DNA from: Thermotogaceae bacterium
Lineage (GTDB): Bacteria; Thermotogota; Thermotogae; MWEM01
Direction of reading: 5' to 3'
Length of the DNA stretch: 49,801 bases
NCBI GenBank assembly: GCA_030445775.1
Contig: JASUTC010000006.1
Coordinates: 1-49,801 of the forward strand
Below, piece after piece: positions 1 to 49,801 of the stretch. The first letter of the stretch is position 1; each line of letters opens with the position of its first letter. The notes beneath the pieces were generated by a model. The model was not told the origin of the DNA, ran no database searches, and worked only from the letters and a program-made list of their open reading frames with translations. The position numbers and the translations under genes are program-made.

Positions 1-2
1 GC

Positions 3-956
3 AACAGATTACTTGTTTTTGGTTCTGCCAGTCACTTTCTTTCGTTTATCAATGATCACCGTGAATTATCTGATGAATCGTTTATCAAAGAGTTGGAAGG
101 GCTTTTTCAAGCCAAAGGGGTCATTCTAAAACTGCCTCATGGTGGGGAGCTATCATTTTCTAAACCGTTAATTATGGGGGTAATTAACGCCACGGATGAT
201 AGTTTTTATCCTAATAGCAGAGTTTTAGACCAGCGAACACTTGAAGCAAGAGTGTCCAAAATGATTCAAGACGGTGCTGATATCATCGATATTGGTGGGG
301 AATCATCCAGACCAGGTGCCAACCCGATTGACGAGCAATCTGAGATCAAAAGGATTGTCCCTTTTATCAAGAAGATCAGGTCTTTTAGCAAGATCCCCAT
401 TTCTGTGGATACTTATCGAAAATCAACTGCTGAACAAGCCATTGAATCCGGGGCTGACATCATCAATGATATCAGTGCCTTACGATTTGACAAAGACATG
501 GCTGATTACGCAGCTAAGAACGATATCCCGGTTATCCTGATGCACATGAAAGGGACGCCCGGGACCATGCAAAAAAGTCCTTATTATTCCAATGTTATCA
601 CCGAAATAATAGGTTTTTTTTCGCGGAGAATCTCTTTTGCACAAGATATGGGGATCAAACACAATAAACTCATTTTGGATCCGGGGATTGGTTTTGGAAA
701 GCGGTTAAAAGACAATTTGGCGATACTCAATCATTTAGAATCATTTCATTTTTTTGGACTTCCATTGTTGTTGGGGACATCAAGGAAGTCTTTCATTGGG
801 GAGGTGTTAAACCAGAAAGATCCGATAGATCGTCTTACCGGAACGTTAGGGACAACTGCACTGGGGGTGCAAAAAGGTGTCCATATTTTTAGAGTACACG
901 ACGTTCAGGAAAACAGAAATATAGCGGATTTGGTTTTTAACATCAAACAAAGTTAA
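3..956 (+). CDS. folP: Dihydropteroate synthase, 5'-truncated by window edge
   Basis: Condenses p-aminobenzoate with hydroxymethyl-dihydropterin diphosphate in cytosolic folate synthesis. The frame is open from base 3, so the true start lies upstream of the window. Family motifs in order: MGVINATDDSF (usual form NVTPDSF), DIGGESSRPGA, ISVDTYR, DIINDISA, ILMHMKGTPGTMQ, LDPGIGFGK, LLGTSRKSFIG and RLTGTLGTTALG. A TTG at 93 could give a 287-residue protein, but the frame upstream of it (LLVFGSASHFLSF...) resembles the N-terminal extension of the roughly 390-residue clostridial/Thermotogota-type DHPS. I therefore take the gene to be long and incomplete here. The P-to-D change in the first pterin loop motif is visible. 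murE follows after 36 bases on the same strand. Confidence 0.93.
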   Translation, partial: NRLLVFGSASHFLSFINDHRELSDESFIKELEGLFQAKGVILKLPHGGELSFSKPLIMGVINATDDSFYPNSRVLDQRTLEARVSKMIQDGADIIDIGGESSRPGANPIDEQSEIKRIVPFIKKIRSFSKIPISVDTYRKSTAEQAIESGADIINDISALRFDKDMADYAAKNDIPVILMHMKGTPGTMQKSPYYSNVITEIIGFFSRRISFAQDMGIKHNKLILDPGIGFGKRLKDNLAILNHLESFHFFGLPLLLGTSRKSFIGEVLNQKDPIDRLTGTLGTTALGVQKGVHIFRVHDVQENRNIADLVFNIKQS

Positions 957-992
957 TACGGAAAACACCGTAGAACTAAGGGGGGTTCTATT

Positions 993-2501
993 ATGTTATT
1001 AAAGGATGTTATTGGTGTTTTAAAAGAGAAAAACTTGCTGGTGAATTTATTCAACACAGAAGAAAATCTTGATTTAAACATCGAAAACTGCTCAATTCAT
1101 ACAAAAGATATAAAAGCAGATTCACTGTTCATATGCAGAAAGGGTTACAAATTTGACTCTCATGCACTTATTCCGGAAGCTTCGAAAGACGGGGCTGTTG
1201 GATTCATTGTTGAAAGACCGGTAGACTTTGATTCCCATAAGCCAATGATTCAAGTTACTGATAGTAGATATGCGGAGTCAGTTATTGCAGCAACCTTACA
1301 CGGAAATCCTCATGAACAGTTAAAAATGTTCTCTGTAACTGGCACAAACGGCAAAACGACTGTGTCTACTCTTATTCATTATCTTCTCAGCAGAATTGGA
1401 TTAAAAGGCTCATTAATGGGAACTGTTGAAAATATCATTGTTGATAGAAGTTATGATTCATATAACACAACACCATCAGCATTAGAAATCGTTGAAAATG
1501 CCAAAGAGACCATAATGAAAAAGGGGACTTTTCTCAGTATGGAAGTTTCCTCACATGCTTTGGCCATGAAACGGGTTGAAAGTATGCGCTTTGATTACGC
1601 AATTATGACCAATATTACCCAGGATCATCTTGATTTTCATTCTGATATGGAAGAATACATTAACACTAAATTTCATCTGATTGAATTGCTAAAAAGTTCA
1701 GGAACTGCTATTCTAAACCTTGATGATAAAAGAATTAGAAATATGATTCAAGATATTCCCATTGATAAGAAGATCTGTACTTACGGGATGAAAAAGGAAG
1801 ATTGCATCCCTGATTATTCAGCAGACAACGTGATATCTGATATCAACGGTATTGAATTTGATTTTTATATAAAAAACAAAAAGGTAAAGCGAATCAAAGT
1901 ACCTGTTATTGGAGATTTCAACGTTTATAATGTTTTACCTGTTCTTGCCACGATGGATTTGGAAGGTTACAATCTGAATCATATTTCAAAATATCTTCAA
2001 TCCTTTAGAGGCGTTCCGGGTAGGTTTGAACTCTATTCTCATATCGGGAACGATATTGATCTTGTTGTAGATTTTGCCCATACCCCAGACGCATTGGAAA
2101 AAGTTCTAAAAAACGCTAAAACACTAAAAAGAAGTAGAATAATCGCAGTGTTTGGTGCCGGTGGAGATTCGGATAAAAAGAAGAGACCTTTAATGGGAAA
2201 AATTGCCTCTGAACTTGCGGATGTGGTAATTATTACAAGTGACAATCCGAAATCTGAGAATCCTTTTGAAATAATAAAGGAAATAGAAGCCGGTATGGAA
2301 AATGATACGCCTTATTTATTGGTGGAAGATCGAAAATTAGCGATTGAAACAGCTTTAAACTTATCAAATAAGGGTGATCTGGTCGTTTTAGCCGGCAAGG
2401 GACATGAAAAATATCAATATTATGAACACACTTTTTTCCCTTTAAATGATCGCAATATTGCATTTCAAATGATTAGAACGCTCAAACATCACGCATCATA
2501 A
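993..2501 (+). CDS. murE: UDP-N-acetylmuramyl-tripeptide synthetase MurE
   Basis: Cytosolic ATP-dependent ligase that adds the third stem-peptide residue to UDP-MurNAc-L-Ala-D-Glu. The 502-residue length is normal. The ATP loop GTNGKTT is near residues 117-123, followed by the EVSSHAL and TNITQDHLDFH motifs typical of MurE and the C-terminal FGAGGDSDKKKRPLMG. The residue-3 selectivity motif near 417-424 reads DNPKSENP. Diaminopimelate enzymes usually have DNPR and L-lysine enzymes DNPA-like forms, so the added amino acid cannot be settled from sequence. Thermotoga peptidoglycan contains lysine. The ATG is preceded by AAGGGGGG. murF and mraY follow with 7 bases and an overlap, so the three are surely co-transcribed. 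murD, murG and murC do not follow. Confidence 0.95.
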   Translation: MLLKDVIGVLKEKNLLVNLFNTEENLDLNIENCSIHTKDIKADSLFICRKGYKFDSHALIPEASKDGAVGFIVERPVDFDSHKPMIQVTDSRYAESVIAATLHGNPHEQLKMFSVTGTNGKTTVSTLIHYLLSRIGLKGSLMGTVENIIVDRSYDSYNTTPSALEIVENAKETIMKKGTFLSMEVSSHALAMKRVESMRFDYAIMTNITQDHLDFHSDMEEYINTKFHLIELLKSSGTAILNLDDKRIRNMIQDIPIDKKICTYGMKKEDCIPDYSADNVISDINGIEFDFYIKNKKVKRIKVPVIGDFNVYNVLPVLATMDLEGYNLNHISKYLQSFRGVPGRFELYSHIGNDIDLVVDFAHTPDALEKVLKNAKTLKRSRIIAVFGAGGDSDKKKRPLMGKIASELADVVIITSDNPKSENPFEIIKEIEAGMENDTPYLLVEDRKLAIETALNLSNKGDLVVLAGKGHEKYQYYEHTFFPLNDRNIAFQMIRTLKHHAS

Positions 2502-2508
2502 GGGGGAT

Positions 2509-3969
2509 ATGGTGAATATCCGACAATTCTTAGATCTACTAAAGGACAACGGTGAATTTGAAATTGAAAAATTAACACTTTTCTTTGAAAACCGTTGTTC
2601 TCTTGAAGACACATTATTTTTTACTTCAGACTCAAGAAAGGTAAAAAATAATTCGATTTTCGTAGCCATTAAAGGGAAAAGGGTCGATGGACATGATTAT
2701 GTCAATCAAAGCTTTCAAAACGGAGCTCTAGTTGCGATCGTAGAAGATTCCAACGCTTATGAAGGTTTGTGTATTAAGGTTGATAGCGTTGTTCAATTTC
2801 TCAATAACTTGGCTTCTATCCTCTATTCAAAATACGCCGGTTATACCATTGCTGTAACGGGTTCCAATGGCAAGACAACAACGAAAGAGTGGATTAAAAA
2901 ACTTTTGAGCCTTTTTCTAACAAAACAATCCATTTTCGCTAATAGAGGTAATATGAATACTGAGATCGGATTACCCTTATGCATTTTGAATGAGATGGAT
3001 GAAAGAAAACAATTATCTGTGATAGAAATGGGAATGTCAAAAAAAGGAGATATTGAATATCTTGTCGATACATATAAACCAAATTATCCTGTAATTTTAA
3101 ACATAGGTACTGCTCATATCGGCAACACAGGCAGTCTCGAAAATACTTTTCACGAAAAGATCAAATTATTAAAGTATCATTCTTTTGAAGAACCTCTTTG
3201 CTTAAATTGCTCTGATTCGTTTTTGAAAAAATTTTTAGAAAAAAACAAATCGAAAAAAACGATCCTATTTGGATATTTCAAAGACAAAAAAGTCGGTTTC
3301 ACCGGAGTCTATCTAAAGCAACACCAACATTGTATTCAAAATCACGAGTTTTTTACAGACGTCAAATTAATACTCACCCAACAGAAAAAGGAAACCGAAA
3401 TTGAAGCAAGATTACAAGGTTTTTTTCACCAAGGACAACTACTGAATTTATGTGCTGCTTTAGCTGTTGTTTCTTCTCTTGGCTATGAAGTTAGTCAAAT
3501 TACTAATTTGTCTGCTTTTGTACGTCCTGTGAAAGATAGATTTGAACCGGTTTTTGTTGGTAACCATTTGTTTATCAAAGATTGTTATAATTTCAGTTTA
3601 GAATCTTTAAGTTACGCATTGGATTTATTAAAAAACCTTAAAACAAAAAATTCATTCAAGCGAACTTATTGTGTTTTAGGTTCCATTGCTGAAGCCGGTT
3701 CTTTTGACTCAGAGATATACGATAAAGTCGGCATCTTACTTAATGAAAATCAGATTGATGTTGTTTTATTGTACACCAAAGATCCTGGTATTAAAGGTAT
3801 TCAAAGAACCTACAAGGGAACAATATTAATTTTTGACAATATTTCATTACTTTCAAAGGAAATCAATCACCAAAAACAGGCTGAAAATAAATCAATATTT
3901 TTATTCAAGGCCTCGAGAAGTATACAATTAGAGGAGGTTTTCGATCATGTTATGGATGTTATTAATTGA
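2509..3969 (+). CDS. murF: UDP-MurNAc-tripeptide--D-Ala-D-Ala ligase MurF
   Basis: Adds D-Ala-D-Ala to the UDP-MurNAc-tripeptide made by MurE. At 486 residues it is close to the family length. It shows the N-terminal substrate-binding module (DSRKVKNNSIFVAIKG), the ATP loop TGSNGKTTTKEW near residue 117, NRGNMNTEIGLP and the central-domain motif EMGMSKKGDIEYL. The C-terminal domain is less conserved. The start is ambiguous: AGGGGG ends only two bases before the ATG at 2509, while the next codon, a GTG at 2512, has better spacing. Either gives almost the same protein. Its 3' end overlaps mraY by 23 bases. Confidence 0.93.
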   Translation: MVNIRQFLDLLKDNGEFEIEKLTLFFENRCSLEDTLFFTSDSRKVKNNSIFVAIKGKRVDGHDYVNQSFQNGALVAIVEDSNAYEGLCIKVDSVVQFLNNLASILYSKYAGYTIAVTGSNGKTTTKEWIKKLLSLFLTKQSIFANRGNMNTEIGLPLCILNEMDERKQLSVIEMGMSKKGDIEYLVDTYKPNYPVILNIGTAHIGNTGSLENTFHEKIKLLKYHSFEEPLCLNCSDSFLKKFLEKNKSKKTILFGYFKDKKVGFTGVYLKQHQHCIQNHEFFTDVKLILTQQKKETEIEARLQGFFHQGQLLNLCAALAVVSSLGYEVSQITNLSAFVRPVKDRFEPVFVGNHLFIKDCYNFSLESLSYALDLLKNLKTKNSFKRTYCVLGSIAEAGSFDSEIYDKVGILLNENQIDVVLLYTKDPGIKGIQRTYKGTILIFDNISLLSKEINHQKQAENKSIFLFKASRSIQLEEVFDHVMDVIN

Positions 3970-4891
3970 AATATTCACTTCACTGAAATTGTTTTCATAT
4001 ATGGTGAAATATTTCAAGAAAATTGGAATTGTCCAGTATGTTCGAGAAGAAGGCCCTCAACTTCATAATTATAAGGAAGGAACACCGACAGCAGGGGGAA
4101 TTGTGTTTATGATCATCTTCCTGTTTTTTTATATTTTATCTTCTCTTTTTGTAAAAAACAGGTATATAATGGGCATTATCTTAAGCTCGTTACTTTTTGG
4201 AACGATTGGCTTTATTGATGATTTTTTAAGTGTTCGTTCAAAACATTCAAAAGGCTTGAGCGCTGTTAGCAAATTAATCATGCAATTAATCTCAAGCATC
4301 GTCATTTACATTGTTTTATTACTTTCAGGTATCATACAATCACACATGATCACCCTTTTCAATATCCAACTGAATCTAAGTTGGTTCTATCCTGTTTTCT
4401 TTGTCCTTTATTTGACACTTTTTTCTAATGCAACAAATATAACTGATGGACTGGATGGATTGTCAGGAGGGTGTGCTTTGATTTCTGCAGCAGGAATACA
4501 AGTCTTCTTATGGCTTACAGGAATAAATGATTATTCCATGATGTTTCTTTCAGGTGCTCTTCTCGGTTTTCTTTGGTTTAACATCAAACCAGCGTCAATA
4601 TTTATGGGCGATACAGGCGCATTGGCTCTAGGGGCAATATTTGGTGTGATTGCGTTGATGAATGGAAATATACTCACCTTATCTCTCCTTTCTCTTATGT
4701 TTTTTATCGAAATCTTCAGTGTTATTCTTCAGGTATCATCATTTAAAGTAACCGGAAAAAGATTATTCAAAATGAGTCCCATTCATCATCACTTTGAATT
4801 AAAAGGATGGGATGAAACGACCGTAGTGGTCAGGTTTTGGATCGTAAATATTATTGGTGTGATAATCTCGCTTGTATTTGTTATAATATAA
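3947..4891 (+). CDS. mraY: Phospho-MurNAc-pentapeptide transferase MraY
   Basis: Inner-membrane enzyme that transfers phospho-MurNAc-pentapeptide to undecaprenyl phosphate, making lipid I. The 314-residue protein has about ten hydrophobic segments and all family landmarks: EGPQLHNYKEGTPTAGG at the N-terminus, the DD pair in GFIDDFL, NATNITDGLDGLSGG, FMGDTGALALGA and the HHHFELKGW loop. GAGGAGG lies nine bases before the ATG, inside the end of murF, so translation is probably coupled. It completes a murE-murF-mraY block. The rest of the usual dcw cluster is missing here, and ftsW lies 16 kb away on the other strand. Confidence 0.96.
   Translation: MLWMLLIEIFTSLKLFSYMVKYFKKIGIVQYVREEGPQLHNYKEGTPTAGGIVFMIIFLFFYILSSLFVKNRYIMGIILSSLLFGTIGFIDDFLSVRSKHSKGLSAVSKLIMQLISSIVIYIVLLLSGIIQSHMITLFNIQLNLSWFYPVFFVLYLTLFSNATNITDGLDGLSGGCALISAAGIQVFLWLTGINDYSMMFLSGALLGFLWFNIKPASIFMGDTGALALGAIFGVIALMNGNILTLSLLSLMFFIEIFSVILQVSSFKVTGKRLFKMSPIHHHFELKGWDETTVVVRFWIVNIIGVIISLVFVII
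4879..4887 (+). promoter_or_regulatory. Extended -10 promoter element upstream of the ABC-F gene
   Basis: TGTTATAAT, a perfect extended -10 element, overlaps the last codons of mraY about 100 bases before the ABC-F start. There is no good -35 at 17 bases. It may give the downstream genes their own transcript. Sequence alone cannot prove activity. Confidence 0.45.
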
Positions 4892-4987
4892 TTCGCAGTA
4901 ACCATATTTTTTCCATATGTCAAAGCGGGCCTGAAATGTGTGCCCATTTTTTCCTATGTTTTATATATTCAGCAGGAGAGTTTGTTT

Positions 4988-6853
4988 ATGATACTAAGAG
5001 CAGAAGATATTACATTTGGTTTTTCAGCCGACACTTTGTTAAAAGAGTGCACCTTTCAAATACAGGAAGGCGATAAAATTGCTTTAATTGGTCCCAACGG
5101 AGCAGGGAAAACCACTTTATTAAAAATCCTTACAGGTGAAATCACATCATATGAAGGAAAAATTATTACTAAAAAAGGTATAAAATTTGGATATCAAGAG
5201 CAATTTCGTATATCAGATCCAAATCTTTCTCTTTGGAAAGAATTAGAAAAAGAGTTTAGCGATGTGATAAAAAAGATCGATCATGATTTTGATATTGACC
5301 ATGAACATCTCGCCTTTGAAAAGAAGATACGTTCAATTTTGAAGGGAATGGGTTTTTCAGAAGAAGATTGGCAAAGACATCTCGGTTCCTTCAGTGGCGG
5401 AGAGTTAACTCGGATATCCTTAGCCAGATTGTTTTTAAGAGACTATGATCTCTTAATTTTAGACGAACCGACTAATCATCTTGATATAGCCTCTGTTTTT
5501 TGGCTGGAATCCTTTTTAAAATCCTATCGTGGGACTATATTGATGGTCACCCATGACAGAGAACTTTTAGGTGGCGTTGTCAATGAAATATTCGAAATCA
5601 ATAATTCAAAAATTTGGGATTTCAGGATGACTTATGAGGATTACTTGTTACAAAGAGAAAGAATGATTGAATCGAAAAAGAAGGAAAAGAAAAAGCTGGA
5701 AACCGAATTGGAAAAACAAAAAAAATTAGTCAAACAATATGAGACCTGGGGTCATATGGGAAATCCAAAGGCAATAAGTATGATGCATTCTCGGGAGAAA
5801 ATGGTGACCAGAGTTGAAGAAAAATTAGAAGATATAGAGATTATGCAGGAAAATCAGACGCATATAGGAAATATACCAAAACCGAAGAGGTCCAATTACG
5901 TTGTTTTTAAGTGCAAAGATTTGCAGAAATCTTTTAATCATAAGGTTTTGTTCAAAAATGTAGAATTTGAGATTCTCAGATCACAAAAAATAGTTCTGTT
6001 AGGACGGAACGGAATCGGTAAATCAACGTTACTAAAAATTATGACCGGAGAGCTACGTCCAGATCATGGGAAACATGAATATGGAGACAAAGTTGAATTC
6101 GCTTATTTATCACAAGATTTATCAAAATTAGACAGTGATAATACAATATTTGAAGAGCTCAATTACTTAATGCCCATGAAGTATGATTTTGAAGTTCGTG
6201 CTTATGCAGGTCGATTTGGTTTTGTGGGAGATGAGACTGATAAAAAAATAGAAGTTTTAAGTGGTGGCGAAAAACTCAAGTTGTCTTTGGCAAAGATATT
6301 ATTAAAAAAACCAAATTTTCTGATTTTGGATGAACCAACTAATCATCTTGATATCATGTCCATTGAGAGGCTTCAAGAAATTCTTGATGAATATGAAGGC
6401 GCAATTATTATGGTAACACATGATAGACGCCTGCTCAATTACGTTTCGGATAGAATATTGGTTTTAGAGAAAAACGGAATCATTGAAGTTAAGTCTATCA
6501 ATGAATACATGACAATAATGAGTGAGTATACCGGCTTTTCCAGTAAAGATAGCAAAAAGGATAAAAAACTTTTGACATATGAGAAGCAAAAGGCGTTTAA
6601 AAACAAGATTCAAAAAATTGAGAGGACAATTAATGATATTAACGAAGAATACGATACATTGGAATTGGAACAACAACAGTTGGAAAAAGAAATGCTGCTT
6701 CCTGCGAATGTCAAAGATTACAAAAAACTAAAGCAACTAACCGATCAAAATTCAAAAATAGAAGAAAAAATGTTACTTCTAATAAAAAAATTAGAAGTAC
6801 TTGAAAACGAAAAAATTATGATGTTGCAAGGGGGAAAAGATGCAAAGTATTGA
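4988..6853 (+). CDS. ABC-F family ATPase (Uup/EttA-type, two ATPase domains)
   Basis: Soluble tandem ABC ATPase with no membrane domain. ABC-F proteins act on the ribosome, for example by resolving stalled complexes or protecting against antibiotics. Domain 1 has Walker A GPNGAGKTT (about 35-43), the SGGE signature near 135 and Walker B LLILDEPTNHLD near 156. Domain 2 has GRNGIGKST near 339, LSGGEKLKLS near 424 and LILDEPTNHLD near 445. A charged linker of about 80 residues joins them. The C-terminal 90 residues form a lysine/glutamate-rich coiled coil as in Uup. The ATG at 4988 is chosen because AGGAGAG lies just upstream. A GTG at 4940 would add 16 unconvincing residues. It overlaps hutH by 14 bases. 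The subtype cannot be assigned. Confidence 0.9.
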   Translation: MILRAEDITFGFSADTLLKECTFQIQEGDKIALIGPNGAGKTTLLKILTGEITSYEGKIITKKGIKFGYQEQFRISDPNLSLWKELEKEFSDVIKKIDHDFDIDHEHLAFEKKIRSILKGMGFSEEDWQRHLGSFSGGELTRISLARLFLRDYDLLILDEPTNHLDIASVFWLESFLKSYRGTILMVTHDRELLGGVVNEIFEINNSKIWDFRMTYEDYLLQRERMIESKKKEKKKLETELEKQKKLVKQYETWGHMGNPKAISMMHSREKMVTRVEEKLEDIEIMQENQTHIGNIPKPKRSNYVVFKCKDLQKSFNHKVLFKNVEFEILRSQKIVLLGRNGIGKSTLLKIMTGELRPDHGKHEYGDKVEFAYLSQDLSKLDSDNTIFEELNYLMPMKYDFEVRAYAGRFGFVGDETDKKIEVLSGGEKLKLSLAKILLKKPNFLILDEPTNHLDIMSIERLQEILDEYEGAIIMVTHDRRLLNYVSDRILVLEKNGIIEVKSINEYMTIMSEYTGFSSKDSKKDKKLLTYEKQKAFKNKIQKIERTINDINEEYDTLELEQQQLEKEMLLPANVKDYKKLKQLTDQNSKIEEKMLLLIKKLEVLENEKIMMLQGGKDAKY

Positions 6854-8354
6854 TGGTACCAATATGAATTTGAAAATGGTCGAATCCATTGCCTACCATA
6901 ATGAAAAAATTGAGATTGCACAATCGTGTATCGATCAAATTTCGATCAGTGCAAAACGGGTTAAGGCCTTTGTGGAAAAATCAGCTGTTGTATATGGTGT
7001 AACTACAGGATTTGGTGCACTGGCATCTGTCCATATCAGTGCAGAAAAATCTAAAGAACTTCAAAGAAATATCATTGTATCCCATGCAGCGGGGGTTGGA
7101 GAACCCCTCCCTGTAGAAGTGGTTCGAACAATGATGCTTCTAAGAATCAATTCACTCATTAAAGGATATTCAGGAATCAGATACGATACTCTTGAAGTTC
7201 TTGTTCATTTTCTAAATACAGGTATCACACCGTATGTCCCGGCTCAAGGATCGGTTGGTGCCAGTGGTGATCTTGCTCCTTTGGCTCATATAGCCATGGC
7301 GATGCTTGGAGAAGGGCGAGTCTTCCATAAGGGAACATTAAAACTAGCAAAAGAAGCAATGGAAGAAGAAGGAATTAAACCTTTTATACCTGCACAAAAA
7401 GAGGGTTTGGCGTTGTTAAACGGAACACAAATGATGACTGCACTTCTAAGCAACATTTTAATACGGGCATATAGACTTTTTAAATGGACCCTCGTCTCCG
7501 CAGCCTCTACTTTAGACGCTTTAAAAGCATCTACTTCACCTTTTGACAAACGGATTCAGGAACTTCGCCCACATCCCGGACAGATATATGTTGCTGAAAA
7601 AATATTAAGTCTATTAGAAAACAGTGAAATCAGAGATTCTCACAGAAATTGCGGTAAAGTCCAAGATGCCTATTCCCTTAGGGCAATACCACAAGTTTTT
7701 GGCGCTGTAAAAGATACATTTGATTATGCGAAGACAGTTCTTGAAAGGGAGTTTAATTCTGTAACCGATAACCCAATCATTTTCGAAAATGAAGCAATTA
7801 GCGGTGGAAACTTTCATGGTGAACCCATTGCATTGGTTGCTGACTTTGTTGCAATTGCCTTATCGGAATTATCCAACATTACAGAACGACGAATAGACCG
7901 TCTCGTTAACCCTTTGGTTTCCTCATTGCCTCCGTTTTTAGCAAAAGGCGAAGAAGGGCTGAATTCAGGTTTTATGATTTGGCAATATACTGCCGCTTCG
8001 TTAGTATCGGAAAATAAGGCATTATCCCATCCGGGTTCTGTTGATAGTATTCCCACATCAGCTTTTCAAGAAGACCATGTCTCAATGGGTTCAGTTTCTG
8101 TCAGAAAGGCGTATTCCATTATTGCAAATTGTGAAAAAGTAACAGCCATCGAATTAATGTTAGCCATGAGGGGTCTTGACTTTTTAAAACCAAAGGAAAC
8201 AGGAACCAATTTGAAAAAGATTTTAGAAGTACTTCAAAAAACACAAAAACCACATCAAAATGATCGATATTTTGGAGATGATTTCAATGCTCTTTTAGAG
8301 ATCATTTCTGGCAATGAACCGGAAAATATTAAAATACATAATGGGGTGAGGTAA
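6840..8354 (+). CDS. hutH: Histidine ammonia-lyase
   Basis: Deaminates L-histidine to urocanate, the first step of histidine degradation. At 504 residues it is full length. GSVGASGDLAPLAH contains the Ala-Ser-Gly triad (about 141-143) that cyclises to the MIO electrophile. SHAAGVGEP carries the histidine typical of histidine lyases rather than of tyrosine or phenylalanine lyases. NGTQ, NSVTDNPI and GGNFHGEP are also present. AAGGGGGAAAAG precedes the ATG inside the end of the ABC-F gene. No other hut gene is visible in the window, so the pathway must be completed elsewhere. Placement directly before dnaN is unusual and suggests only operon packing. Confidence 0.93.
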   Translation: MQSIDGTNMNLKMVESIAYHNEKIEIAQSCIDQISISAKRVKAFVEKSAVVYGVTTGFGALASVHISAEKSKELQRNIIVSHAAGVGEPLPVEVVRTMMLLRINSLIKGYSGIRYDTLEVLVHFLNTGITPYVPAQGSVGASGDLAPLAHIAMAMLGEGRVFHKGTLKLAKEAMEEEGIKPFIPAQKEGLALLNGTQMMTALLSNILIRAYRLFKWTLVSAASTLDALKASTSPFDKRIQELRPHPGQIYVAEKILSLLENSEIRDSHRNCGKVQDAYSLRAIPQVFGAVKDTFDYAKTVLEREFNSVTDNPIIFENEAISGGNFHGEPIALVADFVAIALSELSNITERRIDRLVNPLVSSLPPFLAKGEEGLNSGFMIWQYTAASLVSENKALSHPGSVDSIPTSAFQEDHVSMGSVSVRKAYSIIANCEKVTAIELMLAMRGLDFLKPKETGTNLKKILEVLQKTQKPHQNDRYFGDDFNALLEIISGNEPENIKIHNGVR

Positions 8355-9464
8355 TTGAAATTTTCAATGAAAAAGAATATATTGATGAATGCTACGTCAA
8401 AAATTGTCAGTATTATACCTAAAAAAAATATAAAGCCAATACTATCAGGTGTCAAAATTCATTCAAAAGATAACAGTATTTATTTTTCTGCAACGGATAT
8501 GGAATCATCAATGATGATTAAAGTAGAGAGCTTTAATATCGAAGAGCAAGGTTCTTATGTGATTGATGCCCTGACATTGGAAGAAATAGCAAAAAATCTA
8601 TTAAAAGATGACGTCCATTTTACATTAGAAACCAATAAGGCCATAGCACATACCGGAGCTGGCGAAATTAAGATTCCGGTAATGAATGCCGATGATTATC
8701 CTGAACTTGATTTTGATAATGTGGGAGAAGAAATTAAACTACCAAAAGAAAAAATAATGGAAATGATAGAAAAAGTCTTATTCTGTGCTTCAACAGATGA
8801 AATGATCAGAAATTTAAACGGAGTATTATGGGAATTTTCGGGTAAATATTTAAGGTTGGTATCGGCAGATAGTTATCGAATGGCTGTGACAGAAGAAGTT
8901 GTTTTTGATGAAGAAAGACCTGACTTAAGCTTTTTTTTGTCGTTAAAAAGTATGAAAGAAATTCAATCACTTTTGAAAGAATCTGATGAAGAGTATTTCA
9001 CCATTAAATTTGACGGGAAAAAGGTTATCACAAAAATAAAGGATATTCTCTTTGCAGCTCGACTAATGGATGTTTCTTTCCCAAATTATAAAGCTGTTTT
9101 ACCTGAGCAATTTCAAACAAAAATAATCATTAACAGAGTTGAAATACTAAAAGCGTTAAAACTGATTAATATTATCGCTAAGGGAAAAGGTGATACGGTC
9201 AAGTTGAATATAGAAGAAAACAAACTTGAAATTTCGGCAAGATCTCAAGACAGAGGTGATGGTGATATCCCTTATGAAATAAAACAAGAAGGTAAAAACA
9301 TGCTGGTGGCATTTGATCCGGTTTATTTGATTGAAGGCCTTCAACACTTTAACGGTGATGAGCTTGAAATGAATTTTGTTGATGAGAATAATGCCCTTCA
9401 AATCAACGATACAGAAATATCAGGTTTTTTACATATTATTATGCCTGTTAAGATTCGCACATGA
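8355..9464 (+). CDS. dnaN: DNA polymerase III sliding clamp (beta subunit)
   Basis: Ring-shaped processivity clamp for replicative DNA polymerase, a homodimer of three-domain subunits. At 369 residues it is the normal length. The N-terminal KKNIKPILSGVKI and the C-terminal FLHIIMPVKIRT (a variant of the usual YxxxPMRL-like end) are recognisable. The start is a TTG immediately after the hutH stop. It is supported because it places the conserved NIKPIL segment at the usual distance from the N-terminus, whereas the next ATG (8367) would be shorter. GGTGAGG lies very close to the TTG. It is separated from dnaA and shares four bases with ispF. Confidence 0.92.
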   Translation: MKFSMKKNILMNATSKIVSIIPKKNIKPILSGVKIHSKDNSIYFSATDMESSMMIKVESFNIEEQGSYVIDALTLEEIAKNLLKDDVHFTLETNKAIAHTGAGEIKIPVMNADDYPELDFDNVGEEIKLPKEKIMEMIEKVLFCASTDEMIRNLNGVLWEFSGKYLRLVSADSYRMAVTEEVVFDEERPDLSFFLSLKSMKEIQSLLKESDEEYFTIKFDGKKVITKIKDILFAARLMDVSFPNYKAVLPEQFQTKIIINRVEILKALKLINIIAKGKGDTVKLNIEENKLEISARSQDRGDGDIPYEIKQEGKNMLVAFDPVYLIEGLQHFNGDELEMNFVDENNALQINDTEISGFLHIIMPVKIRT

Positions 9465-9934
9465 GAATCGGTATTGGATATGATGCACACAGATTTCAAG
9501 TAGGTAAGTCTTTGATTTTAGGTGGAATTAATATTCCTTACAATTTTGGACTTTCAGGCCATTCAGATGCTGATGTTTTGACCCATTCGTTTATTGATGC
9601 CTTACTCGGTGCTTTAAATCTGGGAGATATCGGCTCATGGTTCCCTGATTCAGATCAAAATTATAAAGGAGCTAATAGTATCGAACTCTTAAAATATACT
9701 TACAAGAAAGTTTATGAATTTGGTTATAGTCTCGTCAATTCTGATTCTGTTATTATTGCTCAAGAACCAAAACTAAGGGAATATATTCCCCTCATTTGTC
9801 AAAAGCTTTCATTAGCATTGAATGCTCAAAGTAATTGCATTAGTGTAAAAGCGACCACAACAGAAGGCATGGGTTTTGAAGGCCGGAAAGAGGGCGTTGC
9901 TGCACAAACTGTTTGCTTACTGGAGAAAAAATGA
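9461..9934 (+). CDS. ispF: 2-C-methyl-D-erythritol 2,4-cyclodiphosphate synthase
   Basis: Cyclises CDP-methylerythritol 2-phosphate in the MEP isoprenoid pathway. It is a cytosolic trimer with a zinc site. The 157-residue length is exact for the family. The zinc ligands lie in GYDAHRF and GHSDADVLTH, followed by GDIGSWFPDSD and the C-terminal TTEGMGFEGRKEGVAAQ signature. The ATG overlaps the dnaN stop (ATGA) and its own stop overlaps the start of ecfT, so it sits inside a tightly coupled operon. No other MEP gene is present in the window. Confidence 0.96.
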   Translation: MRIGIGYDAHRFQVGKSLILGGINIPYNFGLSGHSDADVLTHSFIDALLGALNLGDIGSWFPDSDQNYKGANSIELLKYTYKKVYEFGYSLVNSDSVIIAQEPKLREYIPLICQKLSLALNAQSNCISVKATTTEGMGFEGRKEGVAAQTVCLLEKK

Positions 9935-10743
9935 TGCGTTTTGATTTTATTTTTGGCAGCTATATTCCTGTAGAGTCTTTATTTCACCGTACAGATCCCA
10001 GAATTAAACTTATATTTACATTATACGGTATGATTGTTCTTTTTTTAGTTCGTCATTGGCTTTCTTTTTTGGTCATTGGATGTGTTGTTTGTGCCATGTT
10101 ATATGTTTCCAAAATTAAATATTTTACGATATTAAAATCACTCAAGTCCATTTGGATTTTATTCTTATTAGCCTGTATTTTTCCATTGTTTGATGCGACA
10201 GGGAAAGTATTTTTTAATTTTGGAATTCTAACAATTACAGATGAGGCTTTGAGCAATGCGTTCATCATTATTTTAAGGCTTGGTTTGTTAATAGGATTAT
10301 CATTATTGATGACAGCTACAACCTCACCAACAAGAATCGCTGATTCAACTGAAAGTCTTTTGAAAAAAATGGGGGTGAAGCAAGAATATGCCCATGAAAT
10401 TTCAATGATCATGTCATTGGCAATTCGATTTATTCCCATCATTTCCATGGAAGCCAATCAAATCATGAAAGCCCAGAAAGCAAGAGGGGCAAAGTTTGAA
10501 GACAAAAACATAATCAATCGAATGAAAGCCTTTTTCCCAGTTATCATACCGCTTTTAGTGGGATCATTTAAAAGAGCTGATGAGTTAGCATTAGCGATGG
10601 ATGTAAGATACTATCATGGATTTCAAGGAAGAACAAAGTATGTTAAACTTCAAATGAAGTTGTCTGATTATCTTTTATTTGTACTTATTTTGGGAAGTTT
10701 CACTTTTGCGTTATACTTAGACAAGGTGATTGATTTTGTATGA
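9931..10743 (+). CDS. ecfT: Energy-coupling factor transporter transmembrane protein EcfT
   Basis: Membrane scaffold of an ECF-type vitamin or metal importer, coupling two ATPases to a substrate-binding S component. About 270 residues with five or six hydrophobic segments. RTDPRIKLIF lies near the N-terminus and the coupling-helix motifs KAQKARGAKF and ALAMDVRYYHG lie in the C-terminal half. The start chosen is the ATG at 9931, overlapping the ispF stop, with TGGAG just upstream. The adjacent ATG at 9934 is equally possible. The partner ATPases EcfA1/A2 and S components are not in the window, so the substrate is unknown. Confidence 0.88.
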   Translation: MMRFDFIFGSYIPVESLFHRTDPRIKLIFTLYGMIVLFLVRHWLSFLVIGCVVCAMLYVSKIKYFTILKSLKSIWILFLLACIFPLFDATGKVFFNFGILTITDEALSNAFIIILRLGLLIGLSLLMTATTSPTRIADSTESLLKKMGVKQEYAHEISMIMSLAIRFIPIISMEANQIMKAQKARGAKFEDKNIINRMKAFFPVIIPLLVGSFKRADELALAMDVRYYHGFQGRTKYVKLQMKLSDYLLFVLILGSFTFALYLDKVIDFV

Positions 10744-11470
10744 TTGGATAGATAAAGATTTAATTAGATATTCCGGAAAGATTGTTGGTGTGGACGAAGC
10801 GGGGCGAGGACCGCTTGCAGGGCCGGTTGTAGCTGCCGCAGTCTTCTTAACAGAAGCGCAAGAAAAAAGTTTACTTCTAAGCATCCCATTCATCAATGAC
10901 AGTAAGAAATTGAGCGAAAAGAAGAGAAATGAGATTTGGAATTTTGTACAAGAAAACAGAATTTGTTATACTATTGGATTGAGTGATGTTGCTACAATTG
11001 ATTATTTCAATATTTTAGTTAGTACAAATATGGCAATGAACAGTGCCCTGAAAAAAATAAACATACCATTTGACTTAGCCTTAGTTGATGGTAAGAATTT
11101 GTCAATCGATTATCCCAACGAACAAATCGTAAACGGTGACTCACTTTCTTTAAGAATTGCCTTAGCTTCAAATATAGCAAAGGTTGTTCGAGACAGTATT
11201 ATGAGAGGTTTTTCAAAAAGGTATCCAAGATTTGGTTTTGAAAAGAATAAAGGTTATGGCACAAAAGAACATATACATGCAATTGGACTCTATGGACCTA
11301 CCCCTTTTCACAGACTGACATTTAAACCATTGCTTAACAAGATTAAAAAAAACGTACTTATGGATTGGTTAGAATATGGACAAATCAGTTCTCTAAGATA
11401 TGAAATGATACTATCAAAAATTAACAAACAATTTTCTCAGCAAAAACAGTTATCAGGCTTTTTTCGATAA
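10736..11470 (+). CDS. rnhB: Ribonuclease HII
   Basis: Cleaves the RNA strand of RNA-DNA hybrids and nicks at single ribonucleotides embedded in DNA. The catalytic acidic residues lie in GVDEAGRGPLAGPV and in ALVDGKNL, with KVVRDSIM completing the site. NDSKKLSEKKR and the basic GYGTKEHIHAIG...TPFHRLTF region are typical of bacterial RNase HII. About 245 residues. The start is a TTG at 10736, chosen because AAGGTG lies seven bases upstream inside the end of ecfT. A TTG two codons earlier is possible. The last 40 residues after the conserved core are variable. Confidence 0.94.
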   Translation: MYDWIDKDLIRYSGKIVGVDEAGRGPLAGPVVAAAVFLTEAQEKSLLLSIPFINDSKKLSEKKRNEIWNFVQENRICYTIGLSDVATIDYFNILVSTNMAMNSALKKINIPFDLALVDGKNLSIDYPNEQIVNGDSLSLRIALASNIAKVVRDSIMRGFSKRYPRFGFEKNKGYGTKEHIHAIGLYGPTPFHRLTFKPLLNKIKKNVLMDWLEYGQISSLRYEMILSKINKQFSQQKQLSGFFR

Positions 11471-11486
11471 AGGAGGCATCACACAC

Positions 11487-12791
11487 ATGAGAGCATATGA
11501 CATCATCTTGAAAAAGAGAAATGGAGAAGTTTTGGAAAAAGAAGAACTGGAATACATGATAAACGGTTGTGTAAACGGCACGATTCCTGATTATCAAACA
11601 GCTGCTTTTTTAATGGCTGTTTATTTTAAACATTTAACCAGACAAGAGACATACTACTTAACTGAAATAATGCGATATTCGGGTGATACCATTGATCTTT
11701 CGCAAATATCAGGAATCACGGTTGATAAACATTCAACTGGCGGCGTAGGAGATAAGACTACTCTGGTTTTAGGGCCTATGGTGGCTGCTTGTGGTGCAAA
11801 AGTAGCAAAACTTTCAGGTAGAGGACTTGGTCATACAGGTGGTACGATTGATAAACTGGAATCGATTCCAGGATTTAAAACCAATATCGACATGACTCGA
11901 TGGATTGAACAAGTCAACACTATTGGTTTTGCCATAGCGGGTCAAACTGCGAATCTTGTTCCTGGCGATAAAAAAATATACGCATTACGAGACGTAACGG
12001 CAACAGTTGATGAACCTTCTTTGATCGCTTCAAGTATTATGAGCAAAAAATTGGCAGGTGGTGCCGATGCTTTTGTTTTGGATGTGAAAGTTGGTTCAGG
12101 TGCTTTTATGCCGGATGTGGACTCTGCTAAAGAATTAGCTAAGATTATGGTTGATATTGCCAAAAAAGCTGGAAAAGAGGCAGTGGCTATTTTGACGAAT
12201 ATGGATGAACCTTTGGGAAATAAAATCGGTAATGCATTAGAAGTAATTGAAGCAGTTGATACTCTAAAAGGTAATGGGCCTGATGATTTTACAAATCTCT
12301 GTATTACTTTAGGAAAGTATATGTTAAAAATGGCTTTATCAATGGATCTAAAAGAAGCAGAGAAAAGGCTTGAGGAAAGTATCAGTTCTGGAAAAGCATA
12401 TGAAAAGTTTCTCGAATTCGTTCAAGCTCAAAACGGAGATATTGACTATGTTGTCAACCCAACCCGCATGTTAACAAATGACGGTGTATATGAGATGAAA
12501 GCGGAACAGGATAGTTATCTCTGCAAAATCAACACACAGAAGGTTGGGATTGCAGCAAATCTTTTAGGTGCAGGAAGAGAATCAAAAGATGATAAGATCG
12601 ATTATTCAGTCGGTTTTGACTTTTTAAAAAAACCTGGAGACCTATTAAAAAAAGATGATAAAATTGTCAAGATTTATTATAACGATGAGATACGATTGGA
12701 GGAATCTATTTCAACCTTAAAAAAGGCGATCAGATGTGGTAAGAAAGAAAATGTTGAAAAAAATCAACTAATTTTTGATATAATCGGTTAA
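11487..12791 (+). CDS. pdp: Pyrimidine-nucleoside phosphorylase
   Basis: Phosphorolyses uridine and/or thymidine to base plus (deoxy)ribose 1-phosphate in pyrimidine salvage. The 434 residues match the family. The hallmark VDKHSTGGVGDKTTL is near residues 81-95, followed by KLSGRGLGHTGGTIDKLESIPGF and the RDVTATV and IASSIMSKKLAGGADAFVLDVK segments. A full AAAGGAGG lies before the ATG. It begins 16 bases after rnhB and probably ends the long folP-to-pdp transcription block. The sequence cannot separate a uridine/thymidine-dual enzyme from strict thymidine phosphorylase. Confidence 0.94.
   Translation: MRAYDIILKKRNGEVLEKEELEYMINGCVNGTIPDYQTAAFLMAVYFKHLTRQETYYLTEIMRYSGDTIDLSQISGITVDKHSTGGVGDKTTLVLGPMVAACGAKVAKLSGRGLGHTGGTIDKLESIPGFKTNIDMTRWIEQVNTIGFAIAGQTANLVPGDKKIYALRDVTATVDEPSLIASSIMSKKLAGGADAFVLDVKVGSGAFMPDVDSAKELAKIMVDIAKKAGKEAVAILTNMDEPLGNKIGNALEVIEAVDTLKGNGPDDFTNLCITLGKYMLKMALSMDLKEAEKRLEESISSGKAYEKFLEFVQAQNGDIDYVVNPTRMLTNDGVYEMKAEQDSYLCKINTQKVGIAANLLGAGRESKDDKIDYSVGFDFLKKPGDLLKKDDKIVKIYYNDEIRLEESISTLKKAIRCGKKENVEKNQLIFDIIG
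12754..12784 (+). promoter_or_regulatory. Promoter for the secreted glycosidase-domain gene
   Basis: TTGAAA (12754-12759) is followed after 19 bases by TATAAT (12779-12784), which carries the extended TG (12776-12777). It lies inside the last codons of pdp, about 70 bases before the next start. The 19-base spacer is slightly long, and the extended -10 compensates. Confidence 0.55.
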
Positions 12792-12854
12792 ATGGGAAAA
12801 CATCACAGGTTTTTCTTTTAATTTCGTGAACTGTATTTGGGGGTACTATCTGTT

Positions 12855-14558
12855 TTGAAACTGAAAATATATATTTTAATAGGAACTTTCTTATTGATAT
12901 CGATATCATTTTTTTCTCAAGAACTGTATTACATTCAGCCAGATGGAGGGTATACAAGGTTTAGAGAGCCGGATGTATCGATTGTTAGCGGAAAACTAAT
13001 GATAGCCGTGGAAATATTAACTGAATTAGGTGCCGGAGTTACATCCTTTTCCGGCAGTAATAAATATTACATCATTAATAAAGAAATGGGAGAGACATTA
13101 ATTATTGATCCGTATAGTGGGATTTCTCTCAATTTTCTGGAAAAATATGAAGGACTTGTGATGATGATAAACGACCGGGTCTTTATTTCCGCTGAATCTG
13201 TTTTTCCCTTTCTGAATTTAAATTTCCTTTCAAATGAGCGATATTATGTATATAAAGAAAATTCCGTAATCAGATTGAACAAGGCGGAAATGAACATGAG
13301 AACTGTAACGTTCGAGTTTTCATCACAATTTTTTGACGTAGAATCAATCATCAAGGTTAATACGAAGGGTAATGAGGCGGATATTACGGTTTTCCCCGTC
13401 AGTCCCGATGAAACAACGATTAGAGGAATTATATTGAAGAACAACGATCCCTTTTACTCTGAATTTAATATTCAATTTAACGTTCCGGTTGATTATAGAC
13501 TCGTAAAAGACGGAAATAAAGCAATCGTGTATTTTTCTCACGTTGACCCATATCTTGAAGAAATCGAAGTGCTTTCACAAGGTGTTCAATGGTATCGAAA
13601 AAAAGAGATCTTTGAACAATCAACACTAAAAGTAACCTATCTTGAAGTAGATTTAACTGAAGCAGATGTAAAAATAATACCTGAAATAGCATTTGATGGT
13701 CTTGGTTCTAAAGATAAACTGAGTAATATGGTTCGTAAAAATTTTGCAATTGGTGGCGTCAACGCTTCCTATTTTGATACTTCTACAAATTTTCCTGTTG
13801 GTATTTTAATAAAAGATAGTCAAATTGAATCTGAACCTTTTTATTATCCAAGGCCTTTTTTTGTTAAAACGGACAAAAACACTTATCACATACTGGACAT
13901 TAATACTGAAATACACCTGCGTATAGGAGGATCTCTGTTTTTGGTTAAAGGGGTTAATAAGTACAGCCAAAACGGTGATGTTATAGTTTATACTGATAAC
14001 TTTAAAAAATTAATTCCACAAGATTCCAACAGGGATTATGTCGTCATCTCAAATGATAAGGTTATTTCTAAAACATATACTCCCAAAGTACCTAAAGGTG
14101 GAAAAGTAGTCGTATTCAATCCCAAAGAATTATCAAAATTTATCAAAATCGGAGATACTTTTTCGATGCAATTTATTGTCCCGGGATTTCAATATAAAAT
14201 TACAGATGCCATTGAAGGTGGGCCGATGCTATTGTCAGGGGGAAAGAAAATTGTGTCTACCAACAGTATAAAGGCAACTTATGGACAAAGAATAATTGAG
14301 GGAAGGACTCCAAGAACTGTCCTTGCTCTTTCAAAAAACAAAGTAATATTATTGGTCATCGATGGGTATCAAACGACAAGTTCCGGATTGACTTATGACG
14401 AGCTAACTGACTTTCTTTCAAAGAAGGGGTATTCAGATGCCATGTGTTTTGATGGAGGATCATCATCTGTGATGTCCATTGGATCCAGAATAGTCAATCA
14501 ACCTTCTTCAGGTGAACCTGATATCCCAGTTGCTATTTTAGTTGACAGAAACGACTAA
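12855..14558 (+). CDS. Exported protein with phosphodiester glycosidase (NAGPA/DUF2233-like) domain
   Basis: Probable extracytoplasmic protein. The first 20 or so residues form a signal peptide (KLKIYILIGTFLLISISF then a Ser-Gln-Glu junction). Residues to about 120 resemble the stalk-like domain that often precedes wall-associated enzymes (VSGKLMIAVEILTELGAG). The C-terminal 280 residues match the phosphodiester-alpha-GlcNAcase/DUF2233 fold: GGVNASYFD, EGGPMLLSGGK, RTPRTVLAL and CFDGGSSSVM followed by the PVAILV end. The family hydrolyses sugar-phosphodiesters or acts in exopolysaccharide metabolism. The substrate here is unknown. The TTG at 12855 is chosen because GGGGGT lies ten bases upstream. 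A TTG at 12837 lacks such a site. Confidence 0.82.
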   Translation: MKLKIYILIGTFLLISISFFSQELYYIQPDGGYTRFREPDVSIVSGKLMIAVEILTELGAGVTSFSGSNKYYIINKEMGETLIIDPYSGISLNFLEKYEGLVMMINDRVFISAESVFPFLNLNFLSNERYYVYKENSVIRLNKAEMNMRTVTFEFSSQFFDVESIIKVNTKGNEADITVFPVSPDETTIRGIILKNNDPFYSEFNIQFNVPVDYRLVKDGNKAIVYFSHVDPYLEEIEVLSQGVQWYRKKEIFEQSTLKVTYLEVDLTEADVKIIPEIAFDGLGSKDKLSNMVRKNFAIGGVNASYFDTSTNFPVGILIKDSQIESEPFYYPRPFFVKTDKNTYHILDINTEIHLRIGGSLFLVKGVNKYSQNGDVIVYTDNFKKLIPQDSNRDYVVISNDKVISKTYTPKVPKGGKVVVFNPKELSKFIKIGDTFSMQFIVPGFQYKITDAIEGGPMLLSGGKKIVSTNSIKATYGQRIIEGRTPRTVLALSKNKVILLVIDGYQTTSSGLTYDELTDFLSKKGYSDAMCFDGGSSSVMSIGSRIVNQPSSGEPDIPVAILVDRND

Positions 14559-14586
14559 ACAGTATTTTTAAAAATTCTAATAGATT

Positions 14587-14611
14587 AAGCGGAAAAACAA
14601 TTGTTCCGTTT
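14587..14611 (+). other. Possible stem-loop abutting the EF-G-like ribosome binding site
   Basis: AAGCGGAA and TTCCGTTT form an eight-base stem (one G-U) around a nine-base loop. The 3' arm ends directly at the TGGAGG of the next gene. No U-tract follows, so it is not a standard terminator. It could influence translation initiation. The evidence is only the pairing. Confidence 0.3.
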
Positions 14612-14624
14612 GGAGGTGCATTTT

Positions 14625-16697
14625 GTGGCAGTACAAGTAGAAAACAGGAGGACTATGACCTTTATGGGCCATAATGGTTCCGGAAAAAGTACAATCATCG
14701 AGGCAATGTTAAAATTGTCTGGGAAAATCAGCGAAATCGGATCAACTATGAATTACGATCCTTTAGAAAAGGAAAAAAACACTACACTTTCTGTTGGGTT
14801 TGGAACTTTTGAAAAAGACGGATACGAATTCATTGCAATGGACACACCCGGTTTTGGAGACTTTTTAAGCGAAGTCATTTCAGCGCTTTTTGCCGCTGAA
14901 AATGCCGTTTCAGTGATAAACGCAGCGGCTGGTATTGAAGTCCAAACAGAGAGAACTTGGAAGCAAGCTGAGGTACTTAATAAACCAATCATGGTCTTCA
15001 TAAATCAAATGGATAAAGAAAGAGCTGACTTTAATCAAATCCTTGATGATCTGAAAGGAAAATTTGATAAAAACATCGTACCCGTCTATTTACCAATTGG
15101 TAAAGAGGATAGTTTTAAAGGGATTGTCGATTTGTTAAATAACTGTGCTTATGTATATTCGGATGACAGCAGTGGGAAAAAAGAAAAAACAGATATTCCC
15201 AAGGAACTTAAAGAACAAGTTGAAGAATTAAGAATGGCATTGGTAGAAGACATTGTTGAAACTGATGATGACTTAATGGAAAAATATCTTGGCGGCGAGG
15301 AAATTGATGGCCCTACGCTTGCAAAAGCAATGAAAAGTGCTTATGCCGAAGGTCAGCTCGTACCTGTTTGTTGTGGATCAGCATTAAAGAATATTGGTAT
15401 TGATCTTTTTATAGACCTTGTCAAAGCAACAGGTGCTAACCCTATCCAAAGGAAACCTCTTGCAACGAAGATGGCAGAAGGGGAAAAAGATTTCGAATTG
15501 TGCATGGAGAAGGATGCGCCATTTGTCGGTTACATATTTAAGGCGGCAGTTGATCCCTTTATAGGTAAACAGTCTTTTGTTAAAGTACTTTCCGGGGAGA
15601 TTAAAACCGGAAATGCTGTCGTAAATGTTAACAAAGATTCAAATGAAAAAGCTTCACATATCTATCATGTAACCGGTAAAGAACAGGATGAAATTGAGAC
15701 CGCTACACTTGGAGATATTGTCAGTATCCCAAAACTCAAGGAAAGTGAAGTGGGGGATACCCTGTGTAATCCTTCCAGAAAACTAATGGTCATTAAACCT
15801 GAATACCCGGAGCCGATGTTAACCAAATCAGTTCATCCGAAATCCAAAGGTGATATTGATAAAATATCTAACGGTCTTTCAAAACTTTCAGAATCCGATC
15901 CAACATTTTCTTGGGAACACGATGCAGAAACCAACGATACCGTTATTTCAGGTATGGGAACTTCGCATTTGAATGTTATGATAGAAAGGCTAAAAAAGCT
16001 GTTCAAAGTAGATGTGGAAGTTGGACAACCGAAAATTCCTTACAAAGAAACGGTTAAGGGAAATTCTGATGTGGAGTATAAGCATAAAAAACAATCAGGT
16101 GGACATGGTCAGTATGGTCATGTAAAAATCAAAATTTCTCCACTTGAAAGGGGAAAAGGATTTGAATTTGCACAATCCATCTTTGGTGGATCAGTCCCTA
16201 ATAATTACATTCCGTCTGTTGAAAAAGGTGTAGTTGAAGCCATGAAGAAGGGAATATTAGCTTCTTACCCGGTTGTAGACATCAAAGTAGAACTGTACGA
16301 TGGTTCTTATCATGATGTGGACTCATCAGATATGGCTTTCCAAATAGCAGCAAGACAAGCCTTCAAGAAAGGGATGCAGGACGCTAAACCGGTATTGCTT
16401 GAACCTATTATGGATGTTGAAGTTCATACACCTGAGGAAAACTCAGGTGATGTTATGGGTGAAATAACTTCCAGAAGAGGAAGACCTATGGGAATGGAAG
16501 CAGGTTCCAAGGGCTATCAAATTGTTAAAGCTACAGTTCCATACGCCGAAATGCTTGACTTTTCCAATCAATTAAGTTCAATAACAAGTGGGAAAGGTTA
16601 TTTCACCATGCAGTTTGCACATTACGCAGAGGTTCCTTCCAATGAACAGGATAAAATAATCGCAGAAAGAAAAAGAGAATTGGAAGAACAGGAATAA
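14625..16697 (+). CDS. Elongation factor G-like GTPase (EF-G paralogue)
   Basis: A translational GTPase-superfamily protein with EF-G architecture, about 690 residues. The G domain has P-loop GHNGSGKST near residues 16-24, DTPGFGDF as G3 and NQMDKE as G4. The beta-barrel, domain III (SESDPTFSWEHDAETNDTVISGMGTSHLNV), domain IV (GHGQYGHVKI) and domain V (PILDVEV-like EPIMDVEVHTPEENSGDVMGEITSRRG) follow. It is closer to the EF-G-2/EF-G-like group (Thermus EF-G-2) than to the canonical fusA product: its P-loop lacks AHIDAGKTT, and the catalytic histidine of DxPGH is phenylalanine. The role is not established. A GTG at 14625 is used because TGGAGGTG precedes it at good spacing. It is transcribed alone and ends in a terminator. 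Confidence 0.88.
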   Translation: MAVQVENRRTMTFMGHNGSGKSTIIEAMLKLSGKISEIGSTMNYDPLEKEKNTTLSVGFGTFEKDGYEFIAMDTPGFGDFLSEVISALFAAENAVSVINAAAGIEVQTERTWKQAEVLNKPIMVFINQMDKERADFNQILDDLKGKFDKNIVPVYLPIGKEDSFKGIVDLLNNCAYVYSDDSSGKKEKTDIPKELKEQVEELRMALVEDIVETDDDLMEKYLGGEEIDGPTLAKAMKSAYAEGQLVPVCCGSALKNIGIDLFIDLVKATGANPIQRKPLATKMAEGEKDFELCMEKDAPFVGYIFKAAVDPFIGKQSFVKVLSGEIKTGNAVVNVNKDSNEKASHIYHVTGKEQDEIETATLGDIVSIPKLKESEVGDTLCNPSRKLMVIKPEYPEPMLTKSVHPKSKGDIDKISNGLSKLSESDPTFSWEHDAETNDTVISGMGTSHLNVMIERLKKLFKVDVEVGQPKIPYKETVKGNSDVEYKHKKQSGGHGQYGHVKIKISPLERGKGFEFAQSIFGGSVPNNYIPSVEKGVVEAMKKGILASYPVVDIKVELYDGSYHDVDSSDMAFQIAARQAFKKGMQDAKPVLLEPIMDVEVHTPEENSGDVMGEITSRRGRPMGMEAGSKGYQIVKATVPYAEMLDFSNQLSSITSGKGYFTMQFAHYAEVPSNEQDKIIAERKRELEEQE

Positions 16698-16715
16698 TTC
16701 TTTAAAATAGTCTAC

Positions 16716-16747
16716 AATCCGGAGATCAACTCTCCGGATTTTCTTTG
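16716..16747 (+). terminator. Rho-independent terminator after the EF-G-like gene
   Basis: A perfect ten-base stem AATCCGGAGA / TCTCCGGATT with loop TCAAC is followed by TTCTTTGTT. It lies 18 bases after the stop codon. Confidence 0.9.
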
Positions 16748-16766
16748 TTAATTGAAAGAGAGAAGG

Positions 16767-19301
16767 ATGGTTATCAAAAAATTTAAGAAAAACCAAATTT
16801 TTCACATATTGATTCTGATCATACTCCTTATACCCCTGATGGCATTCACCCAGGATGAAAATATCCTACCAGGCCCAGGAGAGATCATGGTGGAAATTTC
16901 AGCAGGGGCTTTTAATTTTTCAGGTAATAACGAAAAGGTAGTATTTTCAGAAGGTGTTGAAATCAAATACGAAGATATAATCATTAATGCCCCTACAATA
17001 ACTGCCTTTTTTGTAAATGAAGATACTGTTGATTATTTTTATGCTGAGTCCTCTGATAGTACCCCTGTTTATCTTTATAAAGATAAAGAAACCTTTACAT
17101 CCAAAAGTCTTAAAGCTTATGTTCAAAAAAAAGCCTATTTTTTGTATGAGCTTCGAGGAACTTACAAAGCAAAAAACGCAAAGGGTAAAAACAAAGAAAT
17201 CATTTTGGCGGCGGAAAAAAGTCGAAGTAAACCGTTCGATGAAAAAAACATTACTGAGGCACAAAAGGGTTATTTAACAACTTGCGAAGAAACAAAACCA
17301 CATTATCGCTTCCAGGCAAACTATATTGTAGTCAAAGAAAGTAATGAAATTATTGCATATGATCTCTTAATGTATATTTACGATATCCCCGTGTTACCTT
17401 ATCCGGTTTACTTTTCATCATTAGAAAGAAAGGCTCAGCCGGTTGAGTCGTCTTTCACTTTTACAGGTTCTTCAGGAATACAAACACACTTGCGATTCAA
17501 TTACTATTCTAAAGATGATGAAATTGGGGCAGTCTTTTTTGATACAGTAGGTGATGGTGATAAAAAAGGGAATACAATAGGTGCTGAAAACAAATTTACA
17601 TTACCTGACGGCAAGACAAGGGTCTATTTTTATGGCCTTCAAAAAACGCAAGAGGATTTCTCCAACCGATCCAATCAATTGAACTTTGAACTGGCTCGAA
17701 AATGGGATGAACAATTCGAATCTTTGTTTTATTTTAACAACAAAATGAGTATTGCAAATGATGAAATAACGAGCAGAAATACGGATTATGGTATAAGTTT
17801 AAAAGGAAAAGTTAATAATTCCCCTTTTTCATTTAATTTACAGAAAAGCGAAGTCCGATCAAAGAGTAAAAATATCAACACTATTACCGCACCTTCTTTT
17901 GCCATCTCAAAAATGGGTTTTAATTTTTTCCCTGAGACCTTCCCGATCAGTTTAAATTTCAAGGATTTAAAATTCAGCGCTGCCAATACATCAGAAGCTT
18001 CTGTTTCTTTTTGGGAAAAATTATCAGAATTGAACTATAATGGACAATATGGGGTTTCATCAGCCTTACCTGAAATTATCATTCGTGATGTGAAATTGGT
18101 GAACGGATTTACAACAGATATCAATTACTCTTTTAAAAGCCAGGAAAAGTATACCGATGATTTTAAAATCGATAATACCTTTACATTACCAAAAATCGGA
18201 TTTAATTGGGAGGATTTTTTTGGTATTAACACCCAATATACAATGAGAGCCGGTTTCTTGCAGAATTATGAAGATAAAGAAGCTTACAGGTATTCGGAAA
18301 ATGTTCTTACCAACCTGAACTTTAACCTATTTTTCTGGAAAAACACCATCACACATGATTATGTTTTTCTTAAGTCAGAAGGTAATACCTCAAGATTTAA
18401 TTATAATAAAGAGAAAAACTTGGTGAATTTCACTTCCATTTTGGATCTCGCCTTCATTTCATCAAAGATTACCGTTAAAACTTCATACGATTTTTTAAAA
18501 GATGAGCAGCGATTATCTAACCCCCAATTGATAACCAATACAGATCTTAAATTACTGGATACTCGCTTTAAAGTTGATACGAAGAGTATTATAGATGCGA
18601 GTGATACGAAATTTTTATCCACTGATTACAGCTTCGCCGTGAATAATACCTATTTTAACAATCAATTGAATTTCGTTTATCTGTATGATCAGGAAATCAA
18701 CATAAGAAAGTTAACGGATTCATTCGGCTTCTCGTTTGGTCCCATAAATAATTTTAAAAAATTCTCATCGAATTTCGAGCTCATCTTTAATTATTATGAA
18801 GAAAATCAGGGATTGGATTTAGATAAACTCACCAATAAAAATTCAATTTCTTTTGGCCAAATTGGTCCGATTAACACTCTGGTGAATAATTTTGACATAC
18901 AAATATTTCCAAAGGAAGAAAAAACAGATCAAAAGATCAACTATATTAAGAATTCTCTGAGTCTCAAATTCGACAAAACCACATTGGGATTTGAAACAAA
19001 GTATTCCAGGTCAAAGAAAATAGATTTTGATTTTTCAGGCAGTTTTGACAAGTTGAATTTGAATTTCGGAACACGTTACGATATGGAGAATAAGAAATTT
19101 GAAACCCTTAAAATAGCCATCCTTAAAGACCTGCATTGTTGGCAAAATGAAACAAGTGTTGAATTTGCCTTAAAAGATCAAGGTGGCCAACAGAAACTCA
19201 CTTTAGACAAATTCTCAACCAGTTTTGCAATCAAACAGTTTCCTGAAAAATTCGTTAAAGTGCAGCCGTTGAAAAAGGAATTCGACTTGGCAATTTTCTA
19301 A
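16767..19301 (+). CDS. LptD/OstA-like outer-membrane beta-barrel protein
   Basis: Probable outer-membrane protein of about 845 residues. The N-terminus is a signal peptide (basic KKFKKNQ, then a strongly hydrophobic stretch ending MAFTQ). The next 110 residues resemble the OstA/LptA-type jellyroll (FSEGVEIKYEDIIINAPTIT...). The remaining 600 are rich in alternating hydrophobic and polar beta-strands and end in phenylalanine (FDLAIF). In Proteobacteria LptD inserts lipopolysaccharide. Thermotogota are not known for classical LPS, so the cargo is uncertain. The ATG at 16767 has GAGAG upstream. A TTG at 16752 has no ribosome binding site. It converges on the HEAT-repeat gene with six bases between stops and no intervening terminator. 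Confidence 0.75.
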   Translation: MVIKKFKKNQIFHILILIILLIPLMAFTQDENILPGPGEIMVEISAGAFNFSGNNEKVVFSEGVEIKYEDIIINAPTITAFFVNEDTVDYFYAESSDSTPVYLYKDKETFTSKSLKAYVQKKAYFLYELRGTYKAKNAKGKNKEIILAAEKSRSKPFDEKNITEAQKGYLTTCEETKPHYRFQANYIVVKESNEIIAYDLLMYIYDIPVLPYPVYFSSLERKAQPVESSFTFTGSSGIQTHLRFNYYSKDDEIGAVFFDTVGDGDKKGNTIGAENKFTLPDGKTRVYFYGLQKTQEDFSNRSNQLNFELARKWDEQFESLFYFNNKMSIANDEITSRNTDYGISLKGKVNNSPFSFNLQKSEVRSKSKNINTITAPSFAISKMGFNFFPETFPISLNFKDLKFSAANTSEASVSFWEKLSELNYNGQYGVSSALPEIIIRDVKLVNGFTTDINYSFKSQEKYTDDFKIDNTFTLPKIGFNWEDFFGINTQYTMRAGFLQNYEDKEAYRYSENVLTNLNFNLFFWKNTITHDYVFLKSEGNTSRFNYNKEKNLVNFTSILDLAFISSKITVKTSYDFLKDEQRLSNPQLITNTDLKLLDTRFKVDTKSIIDASDTKFLSTDYSFAVNNTYFNNQLNFVYLYDQEINIRKLTDSFGFSFGPINNFKKFSSNFELIFNYYEENQGLDLDKLTNKNSISFGQIGPINTLVNNFDIQIFPKEEKTDQKINYIKNSLSLKFDKTTLGFETKYSRSKKIDFDFSGSFDKLNLNFGTRYDMENKKFETLKIAILKDLHCWQNETSVEFALKDQGGQQKLTLDKFSTSFAIKQFPEKFVKVQPLKKEFDLAIF

Positions 19302-19307
19302 TATGAT

Positions 19308-20603
19308 TTAACCGAACAGCTCTATTACCCTTTCGGGTGAAATTCTCAAAAGTGCTCTGGCTGAATGGTTTGTTATCTCAAATTCTTCATATTCATTCTT
19401 GATTATTTTTTCAAGTACATCTGCTGCTTCAGCCAATTTTAATCGTGATGCTATTATCATCGCTTCTTTTCTAACAGAATCATCTTCCAATTGGTTGTCG
19501 ATTGTTGAAAGAATATAATGATAGGCATCTTCAATTTTCAGTCTTCCGATAGCCTTAATAATGGCTTTTCTAACGTGCTTACTATAATCATGAACTAATT
19601 CATCAATTAGTTCAACGAGATAATAATCTAGCATTTTTGTCATTGTTGCAACACAAGCTGCTCGAACTTTCTCATCAGGGTCTTTATACATTGATCTAAT
19701 TGTTTCAACAGTAGACGTTTCGTTTAATTTTGAAAAACCCTTCAGTACCTGAACTCTGATTTCGGGAATCTCATTTTGAGATAAAGAATTAAGAACACCA
19801 ATAACTTTCGCAGGTGCTTCCATATTAATAACAACGTATGGGACAATTAATTTGTCCATCAATTCAGGATCTTGAACTTTTTCCACTTGATTATTAATAA
19901 TTTTTTCAGCAGCCTCTAAGGGGATATCTTTAATTAAACTCAATAAAGAACGACGGTTTTTAAGAGAGTATTTTTTAGAGTCTTCAATAGCTGTTTCAAT
20001 CACTTTTATACAAAATGAAACATCATAAGGTAATAACTTTTTTAAAGCTGTTTTTATTAATAGAAATTCATCCGATTCTTGAATGACTCTTTTTAAAAAA
20101 TCAGGATCATCTGATCTATTAGTTTTGATCATCCAAGCCAATTTTTTAACTTTTGGGTTCAAATCTTCAAAGAGTTTATCTAATCTCTCATCTTCAATTT
20201 CTTCCTCTAAAGTCTTTAAGGTTATATATCTTATTTTTGGTGAATCATTCTGCAAATAGGATTTAATATCGTATTCCGAGGTAAGCCAATAAATAGTTTG
20301 GATCACTTCTTCAACTACTTTTTCCTCAGGATCATCGAGTAAAGGCAGTATTATTTTATAATCGTCACTCACACCATTTTCACGGTAGTATTTTACCGCT
20401 GCTTTTCTGACCAACGGATTGGGATCTTTCAACAATCCCTCCACATTGTTTGAGTGAATTACAAGTTTTATCAGCCCGTTTATAGCTTGTATTCGTACAG
20501 ATGGGCTTAAAGAAGTAAGCAATTCTTCATACTGGACAGAAAATTTTGCCAATCGTTTCTGCTCAAAATTAGAAACAAGTTCTCTCGCTGTTTTATAAGA
20601 CAT
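19308..20603 (-). CDS. HEAT-repeat protein of unknown function
   Basis: A 431-residue cytosolic-looking protein built almost wholly of helical HEAT-like repeats. Repeated units have the form PxVRxxAIxxLxKL and are visible in VRIQAINGLIKL, PLVRKAAVKYYRE, EIRVQVLKGFSKL, KVRAACVATMTKML, HVRKAIIKAIGRL and SVRKEAMIIASRL. There is no signal peptide and no catalytic motif. Such solenoids are usually protein-binding scaffolds. AAAGGAG lies seven bases before the ATG, and it begins 17 bases after ftsW in the same direction. It is the last gene of the long minus-strand block. I do not recognise a specific family, and the link to cell division is only positional. Confidence 0.85.
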   Translation of the reverse strand: MSYKTARELVSNFEQKRLAKFSVQYEELLTSLSPSVRIQAINGLIKLVIHSNNVEGLLKDPNPLVRKAAVKYYRENGVSDDYKIILPLLDDPEEKVVEEVIQTIYWLTSEYDIKSYLQNDSPKIRYITLKTLEEEIEDERLDKLFEDLNPKVKKLAWMIKTNRSDDPDFLKRVIQESDEFLLIKTALKKLLPYDVSFCIKVIETAIEDSKKYSLKNRRSLLSLIKDIPLEAAEKIINNQVEKVQDPELMDKLIVPYVVINMEAPAKVIGVLNSLSQNEIPEIRVQVLKGFSKLNETSTVETIRSMYKDPDEKVRAACVATMTKMLDYYLVELIDELVHDYSKHVRKAIIKAIGRLKIEDAYHYILSTIDNQLEDDSVRKEAMIIASRLKLAEAADVLEKIIKNEYEEFEITNHSARALLRISPERVIELFG

Positions 20604-20620
20604 AAAAACTCCTTTGTGTT

Positions 20621-21766
20621 TTATTTTGCATAATTATCTTTTGGACTTTCGTTTAATGCACTGAGGAAAAAGCCGAAACCGCCTAAAAAAGCCATCATTG
20701 AGCTACCTCCATAACTCACAAAGGGGAGGGTTACGCCGGTGGGGGGAAGTAATCCAAACACAACACCTACGTTGATTACTACTTGCAACATGATTAAATA
20801 AGCGAATGCTACAATAAAGACTTTTGCGGCATTATTGTAGATTCCATTAATTGCGGCTTTTATCAAATTTCTACACATAAAATAATAAAGAAAAAGAAAA
20901 ATGGCCATGCCAACAAAACCTAATTCCTCACCCAATATGGCAAAGATGAAATCTGTAAACTGAACTGGGATAATATATTTGTAATTTCCCATTCCTAAAC
21001 CTTCACCCAATAAACCTCCGGATGAAATTGCCTGCAAACTCACATCCACCTGGCCTTCAGACGTTATTTCCTGACTTAAACCCAGAAATGACTGGATGCG
21101 CTCCATCTGATAAGGCTTCAGTAAATCAAGTTGGAATAACATAACTACGCCAATGATGCACATAATCATAATAAAGACAAAATAGGAAAATTTTAAACCA
21201 CTTATATATAGTACAATCAATCCAATCAAAAAAACGATCATTGAACTGCTTAAATCAGGTTCAACGGCTATCAGCAGAGTGATCATAATGATCCAACCCA
21301 AGGGGATCATTAGTTGTTCCAAAATCCCATTTTGTCTGTTTTCGTTATCTCTAAAAAAATAAGAAGCAAGAAATAAAATGAGAACTATTTTTGCCATTTC
21401 AGAAGGTTGTAGATTCATAACTCCAAAATCAATCCATCTGCTGCTTCCGCCCTGTGCAGGAAAAATAAAAACTGCTAATAATAAAAATACAACACCCACC
21501 ATGTAAAATGGAGCCATTTGCATATGTTTTTGAAATGGTATCAGGGCAATTATAAACATGAAAACTAAACCAATAATGATGTTAATCATTTGTCTGATAA
21601 GATAATAATCAAAATCCATTTCGGGATATTTGTAATAGATGATATAACTGGAACTATAAAGTACCACAATTCCAATAACCATGATAAGAGAAAGAAGATA
21701 AATGATACCCTTATAATTTACCTTTTGCAGTTCTGGTTTTTTCAATTCATCGTTTTCTTGTTGCAA
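20621..21766 (-). CDS. ftsW: SEDS-family peptidoglycan glycosyltransferase FtsW (or RodA)
   Basis: Inner-membrane polymerase that uses lipid II to build glycan strands. 381 residues with about ten membrane segments. SEDS landmarks: GGSSRWIDFG with LQPSEMAK, VEPDLSSS (carrying the catalytic aspartate region), SSGGLLGEGLGMG, FTDFIFAILGEELGF and NVGVVFGLLPPTGVTLPFVSYGGSS. The last two segments are more FtsW-like than RodA-like, but the distinction is not certain. The start is a TTG with TTGGAG five bases upstream. The coding region overlaps the preceding GIY-YIG gene by 25 bases. Its class B PBP partner is not in the window. Confidence 0.9.
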   Translation of the reverse strand: MQQENDELKKPELQKVNYKGIIYLLSLIMVIGIVVLYSSSYIIYYKYPEMDFDYYLIRQMINIIIGLVFMFIIALIPFQKHMQMAPFYMVGVVFLLLAVFIFPAQGGSSRWIDFGVMNLQPSEMAKIVLILFLASYFFRDNENRQNGILEQLMIPLGWIIMITLLIAVEPDLSSSMIVFLIGLIVLYISGLKFSYFVFIMIMCIIGVVMLFQLDLLKPYQMERIQSFLGLSQEITSEGQVDVSLQAISSGGLLGEGLGMGNYKYIIPVQFTDFIFAILGEELGFVGMAIFLFLYYFMCRNLIKAAINGIYNNAAKVFIVAFAYLIMLQVVINVGVVFGLLPPTGVTLPFVSYGGSSMMAFLGGFGFFLSALNESPKDNYAK

Positions 21767-22170
21767 TTATACTCCAATACCTTTCTTATAATTGAGAAAT
21801 AGTCGTCCAAATGATTACTTAAATAAAAAAGATTTGAATCTACTCTTTTACAATCCGTTGCTCCAAATCCTGGAACCGTTTGATAGAAGCTTGATAAAAA
21901 CATGGATAATTCTTCTTCCGTACGTTTAACGCTTGGTAATGCCAATGTCGAGATGACCTTGCCCTTCTCAAGTAATTGATCAACATGCCAATGTTTTTTA
22001 TAGCCACCTTCTTGAAAAGATATATGCCTGTTGATCCTTTGCTTAAGGTTTTTCATCGCAGAACCGACATAGGTGTATAAACCGTTTTGAATAGGATACT
22101 CTTTCCCGGATATTGTCACCACAATATCCTCCGGTATTTCAATAAATAATAAATAACTCCCCTTATTCAT
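21742..22170 (-). CDS. GIY-YIG/COG1833-type small protein
   Basis: A protein of about 142 residues with the pattern of the COG1833 (DUF123) branch of the GIY-YIG superfamily. GLYTYVGSAMKNLKQRINRH gives the Y-x-x-YVGSA core and its conserved arginine, followed by KKHWHVDQLL. The C-terminal GFGATDCKRVDSNLFYL carries the usual GxGxxDC...S.L.. motif. Relatives are found alone or fused to endonuclease III, and their nuclease activity is not well established. Starts at 22182 (GTG), 22176 (ATG) and 22170 (ATG) are all in frame. The last has GTGAG at the best spacing. It overlaps the end of the GlyS frame and the start of ftsW, so it is part of the same message. Confidence 0.8.
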   Translation of the reverse strand: MNKGSYLLFIEIPEDIVVTISGKEYPIQNGLYTYVGSAMKNLKQRINRHISFQEGGYKKHWHVDQLLEKGKVISTLALPSVKRTEEELSMFLSSFYQTVPGFGATDCKRVDSNLFYLSNHLDDYFSIIRKVLEYNCNKKTMN

Positions 22171-25100
22171 TTTCATTCTCACTATTCAGAACAATTTCAC
22201 TAAAATTCCCTAAATTTAGTAAGAAATCGTCCAATGTTTTTAGAAAACCTAAACGGGTTAACTTCAAATCCTCCCTTTCTGACATAACAAAAACATTATC
22301 AAAGTAATTATCAACTGGTTCTCTTAATCCCTTGATTACTTCCAAGGCTGTTTTATAATCGAATCGCTTTAAAGCTTGGTCCACTTCATCTCTTATGTCA
22401 TTAAACTTCTCTTCTAATTGAATTTCTTCATCATGCTCAAACAATCTGGCGTCATAATAATGGGATTTGTGATTTTTACTAATATTATGAATTCTTTCAA
22501 ATATTCGAGTAAGATTGATGAAATCCTCTTGTTTTCTAATATCCATTAGACTTTTTGCGGCAAAGATACATCGAATAGGATTCTTGACAAGATGATGGGT
22601 GGCATTTATCACATCGTAGTCAATATCATTTTCACTGAGAAAAAATTCTATTCTGTTTTTCAATAGATCAACAAAGATGTTGGACAACGTTTGTTTTTTT
22701 TCTTCAGTTAAATTAAAATCATATAAACTCAAAGCAAACAGAAAGAAATAATTAAGATCCATATCCCATTCTCTTGAGATGATTATCTTTAAGCATTTTG
22801 TCAGCGCTCTTCTCAAACCAAAAGGATCTTTTGAACCGCTTGGTATATTGTTAATCAACAAATTCCCGGCAATTGTATCTAAGTTATCCGATAAGGTTGT
22901 TATAGAACCGCATAATGTTTCAGGAGCTTGTTCAACGTATTGTTCTTCAATAGCTTGATAAACATCATACGTCTCCCCGGAAATTTCGGCATAGATTCTC
23001 CCCATAATTCCTTGTAGCTCAGGGAATTCGTAGACCATTTGCGTTGTTAAATCATTTTTCAACAACATACTTGTTTTATGAACTTTTTCTCTTGTCTCTT
23101 CATCTAAATCAAAAATGGAACATATTTCTTTTGAAAGTTTGTCAACTCTAATAACTTTATCAAAAAGCGAGCCCAGTTTATTTTGAAATCCAATATCCTT
23201 TAGTTCTTGAGTTCTTTCTGTAAAAGGTATTTTTAAATCTTCGTGATAATAAAAAAGAGCGTCTTCCAGCCTTGCTTCGATCACCTTACGATAACCTACT
23301 TTTACATTTTTCCGGGAATGTTCTTCATTATCTTGAAAGGAAAGAAAATTAGGAATGATTTTTTCATTTTTTAAGACCGGGAAAGTTCTTTGATGATGCT
23401 TCAACGTTGTTATTAAAACCTCTTTTGGTAGGGCTAAAAATCTCTCGTCATATTTACCTAAAACAGCATTGGGATATTCGGTTATTGCAGTTACTTCATC
23501 AATTAATCCTTCATCAAATGGTACTTGAATGTCATTACCCTGCTCAATTTTTCGGATGTCTTCTATGATTTTATCTTTTCGTATTTTTTGATCCGCATAA
23601 ACGTTGTTTTCCAACATTTTTTCAAAATAAACCTCAGCTGATTCAATATTAACTTTTTTAGTATCTTTGAATCTATGAGCAAATGTTGTTTTAGTTGACG
23701 GAATTCCCATAAAGTTAAACGTTACCAATTCATTGGATAAGATCGATAAAATGCTGTGTATGGGTCTTACAAACTTATATTCACCATTACCCCATCTCAT
23801 GGGTTTTTTAAAATTAAGATTTTCAAGAAAATGAACCAGTTCTTTTTCAAGTATCTTCTTTGTCTTTTCACCCTTAACCGTTCTTTTAATATAACAATAC
23901 TCATTTGAGTTTTCTTCTTGAAAAATGAGGTCATCCTCAGTAGCCTTATTGCCTCTTAAAAAACCCAACAAAGCTTTTGATGGATTTCCTTCTGCATCAA
24001 ATGCAATTTTCTTTGCCGGTCCCCTTTTAACTTCTTCCAGATCGTCTTGCTCCAATGCCATATTATAGATGTAAATACCAAAACGTCTCGCAGCATAAAA
24101 AAAACTCAGCTGATCATGCTTTATCCTTAAGTTATGAAGGAATTTAGAAAAACCTTTCTCGAATTGTTCTTGCAATCCAAATATTTCTGTAGGCGGAATT
24201 TCCTCAGTCACAATTTCAAGAATAAAGTCATTATTTGTCATTATCACAGGTCTCCCTTCAATCTCTTTTTTAAATTTTTTCTCAGGGTTTTTATCCATTA
24301 ATATGAGTTTTAACAAAGGTTTTTTGTCTATTTTTTTAATTTTCTTGTTAGATAAGGCATGATAAATAGAGTTGGCTTTAAATTCTCGTTCATTTTCAAA
24401 AACAACTTGGGTTTTAAATAATCCTTTGATTGATGATAAGAAAAAAATATCACAGCGTTGATTTTGAATATGCTCTGTATCAAGTTGTAAAAATGAATCA
24501 TTCTTACGACCGATATCCTGTATGAAGAGTATTGGGCTGTCATCATTTTCAATGTTAAGATTTAAAAACGATGGCATTACTTCACACGCTTCACTTTTGT
24601 TAAGTATAATCGTATTTATACCACTTTCATTGAAAATCCAACTGATAAGATCTTCTTTTATTTGATTCTTTTTTCCAAAATAATCAAAAACCCCTGAATT
24701 GATTGCATTTGAAAACTTGTGTCTTAATTCACCGTCTTGATTGAGTGATTTGCATTCCTTTCTTTCAGAAGCAAATACAGTGTGAATACCCAGAATGAAT
24801 GCACCTATTACCACAAAAGAATCAGAAACGTTAAAAACTGCAAACCCATTGACATAAACAAAATCAACTACAGCCCCCTTGAAGAGACGATCGATTTGGT
24901 TTCCTAATGCACCGCCAATAATTGATCCAAAGGCAAAAGCTAACCAAGGGGATTGTCTCACGAATTTCAAAGAAACAATAAAAACCATTCCAATGATGAC
25001 GAAAACCAGTGGGATTAGGATATGAGTATACCCTTGAAACATACCAAAAGAGATACCGGTATTGCCGACATTAGTTATCATCAGAAAATTTCCTAAAACC

Positions 25101-25198
25101 TCAATGGTTTCTCCTGGGGAAATTAACTCAACGATAATTTTTTTTGAAAACTGATCTAAAAAAAGAGCAAAGACCAGCCAAAACGACATTAATATCAT
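22163..25198 (-). CDS. lspA-glyS: Fused frame: lipoprotein signal peptidase LspA + unknown segment + glycyl-tRNA synthetase beta subunit GlyS
   Basis: One uninterrupted 1011-codon frame. Residues 1-145 are a complete signal peptidase II: NVGNTGISFGMF, GGALGNQIDRL, and the two catalytic aspartates in VVDFV and FNVSDSF, within four membrane spans. It would cleave prolipoprotein signal peptides. Residues from 320 on are a full-length beta subunit of tetrameric glycyl-tRNA synthetase, starting FILEIVTEEIPP and containing the FAHRFK, HHQRTFPV and DPFGLRRAL landmarks. The roughly 170 residues between are not recognised. A Met at 320 (base 24241) has its own ribosome binding site, so GlyS may be made separately. 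The partner GlyQ is not in the window. The fusion could be real, or the product of an old lost stop or a sequence error. Confidence 0.85.
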   Translation of the reverse strand: MILMSFWLVFALFLDQFSKKIIVELISPGETIEVLGNFLMITNVGNTGISFGMFQGYTHILIPLVFVIIGMVFIVSLKFVRQSPWLAFAFGSIIGGALGNQIDRLFKGAVVDFVYVNGFAVFNVSDSFVVIGAFILGIHTVFASERKECKSLNQDGELRHKFSNAINSGVFDYFGKKNQIKEDLISWIFNESGINTIILNKSEACEVMPSFLNLNIENDDSPILFIQDIGRKNDSFLQLDTEHIQNQRCDIFFLSSIKGLFKTQVVFENEREFKANSIYHALSNKKIKKIDKKPLLKLILMDKNPEKKFKKEIEGRPVIMTNNDFILEIVTEEIPPTEIFGLQEQFEKGFSKFLHNLRIKHDQLSFFYAARRFGIYIYNMALEQDDLEEVKRGPAKKIAFDAEGNPSKALLGFLRGNKATEDDLIFQEENSNEYCYIKRTVKGEKTKKILEKELVHFLENLNFKKPMRWGNGEYKFVRPIHSILSILSNELVTFNFMGIPSTKTTFAHRFKDTKKVNIESAEVYFEKMLENNVYADQKIRKDKIIEDIRKIEQGNDIQVPFDEGLIDEVTAITEYPNAVLGKYDERFLALPKEVLITTLKHHQRTFPVLKNEKIIPNFLSFQDNEEHSRKNVKVGYRKVIEARLEDALFYYHEDLKIPFTERTQELKDIGFQNKLGSLFDKVIRVDKLSKEICSIFDLDEETREKVHKTSMLLKNDLTTQMVYEFPELQGIMGRIYAEISGETYDVYQAIEEQYVEQAPETLCGSITTLSDNLDTIAGNLLINNIPSGSKDPFGLRRALTKCLKIIISREWDMDLNYFFLFALSLYDFNLTEEKKQTLSNIFVDLLKNRIEFFLSENDIDYDVINATHHLVKNPIRCIFAAKSLMDIRKQEDFINLTRIFERIHNISKNHKSHYYDARLFEHDEEIQLEEKFNDIRDEVDQALKRFDYKTALEVIKGLREPVDNYFDNVFVMSEREDLKLTRLGFLKTLDDFLLNLGNFSEIVLNSENENE
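24239..24257 (-). promoter_or_regulatory. Internal ribosome binding site and ATG at the GlyS domain start
   Basis: On the minus strand GAAGGGAG stands ten bases before an in-frame ATG (24241-24239) that falls three codons before the conserved GlyS N-terminus. Out-of-frame TGATAA directly precedes and overlaps the ATG, as if an upstream gene once stopped there. This supports separate initiation of GlyS. Confidence 0.6.
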
Positions 25199-25201
25199 CT
25201 T

Positions 25202-26311
25202 TTAATCCCTTTTTTGTTTCGAAAAATGTACCAGCTCTTGTTCAATAAAATCATCAATATCTCCATCCATGACAGCATCAGTATTGCCGGTTTCTGCGTT
25301 TGTGCGGAGGTCTTTAACCATTCTATATGGGTGAAAAACATATGAACGTATTTGATTTCCCCAAGACACATCATTTAACTCGCCTTGAATATCATCCGCA
25401 TTTTGTTTTTGCTTTTCACATTCAAGTTGATATATCTTTGACATTAACATTTTCATCGCTGTTTCTTTATTTTGATGTTGATTTCTCTGAGACTGGCATG
25501 TGACAACTATATTAGTGGGTAAATGAGTAATCCTGACGGCAGACTCAGTTCGATTCACGTGTTGGCCCCCTGCACCGGAGGCTCTGTAAAGATCAATTCG
25601 AAGATCATCAGGATTAATCTCTACTCTTATATTATCATCAATTTCAGGAAAAATACTAACAGATGCAAAAGATGTGTGTCTTCTGCTATTTGAATCAAAT
25701 GGAGAAATTCTTACCAATCGATGAATCCCCTGTTCATGTTTTAAATAACCATAAGCATAATCGCCTTTAACCAATATAGTGACACCTTTTATGCCCGCCT
25801 CATCTCCCGGCTGTGTTTCAATAATTTCTGTTGAAAAGGATCTTCTCTCTGCCCAACGTAAATACATTCTCATCAACATTTGTACCCAGTCTTGAGACTC
25901 TGTCCCACCAGCTCCTGCGTGTATTGTAATAAAGGCATTATTCATATCGAATTTATCATTTAACAACATTGATAATTCGAAAGATCGGACTTGCTTTTTT
26001 ATTTTCGTTAGTAACGATAAAAAATTCTCTTCCATCGCTTCATCTTCTTCTGCAAATTCAAGGGCAACTTCCGCATCCTCAAAGGTGTTGGTTATCTTTT
26101 TTATTTCATCAATTAATGAGCGGATGACTTTGGCATCTTTTAGGACTTCTGCAGCTTTGTCCGGGTCATTCCAAAAGTCACTTTCACTCATTTCTTTTTC
26201 TAACTTTTCTAATTTTTTTTGTGCAGTATCTAAATCGAAGACCTTTGAAGTCTCCTCAAATTTTTGTCTTAACTCCACAAAGGCTTGCTTATCATCATAA
26301 CCTAACATCAT
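25202..26311 (-). CDS. prfB: Peptide chain release factor 2
   Basis: Class I release factor that recognises UGA and UAA and hydrolyses peptidyl-tRNA on the ribosome. At 369 residues it is full length. The stop-recognition tripeptide SPF is present near residues 203-205, which makes it RF2 rather than RF1. GAGGQHVNRTESAVR near residue 247 carries the catalytic GGQ. The helical N-terminal domain with DFWNDPDKA is complete and in one frame, so the programmed +1 frameshift found in many prfB genes is absent. GAGGTG overlaps the secA stop just before ATG-ATG. Three bases separate its stop from the lspA-glyS frame. Confidence 0.97.
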   Translation of the reverse strand: MMLGYDDKQAFVELRQKFEETSKVFDLDTAQKKLEKLEKEMSESDFWNDPDKAAEVLKDAKVIRSLIDEIKKITNTFEDAEVALEFAEEDEAMEENFLSLLTKIKKQVRSFELSMLLNDKFDMNNAFITIHAGAGGTESQDWVQMLMRMYLRWAERRSFSTEIIETQPGDEAGIKGVTILVKGDYAYGYLKHEQGIHRLVRISPFDSNSRRHTSFASVSIFPEIDDNIRVEINPDDLRIDLYRASGAGGQHVNRTESAVRITHLPTNIVVTCQSQRNQHQNKETAMKMLMSKIYQLECEKQKQNADDIQGELNDVSWGNQIRSYVFHPYRMVKDLRTNAETGNTDAVMDGDIDDFIEQELVHFSKQKRD

Positions 26312-26317
26312 TTCACC

Positions 26318-28948
26318 TCAACGTTTGACTTTAAATCGTTTCTTCTTGGTGCTGGTTTGAGAAGAGTGTGACATTTTCCTTCTCTTTTTTCTGTTAAAGG
26401 TATCAATTTCATCATGTGTATATTGTAATGAATCGATCTCTTTTTGCGCCTCCTGAGAAGCCTTTTCTGTATTTGTTCTTACCAACCTGAGGAGCATTGA
26501 AGCCATATCATCGTATATGGAATCAATCATTTCATCAAATAAACGATGTGCTTCTTTTTTAAACTCCATTTTTGGATCTTTTTGACCAAATGCTCTTAAA
26601 TTGATTCCTTCTTTTACCCGCTCTGTGGATTCAAGATGATTGCGCCATCTCTCATCTACAATTCTAAGAAGCAAGAATTTTTGCAAACCTGAAAAATCTT
26701 CGCCAATTTCTTCTTTTTTTTCTAAATAAGCATCATACAGTAAATTGAAACAGTCCTGTTCCAATTCTTCTACAGTATTGTATTTTTCTAATTTCAAATC
26801 TTCAGTCTTAACATTAAATATCCGGAAAGATTTTTTTAGTCCATCAATATCCCAATCGTTACCTTCTGTAAAACTTGTTACCCTTCTTTGGACAACATCT
26901 TCATAAATTTCTTTAAGATGACTTGAAATATCCTCCTCTTGAAGAATCCAATCTCGATGTGCATAGATTGCTTTCCTTTGAGAATCCATGATGGTATCTA
27001 ACTCTAAAAGATATTTACGCATGGCGAAGTGCATACCTTCAACCTTTTTTTGTGCTCTCTCGATTAAATTAGTCAGCATAGGATGATGAATAGGTTCTCC
27101 TTCATCAAGTTTCAAAGTATCCATAATTTTTCCAATTCGTTCCCCGCCAAATACTCTCACTAAATCATCTTCAACGGAGAGGAAAAATTTAGATTGTCCG
27201 GGATCACCTTGTCTTCCACTTCTGCCCCTTAACTGATTATCTATTCGTCTGGCTTCATGCCTCTCTGTTCCCAGAACATATAAACCACCTTTTTCGGTAA
27301 CACCAGATGCCAATTTAATGTCCGTTCCTCTACCGGCCATATTTGTCGCTATGGTTATGGCTGATTCTTCTCCGGCACGTGCTATAATTTCCGCTTCTCT
27401 CTCATGGTATTTTGCGTTCAATACTTCATGTGGTAATCCTATTTTGTTTAAAGCGCGGCTGATTAATTCACTCTTTTCTATTGATGTAGTTCCAACCAAT
27501 ATCGGCTGTCCGTTATCATAACACGATTTAATCTCTTTGATGATTGCCTGATATTTTTCACCAATAGTTCGATAAATTTCATCATCTTTGTCTTTTCTGA
27601 TAATCGGTTTGTTGGTAGGTATCACCAATACATCCATGTTATATATTTGCTCAAACTCTTCTTCTTCCGTTTTTGCCGTTCCAGTCATACCCGCAAGTTT
27701 ATCATACATTCTAAAGAAGTTTTGAAAAGTGATACTGGCATAAGTCACGGACTCTTCTCGAACTTTCACATTTTCCTTTGCTTCCAGGGCCTGATGCAAC
27801 CCTCCGCTAAATCGTCTCCCCGGCATAAGTCTTCCTGTAAAAGAGTCAACTATAACCAATTCAGAGTCCTCTGTCACTATATAATCCACTTCGTTTTTAT
27901 ACAAATAATTTGCAATCAGAGCGTTGTTGATATGATAGAGATTATCAATATTGGAAGGATCGTAAAGATTGTCAATTCCCAATAATTTTTCTGCTTTTTC
28001 AATCCCTTTATCCGTTAAAGTACAAGTTCTGCTTTTTTCGTCTAACTCAAAATCTTCATCCTTATTAAATCTTCTAATCATTTTTGCAAACTTAGAATAA
28101 ATTACTTCAGATCCTTGACTGGGACCTGAGATAATCAAGGGAGTCCTCGCCTCATCAATCAGTATACTATCGACTTCGTCGATAATTGCATAAAAATGCG
28201 TAGGTTGTGATTTAGCATCCACGTTATAGACAAGGTTATCTCTCAGATAATCAAAACCAAATTCATTATTGGTTCCGTACACAATATCACGTTTGTAGAC
28301 ATCTTTTCTATCTATTTCTATTAACTTGGTTTTAAAAGATTCAAATGCTTTTGAATTCAATTCTTCAGATTTGGGTACTTCAGCATCAAGATTTTTGGGC
28401 CAAATGGAATTATCTTCCTTTAAAGCATCTAATGCTTTCTCTTCGTTTTCCCAGACCACTTGATAAGTGACGCTTTGGTTGTTGATAACACCAACTGTCA
28501 ACCCTAATGACAAATATACTGGAGCCATCCACAAGGCATCCCTTCTGGCCAGGTAATCATTAACCGTAACCATATGAACACCTTTCTCGTATAATGCGTT
28601 TAAAGTAACAGGCATTGTTGCCACCAGGGTTTTTCCCTCCCCGGTTTTCATTTCGGCAACTTCACAGTTATCCAAAGCAATAGCACCAATAATTTGCACA
28701 TCAAATGGTCTCATACCAATGGTTCTTTTTGCCATTTCTCTGACAATCGCATAAATTTCGGTTCTTGCTTCTTCATGGGTGATTTTGGAATCATCTAAAG
28801 CTGATTTTATGGTTTTTACCCTATTTTGAAGTGTTTGCGTTTTTTCATTTGCGAACCTTTGCTCATACTCTGAAATGTATTTGGTTAGCTGAGCATATTT
28901 TTTGATTATTTTCTCGTTTTTATCAAAGAGTTTAGTAAATAAATTCAT
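26318..28948 (-). CDS. secA: Protein translocase ATPase SecA
   Basis: Motor that drives preproteins through SecYEG, peripheral to the inner membrane. About 876 residues. Walker A lies in MKTGEGKTLVA, the DEAD-like motif reads DEVDSILIDEARTPLI, and TATNMAGRGTDI and GRSGRQGDPG give motifs V and VI. Between NNQSVTYQVVW and DIVYGTNNEFGFDYLRDN there is an extra segment of about 45 residues matching the variable subdomain of T. maritima SecA as I recall it. This is the strongest taxonomic clue in the window. The C-terminus is basic and lacks the zinc-binding SEC-C tail. AAGGAGGAG lies 12 bases before the ATG at 28948 but directly against a TTG at 28960, so the start is uncertain by four codons. Confidence 0.96.
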   Translation of the reverse strand: MNLFTKLFDKNEKIIKKYAQLTKYISEYEQRFANEKTQTLQNRVKTIKSALDDSKITHEEARTEIYAIVREMAKRTIGMRPFDVQIIGAIALDNCEVAEMKTGEGKTLVATMPVTLNALYEKGVHMVTVNDYLARRDALWMAPVYLSLGLTVGVINNQSVTYQVVWENEEKALDALKEDNSIWPKNLDAEVPKSEELNSKAFESFKTKLIEIDRKDVYKRDIVYGTNNEFGFDYLRDNLVYNVDAKSQPTHFYAIIDEVDSILIDEARTPLIISGPSQGSEVIYSKFAKMIRRFNKDEDFELDEKSRTCTLTDKGIEKAEKLLGIDNLYDPSNIDNLYHINNALIANYLYKNEVDYIVTEDSELVIVDSFTGRLMPGRRFSGGLHQALEAKENVKVREESVTYASITFQNFFRMYDKLAGMTGTAKTEEEEFEQIYNMDVLVIPTNKPIIRKDKDDEIYRTIGEKYQAIIKEIKSCYDNGQPILVGTTSIEKSELISRALNKIGLPHEVLNAKYHEREAEIIARAGEESAITIATNMAGRGTDIKLASGVTEKGGLYVLGTERHEARRIDNQLRGRSGRQGDPGQSKFFLSVEDDLVRVFGGERIGKIMDTLKLDEGEPIHHPMLTNLIERAQKKVEGMHFAMRKYLLELDTIMDSQRKAIYAHRDWILQEEDISSHLKEIYEDVVQRRVTSFTEGNDWDIDGLKKSFRIFNVKTEDLKLEKYNTVEELEQDCFNLLYDAYLEKKEEIGEDFSGLQKFLLLRIVDERWRNHLESTERVKEGINLRAFGQKDPKMEFKKEAHRLFDEMIDSIYDDMASMLLRLVRTNTEKASQEAQKEIDSLQYTHDEIDTFNRKKRRKMSHSSQTSTKKKRFKVKR

Positions 28949-28967
28949 ATTGATAAACAACTCCTCC

Positions 28968-30218
28968 TTAAAAGATTCTCATCACTTGCTTACTTATTTT
29001 ATCATCAAAAGTGGAAAAGAAATAATACGGAAATCCAAATTCCTCAATAAAATCATAACCCACTTCGTAAACTTCTCTTTTTCCAATTTTTTCTTGCAAA
29101 TCCAAAAGAGTTTGACTTATTGCATGTTCTTTCGATAAATCAAGAACTTTTTCAGGTTTAAAATTTGAAATCAAAAAAAGGTCATTCACAACACTTAAAT
29201 AATAACTGTTGGCAAATGGCTTAATCGTTTCTGTTTGGTCTATTCCCCATTTTGATATTTGGTTTTGAAATGAATCATTTTCATAAAACATGTTTTGCGA
29301 TTTGAACCCAATCAACCATTGATTGTTAAATTGATAATAAAACCCGTAAACACATAACTTGTCAATCAATTCATAAATCATTTGCCACTCGTCTATTGAT
29401 GAAATGACTTCAAAATGACTGTAAAAAAAATCTCTTATCTTTTGTTTTGCAAAGACAAAAAGACTCTCAGGTGATTCAAATTCAAGTGGAACTTCAATGA
29501 TTTGAATTGGAAATTGTGAGATTTCATTTGCGGGATTCATCGTCTTGATCTCAATATTTAGGAAGGAAAAGGCATTCGTCAGTGTTAAGTTTTTTTCTTT
29601 CGTTTCAGCATAAATGAGAATATCCTCAGAAAATTCATTTCTATTAATCATGTTTTTTTGATATTCTTTAAAATATTCAATATTTCTTGAGGCTATCAAA
29701 TAATCACCTTGTCGAAGGAATTGGATGTCAAATGTAGAAATGATTTCTAAAAGCTCCTCTAATCCTTCATAGGCTTCAGTAATTAAAAGGCCGTTATTTA
29801 GTCCTTCAAGAATTAATAAATAAAGTTTTTGAATATCAAACAAATAAAGTTCTGTTTCATCAAAAAGAGTATGGTCTATTTCATTGCTGATAATAATAAT
29901 TTTTGAGCGAAATAGTGTTTCAATCATAGTTAAATCACAATTATTTCTTTCAGAAATAGAATCCAGAAATTCCCTATTTCTATCAGTTAAGCGATTGGAA
30001 ATTATAAATTCTTGAACATTCTCAATATTTTGAAAGCCTTTGTTCCACTCCAAAGGGGCATTTAAATAACAAGCAAACTCATACTCCAAAGACCATGGTA
30101 TTGACTGGCTAAAGAGTGACAGTAAAAAAAAGATTATAAAAAAAATCAGTAAAAAGAGCCGACGAAGGCCGGCTCTTTGTGTATTTTTACAATTATTTTT
30201 CTTAGAACATTTGACCAT
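28968..30218 (-). CDS. Exported protein of unknown function between bamA and secA
   Basis: About 416 residues that I cannot assign to a family. A basic N-terminus (QRAGLRR) followed by a long hydrophobic run rich in Phe, Leu and Ile and ending LFSQS looks like a signal peptide. The rest is acidic, rich in Asn, Glu, Ile and Phe, of mixed helix and strand, with no visible catalytic motif, and ends VMRIF. The start overlaps the end of bamA. The ATG at 30218 has no good ribosome binding site, and a GTG at 30236 has a weak AAGGA. An intrinsic terminator-like hairpin lies within the codons for the signal-peptide n-region. Position between bamA and secA suggests an envelope role, by context only. 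Confidence 0.65.
   Translation of the reverse strand: MVKCSKKNNCKNTQRAGLRRLFLLIFFIIFFLLSLFSQSIPWSLEYEFACYLNAPLEWNKGFQNIENVQEFIISNRLTDRNREFLDSISERNNCDLTMIETLFRSKIIIISNEIDHTLFDETELYLFDIQKLYLLILEGLNNGLLITEAYEGLEELLEIISTFDIQFLRQGDYLIASRNIEYFKEYQKNMINRNEFSEDILIYAETKEKNLTLTNAFSFLNIEIKTMNPANEISQFPIQIIEVPLEFESPESLFVFAKQKIRDFFYSHFEVISSIDEWQMIYELIDKLCVYGFYYQFNNQWLIGFKSQNMFYENDSFQNQISKWGIDQTETIKPFANSYYLSVVNDLFLISNFKPEKVLDLSKEHAISQTLLDLQEKIGKREVYEVGYDFIEEFGFPYYFFSTFDDKISKQVMRIF
30149..30177 (-). terminator. Intrinsic terminator or attenuator just after bamA, inside the next gene
   Basis: On the minus strand AAGAGCCGGC / GTCGGCTCTT forms a ten-base stem (one G-U) with a CTTC loop, followed by TTTTTACTG. 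It lies about 25 bases after the bamA stop. It would end bamA transcripts while overlapping the presumed 5' codons of the next gene. Confidence 0.75.
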
Positions 30219-32547
30219 AGCCAAAAGTAATTCCACCCCATTTAGGTCCTTCTGAAGATATTAGATACGGAGAAAAATCCCAAGGTACATCTAATCTAAG
30301 TACACCAAAACCGGGAATATTAAATCTGAATCCAAATCCTAAACTGGAATATAACTTTGAATTTGAAATTTCACTAAATTTATTCCAACCCATTGCATTG
30401 TCGTTGAAAAGTGAAAATTCAATGGCAATGTTATTGGTATTAACAAATCTGTATCTGTATTCAAGGTTAATGGCACTGATATAATTTGCACGAATTCCTC
30501 TCTGATAATCGATTCCTCTGATAAAGATATTATTACTCCCACCAATTGAATAATTAATTGGATCATCTTCATCTTCCCAAGGAATTTGAGCGGAAATAAA
30601 CCGTCCTGCAAAAATATGATTTTCCCATGGTGAATAAAAGCCGCTGATAGATTCATTTAAACGAATCCAGTGATCAGTTACAAATTCAAAGGGTAAAGAC
30701 CATTCTGCTCTTGTATTAAAAACAAAACCTTCATTTGGACTGAACAGATCATCTCGCCTATCATATTGATAATCAGCTCCGAGTATCAGTTTGACTCCTT
30801 CTTTGGCAATTTGATTTGTAAAACTGGCATCATCCGTGCTGAAACCAAAGTTTTTAAAACGTCCCCAAGTTATATCCATACCTACATTTTGAAAATCATC
30901 GATTCGATAACTAATATTGGGCTTAATTGTGAAATCCTCTGATTCAAAGGTAACAACTGTTGCGATGTTGGTCTCAGTAGAGGGATCATTGATTTCTAAT
31001 GTTCTCTGATTAAAATTCTTACCATAAGAAAGACTAATTCCTGCGTCAATCGGGGAACTAAAAACACTGCGAACATTATAGCCCAAACTAATGTTTGGAT
31101 ATTTACCGAGTGTGGTTGACACATCAATCGTCTGACCTTGCCCCATTGGATTTTTTAAAGCTAATCCTATTTTTCCGTATATATTTTGAATAACAGTTTC
31201 TCCTCCGTATTTTGGATCGAAGGTGACATTTGTTTTAAATTCCACATTATTTTCCATTTCTTGTAATTTAACAATTATTGTGACAGCTGTTGAGTTTGCT
31301 GAAATCCCTAAAGGTTCAATATTGATACTTGAAAAATAGCCTGTCTTATTTAGATTAATATAAGTTTGCCTAAGTTCTCGCATGGTTACGGGTTTATTTT
31401 TATTAAAAGATATTTCTCTTTCTACCAAATCTTTCCTTGTTTTTGTTAAACCTTCAATACGATAATCTTTTAATATTCCCTCAGTTACTTTGAAAGTAAG
31501 CCTTTCTTCTGACTTGTAATACTTTGGAGTAATAACAACTAAAGGATAACCATTTTCTTCGTAAACGGCTTTAATCCTTTGAACATCTCTTAATACATTC
31601 ATAAGATTAATCTCTGAGTCATTAACTGATTTCAAATTATCTGTTAATTCGAAAGATGGGACCAAAGTATTTCCTTCGATAGTTAACGTCCTAAAAGGTT
31701 GTTTATCTGGAACAACAGGATTTAATTGAATCGTTACAACAAGATTGGTAACGTGTTCTCCGGTTTCAAGAGGCTGGGGATGATTCTCAAAATCCACATT
31801 CGTCTCAGGACCAATCAAACCGGTATTATAAAGCCTGGAAAATGCCATTTGTAATTCACTGTTGGAAGGGTAATAATTCTTTTTGATTAAAAACAATCTG
31901 AAAAAATCATTATAATAATCTTTTAATAACCTTAAATCAAGCAATTCCTTTACTTCTTCGTACTGGATATCGCCAAAATCCCCCTTTAAGATAATATCAT
32001 ATAAAGCATATTCCCAAATCTCTATTTTCAAAACTCCGTTTGGGAGAAATATCTCGGATTCATATTCTTGAACATTATTTTTTATTTCCAGTAACTGATA
32101 ACCGGCCATAATATATTGGTTTTTCAATGAATTTTGAGTTCTGATAAGCTTTTTATAATTAAGCGCTTTTCCTGTCTCAATACTGATATATTCTTCCAGT
32201 GTTTTCTTTGATACCAAACCAGGACCACTGATTTTAAGCTGAACATCACTAACAATCGGATATTCAATGACTTGTATGCTTAATATCTGGGAATCTTCGC
32301 TATATTTGCTCAATGTATATTTAACATCCTGAAAAAAGCCCATGTCTTTAACATTAAATATATCTCGCTCGATATCTGCGTATGTTACTTCGTTTCCCTG
32401 ATGGCATTTTGTGATGACTTGTAGAATTTCTTCTGTTGAAATGGTTATATTTCCTGTAATTTCCAACAAACCGATGTTAATTCCAAACGAAAGGCCTATT
32501 ACGGCAAAAAATGACAATGTGAGTAGTACAATCCTTTTAGGTCTCAA
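30202..32547 (-). CDS. bamA: Outer-membrane protein assembly factor BamA (Omp85)
   Basis: Folds and inserts beta-barrel proteins into the outer membrane. The roughly 781-residue protein has a signal peptide (RPKRIVLLTLSFFAVIGLSFG), several POTRA repeats (NITISTEEI..., RTLTIEGNTLVPSFEL..., DYRIEGLTKTRKDLVEREI) and a C-terminal barrel. The barrel has the family motif DRRDDLFSPNEGFVF and the lid loop IRGIDYQRG, a form of VRGY/F, and ends in GYGQMF with terminal phenylalanine. A TTG at 32547 is taken as the start, since CAGGAGGGG lies six bases upstream. An ATG at 32586 would add 13 residues before the signal peptide. It sits in a block with SecA and a lytic transglycosylase. Confidence 0.93.
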   Translation of the reverse strand: MRPKRIVLLTLSFFAVIGLSFGINIGLLEITGNITISTEEILQVITKCHQGNEVTYADIERDIFNVKDMGFFQDVKYTLSKYSEDSQILSIQVIEYPIVSDVQLKISGPGLVSKKTLEEYISIETGKALNYKKLIRTQNSLKNQYIMAGYQLLEIKNNVQEYESEIFLPNGVLKIEIWEYALYDIILKGDFGDIQYEEVKELLDLRLLKDYYNDFFRLFLIKKNYYPSNSELQMAFSRLYNTGLIGPETNVDFENHPQPLETGEHVTNLVVTIQLNPVVPDKQPFRTLTIEGNTLVPSFELTDNLKSVNDSEINLMNVLRDVQRIKAVYEENGYPLVVITPKYYKSEERLTFKVTEGILKDYRIEGLTKTRKDLVEREISFNKNKPVTMRELRQTYINLNKTGYFSSINIEPLGISANSTAVTIIVKLQEMENNVEFKTNVTFDPKYGGETVIQNIYGKIGLALKNPMGQGQTIDVSTTLGKYPNISLGYNVRSVFSSPIDAGISLSYGKNFNQRTLEINDPSTETNIATVVTFESEDFTIKPNISYRIDDFQNVGMDITWGRFKNFGFSTDDASFTNQIAKEGVKLILGADYQYDRRDDLFSPNEGFVFNTRAEWSLPFEFVTDHWIRLNESISGFYSPWENHIFAGRFISAQIPWEDEDDPINYSIGGSNNIFIRGIDYQRGIRANYISAINLEYRYRFVNTNNIAIEFSLFNDNAMGWNKFSEISNSKLYSSLGFGFRFNIPGFGVLRLDVPWDFSPYLISSEGPKWGGITFGYGQMF

Positions 32548-32588
32548 AAAATTCCCCTCCTGTTTTGTGTTCACAAATAAAGACAAAT

Positions 32589-33020
32589 CTATCTATTAAT
32601 TATCTCTTGTATTTTTGGTAACCTTCTGTCACTGCTCTTATTCTTTCTGTCAAACCACCCAATCAAAAAAAATGACAAAAACATGGCAATTACACCGATT
32701 AACACAGAAAACAGTTCATGATTCGGATATAACCAACTAAACATAAGTATTATAACTAAAAAAACTAAAAGTGGAATTGAATAAACCATGAAAGACAATT
32801 TAATCACTGAAATATTCGGAAGTAGGTATTTGACTAAATCTCCTTCTTTGAGAACCGAAGAAGAATGATTAATGGCCCTAAAAGTGAAATTTTCTTTTAC
32901 GCCACATAAAATCTTTCCATTACAATGACCACAAGCATCTGGTCTTAATTTTTTCAGCAAGACGAGGTCTCCACTCTTTCGCTTTTCAATTATTTTTTCA
33001 ACAACAGCTTGTTCTAACAT
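32589..33020 (-). CDS. RseC/SoxR-reducing-system-like membrane protein
   Basis: A roughly 143-residue protein of the RseC/MucC type. The N-terminal cytosolic part carries a cysteine cluster CGHCNGKILCG, and GDLVKYLLP is followed by two hydrophobic spans (SIPLLVFLVIILMFSWL and LFSVLIGVIAMFLSFFLIGWF). Family members have been linked to SoxR reduction and often accompany RNF complexes or sigma-E operons. No rnf gene is visible here. GGAG lies six bases before the ATG at 33020, with another ATG at 33023. It follows the transglycosylase gene at once and precedes bamA. The specific role is not known. Confidence 0.78.
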   Translation of the reverse strand: MLEQAVVEKIIEKRKSGDLVLLKKLRPDACGHCNGKILCGVKENFTFRAINHSSSVLKEGDLVKYLLPNISVIKLSFMVYSIPLLVFLVIILMFSWLYPNHELFSVLIGVIAMFLSFFLIGWFDRKNKSSDRRLPKIQEIINR

Positions 33021-33032
33021 CATAGACTCCAA

Positions 33033-34031
33033 TCAAAATCTGATCATGGCAGATATCCCGGGTATAAATTGATGTTCTGAATAAAAAATTGGTATTTCTA
33101 AAAAACACCGGTTTTTTAAAACAAACCCGGGTTTAAAAAAAATACTTTTTTTTGAACAACCAATATCAAAAGTCAAAAATTCCAAAGAAAAACTCGCCGT
33201 CCAAATCAAATCATCTTGAGAAAAATCGTATTTTACAGAGATTTTATCATACCAATCATTTGTTTTGAAAGTGAACCCGGCAATAAGACCTTCATCATAA
33301 CCTAAATACATGCTTAAAAACCAAAAAAAGGAAAAAGCTTGATATAAAGAAACATTCAATTCTTCCTCTTTCTTGATTCCTAAAGCAGTACTTCCTAAAA
33401 AATAATTAGGTACAACAATAAAAAATGAAAATTCGTTTGGTTGAGAAAAACTCATTGATAAATCAAACCAAACATAATCTTTTAAAGGGATTTTATCGCC
33501 TTTTTTATAGAGACGTTGAAAAGAATGTATTTTTTGCACATAATCATTAATTCTCCTGTCATTCATAGGATTGTTGCCTGAATCAATGATTTTTTTTACG
33601 CCATAATAACCTATATGATATGCACCTAAGGCATAATCTATATTACCAAGAGTAAGCTTGTACTCCTCCAGCAAAGCAGAAACCTTTTTATCATTATACG
33701 GATTAAATGGATTTAAAGCCCCAATCTCAGATGCCATAAACGGTTTCATCTGAAAGAGTCCCAAAGCATTTGAATCTGAAATAGCGTGTATATAAAAGGA
33801 AGATTCCGTTTGTATTAACCCTGCCAAAAGAGGGTCGTAAACCTTATAATTAAAAAAAGTGTTGATTGGAAATTTTGATTTTATATAAAAGTTTACCCCT
33901 TGATTGTTATAGCTAAATCCGGCGGAAGGATGGTTTTGATACAGGATTTCATTTGGAAAAAGATCAAGATATGCAAAACAGTTTGTTAAAACAATTAGAA
34001 AAAAAACAAATTGTAAGATTCCCTTTTTCAT
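33033..34031 (-). CDS. SLT-type lytic transglycosylase with beta-rich C-terminal half
   Basis: Exported peptidoglycan lyase. The signal peptide is KKGILQFVFFLIVLTNCFAY. The lysozyme-like SLT domain occupies roughly residues 60-160, with the catalytic glutamate in LIQTESSFYIHAISDSNALGLFQMKP and the second motif NIDYALGAYHIGYYGV. The last 150 residues form no known wall-binding module. They alternate hydrophobic and polar residues in about eight stretches and end GISAMIRF, resembling a small outer-membrane beta-barrel. The ATG at 34031 follows AAAGGTAG at good spacing. It is the first gene of the minus-strand block, next to a divergent pyr promoter. Confidence 0.85.
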   Translation of the reverse strand: MKKGILQFVFFLIVLTNCFAYLDLFPNEILYQNHPSAGFSYNNQGVNFYIKSKFPINTFFNYKVYDPLLAGLIQTESSFYIHAISDSNALGLFQMKPFMASEIGALNPFNPYNDKKVSALLEEYKLTLGNIDYALGAYHIGYYGVKKIIDSGNNPMNDRRINDYVQKIHSFQRLYKKGDKIPLKDYVWFDLSMSFSQPNEFSFFIVVPNYFLGSTALGIKKEEELNVSLYQAFSFFWFLSMYLGYDEGLIAGFTFKTNDWYDKISVKYDFSQDDLIWTASFSLEFLTFDIGCSKKSIFFKPGFVLKNRCFLEIPIFYSEHQFIPGISAMIRF

Positions 34032-34100
34032 AACGCTACCTTTCAAAACAAATCTAGAGCCTATTTAATATAAATGATCTGTTTTTCTCTTTTTCGGTGT

Positions 34101-34109
34101 ATTATATCA
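34101..34109 (-). promoter_or_regulatory. Extended -10 promoter for the minus-strand envelope block
   Basis: Read on the minus strand, TGATATAAT is a perfect extended -10. TTCCAT lies 17 bases further upstream as a weak -35. It stands about 70 bases before the transglycosylase start. Confidence 0.6.
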
Positions 34110-34162
34110 TTCTTTTCGATCCCATGGAACTTTATTCCGAATGAAAAAACTCTTCTGCTTTT

Positions 34163-34171
34163 TGTTATACT
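34163..34171 (+). promoter_or_regulatory. Extended -10 promoter for pyrK-pyrD
   Basis: TGTTATACT lies 53 bases before the pyrK start, and no convincing -35 is present. It is divergent from the promoter at 34101-34109, the two -10 boxes being about 55 bases apart. I see no PyrR-type RNA motif or terminator in this leader. Confidence 0.55.
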
Positions 34172-34224
34172 AAACAAAGAAAATCGTGTAAAAAAAAGAG
34201 TAAAAATACAAGAGGTGAATATGT

Positions 34225-34971
34225 TTGAAAAAAATCGTACTTAAAGAAAAAAAGGTATCTGATGATTTTCTTATTGCATCATTTGAATTTGAGAATCCGT
34301 TTAATGACAATACTCAGGATTTTATAAAACCCGGTCAATTTTTAATGCTTAAAAACAGAACAGAACCGATTTTAGCCAAGCCATTTTCAGTATTAAATAC
34401 AAACAGAAACGGTTTTAAAATGTTAATTAAAATCATAGGAAGGTTCACTGATTATTTAAGCAATGCAGTCTCCGGAGAAACCTTTCTTTACAGAGGACCG
34501 TATGGCACTGCCTTTGAAAAAAAACTTGATTTGTCAAAAAAAATCATTACAATTGGTGGTGGTTGCGGCGCAGCACCTATCTTATTTTTTAATGAGCATT
34601 ATTTCGAAAATATAGAAAAAACAATCATAGGATTTAAAAATGATTCTATAAGGAATTTGATTAATATCGATGAAGCAGTTTATGAATCGCTGTCCGGGAA
34701 AACCGTTATTGATGAATTAAATGAATATCTATTGCTTAGAAACAAGGTAGGAAAACCAATTGTTCTGGCTTGTGGAAGTTCAAGTATGTGTCAGGAATTG
34801 CACAAACACTCATTAGAAATGAATTATCAATTATTTGTCTCGCTTGATGAAAGAATGGGTTGTGGAATGGGAATGTGCAAAGGGTGTCCTATAAAAACAA
34901 AGTCCGGGATTAAAATGGTATGTAAAGACGGTCCTGTTTTCAATTCCGATGAAATCATTTGGGAATGGTGA
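34225..34971 (+). CDS. pyrK: Dihydroorotate dehydrogenase electron-transfer subunit PyrK
   Basis: FAD and [2Fe-2S] subunit that passes electrons from dihydroorotate oxidation by PyrD to NAD+. 248 residues. The flavin-binding barrel contains KPGQFLML and AKPFSV, followed by RGPYGTAF and the nucleotide motif IGGGCGAAP. The iron-sulfur cysteines lie in CGMGMCKGCP and, after an 11-residue gap, VCKDGPVF. The start is TTG at 34225, seven bases after GAGGTG. An out-of-frame ATG at 34221 opens a seven-codon frame overlapping this start. The stop overlaps the pyrD ATG by one base. The partnership with class 1B PyrD is clear. Confidence 0.94.
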   Translation: MKKIVLKEKKVSDDFLIASFEFENPFNDNTQDFIKPGQFLMLKNRTEPILAKPFSVLNTNRNGFKMLIKIIGRFTDYLSNAVSGETFLYRGPYGTAFEKKLDLSKKIITIGGGCGAAPILFFNEHYFENIEKTIIGFKNDSIRNLINIDEAVYESLSGKTVIDELNEYLLLRNKVGKPIVLACGSSSMCQELHKHSLEMNYQLFVSLDERMGCGMGMCKGCPIKTKSGIKMVCKDGPVFNSDEIIWEW

Positions 34972-35891
34972 TGCATTTGAAAAACAATATTCTTTCTGTA
35001 GATTATAAAGGAATCAACATTAAAAATCCCATTGTTATCGCTTCCGGTCCCGCTGGTAACGGAGAAGAATTATCTCAAACAATTGATTTGTCAAGAATCG
35101 GCATGTTTACTTCAAAAACAGTAACTATGAATCGAACAGATGGAAATCCCCCTCCAAGAATTGTTGATGTCTACGGGGGTATAATTAATTCTATCGGATT
35201 ACAAAACCCCGGTTTTCAATCCTTTATGACAGAAACTCTTCCCTTTTTGGAAAATTTAAGAATTCCGGTGATTGTCAGCTTGGCTTCAAATTACGCTGAA
35301 GAGTTGGAAACAATGGTAAAAGCGCTGGATACCCGAAACATCAAATTTTTAGAAATCAACTTTTCTTGCCCCAATGTTGACAAGGGAAGAGAACCCATAG
35401 GAACAGACCCCAATAAGATCTTTCACACTGTTAAAAAATTGAAAAAACTGACAAAAAAAAACATATTGATTAAATTTGCTCCGGCAGACGCCATATTAGA
35501 ACTGGTACAAGCAGCCATCTCAGCAGGAGCTGAGGGTGTCGTATTGTCAAATTGTCCCAAAGGTATGAAAATTGACATTAATACCATGAAACCAATATTA
35601 AAAAGAGAATTTGGTGGTTTTGCAGGGCCGGCTATAAAACCAATTACTCTCAATCAAGTCTATCAGGTAAGAAAGCAATTCAAGGATATTATGATTATTG
35701 GAACCGGCGGAGTCATAAATCATGAAGACGCCTTGGAATATATAATGGCGGGGGCAAATCTTGTAGGAATTGGCTTTGGTGTTATGTTAGATCCCTTTAT
35801 CCCCATTCAAATTATTGAACAATTGGAACAATGGTTTAAACTCAGAAATTTAAACTACTCTTCTGTTTTTTGTAAAGCGCAATCGTTATGA
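34971..35891 (+). CDS. pyrD: Dihydroorotate dehydrogenase, class 1B catalytic subunit
   Basis: Oxidises dihydroorotate to orotate, the fourth step of UMP synthesis, as a cytosolic FMN enzyme paired with PyrK. About 306 residues. The N-terminal NPIVIASGPAGNGEE and SIGLQNPGF are typical. The catalytic cysteine of class 1B lies in NFSCPNVDKG. IKFAP, LSNCPKGMKID and the FMN phosphate-binding IIGTGGVINHEDALEYIMAGA with VGIGFGVM close the site. The ATG at 34971 overlaps the pyrK stop as TGATG, with GGGA upstream. A TTG at 34959 would add four residues. The next gene, pyrB, is separated by 193 bases holding its own leader. Confidence 0.95.
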   Translation: MHLKNNILSVDYKGINIKNPIVIASGPAGNGEELSQTIDLSRIGMFTSKTVTMNRTDGNPPPRIVDVYGGIINSIGLQNPGFQSFMTETLPFLENLRIPVIVSLASNYAEELETMVKALDTRNIKFLEINFSCPNVDKGREPIGTDPNKIFHTVKKLKKLTKKNILIKFAPADAILELVQAAISAGAEGVVLSNCPKGMKIDINTMKPILKREFGGFAGPAIKPITLNQVYQVRKQFKDIMIIGTGGVINHEDALEYIMAGANLVGIGFGVMLDPFIPIQIIEQLEQWFKLRNLNYSSVFCKAQSL

Positions 35892-35900
35892 CAAGGTAAA

Positions 35901-35925
35901 GACATGTTGTTTTAAACACAATGTC
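35901..35925 (+). promoter_or_regulatory. Imperfect palindrome upstream of the pyrB leader (possible operator)
   Basis: GACATGTTGT and ACACAATGTC are inverted repeats matching at eight of ten positions around TTTAA, centred near 35913. Possible -10 boxes (TATGTT 35933, TAGAAT 35938) follow within about 20 bases, so the palindrome would cover a -35 region. The binding protein is unknown. Confidence 0.35.
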
Positions 35926-35973
35926 AATTTCCTATGTTAGAATCTCCCTGATAACAAAAACGAGGTTGAAAAG

Positions 35974-36054
35974 ATGTATAAACGAATGAATTTACGGTAT
36001 ATAAAATTGCCATACGCTTTTTTTAAATTTAAAAACCACCATTACTGTTTTTAG
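35974..36054 (+). CDS. Putative pyrB leader peptide (26 codons)
   Basis: A short frame, MYKRMNLRY at the start and NHHYCF at the end, with GAGG eight bases before its ATG. Its codons for Ala-Phe-Phe-Lys-Phe-Lys are written in a nearly pure T/A run, and its TAG stop falls at the loop/3'-arm junction of the terminator hairpin at 36034-36072. A ribosome reaching the stop would cover the 5' arm and prevent terminator folding. This is the arrangement of the E. coli pyrL-pyrBI attenuator, where low UTP slows RNA polymerase and lets the ribosome catch up. Translation is inferred, not shown, and the peptide has no resemblance to PyrL. Confidence 0.6.
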   Translation: MYKRMNLRYIKLPYAFFKFKNHHYCF

Positions 36055-36072
36055 TAATGGTGGTTTTTTTTT
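36034..36072 (+). terminator. Intrinsic terminator in the pyrB leader (attenuator)
   Basis: A perfect 13-base stem, AACCACCATTACT with AGTAATGGTGGTT, closes a six-base loop GTTTTT and runs into nine T residues. It ends 12 bases before the pyrB ATG and overlaps the end of the leader frame, so it should attenuate transcription into pyrBICFE. Confidence 0.92.
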
Positions 36073-36084
36073 AGGAGGGACAAA

Positions 36085-37008
36085 ATGATAAAAAACAGAC
36101 ATTTGATTGACCCTATGGACTTTTCAACGGAAGAGATTGACAAACTACTTTCTCTTTCAGAACAAATTTCCAAAAACCCTGAAAACCATTCAAAGAAATG
36201 TTCTGGAAAGATTTTAGGCAGTCTTTTTTATGAACCAAGTACCAGAACAAGATTAAGTTTTGAATCTGCTATGATGAGACTCGGAGGGCAAGTCATTGGT
36301 TTTTCTGAAGCAAATTCAAGTTCGGTTTCAAAAGGTGAAAGCATCGCTGATACTATTAGAACTGTTGCATGTTATGCGGATATTGTAGTCATGCGTCATC
36401 CCAAGGAAGGTGCCCCAAAAGTAGCCTCTATGTATTCTGATGTACCGGTTATCAATGCAGGTGATGGCGGTCATCAACATCCTACTCAAACGTTGACGGA
36501 TTTACTCACTATTCGTACTGTAAAAGGATCCTTAAACAATCTAAAAATTGGTTATTGTGGTGATTTAAAATTTGGAAGAACCGTCCACTCTTTAATAAAG
36601 GCTCTTTCAAGATATCCCGACAATGAAATGCACTTGATCTCTCCAAAAGAGTTAAAGATTCCTGATTACATTAAAGAAGAAATTTTAGACAAGCAATCTA
36701 TTAATTACTTTGAACACGAAAAAATCGAAGAATGTATCAATGATTTGGATATTTTGTATATGACGAGAGTGCAAAAAGAAAGGTTTTTCAACGAAGAAGA
36801 TTATATTCGTCTAAAAGACACGTATATCTTAGATAACGAAAAAATGAAAAAGGGGTCGGATCAAATGATCGTGTTGCATCCACTTCCAAGGGTGAATGAG
36901 ATCGCTTACGAAATCGACAACGATCCAAGGGCTTATTATTTCAAACAAGCAAAAATGGGAATGTACGTACGGATGGGTTTAATTTCCATGTTACTGGGGG
37001 TGTGTTGA
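36085..37008 (+). CDS. pyrB: Aspartate carbamoyltransferase catalytic subunit
   Basis: Joins carbamoyl phosphate and aspartate, the committed step of pyrimidine synthesis. 307 residues. The carbamoyl-phosphate signature [20 protein letters not shown], the SSVSKGES 80s-loop, the [12 protein letters not shown] motif and the HPLPRVNEI aspartate-binding loop are all present. TTAGGAGGGAC gives a strong ribosome binding site that directly follows the leader terminator's U-tract. The regulatory chain PyrI is encoded one base after the stop as a separate gene. T. maritima instead has a PyrB-PyrI fusion. Confidence 0.97.
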
Positions 37009-37009
37009 A

Positions 37010-37444
37010 ATGATGACGATAAACACCATTGAAAATGGTATCGTGATCGATCATATCCGAGCCGGATACGGTGTTGAAATTTTTAATTATCTGGGTTTGG
37101 ACAAAGTAGATTATACAGTTGCCTTAATCATGAATGTAAACAGCAAAAAGCAGGGGAAAAAGGATATTATAAAAATTGAAAATGAGATTAACTTCGATCT
37201 AAGCGAACTGGGGTTAATCGATCCGGATGTCACAATTAATATCATTCAAAATCACACTATTACAAAAAAACTAAAACTGAATCTACCGAAAGTGGTGGAA
37301 AATGTGATTAAATGTAAAAATCCCAGATGCATAACCTCTGTTGAACGTCATCTGACACACGTTTTTTATTTGGTAGATGAAAAGAAAGGGGTTTATCGAT
37401 GCAAATATTGCGATGAAAAATATGCTTTGAGAAATAGAGTATGA
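37010..37444 (+). CDS. pyrI: Aspartate carbamoyltransferase regulatory subunit
   Basis: Allosteric subunit that binds ATP, CTP and UTP and assembles PyrB trimers into the holoenzyme. 144 residues. The N-terminal nucleotide-binding domain contains [11 protein letters not shown]. The C-terminal zinc domain has the four cysteines in CKNPRC and CKYC, needed for contact with PyrB. GGGGGTG at the end of pyrB precedes ATG-ATG, so either of two adjacent ATGs may be used. The stop shares four bases with the pyrC start. Its presence implies feedback control of the enzyme in addition to the transcriptional attenuator. Confidence 0.96.
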
Positions 37445-38667
37445 ATAACAACCGATTATTGATCAAAAATGCTTTCGTTTGCGATAAAGACACTTATGAA
37501 AAAAAAGATGTGTTGGTTGAAAACGGTTTTGTAAAAGCTGTTAAAAAAGGCATCAATGCGGATTGCAGTGTAATAGATGGTAGCGATCAAATATTGATGC
37601 CCGCATTTGTTGACTTACACGCCCATTTTCGCGATCCCGGATATACCAATAAAGAAGATATCTTAAGCGGTTCACAGGCGGCTGTCAGAGGGGGATATAC
37701 AACGGTAAATCTTATGGCAAATACCCTTCCTGTCTGTAACGGTGATAAACTTGTAGAAAGAAATCTAGAAAAGGCTAAAGAGATTGATTTGATAGATATC
37801 TTTCAAGTTTGTTCGATTACAAAAGATTTTAATGGAAGAGATTGTCAGCATATCGAAAAAATCACTAGTAAAGGTTGTAAGATGATCTCCGATGATGGTA
37901 ATGGAGTCGAATCTGATGCGGTCATGAAAAATGCAATGGAAATCGCTTATTCAAAGGGGTTAACCGTGTCATCACATGCGGAATATAAGCAAATCAGTAA
38001 AACTGATACCAGGAAATCAGAAAACCTGATGACCCGAAGAGACTTGTCGTTATGCGAAGAAACGAAAGCCCACTTGCATATGGCACATGTAAGTACAAAA
38101 GAAGCTGTTGAAATGATCGCCAAAGCAAAAACAAAAGGTATTAATGTTACTTGTGAATGTACACCTCATCATTTAGTCCTTACTGATACCACCTTTTATA
38201 TAGTTCACCCTCCACTGAGAAAGCAGGATGACGTTGAGGCTTTAATCAAGGGAATCCATGATAAAACTGTAGACTGTATCGCAACTGATCATGCACCGCA
38301 TACTACTCGGGATAAAAAAGAAGGTGCACCGGGAATGAGCGGCATTGAACTTGCCTTTTCAATTTGCTATACACATCTTGTAAAAACAAAGAAAATATCG
38401 TTGATGAAATTATCAGAATTATTGTCTTACAATCCCTCACAAATACTGGGTATCAATAAAGGAATCGTTCAAAGGGGAGTTATAGCGGATCTCACTTTGA
38501 TAGACCCGGATGAGGAGTTCGAAGTCCATGGATCGGATTTATATTCAAAAGGCAAAAACACCTCATTCGAAGGGAAACGATTAAAAGGAAAAATCAAATT
38601 AGTTATTAAAGATGGAATTGTGAAATATGAAAATGATCATATAGTTGAAAGGAGACAAGATGGATAA
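37441..38667 (+). CDS. pyrC: Dihydroorotase
   Basis: Closes carbamoyl aspartate to dihydroorotate. It is a zinc amidohydrolase of the type I class, 408 residues. Metal ligands are visible in [10 protein letters not shown], the ISDDGNG aspartate, SSHAE, HMAHVS and [16 protein letters not shown] and the GAPGMSGIE loop are typical. The ATG overlaps the pyrI stop (ATGA), and the gene overlaps pyrF by eight bases. It is slightly shorter than the usual 420-430 residues, but no core motif is missing. Confidence 0.95.
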
Positions 38668-39529
38668 ACTTTTTGTTAATGTAAGAGAAAAAGGACCGAT
38701 TTGTATAGGATTGGATACATCAGTTGATTATATACCGGAATCAATCAACAAGAAGTATGATCGTGTAGAAGATCGGTTATTTGAATTTAACCGGGGAATA
38801 ATTGAATCAACAAAAGAAATTGCCGCTGCTTTTAAAGTGCAAATTGCCTACTATGAAGCCGAAGGGATTCAAGGTCTGTTAGCTTATAAACGAACCTTAG
38901 ATTATATCCGAAAAGAAAAGATTCCATTGATTGCCGATGTAAAGCGCGGAGACATTTCAAAGACTGCTCAAATGTATGCGAAAGCACACTTTTCAGGAGA
39001 TTTTGAAGCAGACATGATAACAGTGAACATGTATATGGGTTCAGATACACTTGAACCATATGAAAAATATCTCAAATCAGGTAAGGGATTATTTGTTTTA
39101 TTAAAGACTTCTAATCCGGGTTCGGGAGACATTCAAAACTTGAAAACGGATTCCGGGAAATATGTTTATCAGAAAATGATCGATCTTTTGGAAAAAAAGG
39201 GTCAAAATTTGATGGGGTCTTCAGGTTATTCGGCCATAGGGGCGGTCGTTGGATGTACACATGTTGAAGATGGCATTGCCATTAGGAAAAGAATGAAAAA
39301 CACCTTTTTTTTAATACCTGGTTATGGTGCACAGGGAGGTACAGCCAGTGATGTTTCAAAATACCTCATACATGGAAATGGCGGCGTTGTCAATTCCTCT
39401 CGAGGCATTCTTCTTGCGCATAAAAATGACAAATGGAAGGATTTAGAATTTGATGAAGCTGCAAGAGAGGCGGCAGTTGAAATGAGAACAAAAATCATGG
39501 AAGAACTGAAAAAGCGGGAGGAAGATTGA
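38660..39529 (+). CDS. pyrF: Orotidine-5'-phosphate decarboxylase, type 2 family
   Basis: Decarboxylates OMP to UMP. At 289 residues it belongs to the longer type 2 group (Mycobacterium/Myxococcus-like), as shown by CIGLDTSVDYIP, FKVQIAYYEAEG, the catalytic IADVKRGDI (D-K-x-x-D) and the PGYGAQGG phosphate-binding loop. The group differs from the roughly 200-240-residue type 1 enzymes. The ATG at 38660 follows AAAGGAG inside the end of pyrC. An upstream in-frame start at 38645 lacks support. It sits in order between pyrC and pyrE. Confidence 0.94.
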   Translation: MDKLFVNVREKGPICIGLDTSVDYIPESINKKYDRVEDRLFEFNRGIIESTKEIAAAFKVQIAYYEAEGIQGLLAYKRTLDYIRKEKIPLIADVKRGDISKTAQMYAKAHFSGDFEADMITVNMYMGSDTLEPYEKYLKSGKGLFVLLKTSNPGSGDIQNLKTDSGKYVYQKMIDLLEKKGQNLMGSSGYSAIGAVVGCTHVEDGIAIRKRMKNTFFLIPGYGAQGGTASDVSKYLIHGNGGVVNSSRGILLAHKNDKWKDLEFDEAAREAAVEMRTKIMEELKKREED

Positions 39530-39530
39530 T

Positions 39531-40085
39531 ATGGTTGTATTTGAAGCATTAAAAAAAACCGGAGCACTATTGGACGGACACTTTTTACTCAGCTCCGGTA
39601 AACACAGTGAAAAATACATCCAATGCGCAAAATTGTTACAATACCCGAAAATTGCAGAAGAAGTTGTTGCTGTCGTAACCCAAAAAATCAACTTGGATTT
39701 CGATACAATCATCGGACCTGCCATGGGCGGGATTATTCCGGCATATATTCTTGGAAGACAAAATGACAAAAAAACGATTTTTGCTGAGAGAGTTAATAAC
39801 AAAATGGCTCTCAGAAGAGGATTTGAAATCAAATCAAATGAGAAAATCCTGATAATGGAAGATGTCATCACAACCGGAAAATCATCTTTGGAAGTTAAAA
39901 AATTAGTAGAAAAATATGGTGGAAAAGTAGTCGGTTTTTCCTGTATAGCAAATAGGGGACTGGCTAATCTTAACCTTCCTGTTTTTGAAGCCATAAAAAT
40001 AGAATTTAAGACATATGAACCTGAAAACTGTCCGTTGTGCATCAAAGGAGATACTCCTATAAAACCCGGGAGTAGAAAACTTTAA
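39531..40085 (+). CDS. pyrE: Orotate phosphoribosyltransferase
   Basis: Transfers phosphoribose from PRPP to orotate to make OMP, the step before PyrF. 184 residues. The PRPP-binding motif ILIMEDVITTGKSS is near residues 102-115, and LLSSGKHSEKYIQ and the flexible-loop region FAERVNNKMALRRGF are typical. GGGAGGAAG precedes the ATG, one base after the pyrF stop. It closes the pyrBICFE series. No terminator is visible after it. The C-terminal NCPLCIKG cysteine pair is seen in a subset of the family. Confidence 0.95.
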   Translation: MVVFEALKKTGALLDGHFLLSSGKHSEKYIQCAKLLQYPKIAEEVVAVVTQKINLDFDTIIGPAMGGIIPAYILGRQNDKKTIFAERVNNKMALRRGFEIKSNEKILIMEDVITTGKSSLEVKKLVEKYGGKVVGFSCIANRGLANLNLPVFEAIKIEFKTYEPENCPLCIKGDTPIKPGSRKL

Positions 40086-40113
40086 TATTCTGATTCTAAT
40101 TAAAGGTCCTACA

Positions 40114-40122
40114 TGTTATAAT
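40114..40122 (+). promoter_or_regulatory. Extended -10 promoter P1 upstream of hfq
   Basis: TGTTATAAT without a convincing -35, about 150 bases before hfq. AGGGGTGAA, a ribosome-binding-like sequence identical to that of hfq, follows at 40150-40158 and faces a possible 17-codon CTG-initiated frame. Confidence 0.5.
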
Positions 40123-40207
40123 CAAGGATCATAATTTATTTATAACGTTAGGGGTGAACAACTGAAAAAATATATTTATGAATTTTCCCGGGTTTTTTTA
40201 CGGATAA

Positions 40208-40216
40208 TGTTATAAT
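40208..40216 (+). promoter_or_regulatory. Extended -10 promoter P2 upstream of hfq
   Basis: TGTTATAAT again, within an eleven-base copy (ATGTTATAATC) of the P1 box. It lies 57 bases before the hfq start. Confidence 0.55.
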
Positions 40217-40272
40217 CTGTAAGAAACAACGGTTATTATTTACTATTGATATTAATGATGAGGGGTGAAATC

Positions 40273-40512
40273 ATGTCTGAGAAATTCAATTTACAGGATC
40301 GTTTTTTAAACCATTTAAGAATTAACAAGATAGGTGTAAAGATATTTCTTGTAAATGGTTTTCAGATCCACGGAAAACTAAAATCGTTTGATATGTACTC
40401 TATTCTGGTTGAGGAGGGAAAACACCAAAGTCTTATCTTCAAACACGCAGTTAGTACCATACAACCGGATGATTACATCGTTTTAGAAAAATCCAATGAC
40501 AATAATACCTGA
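40273..40512 (+). CDS. hfq: RNA chaperone Hfq
   Basis: Hexameric Sm-like protein that binds small RNAs and mRNAs and promotes their pairing. 79 residues. The Sm1 motif is in NLQDRFLNHLRINKIGVKIFLVNGFQIHG and KLKSFDMYSILVE, and Sm2 in LIFKHAVSTI, where the usual YKH is FKH. AGGGGTGAAATC lies before the ATG at 40273. Upstream frames starting at 40246 lack a ribosome binding site. The short C-terminal tail, ending NDNNT, is like that of Gram-positive and Thermotogota Hfq. map follows after 23 bases, so the two are probably co-transcribed. Confidence 0.93.
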   Translation: MSEKFNLQDRFLNHLRINKIGVKIFLVNGFQIHGKLKSFDMYSILVEEGKHQSLIFKHAVSTIQPDDYIVLEKSNDNNT

Positions 40513-40535
40513 TCAAACAAGGAGATGAAGCTGAC

Positions 40536-41285
40536 TTGATCAAACTGAAAAGAGAGAAAGATATTAACGCTATGGAGAAGGCTTCAAAAATAGTTGGAGA
40601 AACTTTGGAAATGTCTCGTGAATTGATGCAACCGGGTATTACAACATGGGAGATAGATAAAAAGATAGAGGAATTTATTCGAAAAAAGGGAGCAATTCCA
40701 TCATTTAAAGGATATCAAGGTTTTCCAGCATCGGCTTGTATATCTGTTAATGAAGTATTAATTCATGGCATACCTTCAAAGAATCGATATCTTGAGGAAG
40801 GAGATATTGTTACCATCGATGTTGGGGCTTATTTGGGAGGGTTCCATGGTGATGCTGCAAGAACTTATCCCGTTGGAACAATTAACGAAGACAAAAAAAG
40901 ACTGTTAGAAACGACCTCTCAAGCCTTAGAAATAGGCATTGAAGCTTTAAAAAAAGCTTCAAGACTTGGTGAGATGGGATATGAGATTCAACAATTTGTA
41001 GAAAATTCGGGTTACTCTGTGATCAGAGATTTTGGTGGCCATGGCATTGGTAGAGAAATGCATGAGGATCCTTTTGTTCCAAATTTTGGAGAAAAAAACA
41101 GTGGTCCAAAAATCCGAACGGGTATGACATTGGCAATAGAACCCATGATCAGTATGGGTGAATATCCCACTATGATCTTAGAAGATGGATGGACTGTGGT
41201 CAATATTGACCATTCATTAAATGCGCATTTTGAAGACGATATTGCAATAACAAAAGATGGTTTAAAGATCCTCTCTCGTGTATAA
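40536..41285 (+). CDS. map: Methionine aminopeptidase type I
   Basis: Removes the initiator methionine from nascent proteins using two metal ions. 249 residues. Metal ligands lie in VTIDVGAYLGGFHGDAARTY (two Asp), GHGIGREMHEDP (His), IEPMIS (Glu) and FEDDIAITKDG (Glu). NEVLIHGIP carries the substrate-site histidine. The start is TTG at 40536 with AAGGAG about 11 bases upstream. There is no zinc-finger N-terminal extension, so it is the short bacterial form. The terminator begins in the stop codon. It is unlinked from its frequent neighbours secY and adk. Confidence 0.95.
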   Translation: MIKLKREKDINAMEKASKIVGETLEMSRELMQPGITTWEIDKKIEEFIRKKGAIPSFKGYQGFPASACISVNEVLIHGIPSKNRYLEEGDIVTIDVGAYLGGFHGDAARTYPVGTINEDKKRLLETTSQALEIGIEALKKASRLGEMGYEIQQFVENSGYSVIRDFGGHGIGREMHEDPFVPNFGEKNSGPKIRTGMTLAIEPMISMGEYPTMILEDGWTVVNIDHSLNAHFEDDIAITKDGLKILSRV

Positions 41286-41311
41286 AAAGGCTGCTTTCTG
41301 CAGCCTTTTTC
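41284..41311 (+). terminator. Rho-independent terminator after map
   Basis: AAAAAGGCTGC / GCAGCCTTTTT with loop TTTCT forms an 11-base stem and ends in a T-tract. Its 5' A-run overlaps the map stop codon. Because both arms end in A/T runs it could also work in the reverse direction. Confidence 0.92.
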
Positions 41312-41378
41312 TTATCTTAAGTAACTATTTTTATTTATTAACTATAAAAAGATAAACATCGGTATCTAAGATGACCTG

Positions 41379-41387
41379 TGATATAAT
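41379..41387 (+). promoter_or_regulatory. Extended -10 promoter for gcvPA-gcvPB
   Basis: TGATATAAT stands 59 bases before the gcvPA start. The short leader holds only a five-base hairpin (ACCCG/CGGGT, 41402-41417). The space is too short for a glycine riboswitch. Confidence 0.6.
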
Positions 41388-41445
41388 TTGTCGAATTCAA
41401 GACCCGTAATTTCGGGTATTGATGAAATGCGAAAGGGGGACGAAC

Positions 41446-42795
41446 ATGCCAAAAAGATACATACCCCATACTGATGGGGAAATTAAAGAAATGCTTTCTT
41501 CAATAGGAGTTAAAAGCATTGAGGAATTATTCAAAGATCTGCCTGCTGAAAAAAGAGTCTCACAACTAAACCTTAACAAAGGCCTTTCTGAAACTGATGT
41601 TCTAAGAAAAATGAAAGAATGGTCTGAAAGAAACTCGGATTTGGAAGACTACTCTGTTTTCCTTGGGGGCGGAATATATAAACATCTTATTCCGCAATCC
41701 ATTCAGCATATTGTAGAAAGGGGAGAGTTTTTAACAGCTTATACCCCTTACCAAGCTGAAGTAAGCCAAGGTTCACTACAAATGTTCTACGAGTTTCAAA
41801 CGATGATTTGTGAACTAACAGGAATGGATGTTGCAAATTCTTCCATGTACGATGGTGGGACAGCTGCTGCTGAAGCCATGTTGATGTCTTGCAATATTAA
41901 GAAAAAGAACCATTACCTTGTCGCTGAATCCATTCACCCGGAATACTTAAAGATCATACAAACATATGCTAAGGGTCCTGAAATTGAGATTGAAACAGTA
42001 AAATACAACAGAGAAACGGGTATGATTGATTTAGAAGCCCTTAAAAACAAAATAAAAGATAATACCGCAGGTTTTTTAATGGGTTATACAAATTTTTTCG
42101 GTATCATTGAAGACGTACAAAAAGTTAGGGAGATTACAAAAGAAATCCTTTTAACTGTATCGTGTAATCCGGTTACTTTAGGTGTTTTAAAAGCTCCAGG
42201 TGATTTTGATGTAGACATCGTTACCGGTGAAGCCCAACCTTTTGGCGGTTCTCTGTATCTGGGTGGAATGACACTTGGGATTTTTGCAACTAAGAAAGAA
42301 TTTATACGAAAAATGCCCGGAAGAGTCATTGGAAAGACAACAGATTTAGATGGGAATCCAGGATATGTCATGGTACTTCAAACAAGAGAACAGCATATTA
42401 GAAGGGATAAAGCCACATCCAATATCTGTTCAAATCACGCGCATAATGCGCTTGTAGCTGCGATTTATCTTTCTTTGTTGGGGAATACCGGATTAAGGGA
42501 AGTTGCAATACAAGGCCTTAAAAAAGCTCATTTTCTTGCTGAAAGAATTGATAGAATGGATAGATATGATTTAGCTTTTACCGGACCTTTTTTTAACGAA
42601 TTCACCATCAAATCACAAAATAACCCAAAATACATCAGAGACGAAATGATAAAAGAAAAAATAATGGGACCACTGCCTCTTATGGAATTAACAGCAAATG
42701 AAGAACATGAACAACTTTCACTGATTGCCGTTACGGAAGCAAACAGAATGGAAGAGATAGCCTACTTTGCATCCAGATTGGAGGGATTATTATGA
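41446..42795 (+). CDS. gcvPA: Glycine dehydrogenase (decarboxylating) subunit 1
   Basis: First half of the split P protein of the glycine cleavage system. With GcvPB it decarboxylates glycine and loads aminomethyl onto lipoyl-GcvH. About 449 residues. MPKRYIPHTDGEIKEML, the YTPYQAEVSQGSLQMFYEFQTMI substrate region, MYDGGTAAAEA and GEAQPFGGSLYLGG are characteristic. It has no PLP lysine, which is in subunit 2. AAAGGGGG precedes the ATG at 41446. An ATG at 41419 would add nine residues with no support. It overlaps gcvPB by four bases. gcvT and gcvH are not in the window. Confidence 0.95.
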   Translation: MPKRYIPHTDGEIKEMLSSIGVKSIEELFKDLPAEKRVSQLNLNKGLSETDVLRKMKEWSERNSDLEDYSVFLGGGIYKHLIPQSIQHIVERGEFLTAYTPYQAEVSQGSLQMFYEFQTMICELTGMDVANSSMYDGGTAAAEAMLMSCNIKKKNHYLVAESIHPEYLKIIQTYAKGPEIEIETVKYNRETGMIDLEALKNKIKDNTAGFLMGYTNFFGIIEDVQKVREITKEILLTVSCNPVTLGVLKAPGDFDVDIVTGEAQPFGGSLYLGGMTLGIFATKKEFIRKMPGRVIGKTTDLDGNPGYVMVLQTREQHIRRDKATSNICSNHAHNALVAAIYLSLLGNTGLREVAIQGLKKAHFLAERIDRMDRYDLAFTGPFFNEFTIKSQNNPKYIRDEMIKEKIMGPLPLMELTANEEHEQLSLIAVTEANRMEEIAYFASRLEGLL

Positions 42796-44246
42796 GAAGG
42801 GATAACAAGTTGATTTTTGAAAAAGGTGCGAAAGGAAGAATTGGATACACATTTCCAGATGAAAATATTCCCAATTATCGCATAGAAGAAATGATTCCTC
42901 AAGAACAAATCAGAGAAATTCCACCAGAATTGCCCGAATGTAACGAAGTAGAAGTGGTCAGACATTTTACAAACCTATCAAAATTGAATCATTCCATAGA
43001 TAATGGTTTTTATCCTTTGGGTTCTTGTACAATGAAGTACAACCCGAAAATCAACGAAACTGTCGCTATGATAAGTGGTTTCGTAAATCTTCATCCATAC
43101 CAACCCGAATCTACTTTTCAAGGGGCATTAGAATTAATGTATTTTTTACAACAAGCTTTGGCTGAGATTAGCGGTATGGATGAAGTAACACTCCAACCGG
43201 CAGCAGGGGCACACGGAGAATTAACCGGTATGTCTTTAATTCGAGCCTATCATGATGATAGAGGAGATATCAAAAGAAACACCGTTATTGTACCGGACTC
43301 TGCTCATGGAACAAATCCTGCAACCGCTGCAATGTGTGGTTATAAAGTAAAAGAAGTTGAATCTAATGAAAATGGGAGAGTTAATCTCAAAGTGTTGAAG
43401 AAAATGCTAAACAATGATATCGCTGCAATCATGTTAACCAATCCCAATACATTAGGATTGTTTGAAGATGATATTCTTGAAATACAAAAATTGGCACATG
43501 AAAATGGTACATTGCTCTATTATGATGGGGCTAACATGAATGCCATAATGGGAAAGATTCGTCCTGGAGATATGGGATTTGATGTTCTACATTATAATTT
43601 GCACAAAACATTTTCAACACCACATGGAATGGGTGGTCCGGGTAGTGGAGCAGTGGGGGTTAAGTCGAAATTGGCACCTTATCTTCCCGTCCCTCATGTG
43701 AAGAAAGATGAAGAACGCTTTTACCTTGATTACGACATTCCAAAATCCATAGGGAAAATTCGGGGATACTATGGTAATTTTAACGTATTAATCAGAGCCG
43801 CCGCTTATATTTTAACCATGGGAGCAGACGGTTTAAGATCTGCCAGTGAAATAGCTGTTCTAAACGCCAACTATTTAAGAAATAAAATCATAAAGAGATT
43901 CAAAATTCCATTTGGTAAGCAATGCATGCATGAATTTGTTGCCGATGGGTCCTTACTAAAGAAATATGGTTTAAAAACATTAGATTTTGCAAAAGCCTTG
44001 TTGGATTATGGCATACATCCGCCAACAGTTTATTTCCCGTTGATTGTCCACGAAGCTATGATGATCGAACCCACAGAAACAGAAAGTAAAGAAACACTGG
44101 ATCATTTTGTTGAGATCGTGGATAAGATTCTGGAGCAGGCACAAAGTGATCCTGACAAGTTAAAAGAAGTACCTTATACAACCCCGGTAAGAAGATTGGA
44201 TGAACTAAAAGCCAACAAAGATCTAAATGTAAGATATCAAAAGTAA
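42792..44246 (+). CDS. gcvPB: Glycine dehydrogenase (decarboxylating) subunit 2
   Basis: Second, PLP-binding half of the split glycine decarboxylase. 484 residues. The PLP-binding lysine is in HYNLHKTFSTPHGMGGPGSGAVGV. PLGSCTMKYNPKINE, QPAAGAHGELTG and DSAHGTNPATAAMCGY are classic family segments. The ATG overlaps the gcvPA stop (ATGA), so the two subunits should be made in matched amounts. The tRNA-Ala promoter begins eight bases after its stop. No terminator separates them. Confidence 0.96.
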   Translation: MRRDNKLIFEKGAKGRIGYTFPDENIPNYRIEEMIPQEQIREIPPELPECNEVEVVRHFTNLSKLNHSIDNGFYPLGSCTMKYNPKINETVAMISGFVNLHPYQPESTFQGALELMYFLQQALAEISGMDEVTLQPAAGAHGELTGMSLIRAYHDDRGDIKRNTVIVPDSAHGTNPATAAMCGYKVKEVESNENGRVNLKVLKKMLNNDIAAIMLTNPNTLGLFEDDILEIQKLAHENGTLLYYDGANMNAIMGKIRPGDMGFDVLHYNLHKTFSTPHGMGGPGSGAVGVKSKLAPYLPVPHVKKDEERFYLDYDIPKSIGKIRGYYGNFNVLIRAAAYILTMGADGLRSASEIAVLNANYLRNKIIKRFKIPFGKQCMHEFVADGSLLKKYGLKTLDFAKALLDYGIHPPTVYFPLIVHEAMMIEPTETESKETLDHFVEIVDKILEQAQSDPDKLKEVPYTTPVRRLDELKANKDLNVRYQK

Positions 44247-44254
44247 TTCAAGGC

Positions 44255-44283
44255 TTGATTTTTTTTCTCATCTCAGATATAAT
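44255..44283 (+). promoter_or_regulatory. Promoter of tRNA-Ala
   Basis: TTGATT (44255-44260) and TATAAT (44278-44283) are separated by exactly 17 bases, 17 bases before the first base of the tRNA. This is the best classical two-box promoter in the window. Confidence 0.82.
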
Positions 44284-44300
44284 AGCAGTGTTTTTTTAGT

Positions 44301-44376
44301 GGGGCCGTAGCTCAGTTGGGAGAGCGCTACCATGGCATGGTAGAAGCCGTGGGTTCAAGTCCCATCGGCTCCACCA
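44301..44376 (+). tRNA. tRNA-Ala (anticodon GGC)
   Basis: A 76-base cloverleaf. The acceptor stem GGGGCCG/CGGCTCC contains the G3-U70 pair that identifies alanine tRNA. The D stem is GCTC/GAGC. The anticodon stem CTACC/GGTAG holds loop ATGGCAT with anticodon GGC, reading GCC and GCU. The T stem is GTGGG/CCCAT with loop TTCAAGT. The 3' CCA is encoded. It has its own promoter and terminator and stands alone between gcvPB and fabF. Confidence 0.97.
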
Positions 44377-44381
44377 CTTTC

Positions 44382-44410
44382 AGGGACAGTTAATGGCTGT
44401 CCTTTTTTTA
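44382..44410 (+). terminator. Rho-independent terminator of tRNA-Ala
   Basis: GGACAG and CTGTCC pair (extended by G-T and A-T outside) around a seven-base loop and run into seven T residues, starting six bases after the CCA end. Confidence 0.85.
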
Positions 44411-44436
44411 TTTCAGAAAGCAACCTATAAGAATTA

Positions 44437-44445
44437 TGTTATAAT
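44437..44445 (+). promoter_or_regulatory. Extended -10 promoter candidate for fabF-fabZ-acpP
   Basis: TGTTATAAT lies 192 bases before fabF. A second candidate is closer: TTGCTT (44542-44547), 17 bases, TATTAT (44565-44570). The 260-base gap between the tRNA and fabF holds no gene or convincing riboswitch that I can see. I cannot say which promoter is used, or both. Confidence 0.45.
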
Positions 44446-44636
44446 ATTTGGGTGTTTTTGATAACAAAGTTATTTCCAGGAATTAATATATATAGACTAG
44501 AAATAGTTTTTTTAATTTGTTGCGTATTTGCTAATATTTTATTGCTTTTCAAAAACTAAATATTTATTATGGATGTACAAATTAGTTCTTACATAAGCCA
44601 CTTCTTAATGGATGCTGAAATTTGGAGGTTATAATA

Positions 44637-45863
44637 ATGAAAAAAATTGTGATTACCGGCTTAGGAACAATTAATCCGGTTGCAAAGAATACAAATGAAT
44701 TTTCAACAGCTCTTAGAGAAGAAAAAAGCGGGATTGATGTTATAAAATCCTTTGACAGTAGTACAATACCGGTTAAGATTGCTGGAGAAGTCAAAGATTT
44801 CAGTCCCAAATTATACATGGACAGAAGAAAGGCAAAAAAATTTGATCGTTTTCTTCAACTTGGACTGGCGGCAACTAAAGAAGCCTTTGAAGATGCCGGG
44901 TTGAATGCCGTTGATGATTGGAAGGAATCAGGAGCAGTTACAGTTTCTTCCGGTATTGGCGGGGTCCATACCGAAATGAGAGAATTTTATGAATTATACA
45001 AAAATGGCCCCAGATATGTCAGTCCCTTTTTGATACCCATGATCATTACCAATATGATGGCCGGGGTGATCGCAATGGAGTATGGCTTAAACGGTCCAAA
45101 TTTCGCTCCCGTAAGTGCCTGTGCTTCGTCACTCCATTCACTAATTATTGGAGCCATGTTGATCGAAACTCAAAAATGTGATGTCGCCATAACCGGTGGA
45201 GTTGATGCAGCAGTAACGCTCCCCGGAATCATCGGTTTTTCAAACATGATGGCTTTATCCAAAAGAAATGATACACCCGAAAAAGCCAGCAGACCTTTTG
45301 ACAAAGAGCGTGACGGCTTTGTTATGAGTGAGGGTAGTGGAGTTATCATTTTAGAAAGCGAGGAGCACGCACTTAAAAGAAATGCCCCGATATACGGGTA
45401 TCTTTTAGGGTATGGCATGTCAGCAGATGCCCATGATTACAGTGCATCAGATCCTAATGGTAAAGGCCCGGCTTTGGCAATAAAGCGTGCTTTGGATTCC
45501 GGAAAAATATCAGTTGATCAAATTGATCTTATCAATACTCACGGTACAGGTACACCGATTGGAGATAATTCGGAGGGGAAAGCTATACAAAGTGTTTTTG
45601 TAAATCATAAGCCATTAATACAATCAACCAAATCATTAATAGGTCATACCATTGCGGGTTCCGGTTCAATAGAAACCATTGCAGGTATTTTGCAAGCGAA
45701 AGAGGGGTTTGTCCATGGGATGCCGAATTTGAAAGAACCAGATGATAATCTTAAAGATCTCAATTTTGTCTATCAAAAGAAGGAACAGAAAATAAAAACA
45801 TTCATGAAAAACTCTTTTGGTTTTGGTGGGCAAAATGCCTCAATTATCGTTGAGGTGGTTTGA
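44637..45863 (+). CDS. fabF: Beta-ketoacyl-ACP synthase II
   Basis: Condenses malonyl-ACP with acyl-ACP in type II fatty acid elongation. 408 residues. The thiolase-fold active site is complete: Cys in [17 protein letters not shown], His in [11 protein letters not shown] and His in [14 protein letters not shown], with the [13 protein letters not shown]-terminal motif. TTTGGAGGTT lies before the ATG at 44637. An earlier in-frame start at 44622 is unsupported. It is co-transcribed with fabZ and acpP, a minimal elongation set. fabD, fabG, fabH and fabK are elsewhere. Confidence 0.96.
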
Positions 45864-46297
45864 TGTCCATGATGACCATAGACGAAATAAAAAAATTATT
45901 ACCCCATCGATATCCGTTTTTATTTGTAGATTCGGTAAAAGAAATTACAGACGAGAAGATTATTGCGCAAAAGAATTGTACAATTAATGAACCCTTTTTT
46001 CAAGGTCATTTTCCTGATTATCCTATCATGCCGGGGGTTCTTCAAATTGAAGGATTAGCACAAGTTGCAGGTATTTTCCTTAAAAATAAATATAAAGAAG
46101 AATTGGACAATTCAATTGTCCCACTCTTCTTGGGGATAGACAAAGCACGTTTTAAAAGAGAAATTAGGCCCTCCGACATTTTAATATACGAAGTAAAGTT
46201 AGAAGAAAAGAGAGACTCAATATTTTTTGTTTCCGGAAAAATAACTTGCAGTGAGAAGTTATGTACAAAAGCGCGTCTTATGTTAGGATTTAAATAG
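45863..46297 (+). CDS. fabZ: 3-hydroxyacyl-ACP dehydratase FabZ
   Basis: Dehydrates 3-hydroxyacyl-ACP in fatty acid elongation. It is a hot-dog-fold dimer or hexamer. About 144 residues. The [12 protein letters not shown] start and the catalytic His and Glu in [20 protein letters not shown] are diagnostic. The start is probably the ATG at 45863, which overlaps the fabF stop, with GAGGTGG just upstream. ATGs at 45869 and 45872 are alternatives. acpP follows after 28 bases with its own ribosome binding site. Confidence 0.95.
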
Positions 46298-46325
46298 TAA
46301 TCAAAAGAATGAAAGGAGAAAGTTT

Positions 46326-46574
46326 ATGACCAGAGAGGAAGTATTTAGTAAGGTAAAAGAAACCCTAATTGAAAACTTAGATTTAGAAGACGTAGAAATT
46401 TCTGAAGATTCGAATCTTTCGGATGATTTAGATGCAACCTCTTTAGAATTAGTTGATTTAGCAATGGATTTGGAAAAAGCCTTAAACACAAGAATCGAGC
46501 TTGAAGAACTCACTGGCATTGAAACTGTTGGAAATGTAGTTGATCTTATAACTAAAAAATCCATGGTATCATAA
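46326..46574 (+). CDS. acpP: Acyl carrier protein
   Basis: Carries growing fatty acyl chains on a phosphopantetheine arm. An acidic four-helix protein of 82 residues. The attachment serine is in LDATSLELVDLAMDLE near residue 39. The usual preceding aspartate (DSL) is threonine here. The downstream helix II/III composition and the GIETVGNVVDLI end are typical. AAAGGAGAAAG precedes the ATG. Position after fabF-fabZ supports a primary role in fatty acid synthesis despite the TSL variant. A terminator follows immediately. Confidence 0.93.
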   Translation: MTREEVFSKVKETLIENLDLEDVEISEDSNLSDDLDATSLELVDLAMDLEKALNTRIELEELTGIETVGNVVDLITKKSMVS

Positions 46575-46598
46575 AGACCCTTTGCAGGGTCTTTTTTT
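46573..46598 (+). terminator. Rho-independent terminator after acpP
   Basis: AAAGACCCT / AGGGTCTTT with loop TTGC, followed by a run of T residues. The stem starts in the acpP stop codon. Confidence 0.93.
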
Positions 46599-46701
46599 CT
46601 TTTCAACATGAAAAGTTTTGCATTTTCTCTGTAAAAAACATTTTTTTAATCTGCCATGACTCGTTAAACACTATCCTGAAAAACAATACAACAATAATTT
46701 T

Positions 46702-46863
46702 GTGAATAGCACCTCCAGCTTTTTGAAAAAGTCATTTCCAAGCTATTTTACAATAAAAGAATTAGGAGAAGTAAATCTTAATGTTGAAGAATCTTTACAA
46801 ATCTTAGAAAAAGTAAACGTAAGAGAAGGTAGAGTGGGTGTTGAGATAAGGAGGATATTATGA
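46702..46863 (+). CDS. Short uncharacterised ORF coupled to cobO (possible gene remnant)
   Basis: A 53-codon frame from a GTG, ending at a TGA that shares ATGA with the cobO start. The C-terminal part (YFTIKELGEVNLNVEESLQ, then ILEKVNVREGRVGVEIRRIL) reads like genuine protein: charged, helical, no rare codons. The frame is open back to 46660, but neither the GTG nor any other start has a ribosome binding site, and the preceding 60 bases have stops in all forward frames. It may be the 3' remnant of a decayed gene, or a small gene with an unusual start. I recognise no family. cobO's ribosome binding site AAGGAGG lies inside its last codons. Confidence 0.45.
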   Translation: MNSTSSFLKKSFPSYFTIKELGEVNLNVEESLQILEKVNVREGRVGVEIRRIL

Positions 46864-47372
46864 AAGGATACGTACAAATTTACACCGGTAACGGAAAAGG
46901 TAAGACAACGGCAGCACTCGGATTAAGTCTAAGAGCAGTTTGTGCCGGGAAAAAGGTCTTTTTTGGCCAATTCGTTAAAGGGATGAAATACAGTGAACTT
47001 AAGGCACCACAATTTCTGAACCAATTAGAGATCAAACAATACGGAAGAAACTGTTTTATCCGAAAAGATCCTGAAGAAGAGGACATCCGATTAGCACGAG
47101 AAGGGCTGAAGGATCTCCAGATGAAAATTAAATCAGGCGACTACGATATCGTTGTTATGGATGAATTAAATATTGCACTCTTTTATAAACTATTTGAGGT
47201 AAAAGATGTTCTGAAATTACTTAGAGAAAAACACGAAAAAACCGAAGTGATCATAACGGGAAGATACGCTCCGACTGAATTAATCGAAGTGGCAGATCTT
47301 GTTACTGAAATGAAAGAAATTAAACACTATTATCAGCAAGGTGTGCAAGCCAGAGAGGGTATTGAAAAATGA
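46860..47372 (+). CDS. cobO: Cob(I)alamin adenosyltransferase, CobO/BtuR type
   Basis: Attaches the adenosyl group of ATP to reduced corrinoids, making adenosylcobalamin. 170 residues. The P-loop GNGKGKTTAALG is near residue 10. VVMDELNIAL and the C-terminal TGRYAPTELIEVADLVTEMKEIKHYYQQGVQAREGIE are diagnostic of the CobA/CobO family. AAGGAGG precedes the ATG. The following genes act on methylmalonyl-CoA, whose formation by a B12-dependent mutase would need this cofactor. The mutase itself is not in the window. Confidence 0.95.
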   Translation: MKGYVQIYTGNGKGKTTAALGLSLRAVCAGKKVFFGQFVKGMKYSELKAPQFLNQLEIKQYGRNCFIRKDPEEEDIRLAREGLKDLQMKIKSGDYDIVVMDELNIALFYKLFEVKDVLKLLREKHEKTEVIITGRYAPTELIEVADLVTEMKEIKHYYQQGVQAREGIEK

Positions 47373-47375
47373 ATG

Positions 47376-47384
47376 TGCTATAAT
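47376..47384 (+). promoter_or_regulatory. Extended -10 promoter for the methylmalonyl-CoA genes
   Basis: TGCTATAAT lies directly after the cobO stop, 29 bases before the epimerase start. There is no good -35. It could give the mce-mmdA set its own transcript. Confidence 0.55.
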
Positions 47385-47412
47385 CTGCATAACTTTAAAC
47401 GGGAGGATGAAG

Positions 47413-47820
47413 ATGAGTGTAACTAAGATCGATCACATTGGCATTGCCGTGAAATCGATAGACGAATCGTTAAAACTTTACAAAGATGTACTGGACATGG
47501 ATTTCAAAGGGATTGAAGAAATGACTGACAGAGCATTAAAAACTGCTTTTATTCAAGCAGGAGATTCGATGATTGAATTATTGGAACCCACTTCGGAAAA
47601 GAGTACAATTGCAAAATTTTTGGACAAAAAGGGACAGGGCATCCACCATATTGCACTACATGTGGAAAACATACAAGAAACTATGGAATCGTTAAAAGAA
47701 AAGGGATACAGACTTTTGTCCGAAGAGCCGGAAAAAGGTGCACATGGAACAAAAGTAGCATTTCTACACCCGAAGAGCACTAATGGGGTTCTTTTAGAAT
47801 TAGTTGAAGTTGATCATTAA
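47413..47820 (+). CDS. mce: Methylmalonyl-CoA epimerase
   Basis: Interconverts (R)- and (S)-methylmalonyl-CoA, linking the mutase to the decarboxylase. A vicinal-oxygen-chelate fold protein of 135 residues. Metal ligands are expected in KIDHIGIAV (His), GIHHIALHV (His) and VLLELVE (Glu), with IELLEP in the middle and the KGAHGTKVAFLHP segment typical of the family. GGGAGG lies six bases before the ATG at 47413. Earlier in-frame starts within cobO are not supported. mmdA follows after 18 bases. Confidence 0.94.
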   Translation: MSVTKIDHIGIAVKSIDESLKLYKDVLDMDFKGIEEMTDRALKTAFIQAGDSMIELLEPTSEKSTIAKFLDKKGQGIHHIALHVENIQETMESLKEKGYRLLSEEPEKGAHGTKVAFLHPKSTNGVLLELVEVDH

Positions 47821-47838
47821 CGGAAAGGATGAGGAAAA

Positions 47839-49395
47839 ATGTCAACAATGAATGAATTAATCAATTCGTTTAATCAAAAAAGCGAGAAAATTGAACAAGG
47901 CGGAGGAGAAAAACGAATTGAAAAACAGCACAAAAGCGGGAAATTAACCGCAAGAGAAAGAATCTCTATTTTATTGGATGAAAATTCTTTTGTTGAAATT
48001 GATAAATTCGTTAAACACAGATGTGACAATTTTGGTTTGGGAAAAAAAGAGATCCCCGCTGATGCAGTAGTAACAGGTATAGGGACAATTAATGGAAAAA
48101 AAGTTGCTGTTTTCTCACAGGATTTTACAGTCATGGGAGGATCGCTTGGTGAGATGCACGCTAAAAAAATAATGAAAATGCAGGATCTTGCATTAAAAAT
48201 GGGAATTCCTGTAATTGGAATCAACGATTCAGGAGGAGCAAGAATACAAGAAGCGGTAGATGCCTTGTTTGGTTATGGAGGTATCTTTTTTAGAAACACC
48301 CGTGCTTCAGGAGTAATCCCCCAAATATCCATTATTATGGGACCATGTGCCGGTGGTGCAGTGTATTCCCCGGCGATTACAGATTTTGTTATAATGGTTG
48401 ATAAAAACGCAAAGATGTTCATTACCGGTCCACAAGTGATTAAAGCCGTAACCGGTGAAGAAGTATCACAAGAAGAACTGGGCGGTGCAACCGTTCACAA
48501 TACTAAAAGCGGAAATGCCCATTTTATTGCCGATTCTGATGAAAGTGCATTAAAACTTTGCAGAGATTTAGTCGAGTTTCTTCCCTCTAATAATTTAGAA
48601 CAACCGGATGTGATAAAAAGCGAACAATCATATGATTTTTCAAATTTAGCTGACATTTCACAGATCATACCGGCGGATATGAAAAAGGGGTATGATGTGA
48701 GAGATGTCATTAGAAACGTTGTTGATAACGACATTTTTTTTGAAGTCCATGCCTTATATGCAAAAAACATTGTAACCGGGTTTGCCAGAATAGGTGGGTA
48801 TACAGTAGGTATCGTTGCCAATCAGCCAAATGTGTGGGCCGGTAGTCTTGATATCAATGCCTCTGATAAAGGAGCACGATTTATTCGATTTTTGGATGCC
48901 TTTAATATTCCTATCTTAACTTTTGTGGATACTCCCGGTTTTTTACCTGGAACAAATCAAGAATTCAACGGAATTATCAGACACGGTGCGAAATTACTTT
49001 ATGCCTACAGTGAATCAACGGTTCCAAAGATTACATTAATCTTGAGAAAAGCCTATGGAGGGGCCTATATTGCCATGGGAAGCCAACATTTGGGAGCTGA
49101 TTTGGTCTTTGCCCTACCCACGGCTCAGATAGCAGTAATGGGTCCTGAAGGTGCTGCTAATGTAATATTTAGAAAAGAGATTGAAAGTGCTCAAAATCCT
49201 GAAGCTACGCGAAAAGAAAAGATTGAAGAGTACAAAGGGCGCTTTGCTAACCCGTATCAAGCTGCATCCAGAGGATATGTAGATGCTATTATTTCTCCTG
49301 AGGAAGTAAGAAAACAATTGTATAAGGCCATCAAGATAACCGAAACAAAAGCAGAGTCCGCTCCGGATAAAAAACATGGAAATATTCCATTATAA
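47839..49395 (+). CDS. mmdA: Methylmalonyl-CoA decarboxylase alpha / acyl-CoA carboxyltransferase subunit
   Basis: Carboxyltransferase that moves CO2 between (S)-methylmalonyl-CoA and biotin. 518 residues. Two crotonase-like halves carry the acyl-CoA signatures: GKLTARERISILLD, INDSGGARIQEAVDAL, GPCAGGAVYSPA and MTGPQVI-like ITGPQVIKAVTGEEV in the first half, then FVDTPGFLPGTNQE and KAYGGAYIAMGS in the second. Company with a delta/OadG subunit and a biotin carrier argues for an Na+-pumping decarboxylase rather than a soluble carboxylase. AAAGGATGAGG precedes the ATG. The membrane beta subunit would lie to the right of the window. Confidence 0.94.
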   Translation: MSTMNELINSFNQKSEKIEQGGGEKRIEKQHKSGKLTARERISILLDENSFVEIDKFVKHRCDNFGLGKKEIPADAVVTGIGTINGKKVAVFSQDFTVMGGSLGEMHAKKIMKMQDLALKMGIPVIGINDSGGARIQEAVDALFGYGGIFFRNTRASGVIPQISIIMGPCAGGAVYSPAITDFVIMVDKNAKMFITGPQVIKAVTGEEVSQEELGGATVHNTKSGNAHFIADSDESALKLCRDLVEFLPSNNLEQPDVIKSEQSYDFSNLADISQIIPADMKKGYDVRDVIRNVVDNDIFFEVHALYAKNIVTGFARIGGYTVGIVANQPNVWAGSLDINASDKGARFIRFLDAFNIPILTFVDTPGFLPGTNQEFNGIIRHGAKLLYAYSESTVPKITLILRKAYGGAYIAMGSQHLGADLVFALPTAQIAVMGPEGAANVIFRKEIESAQNPEATRKEKIEEYKGRFANPYQAASRGYVDAIISPEEVRKQLYKAIKITETKAESAPDKKHGNIPL

Positions 49396-49419
49396 ATTGA
49401 GAACTAAAGGGTTGATTCG

Positions 49420-49770
49420 ATGAATGTAGGAACCATTTCATTAGTAGGTATCAGCGTTGTTTTTTTTACTTTCGTTGTTCTTTTCTTCCTTTTTAAGCTT
49501 TTGGCAAAGTTATTTGGAGATAAAAAGACAGTTGTAATAAAAAAGAGCGTTGTTTCAGATAACACGGTAAAAACAAGAAAAACACCAGATACCCAACAGC
49601 CAGATTTAGAATTAGTAGCCGTACTAACGGCTGCAATTGCATCGTACACATCAAAGGATTTTAAAATTTTAAACATCAAAGAGAAAGAAATAAATCACGC
49701 TGTTCATTGGAAAAATCAAAAACCAAAAATCTGGAGACCGATAAGAAAGGGAGTTAAAAGAACATGGTAA
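49420..49770 (+). CDS. mmdD: Sodium-pump decarboxylase delta/gamma subunit (OadG family)
   Basis: Small membrane subunit that holds the decarboxylase complex together. 116 residues. One N-terminal membrane span (ISLVGISVVFFTFVVLFFLF) is followed by KLLAKLFGDKK, a polar linker, and the C-terminal family motif ELVAVLTAAIASYTS before a basic tail ending WRPIRKGVKRTW. The ribosome binding site AAAGGG is weak. The stop overlaps the start of the biotin carrier gene by seven bases. The order mce-mmdA-delta-biotin carrier is that of Na+-translocating methylmalonyl-CoA decarboxylases. Confidence 0.88.
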   Translation: MNVGTISLVGISVVFFTFVVLFFLFKLLAKLFGDKKTVVIKKSVVSDNTVKTRKTPDTQQPDLELVAVLTAAIASYTSKDFKILNIKEKEINHAVHWKNQKPKIWRPIRKGVKRTW

Positions 49771-49801
49771 AAAAATATATTATCAAAGTAAACGGAAAAT
49801 C
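49764..49801 (+). CDS. mmdC: Biotin carboxyl carrier subunit, first 12 codons only
   Basis: An ATG at 49764 opens MVKKYIIKVNGK and continues off the right edge. This matches the usual start of biotin/lipoyl carrier subunits of decarboxylases (MxKYxVxVNGKxY). GGGAGTTAAAAG supplies a ribosome binding site inside the end of the delta-subunit gene. The call depends on 12 residues plus context. Confidence 0.7.
   Translation, partial: MVKKYIIKVNGK

Follow-up and report, generated by a model that had tools for sequence, protein, structure and literature searches.

A candidate pyrBI-type attenuator with a leader frame ahead of pyrB in a member of the Thermotogota

The window analysed here, 49,801 nucleotides of a contig from a Thermotogaceae bacterium, contains a cluster of pyrimidine genes in which a short leader frame and a strong terminator lie directly ahead of pyrB. 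With a probability of roughly two in three, we propose that pyrB-pyrI-pyrC-pyrF-pyrE are regulated by a pyrBI-type attenuator that couples transcription to the ribosome and would probably respond to UTP. What has been observed is that the elements are present and strong, that an antiterminator is missing and that leader frames recur in the Thermotogota. The weight of the case rests on the comparative data, the statistics within the window being modest. We regard the element as a genuine candidate for attenuation of this type, well formed and part of a broader pattern.

The SecA encoded in the window has its nearest PDB matches in chains 3din, 4ys0 and 3jux, which are SecA of Thermotoga maritima, and this makes a Thermotogota source likely. 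Pfam searches confirmed pyrK, pyrD, pyrB and pyrI and supported the assignments of pyrC, pyrF and pyrE. The gap between pyrD and pyrB (35892-36084) holds both the leader frame and the terminator. The features of the locus are as follows.

34225-34971, plus strand: pyrK-like, dihydroorotate dehydrogenase B electron-transfer subunit (Pfam DHODB_Fe-S_bind, FAD_binding_6)
34959-35891, plus strand: pyrD, dihydroorotate dehydrogenase (Pfam DHO_dh, 223 bits)
35901-35925, no strand assigned: imperfect palindrome GACATGTTGTTTTAAACACAATGTC, immediately 5' of the putative -10 (from sequence)
35935-35943, plus strand: putative extended -10 promoter TGTTAGAAT, with a start near 35950 (read from sequence)
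35962-35965, plus strand: GAGG Shine-Dalgarno site for the leader frame (from sequence)
35974-36054, plus strand: leader frame, 26 codons plus TAG, peptide MYKRMNLRYIKLPYAFFKFKNHHYCF (from sequence and frame tests)
36018-36024, plus strand: T7 run, where RNA polymerase may pause in a UTP-dependent manner (from T-run statistics)
36031-36068, plus strand: terminator hairpin, arms 36031-36047 and 36052-36068, loop 36048-36051 (from folding energy)
36064-36072, plus strand: T9 tract of the terminator (from sequence)
36073-36079, plus strand: AGGAGGG Shine-Dalgarno site for pyrB (from sequence)
36085-37008, plus strand: pyrB, aspartate carbamoyltransferase catalytic chain, Clostridia-like (Pfam OTCace_N/OTCace)
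37010-37444, plus strand: pyrI, regulatory chain (Pfam PyrI, PyrI_C)
37441-38667, plus strand: pyrC-like dihydroorotase (Pfam Amidohydro_1)
38645-39529, plus strand: pyrF, OMP decarboxylase (Pfam OMPdecase)
39531-40085, plus strand: pyrE-like orotate phosphoribosyltransferase (Pfam Pribosyltran)

An earlier, sequence-only reading of this DNA had described a 26-codon frame with its own GAGG site, a TAG stop at the boundary between the loop and the 3' arm of a terminator, nine T residues ending 12 bases ahead of pyrB, and a U-rich tract before the hairpin, and all of these were recovered. The GAGG is spaced 8 nt from the leader ATG at 35974, the stop codon occupies 36052-36054 at the loop/3'-arm junction, and the T9 tract ends at 36072, 12 bases before the pyrB ATG at 36085. 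The stem had been underestimated at 13 bp; it comprises 17 pairs, of which 16 are Watson-Crick and one is G.U, around a loop of 4, and its predicted energy is -22.4 kcal/mol (z -7.5 relative to shuffled sequences). The T7 run ends 6 nt upstream of the hairpin, and the 40 nt preceding the hairpin contain 19 T. Runs of at least 7 T occur in 1.6% of random 40-mers from the genome and in 2.9% of 40-mers from the DNA of the locus (P 0.016-0.029), a feature that is not universal in relatives.

From the end of the hairpin to the pyrB ATG there are only 16 nt, wholly taken up by the T tract and the ribosome binding site, so that a promoter cannot fit and pyrB mRNA must cross the terminator. Our consensus terminator scan missed this terminator because its stem runs into the T tract, and a dedicated scan recovered it. 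We then considered how often such an arrangement occurs in this genome, using the 234 genes with a confident start and counting terminators within 70 nt upstream of that start. Seven genes (about 3%) had one; the stem ahead of pyrB was the longest of the seven, and at no other of these did a separate leader frame in the intergenic region end within the hairpin. Of the other two frames found, one was the end of an upstream gene and one ran across a tRNA-like stretch. When leaders were shuffled, a frame preceded by a Shine-Dalgarno site and reaching the hairpin from at least the same distance upstream arose with P 0.033, and any Shine-Dalgarno frame reaching the hairpin with P 0.09. Taken alone, the window data are thus suggestive, not decisive, of a leader frame beyond chance. 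These values (P 0.03-0.09 for the leader frame alone) and the 3% frequency speak for an ordinary terminator of pyrKD, in which case the leader frame would have no role and pyrB would be transcribed in some unrecognised way. The gap too small for a promoter speaks against that explanation, as do the terminators that recur ahead of pyrB across the class, and we consider it very improbable.

In the proposed attenuation mechanism, RNA polymerase, having either read on from pyrKD or started at a promoter near 35940, would transcribe the leader and then the terminator. With ample UTP, the polymerase would outrun the ribosome, the 17-pair hairpin would form and transcription would end. With low UTP, the polymerase would be slowed in the U-rich tract (36018-36030), and the ribosome on the leader would catch up; on reaching the TAG within the loop, it would cover the entire 5' arm, so that the hairpin would be blocked and pyrB made. 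We infer that translation starts at 35974, that the polymerase pauses when UTP is low and that UTP is the signal. The putative -10 promoter is without a good -35 box, was absent from the consensus scan and appears weak by consensus. The palindrome beside it was considered as the operator of a regulon and rejected, being present as a single copy in the genome when up to 3 mismatches were allowed.

For comparison, we gathered the sequences upstream of pyrB across the class. In many lineages pyrB is directly preceded by a terminator. Nine other genera (G023/G016/G020, G046, G048/G058/G080-082, G013, G017, G060, G079, G005 and G076) have a frame, preceded by a Shine-Dalgarno site, that runs into or across this terminator or stops at its base. 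The layouts vary. Frames read through to the pyrB start, like E. coli pyrL, in G046 (MAVRRFERKKVCNIKALPFPYMCFPFPAENFIFLYIRGSFQNPFYFAQRGYVG), G023 and G048/G058/G080/G081/G082, and the frame of G013 stops 7 bases ahead of pyrB. The stop falls in the loop or 3' arm in G017, G060 and G076 (MNNEFNKKSIFLHNLFLKQGISFSLYEINYGTLIFV), the last of these, from a distant genus, having its TAG at the loop/3'-arm junction in exactly the layout of the window. In G079 and G005 the stop is at the hairpin base. A T-rich stretch precedes the hairpin in most relatives and is weak or missing in genus g25, G060 and G005. The g25 genomes (G048/G058/G080/G081/G082) have two tandem terminators before pyrB; at their loci (L006, L008, L189, L190, L191) one leader frame crosses both, its stop overlapping the pyrB start.

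A Fisher test with one genome per genus, in which genus g3, whose leaders are without a Shine-Dalgarno site, was counted as a miss, gave P 9.6e-8 for 11 genera including the window and 3.3e-7 when the window was left out; since several genera share similar hairpins, the lineages are not fully independent and the true P is weaker than these figures. The sequences of the leader peptides show no conservation, openness of the frame alone being kept, and no codon-position-3 bias was seen in the g25 frames, so that coding of the leader frames is not proven. Missing codon selection fits a leader that matters only through its translation, and it equally fits a non-coding stretch left open by chance. 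The nine genera keep a Shine-Dalgarno leader frame while the peptide drifts. The refuting condition set out in the sequence-only reading, a hairpin retained without its leader frame, does occur in G002 and in a G078 contig, where the pyrB terminator belongs to a purine riboswitch.

Full genes may also serve as leaders. Eight Thermotoga-like genomes (genus g22 and G050; L150, L151, L152, L155, L157, L159, L167, L169) carry a fused pyrBI, and the gene before it has its stop codon in the loop of the intervening terminator. This upstream gene encodes dihydrofolate reductase, with a C-terminus identical to PDB 1cz3 over 64 residues. In four genomes of another family (L153, L161, L162, L164), an upstream gene of HD-GYP-like appearance ends at the base of a terminator located 32-38 nt before pyrB, where coupling of a similar type may operate.

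G002, of the same family and the closest relative, and the similar G078 contig have a purine riboswitch whose downstream terminator precedes pyrB (L149:1128-1230 in G002 and L148:126-228 in G078; 71.7-75.6 bits against a cut-off of 37). The conserved C indicates the guanine type. Frames running in frame into pyrB in these two sequences were rejected as leaders, the stretch being the riboswitch. The contig G078:C377 (L148) is G002-like and sits within the bin of another family with 6% contamination, so it is probably a stray. The riboswitch adjoins the pyrBI genes in both, that is, purine control of pyrimidine synthesis, and we know of no earlier report of a purine riboswitch in this position. 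The layout of the window is therefore not conserved at the family level, and within the family one signal acting on the terminator ahead of pyrB has been swapped for another.

This exchange bears on the possibility that the terminator in the window is the expression platform of an undescribed switch, either a riboswitch or an RNA-binding regulator, and that the leader frame arose by chance. Like the riboswitch of G002 and G078 at this very place, PyrR sites ahead of pyrB (RF00515) in Clostridia relatives of the window's PyrB, above the cut-off in 2 of 18, are in keeping with such a switch. Searches of the window leader, on the other hand, found no Rfam family above its cut-off. The purine aptamer (RF00167) was not found upstream of the terminator, the genome's one copy lying elsewhere, and sub-threshold matches to microRNA and sRNA models, considered as signs of a riboswitch, were dismissed as artefacts of a perfect hairpin. 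The sequence-only reading had seen no PyrR-type motif, and the RF00515 model agrees, scoring 21.5 bits against a cut-off of 54. While pyrR is present in other genera of the class, no pyrR gene passed the cut-off in the assembly of this genome, which is 86% complete (best match 34 bits against 138). We rejected PyrR control of this pyrB, there being neither an RNA motif nor, in that incomplete assembly, a gene. Comparable frames in nine other genera also count against an undescribed switch, as does the upstream pairing described below, and we think it quite unlikely.

The window PyrB shows 72-74% identity to Clostridia (74% to Clostridium) and about 35% to most Thermotogota. This likeness to Clostridia and unlikeness to most of the class suggest that PyrB/PyrI (36085-37444) were acquired by horizontal transfer. 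Since PyrR sites occupy the same place in some of the Clostridia relatives, the gene and its control element have different histories.

Trp-type control and most riboswitch platforms need an antiterminator. No strand upstream of the window hairpin paired with its 5' arm better than shuffles did (z +0.64), and the same was true of the relatives with leader frames. In controls, E. coli pyrBI gave z +0.96, thrL z -4.5 and trpL z -0.66, the weak trpL value meaning that this test misses some antiterminators. Trp-type antitermination at the window was rejected, the competing strand not being found. With no antiterminator, ribosome occupancy is the simplest way of blocking the hairpin.

Attenuation could be coupled to the ribosome and still report on translation capacity or a charged tRNA, such as that for Phe or Tyr, the U-rich codons then reflecting base composition. 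Such a signal would fit two observations: many lineages have leader frames entering the hairpin although U-rich tracts are not universal, and Phe and Tyr are abundant in the window peptide. Against it, the antiterminator that trp/thr-type control requires was not found, although the thrL control shows a strong one; the lineages have no codon run in common; most hairpins are preceded by a U-run or a T-rich stretch; and the target is always pyrB. We consider this signal unlikely and UTP the better fit.

The layout resembles that of E. coli and Salmonella pyrL-pyrBI (L188), where likewise a short Shine-Dalgarno leader frame and a U-rich stretch, with no antiterminator, lead to a GC hairpin and T tract directly before pyrB; by this analogy, aspartate carbamoyltransferase would be the enzyme controlled in both. 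The model of E. coli pyrBI attenuation includes RNA polymerase pausing at low UTP (PMC10135430, PMC5021804). There are also differences: pyrL (44 codons) crosses the hairpin and stops just before pyrB, whereas the window frame stops in the loop; the phylum is another; the response to UTP is in our case predicted; and the window peptide has no similarity to the pyrL peptide, as had been stated from the sequence. E. coli rph-pyrE (L220) offers a second parallel, translation running up to the terminator of a pyr gene. The Thermotoga relatives resemble it in using the full dihydrofolate reductase gene as leader, unlike the window, where the leader is a separate short frame and not a gene. The PyrR-binding attenuator also attenuates pyr operons, and the purine riboswitch of G002/G078 has the same position and terminator role, but the window lacks the motif of the one and the aptamer of the other. 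Attenuators of the trp, thr and his type share a leader peptide and terminator with the window, but their competing antiterminator was not found there.

To our knowledge, UTP-sensing attenuation without a regulatory protein has been documented mainly in enteric bacteria. The earlier suggestion of an origin independent of the enterics is plausible, and within the Thermotogota the element may be partly inherited. In the open-licence literature covered, which does not include the main review of pyrimidine attenuation, we found no earlier description of a Thermotogota pyr attenuator. The main text of a T. maritima transcriptome paper mentions neither attenuation, pyrimidine nor leader peptides. 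This type of attenuation is already known; the candidate described here has its anatomy in a deep-branching thermophilic phylum.

We give an even chance to a wider reading, in which ribosome-coupled attenuation of pyrB is a main form of pyrimidine control in much of the Thermotogota, repeatedly assembled and swapped with riboswitch or PyrR control of the same genes. Its layouts would differ in where the leader ends, whether in the loop, at the base of the hairpin or only at the start of pyrB, and in some the leader would be an entire upstream gene, for example that of dihydrofolate reductase. The anatomy of UTP-sensing attenuation in such a phylum, with several independent-looking layouts, would show that it evolves easily. 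It would also imply tight coupling of transcription and translation in these cells, and, were the wider reading true, hyperthermophiles such as Thermotoga would depend on such close coupling.
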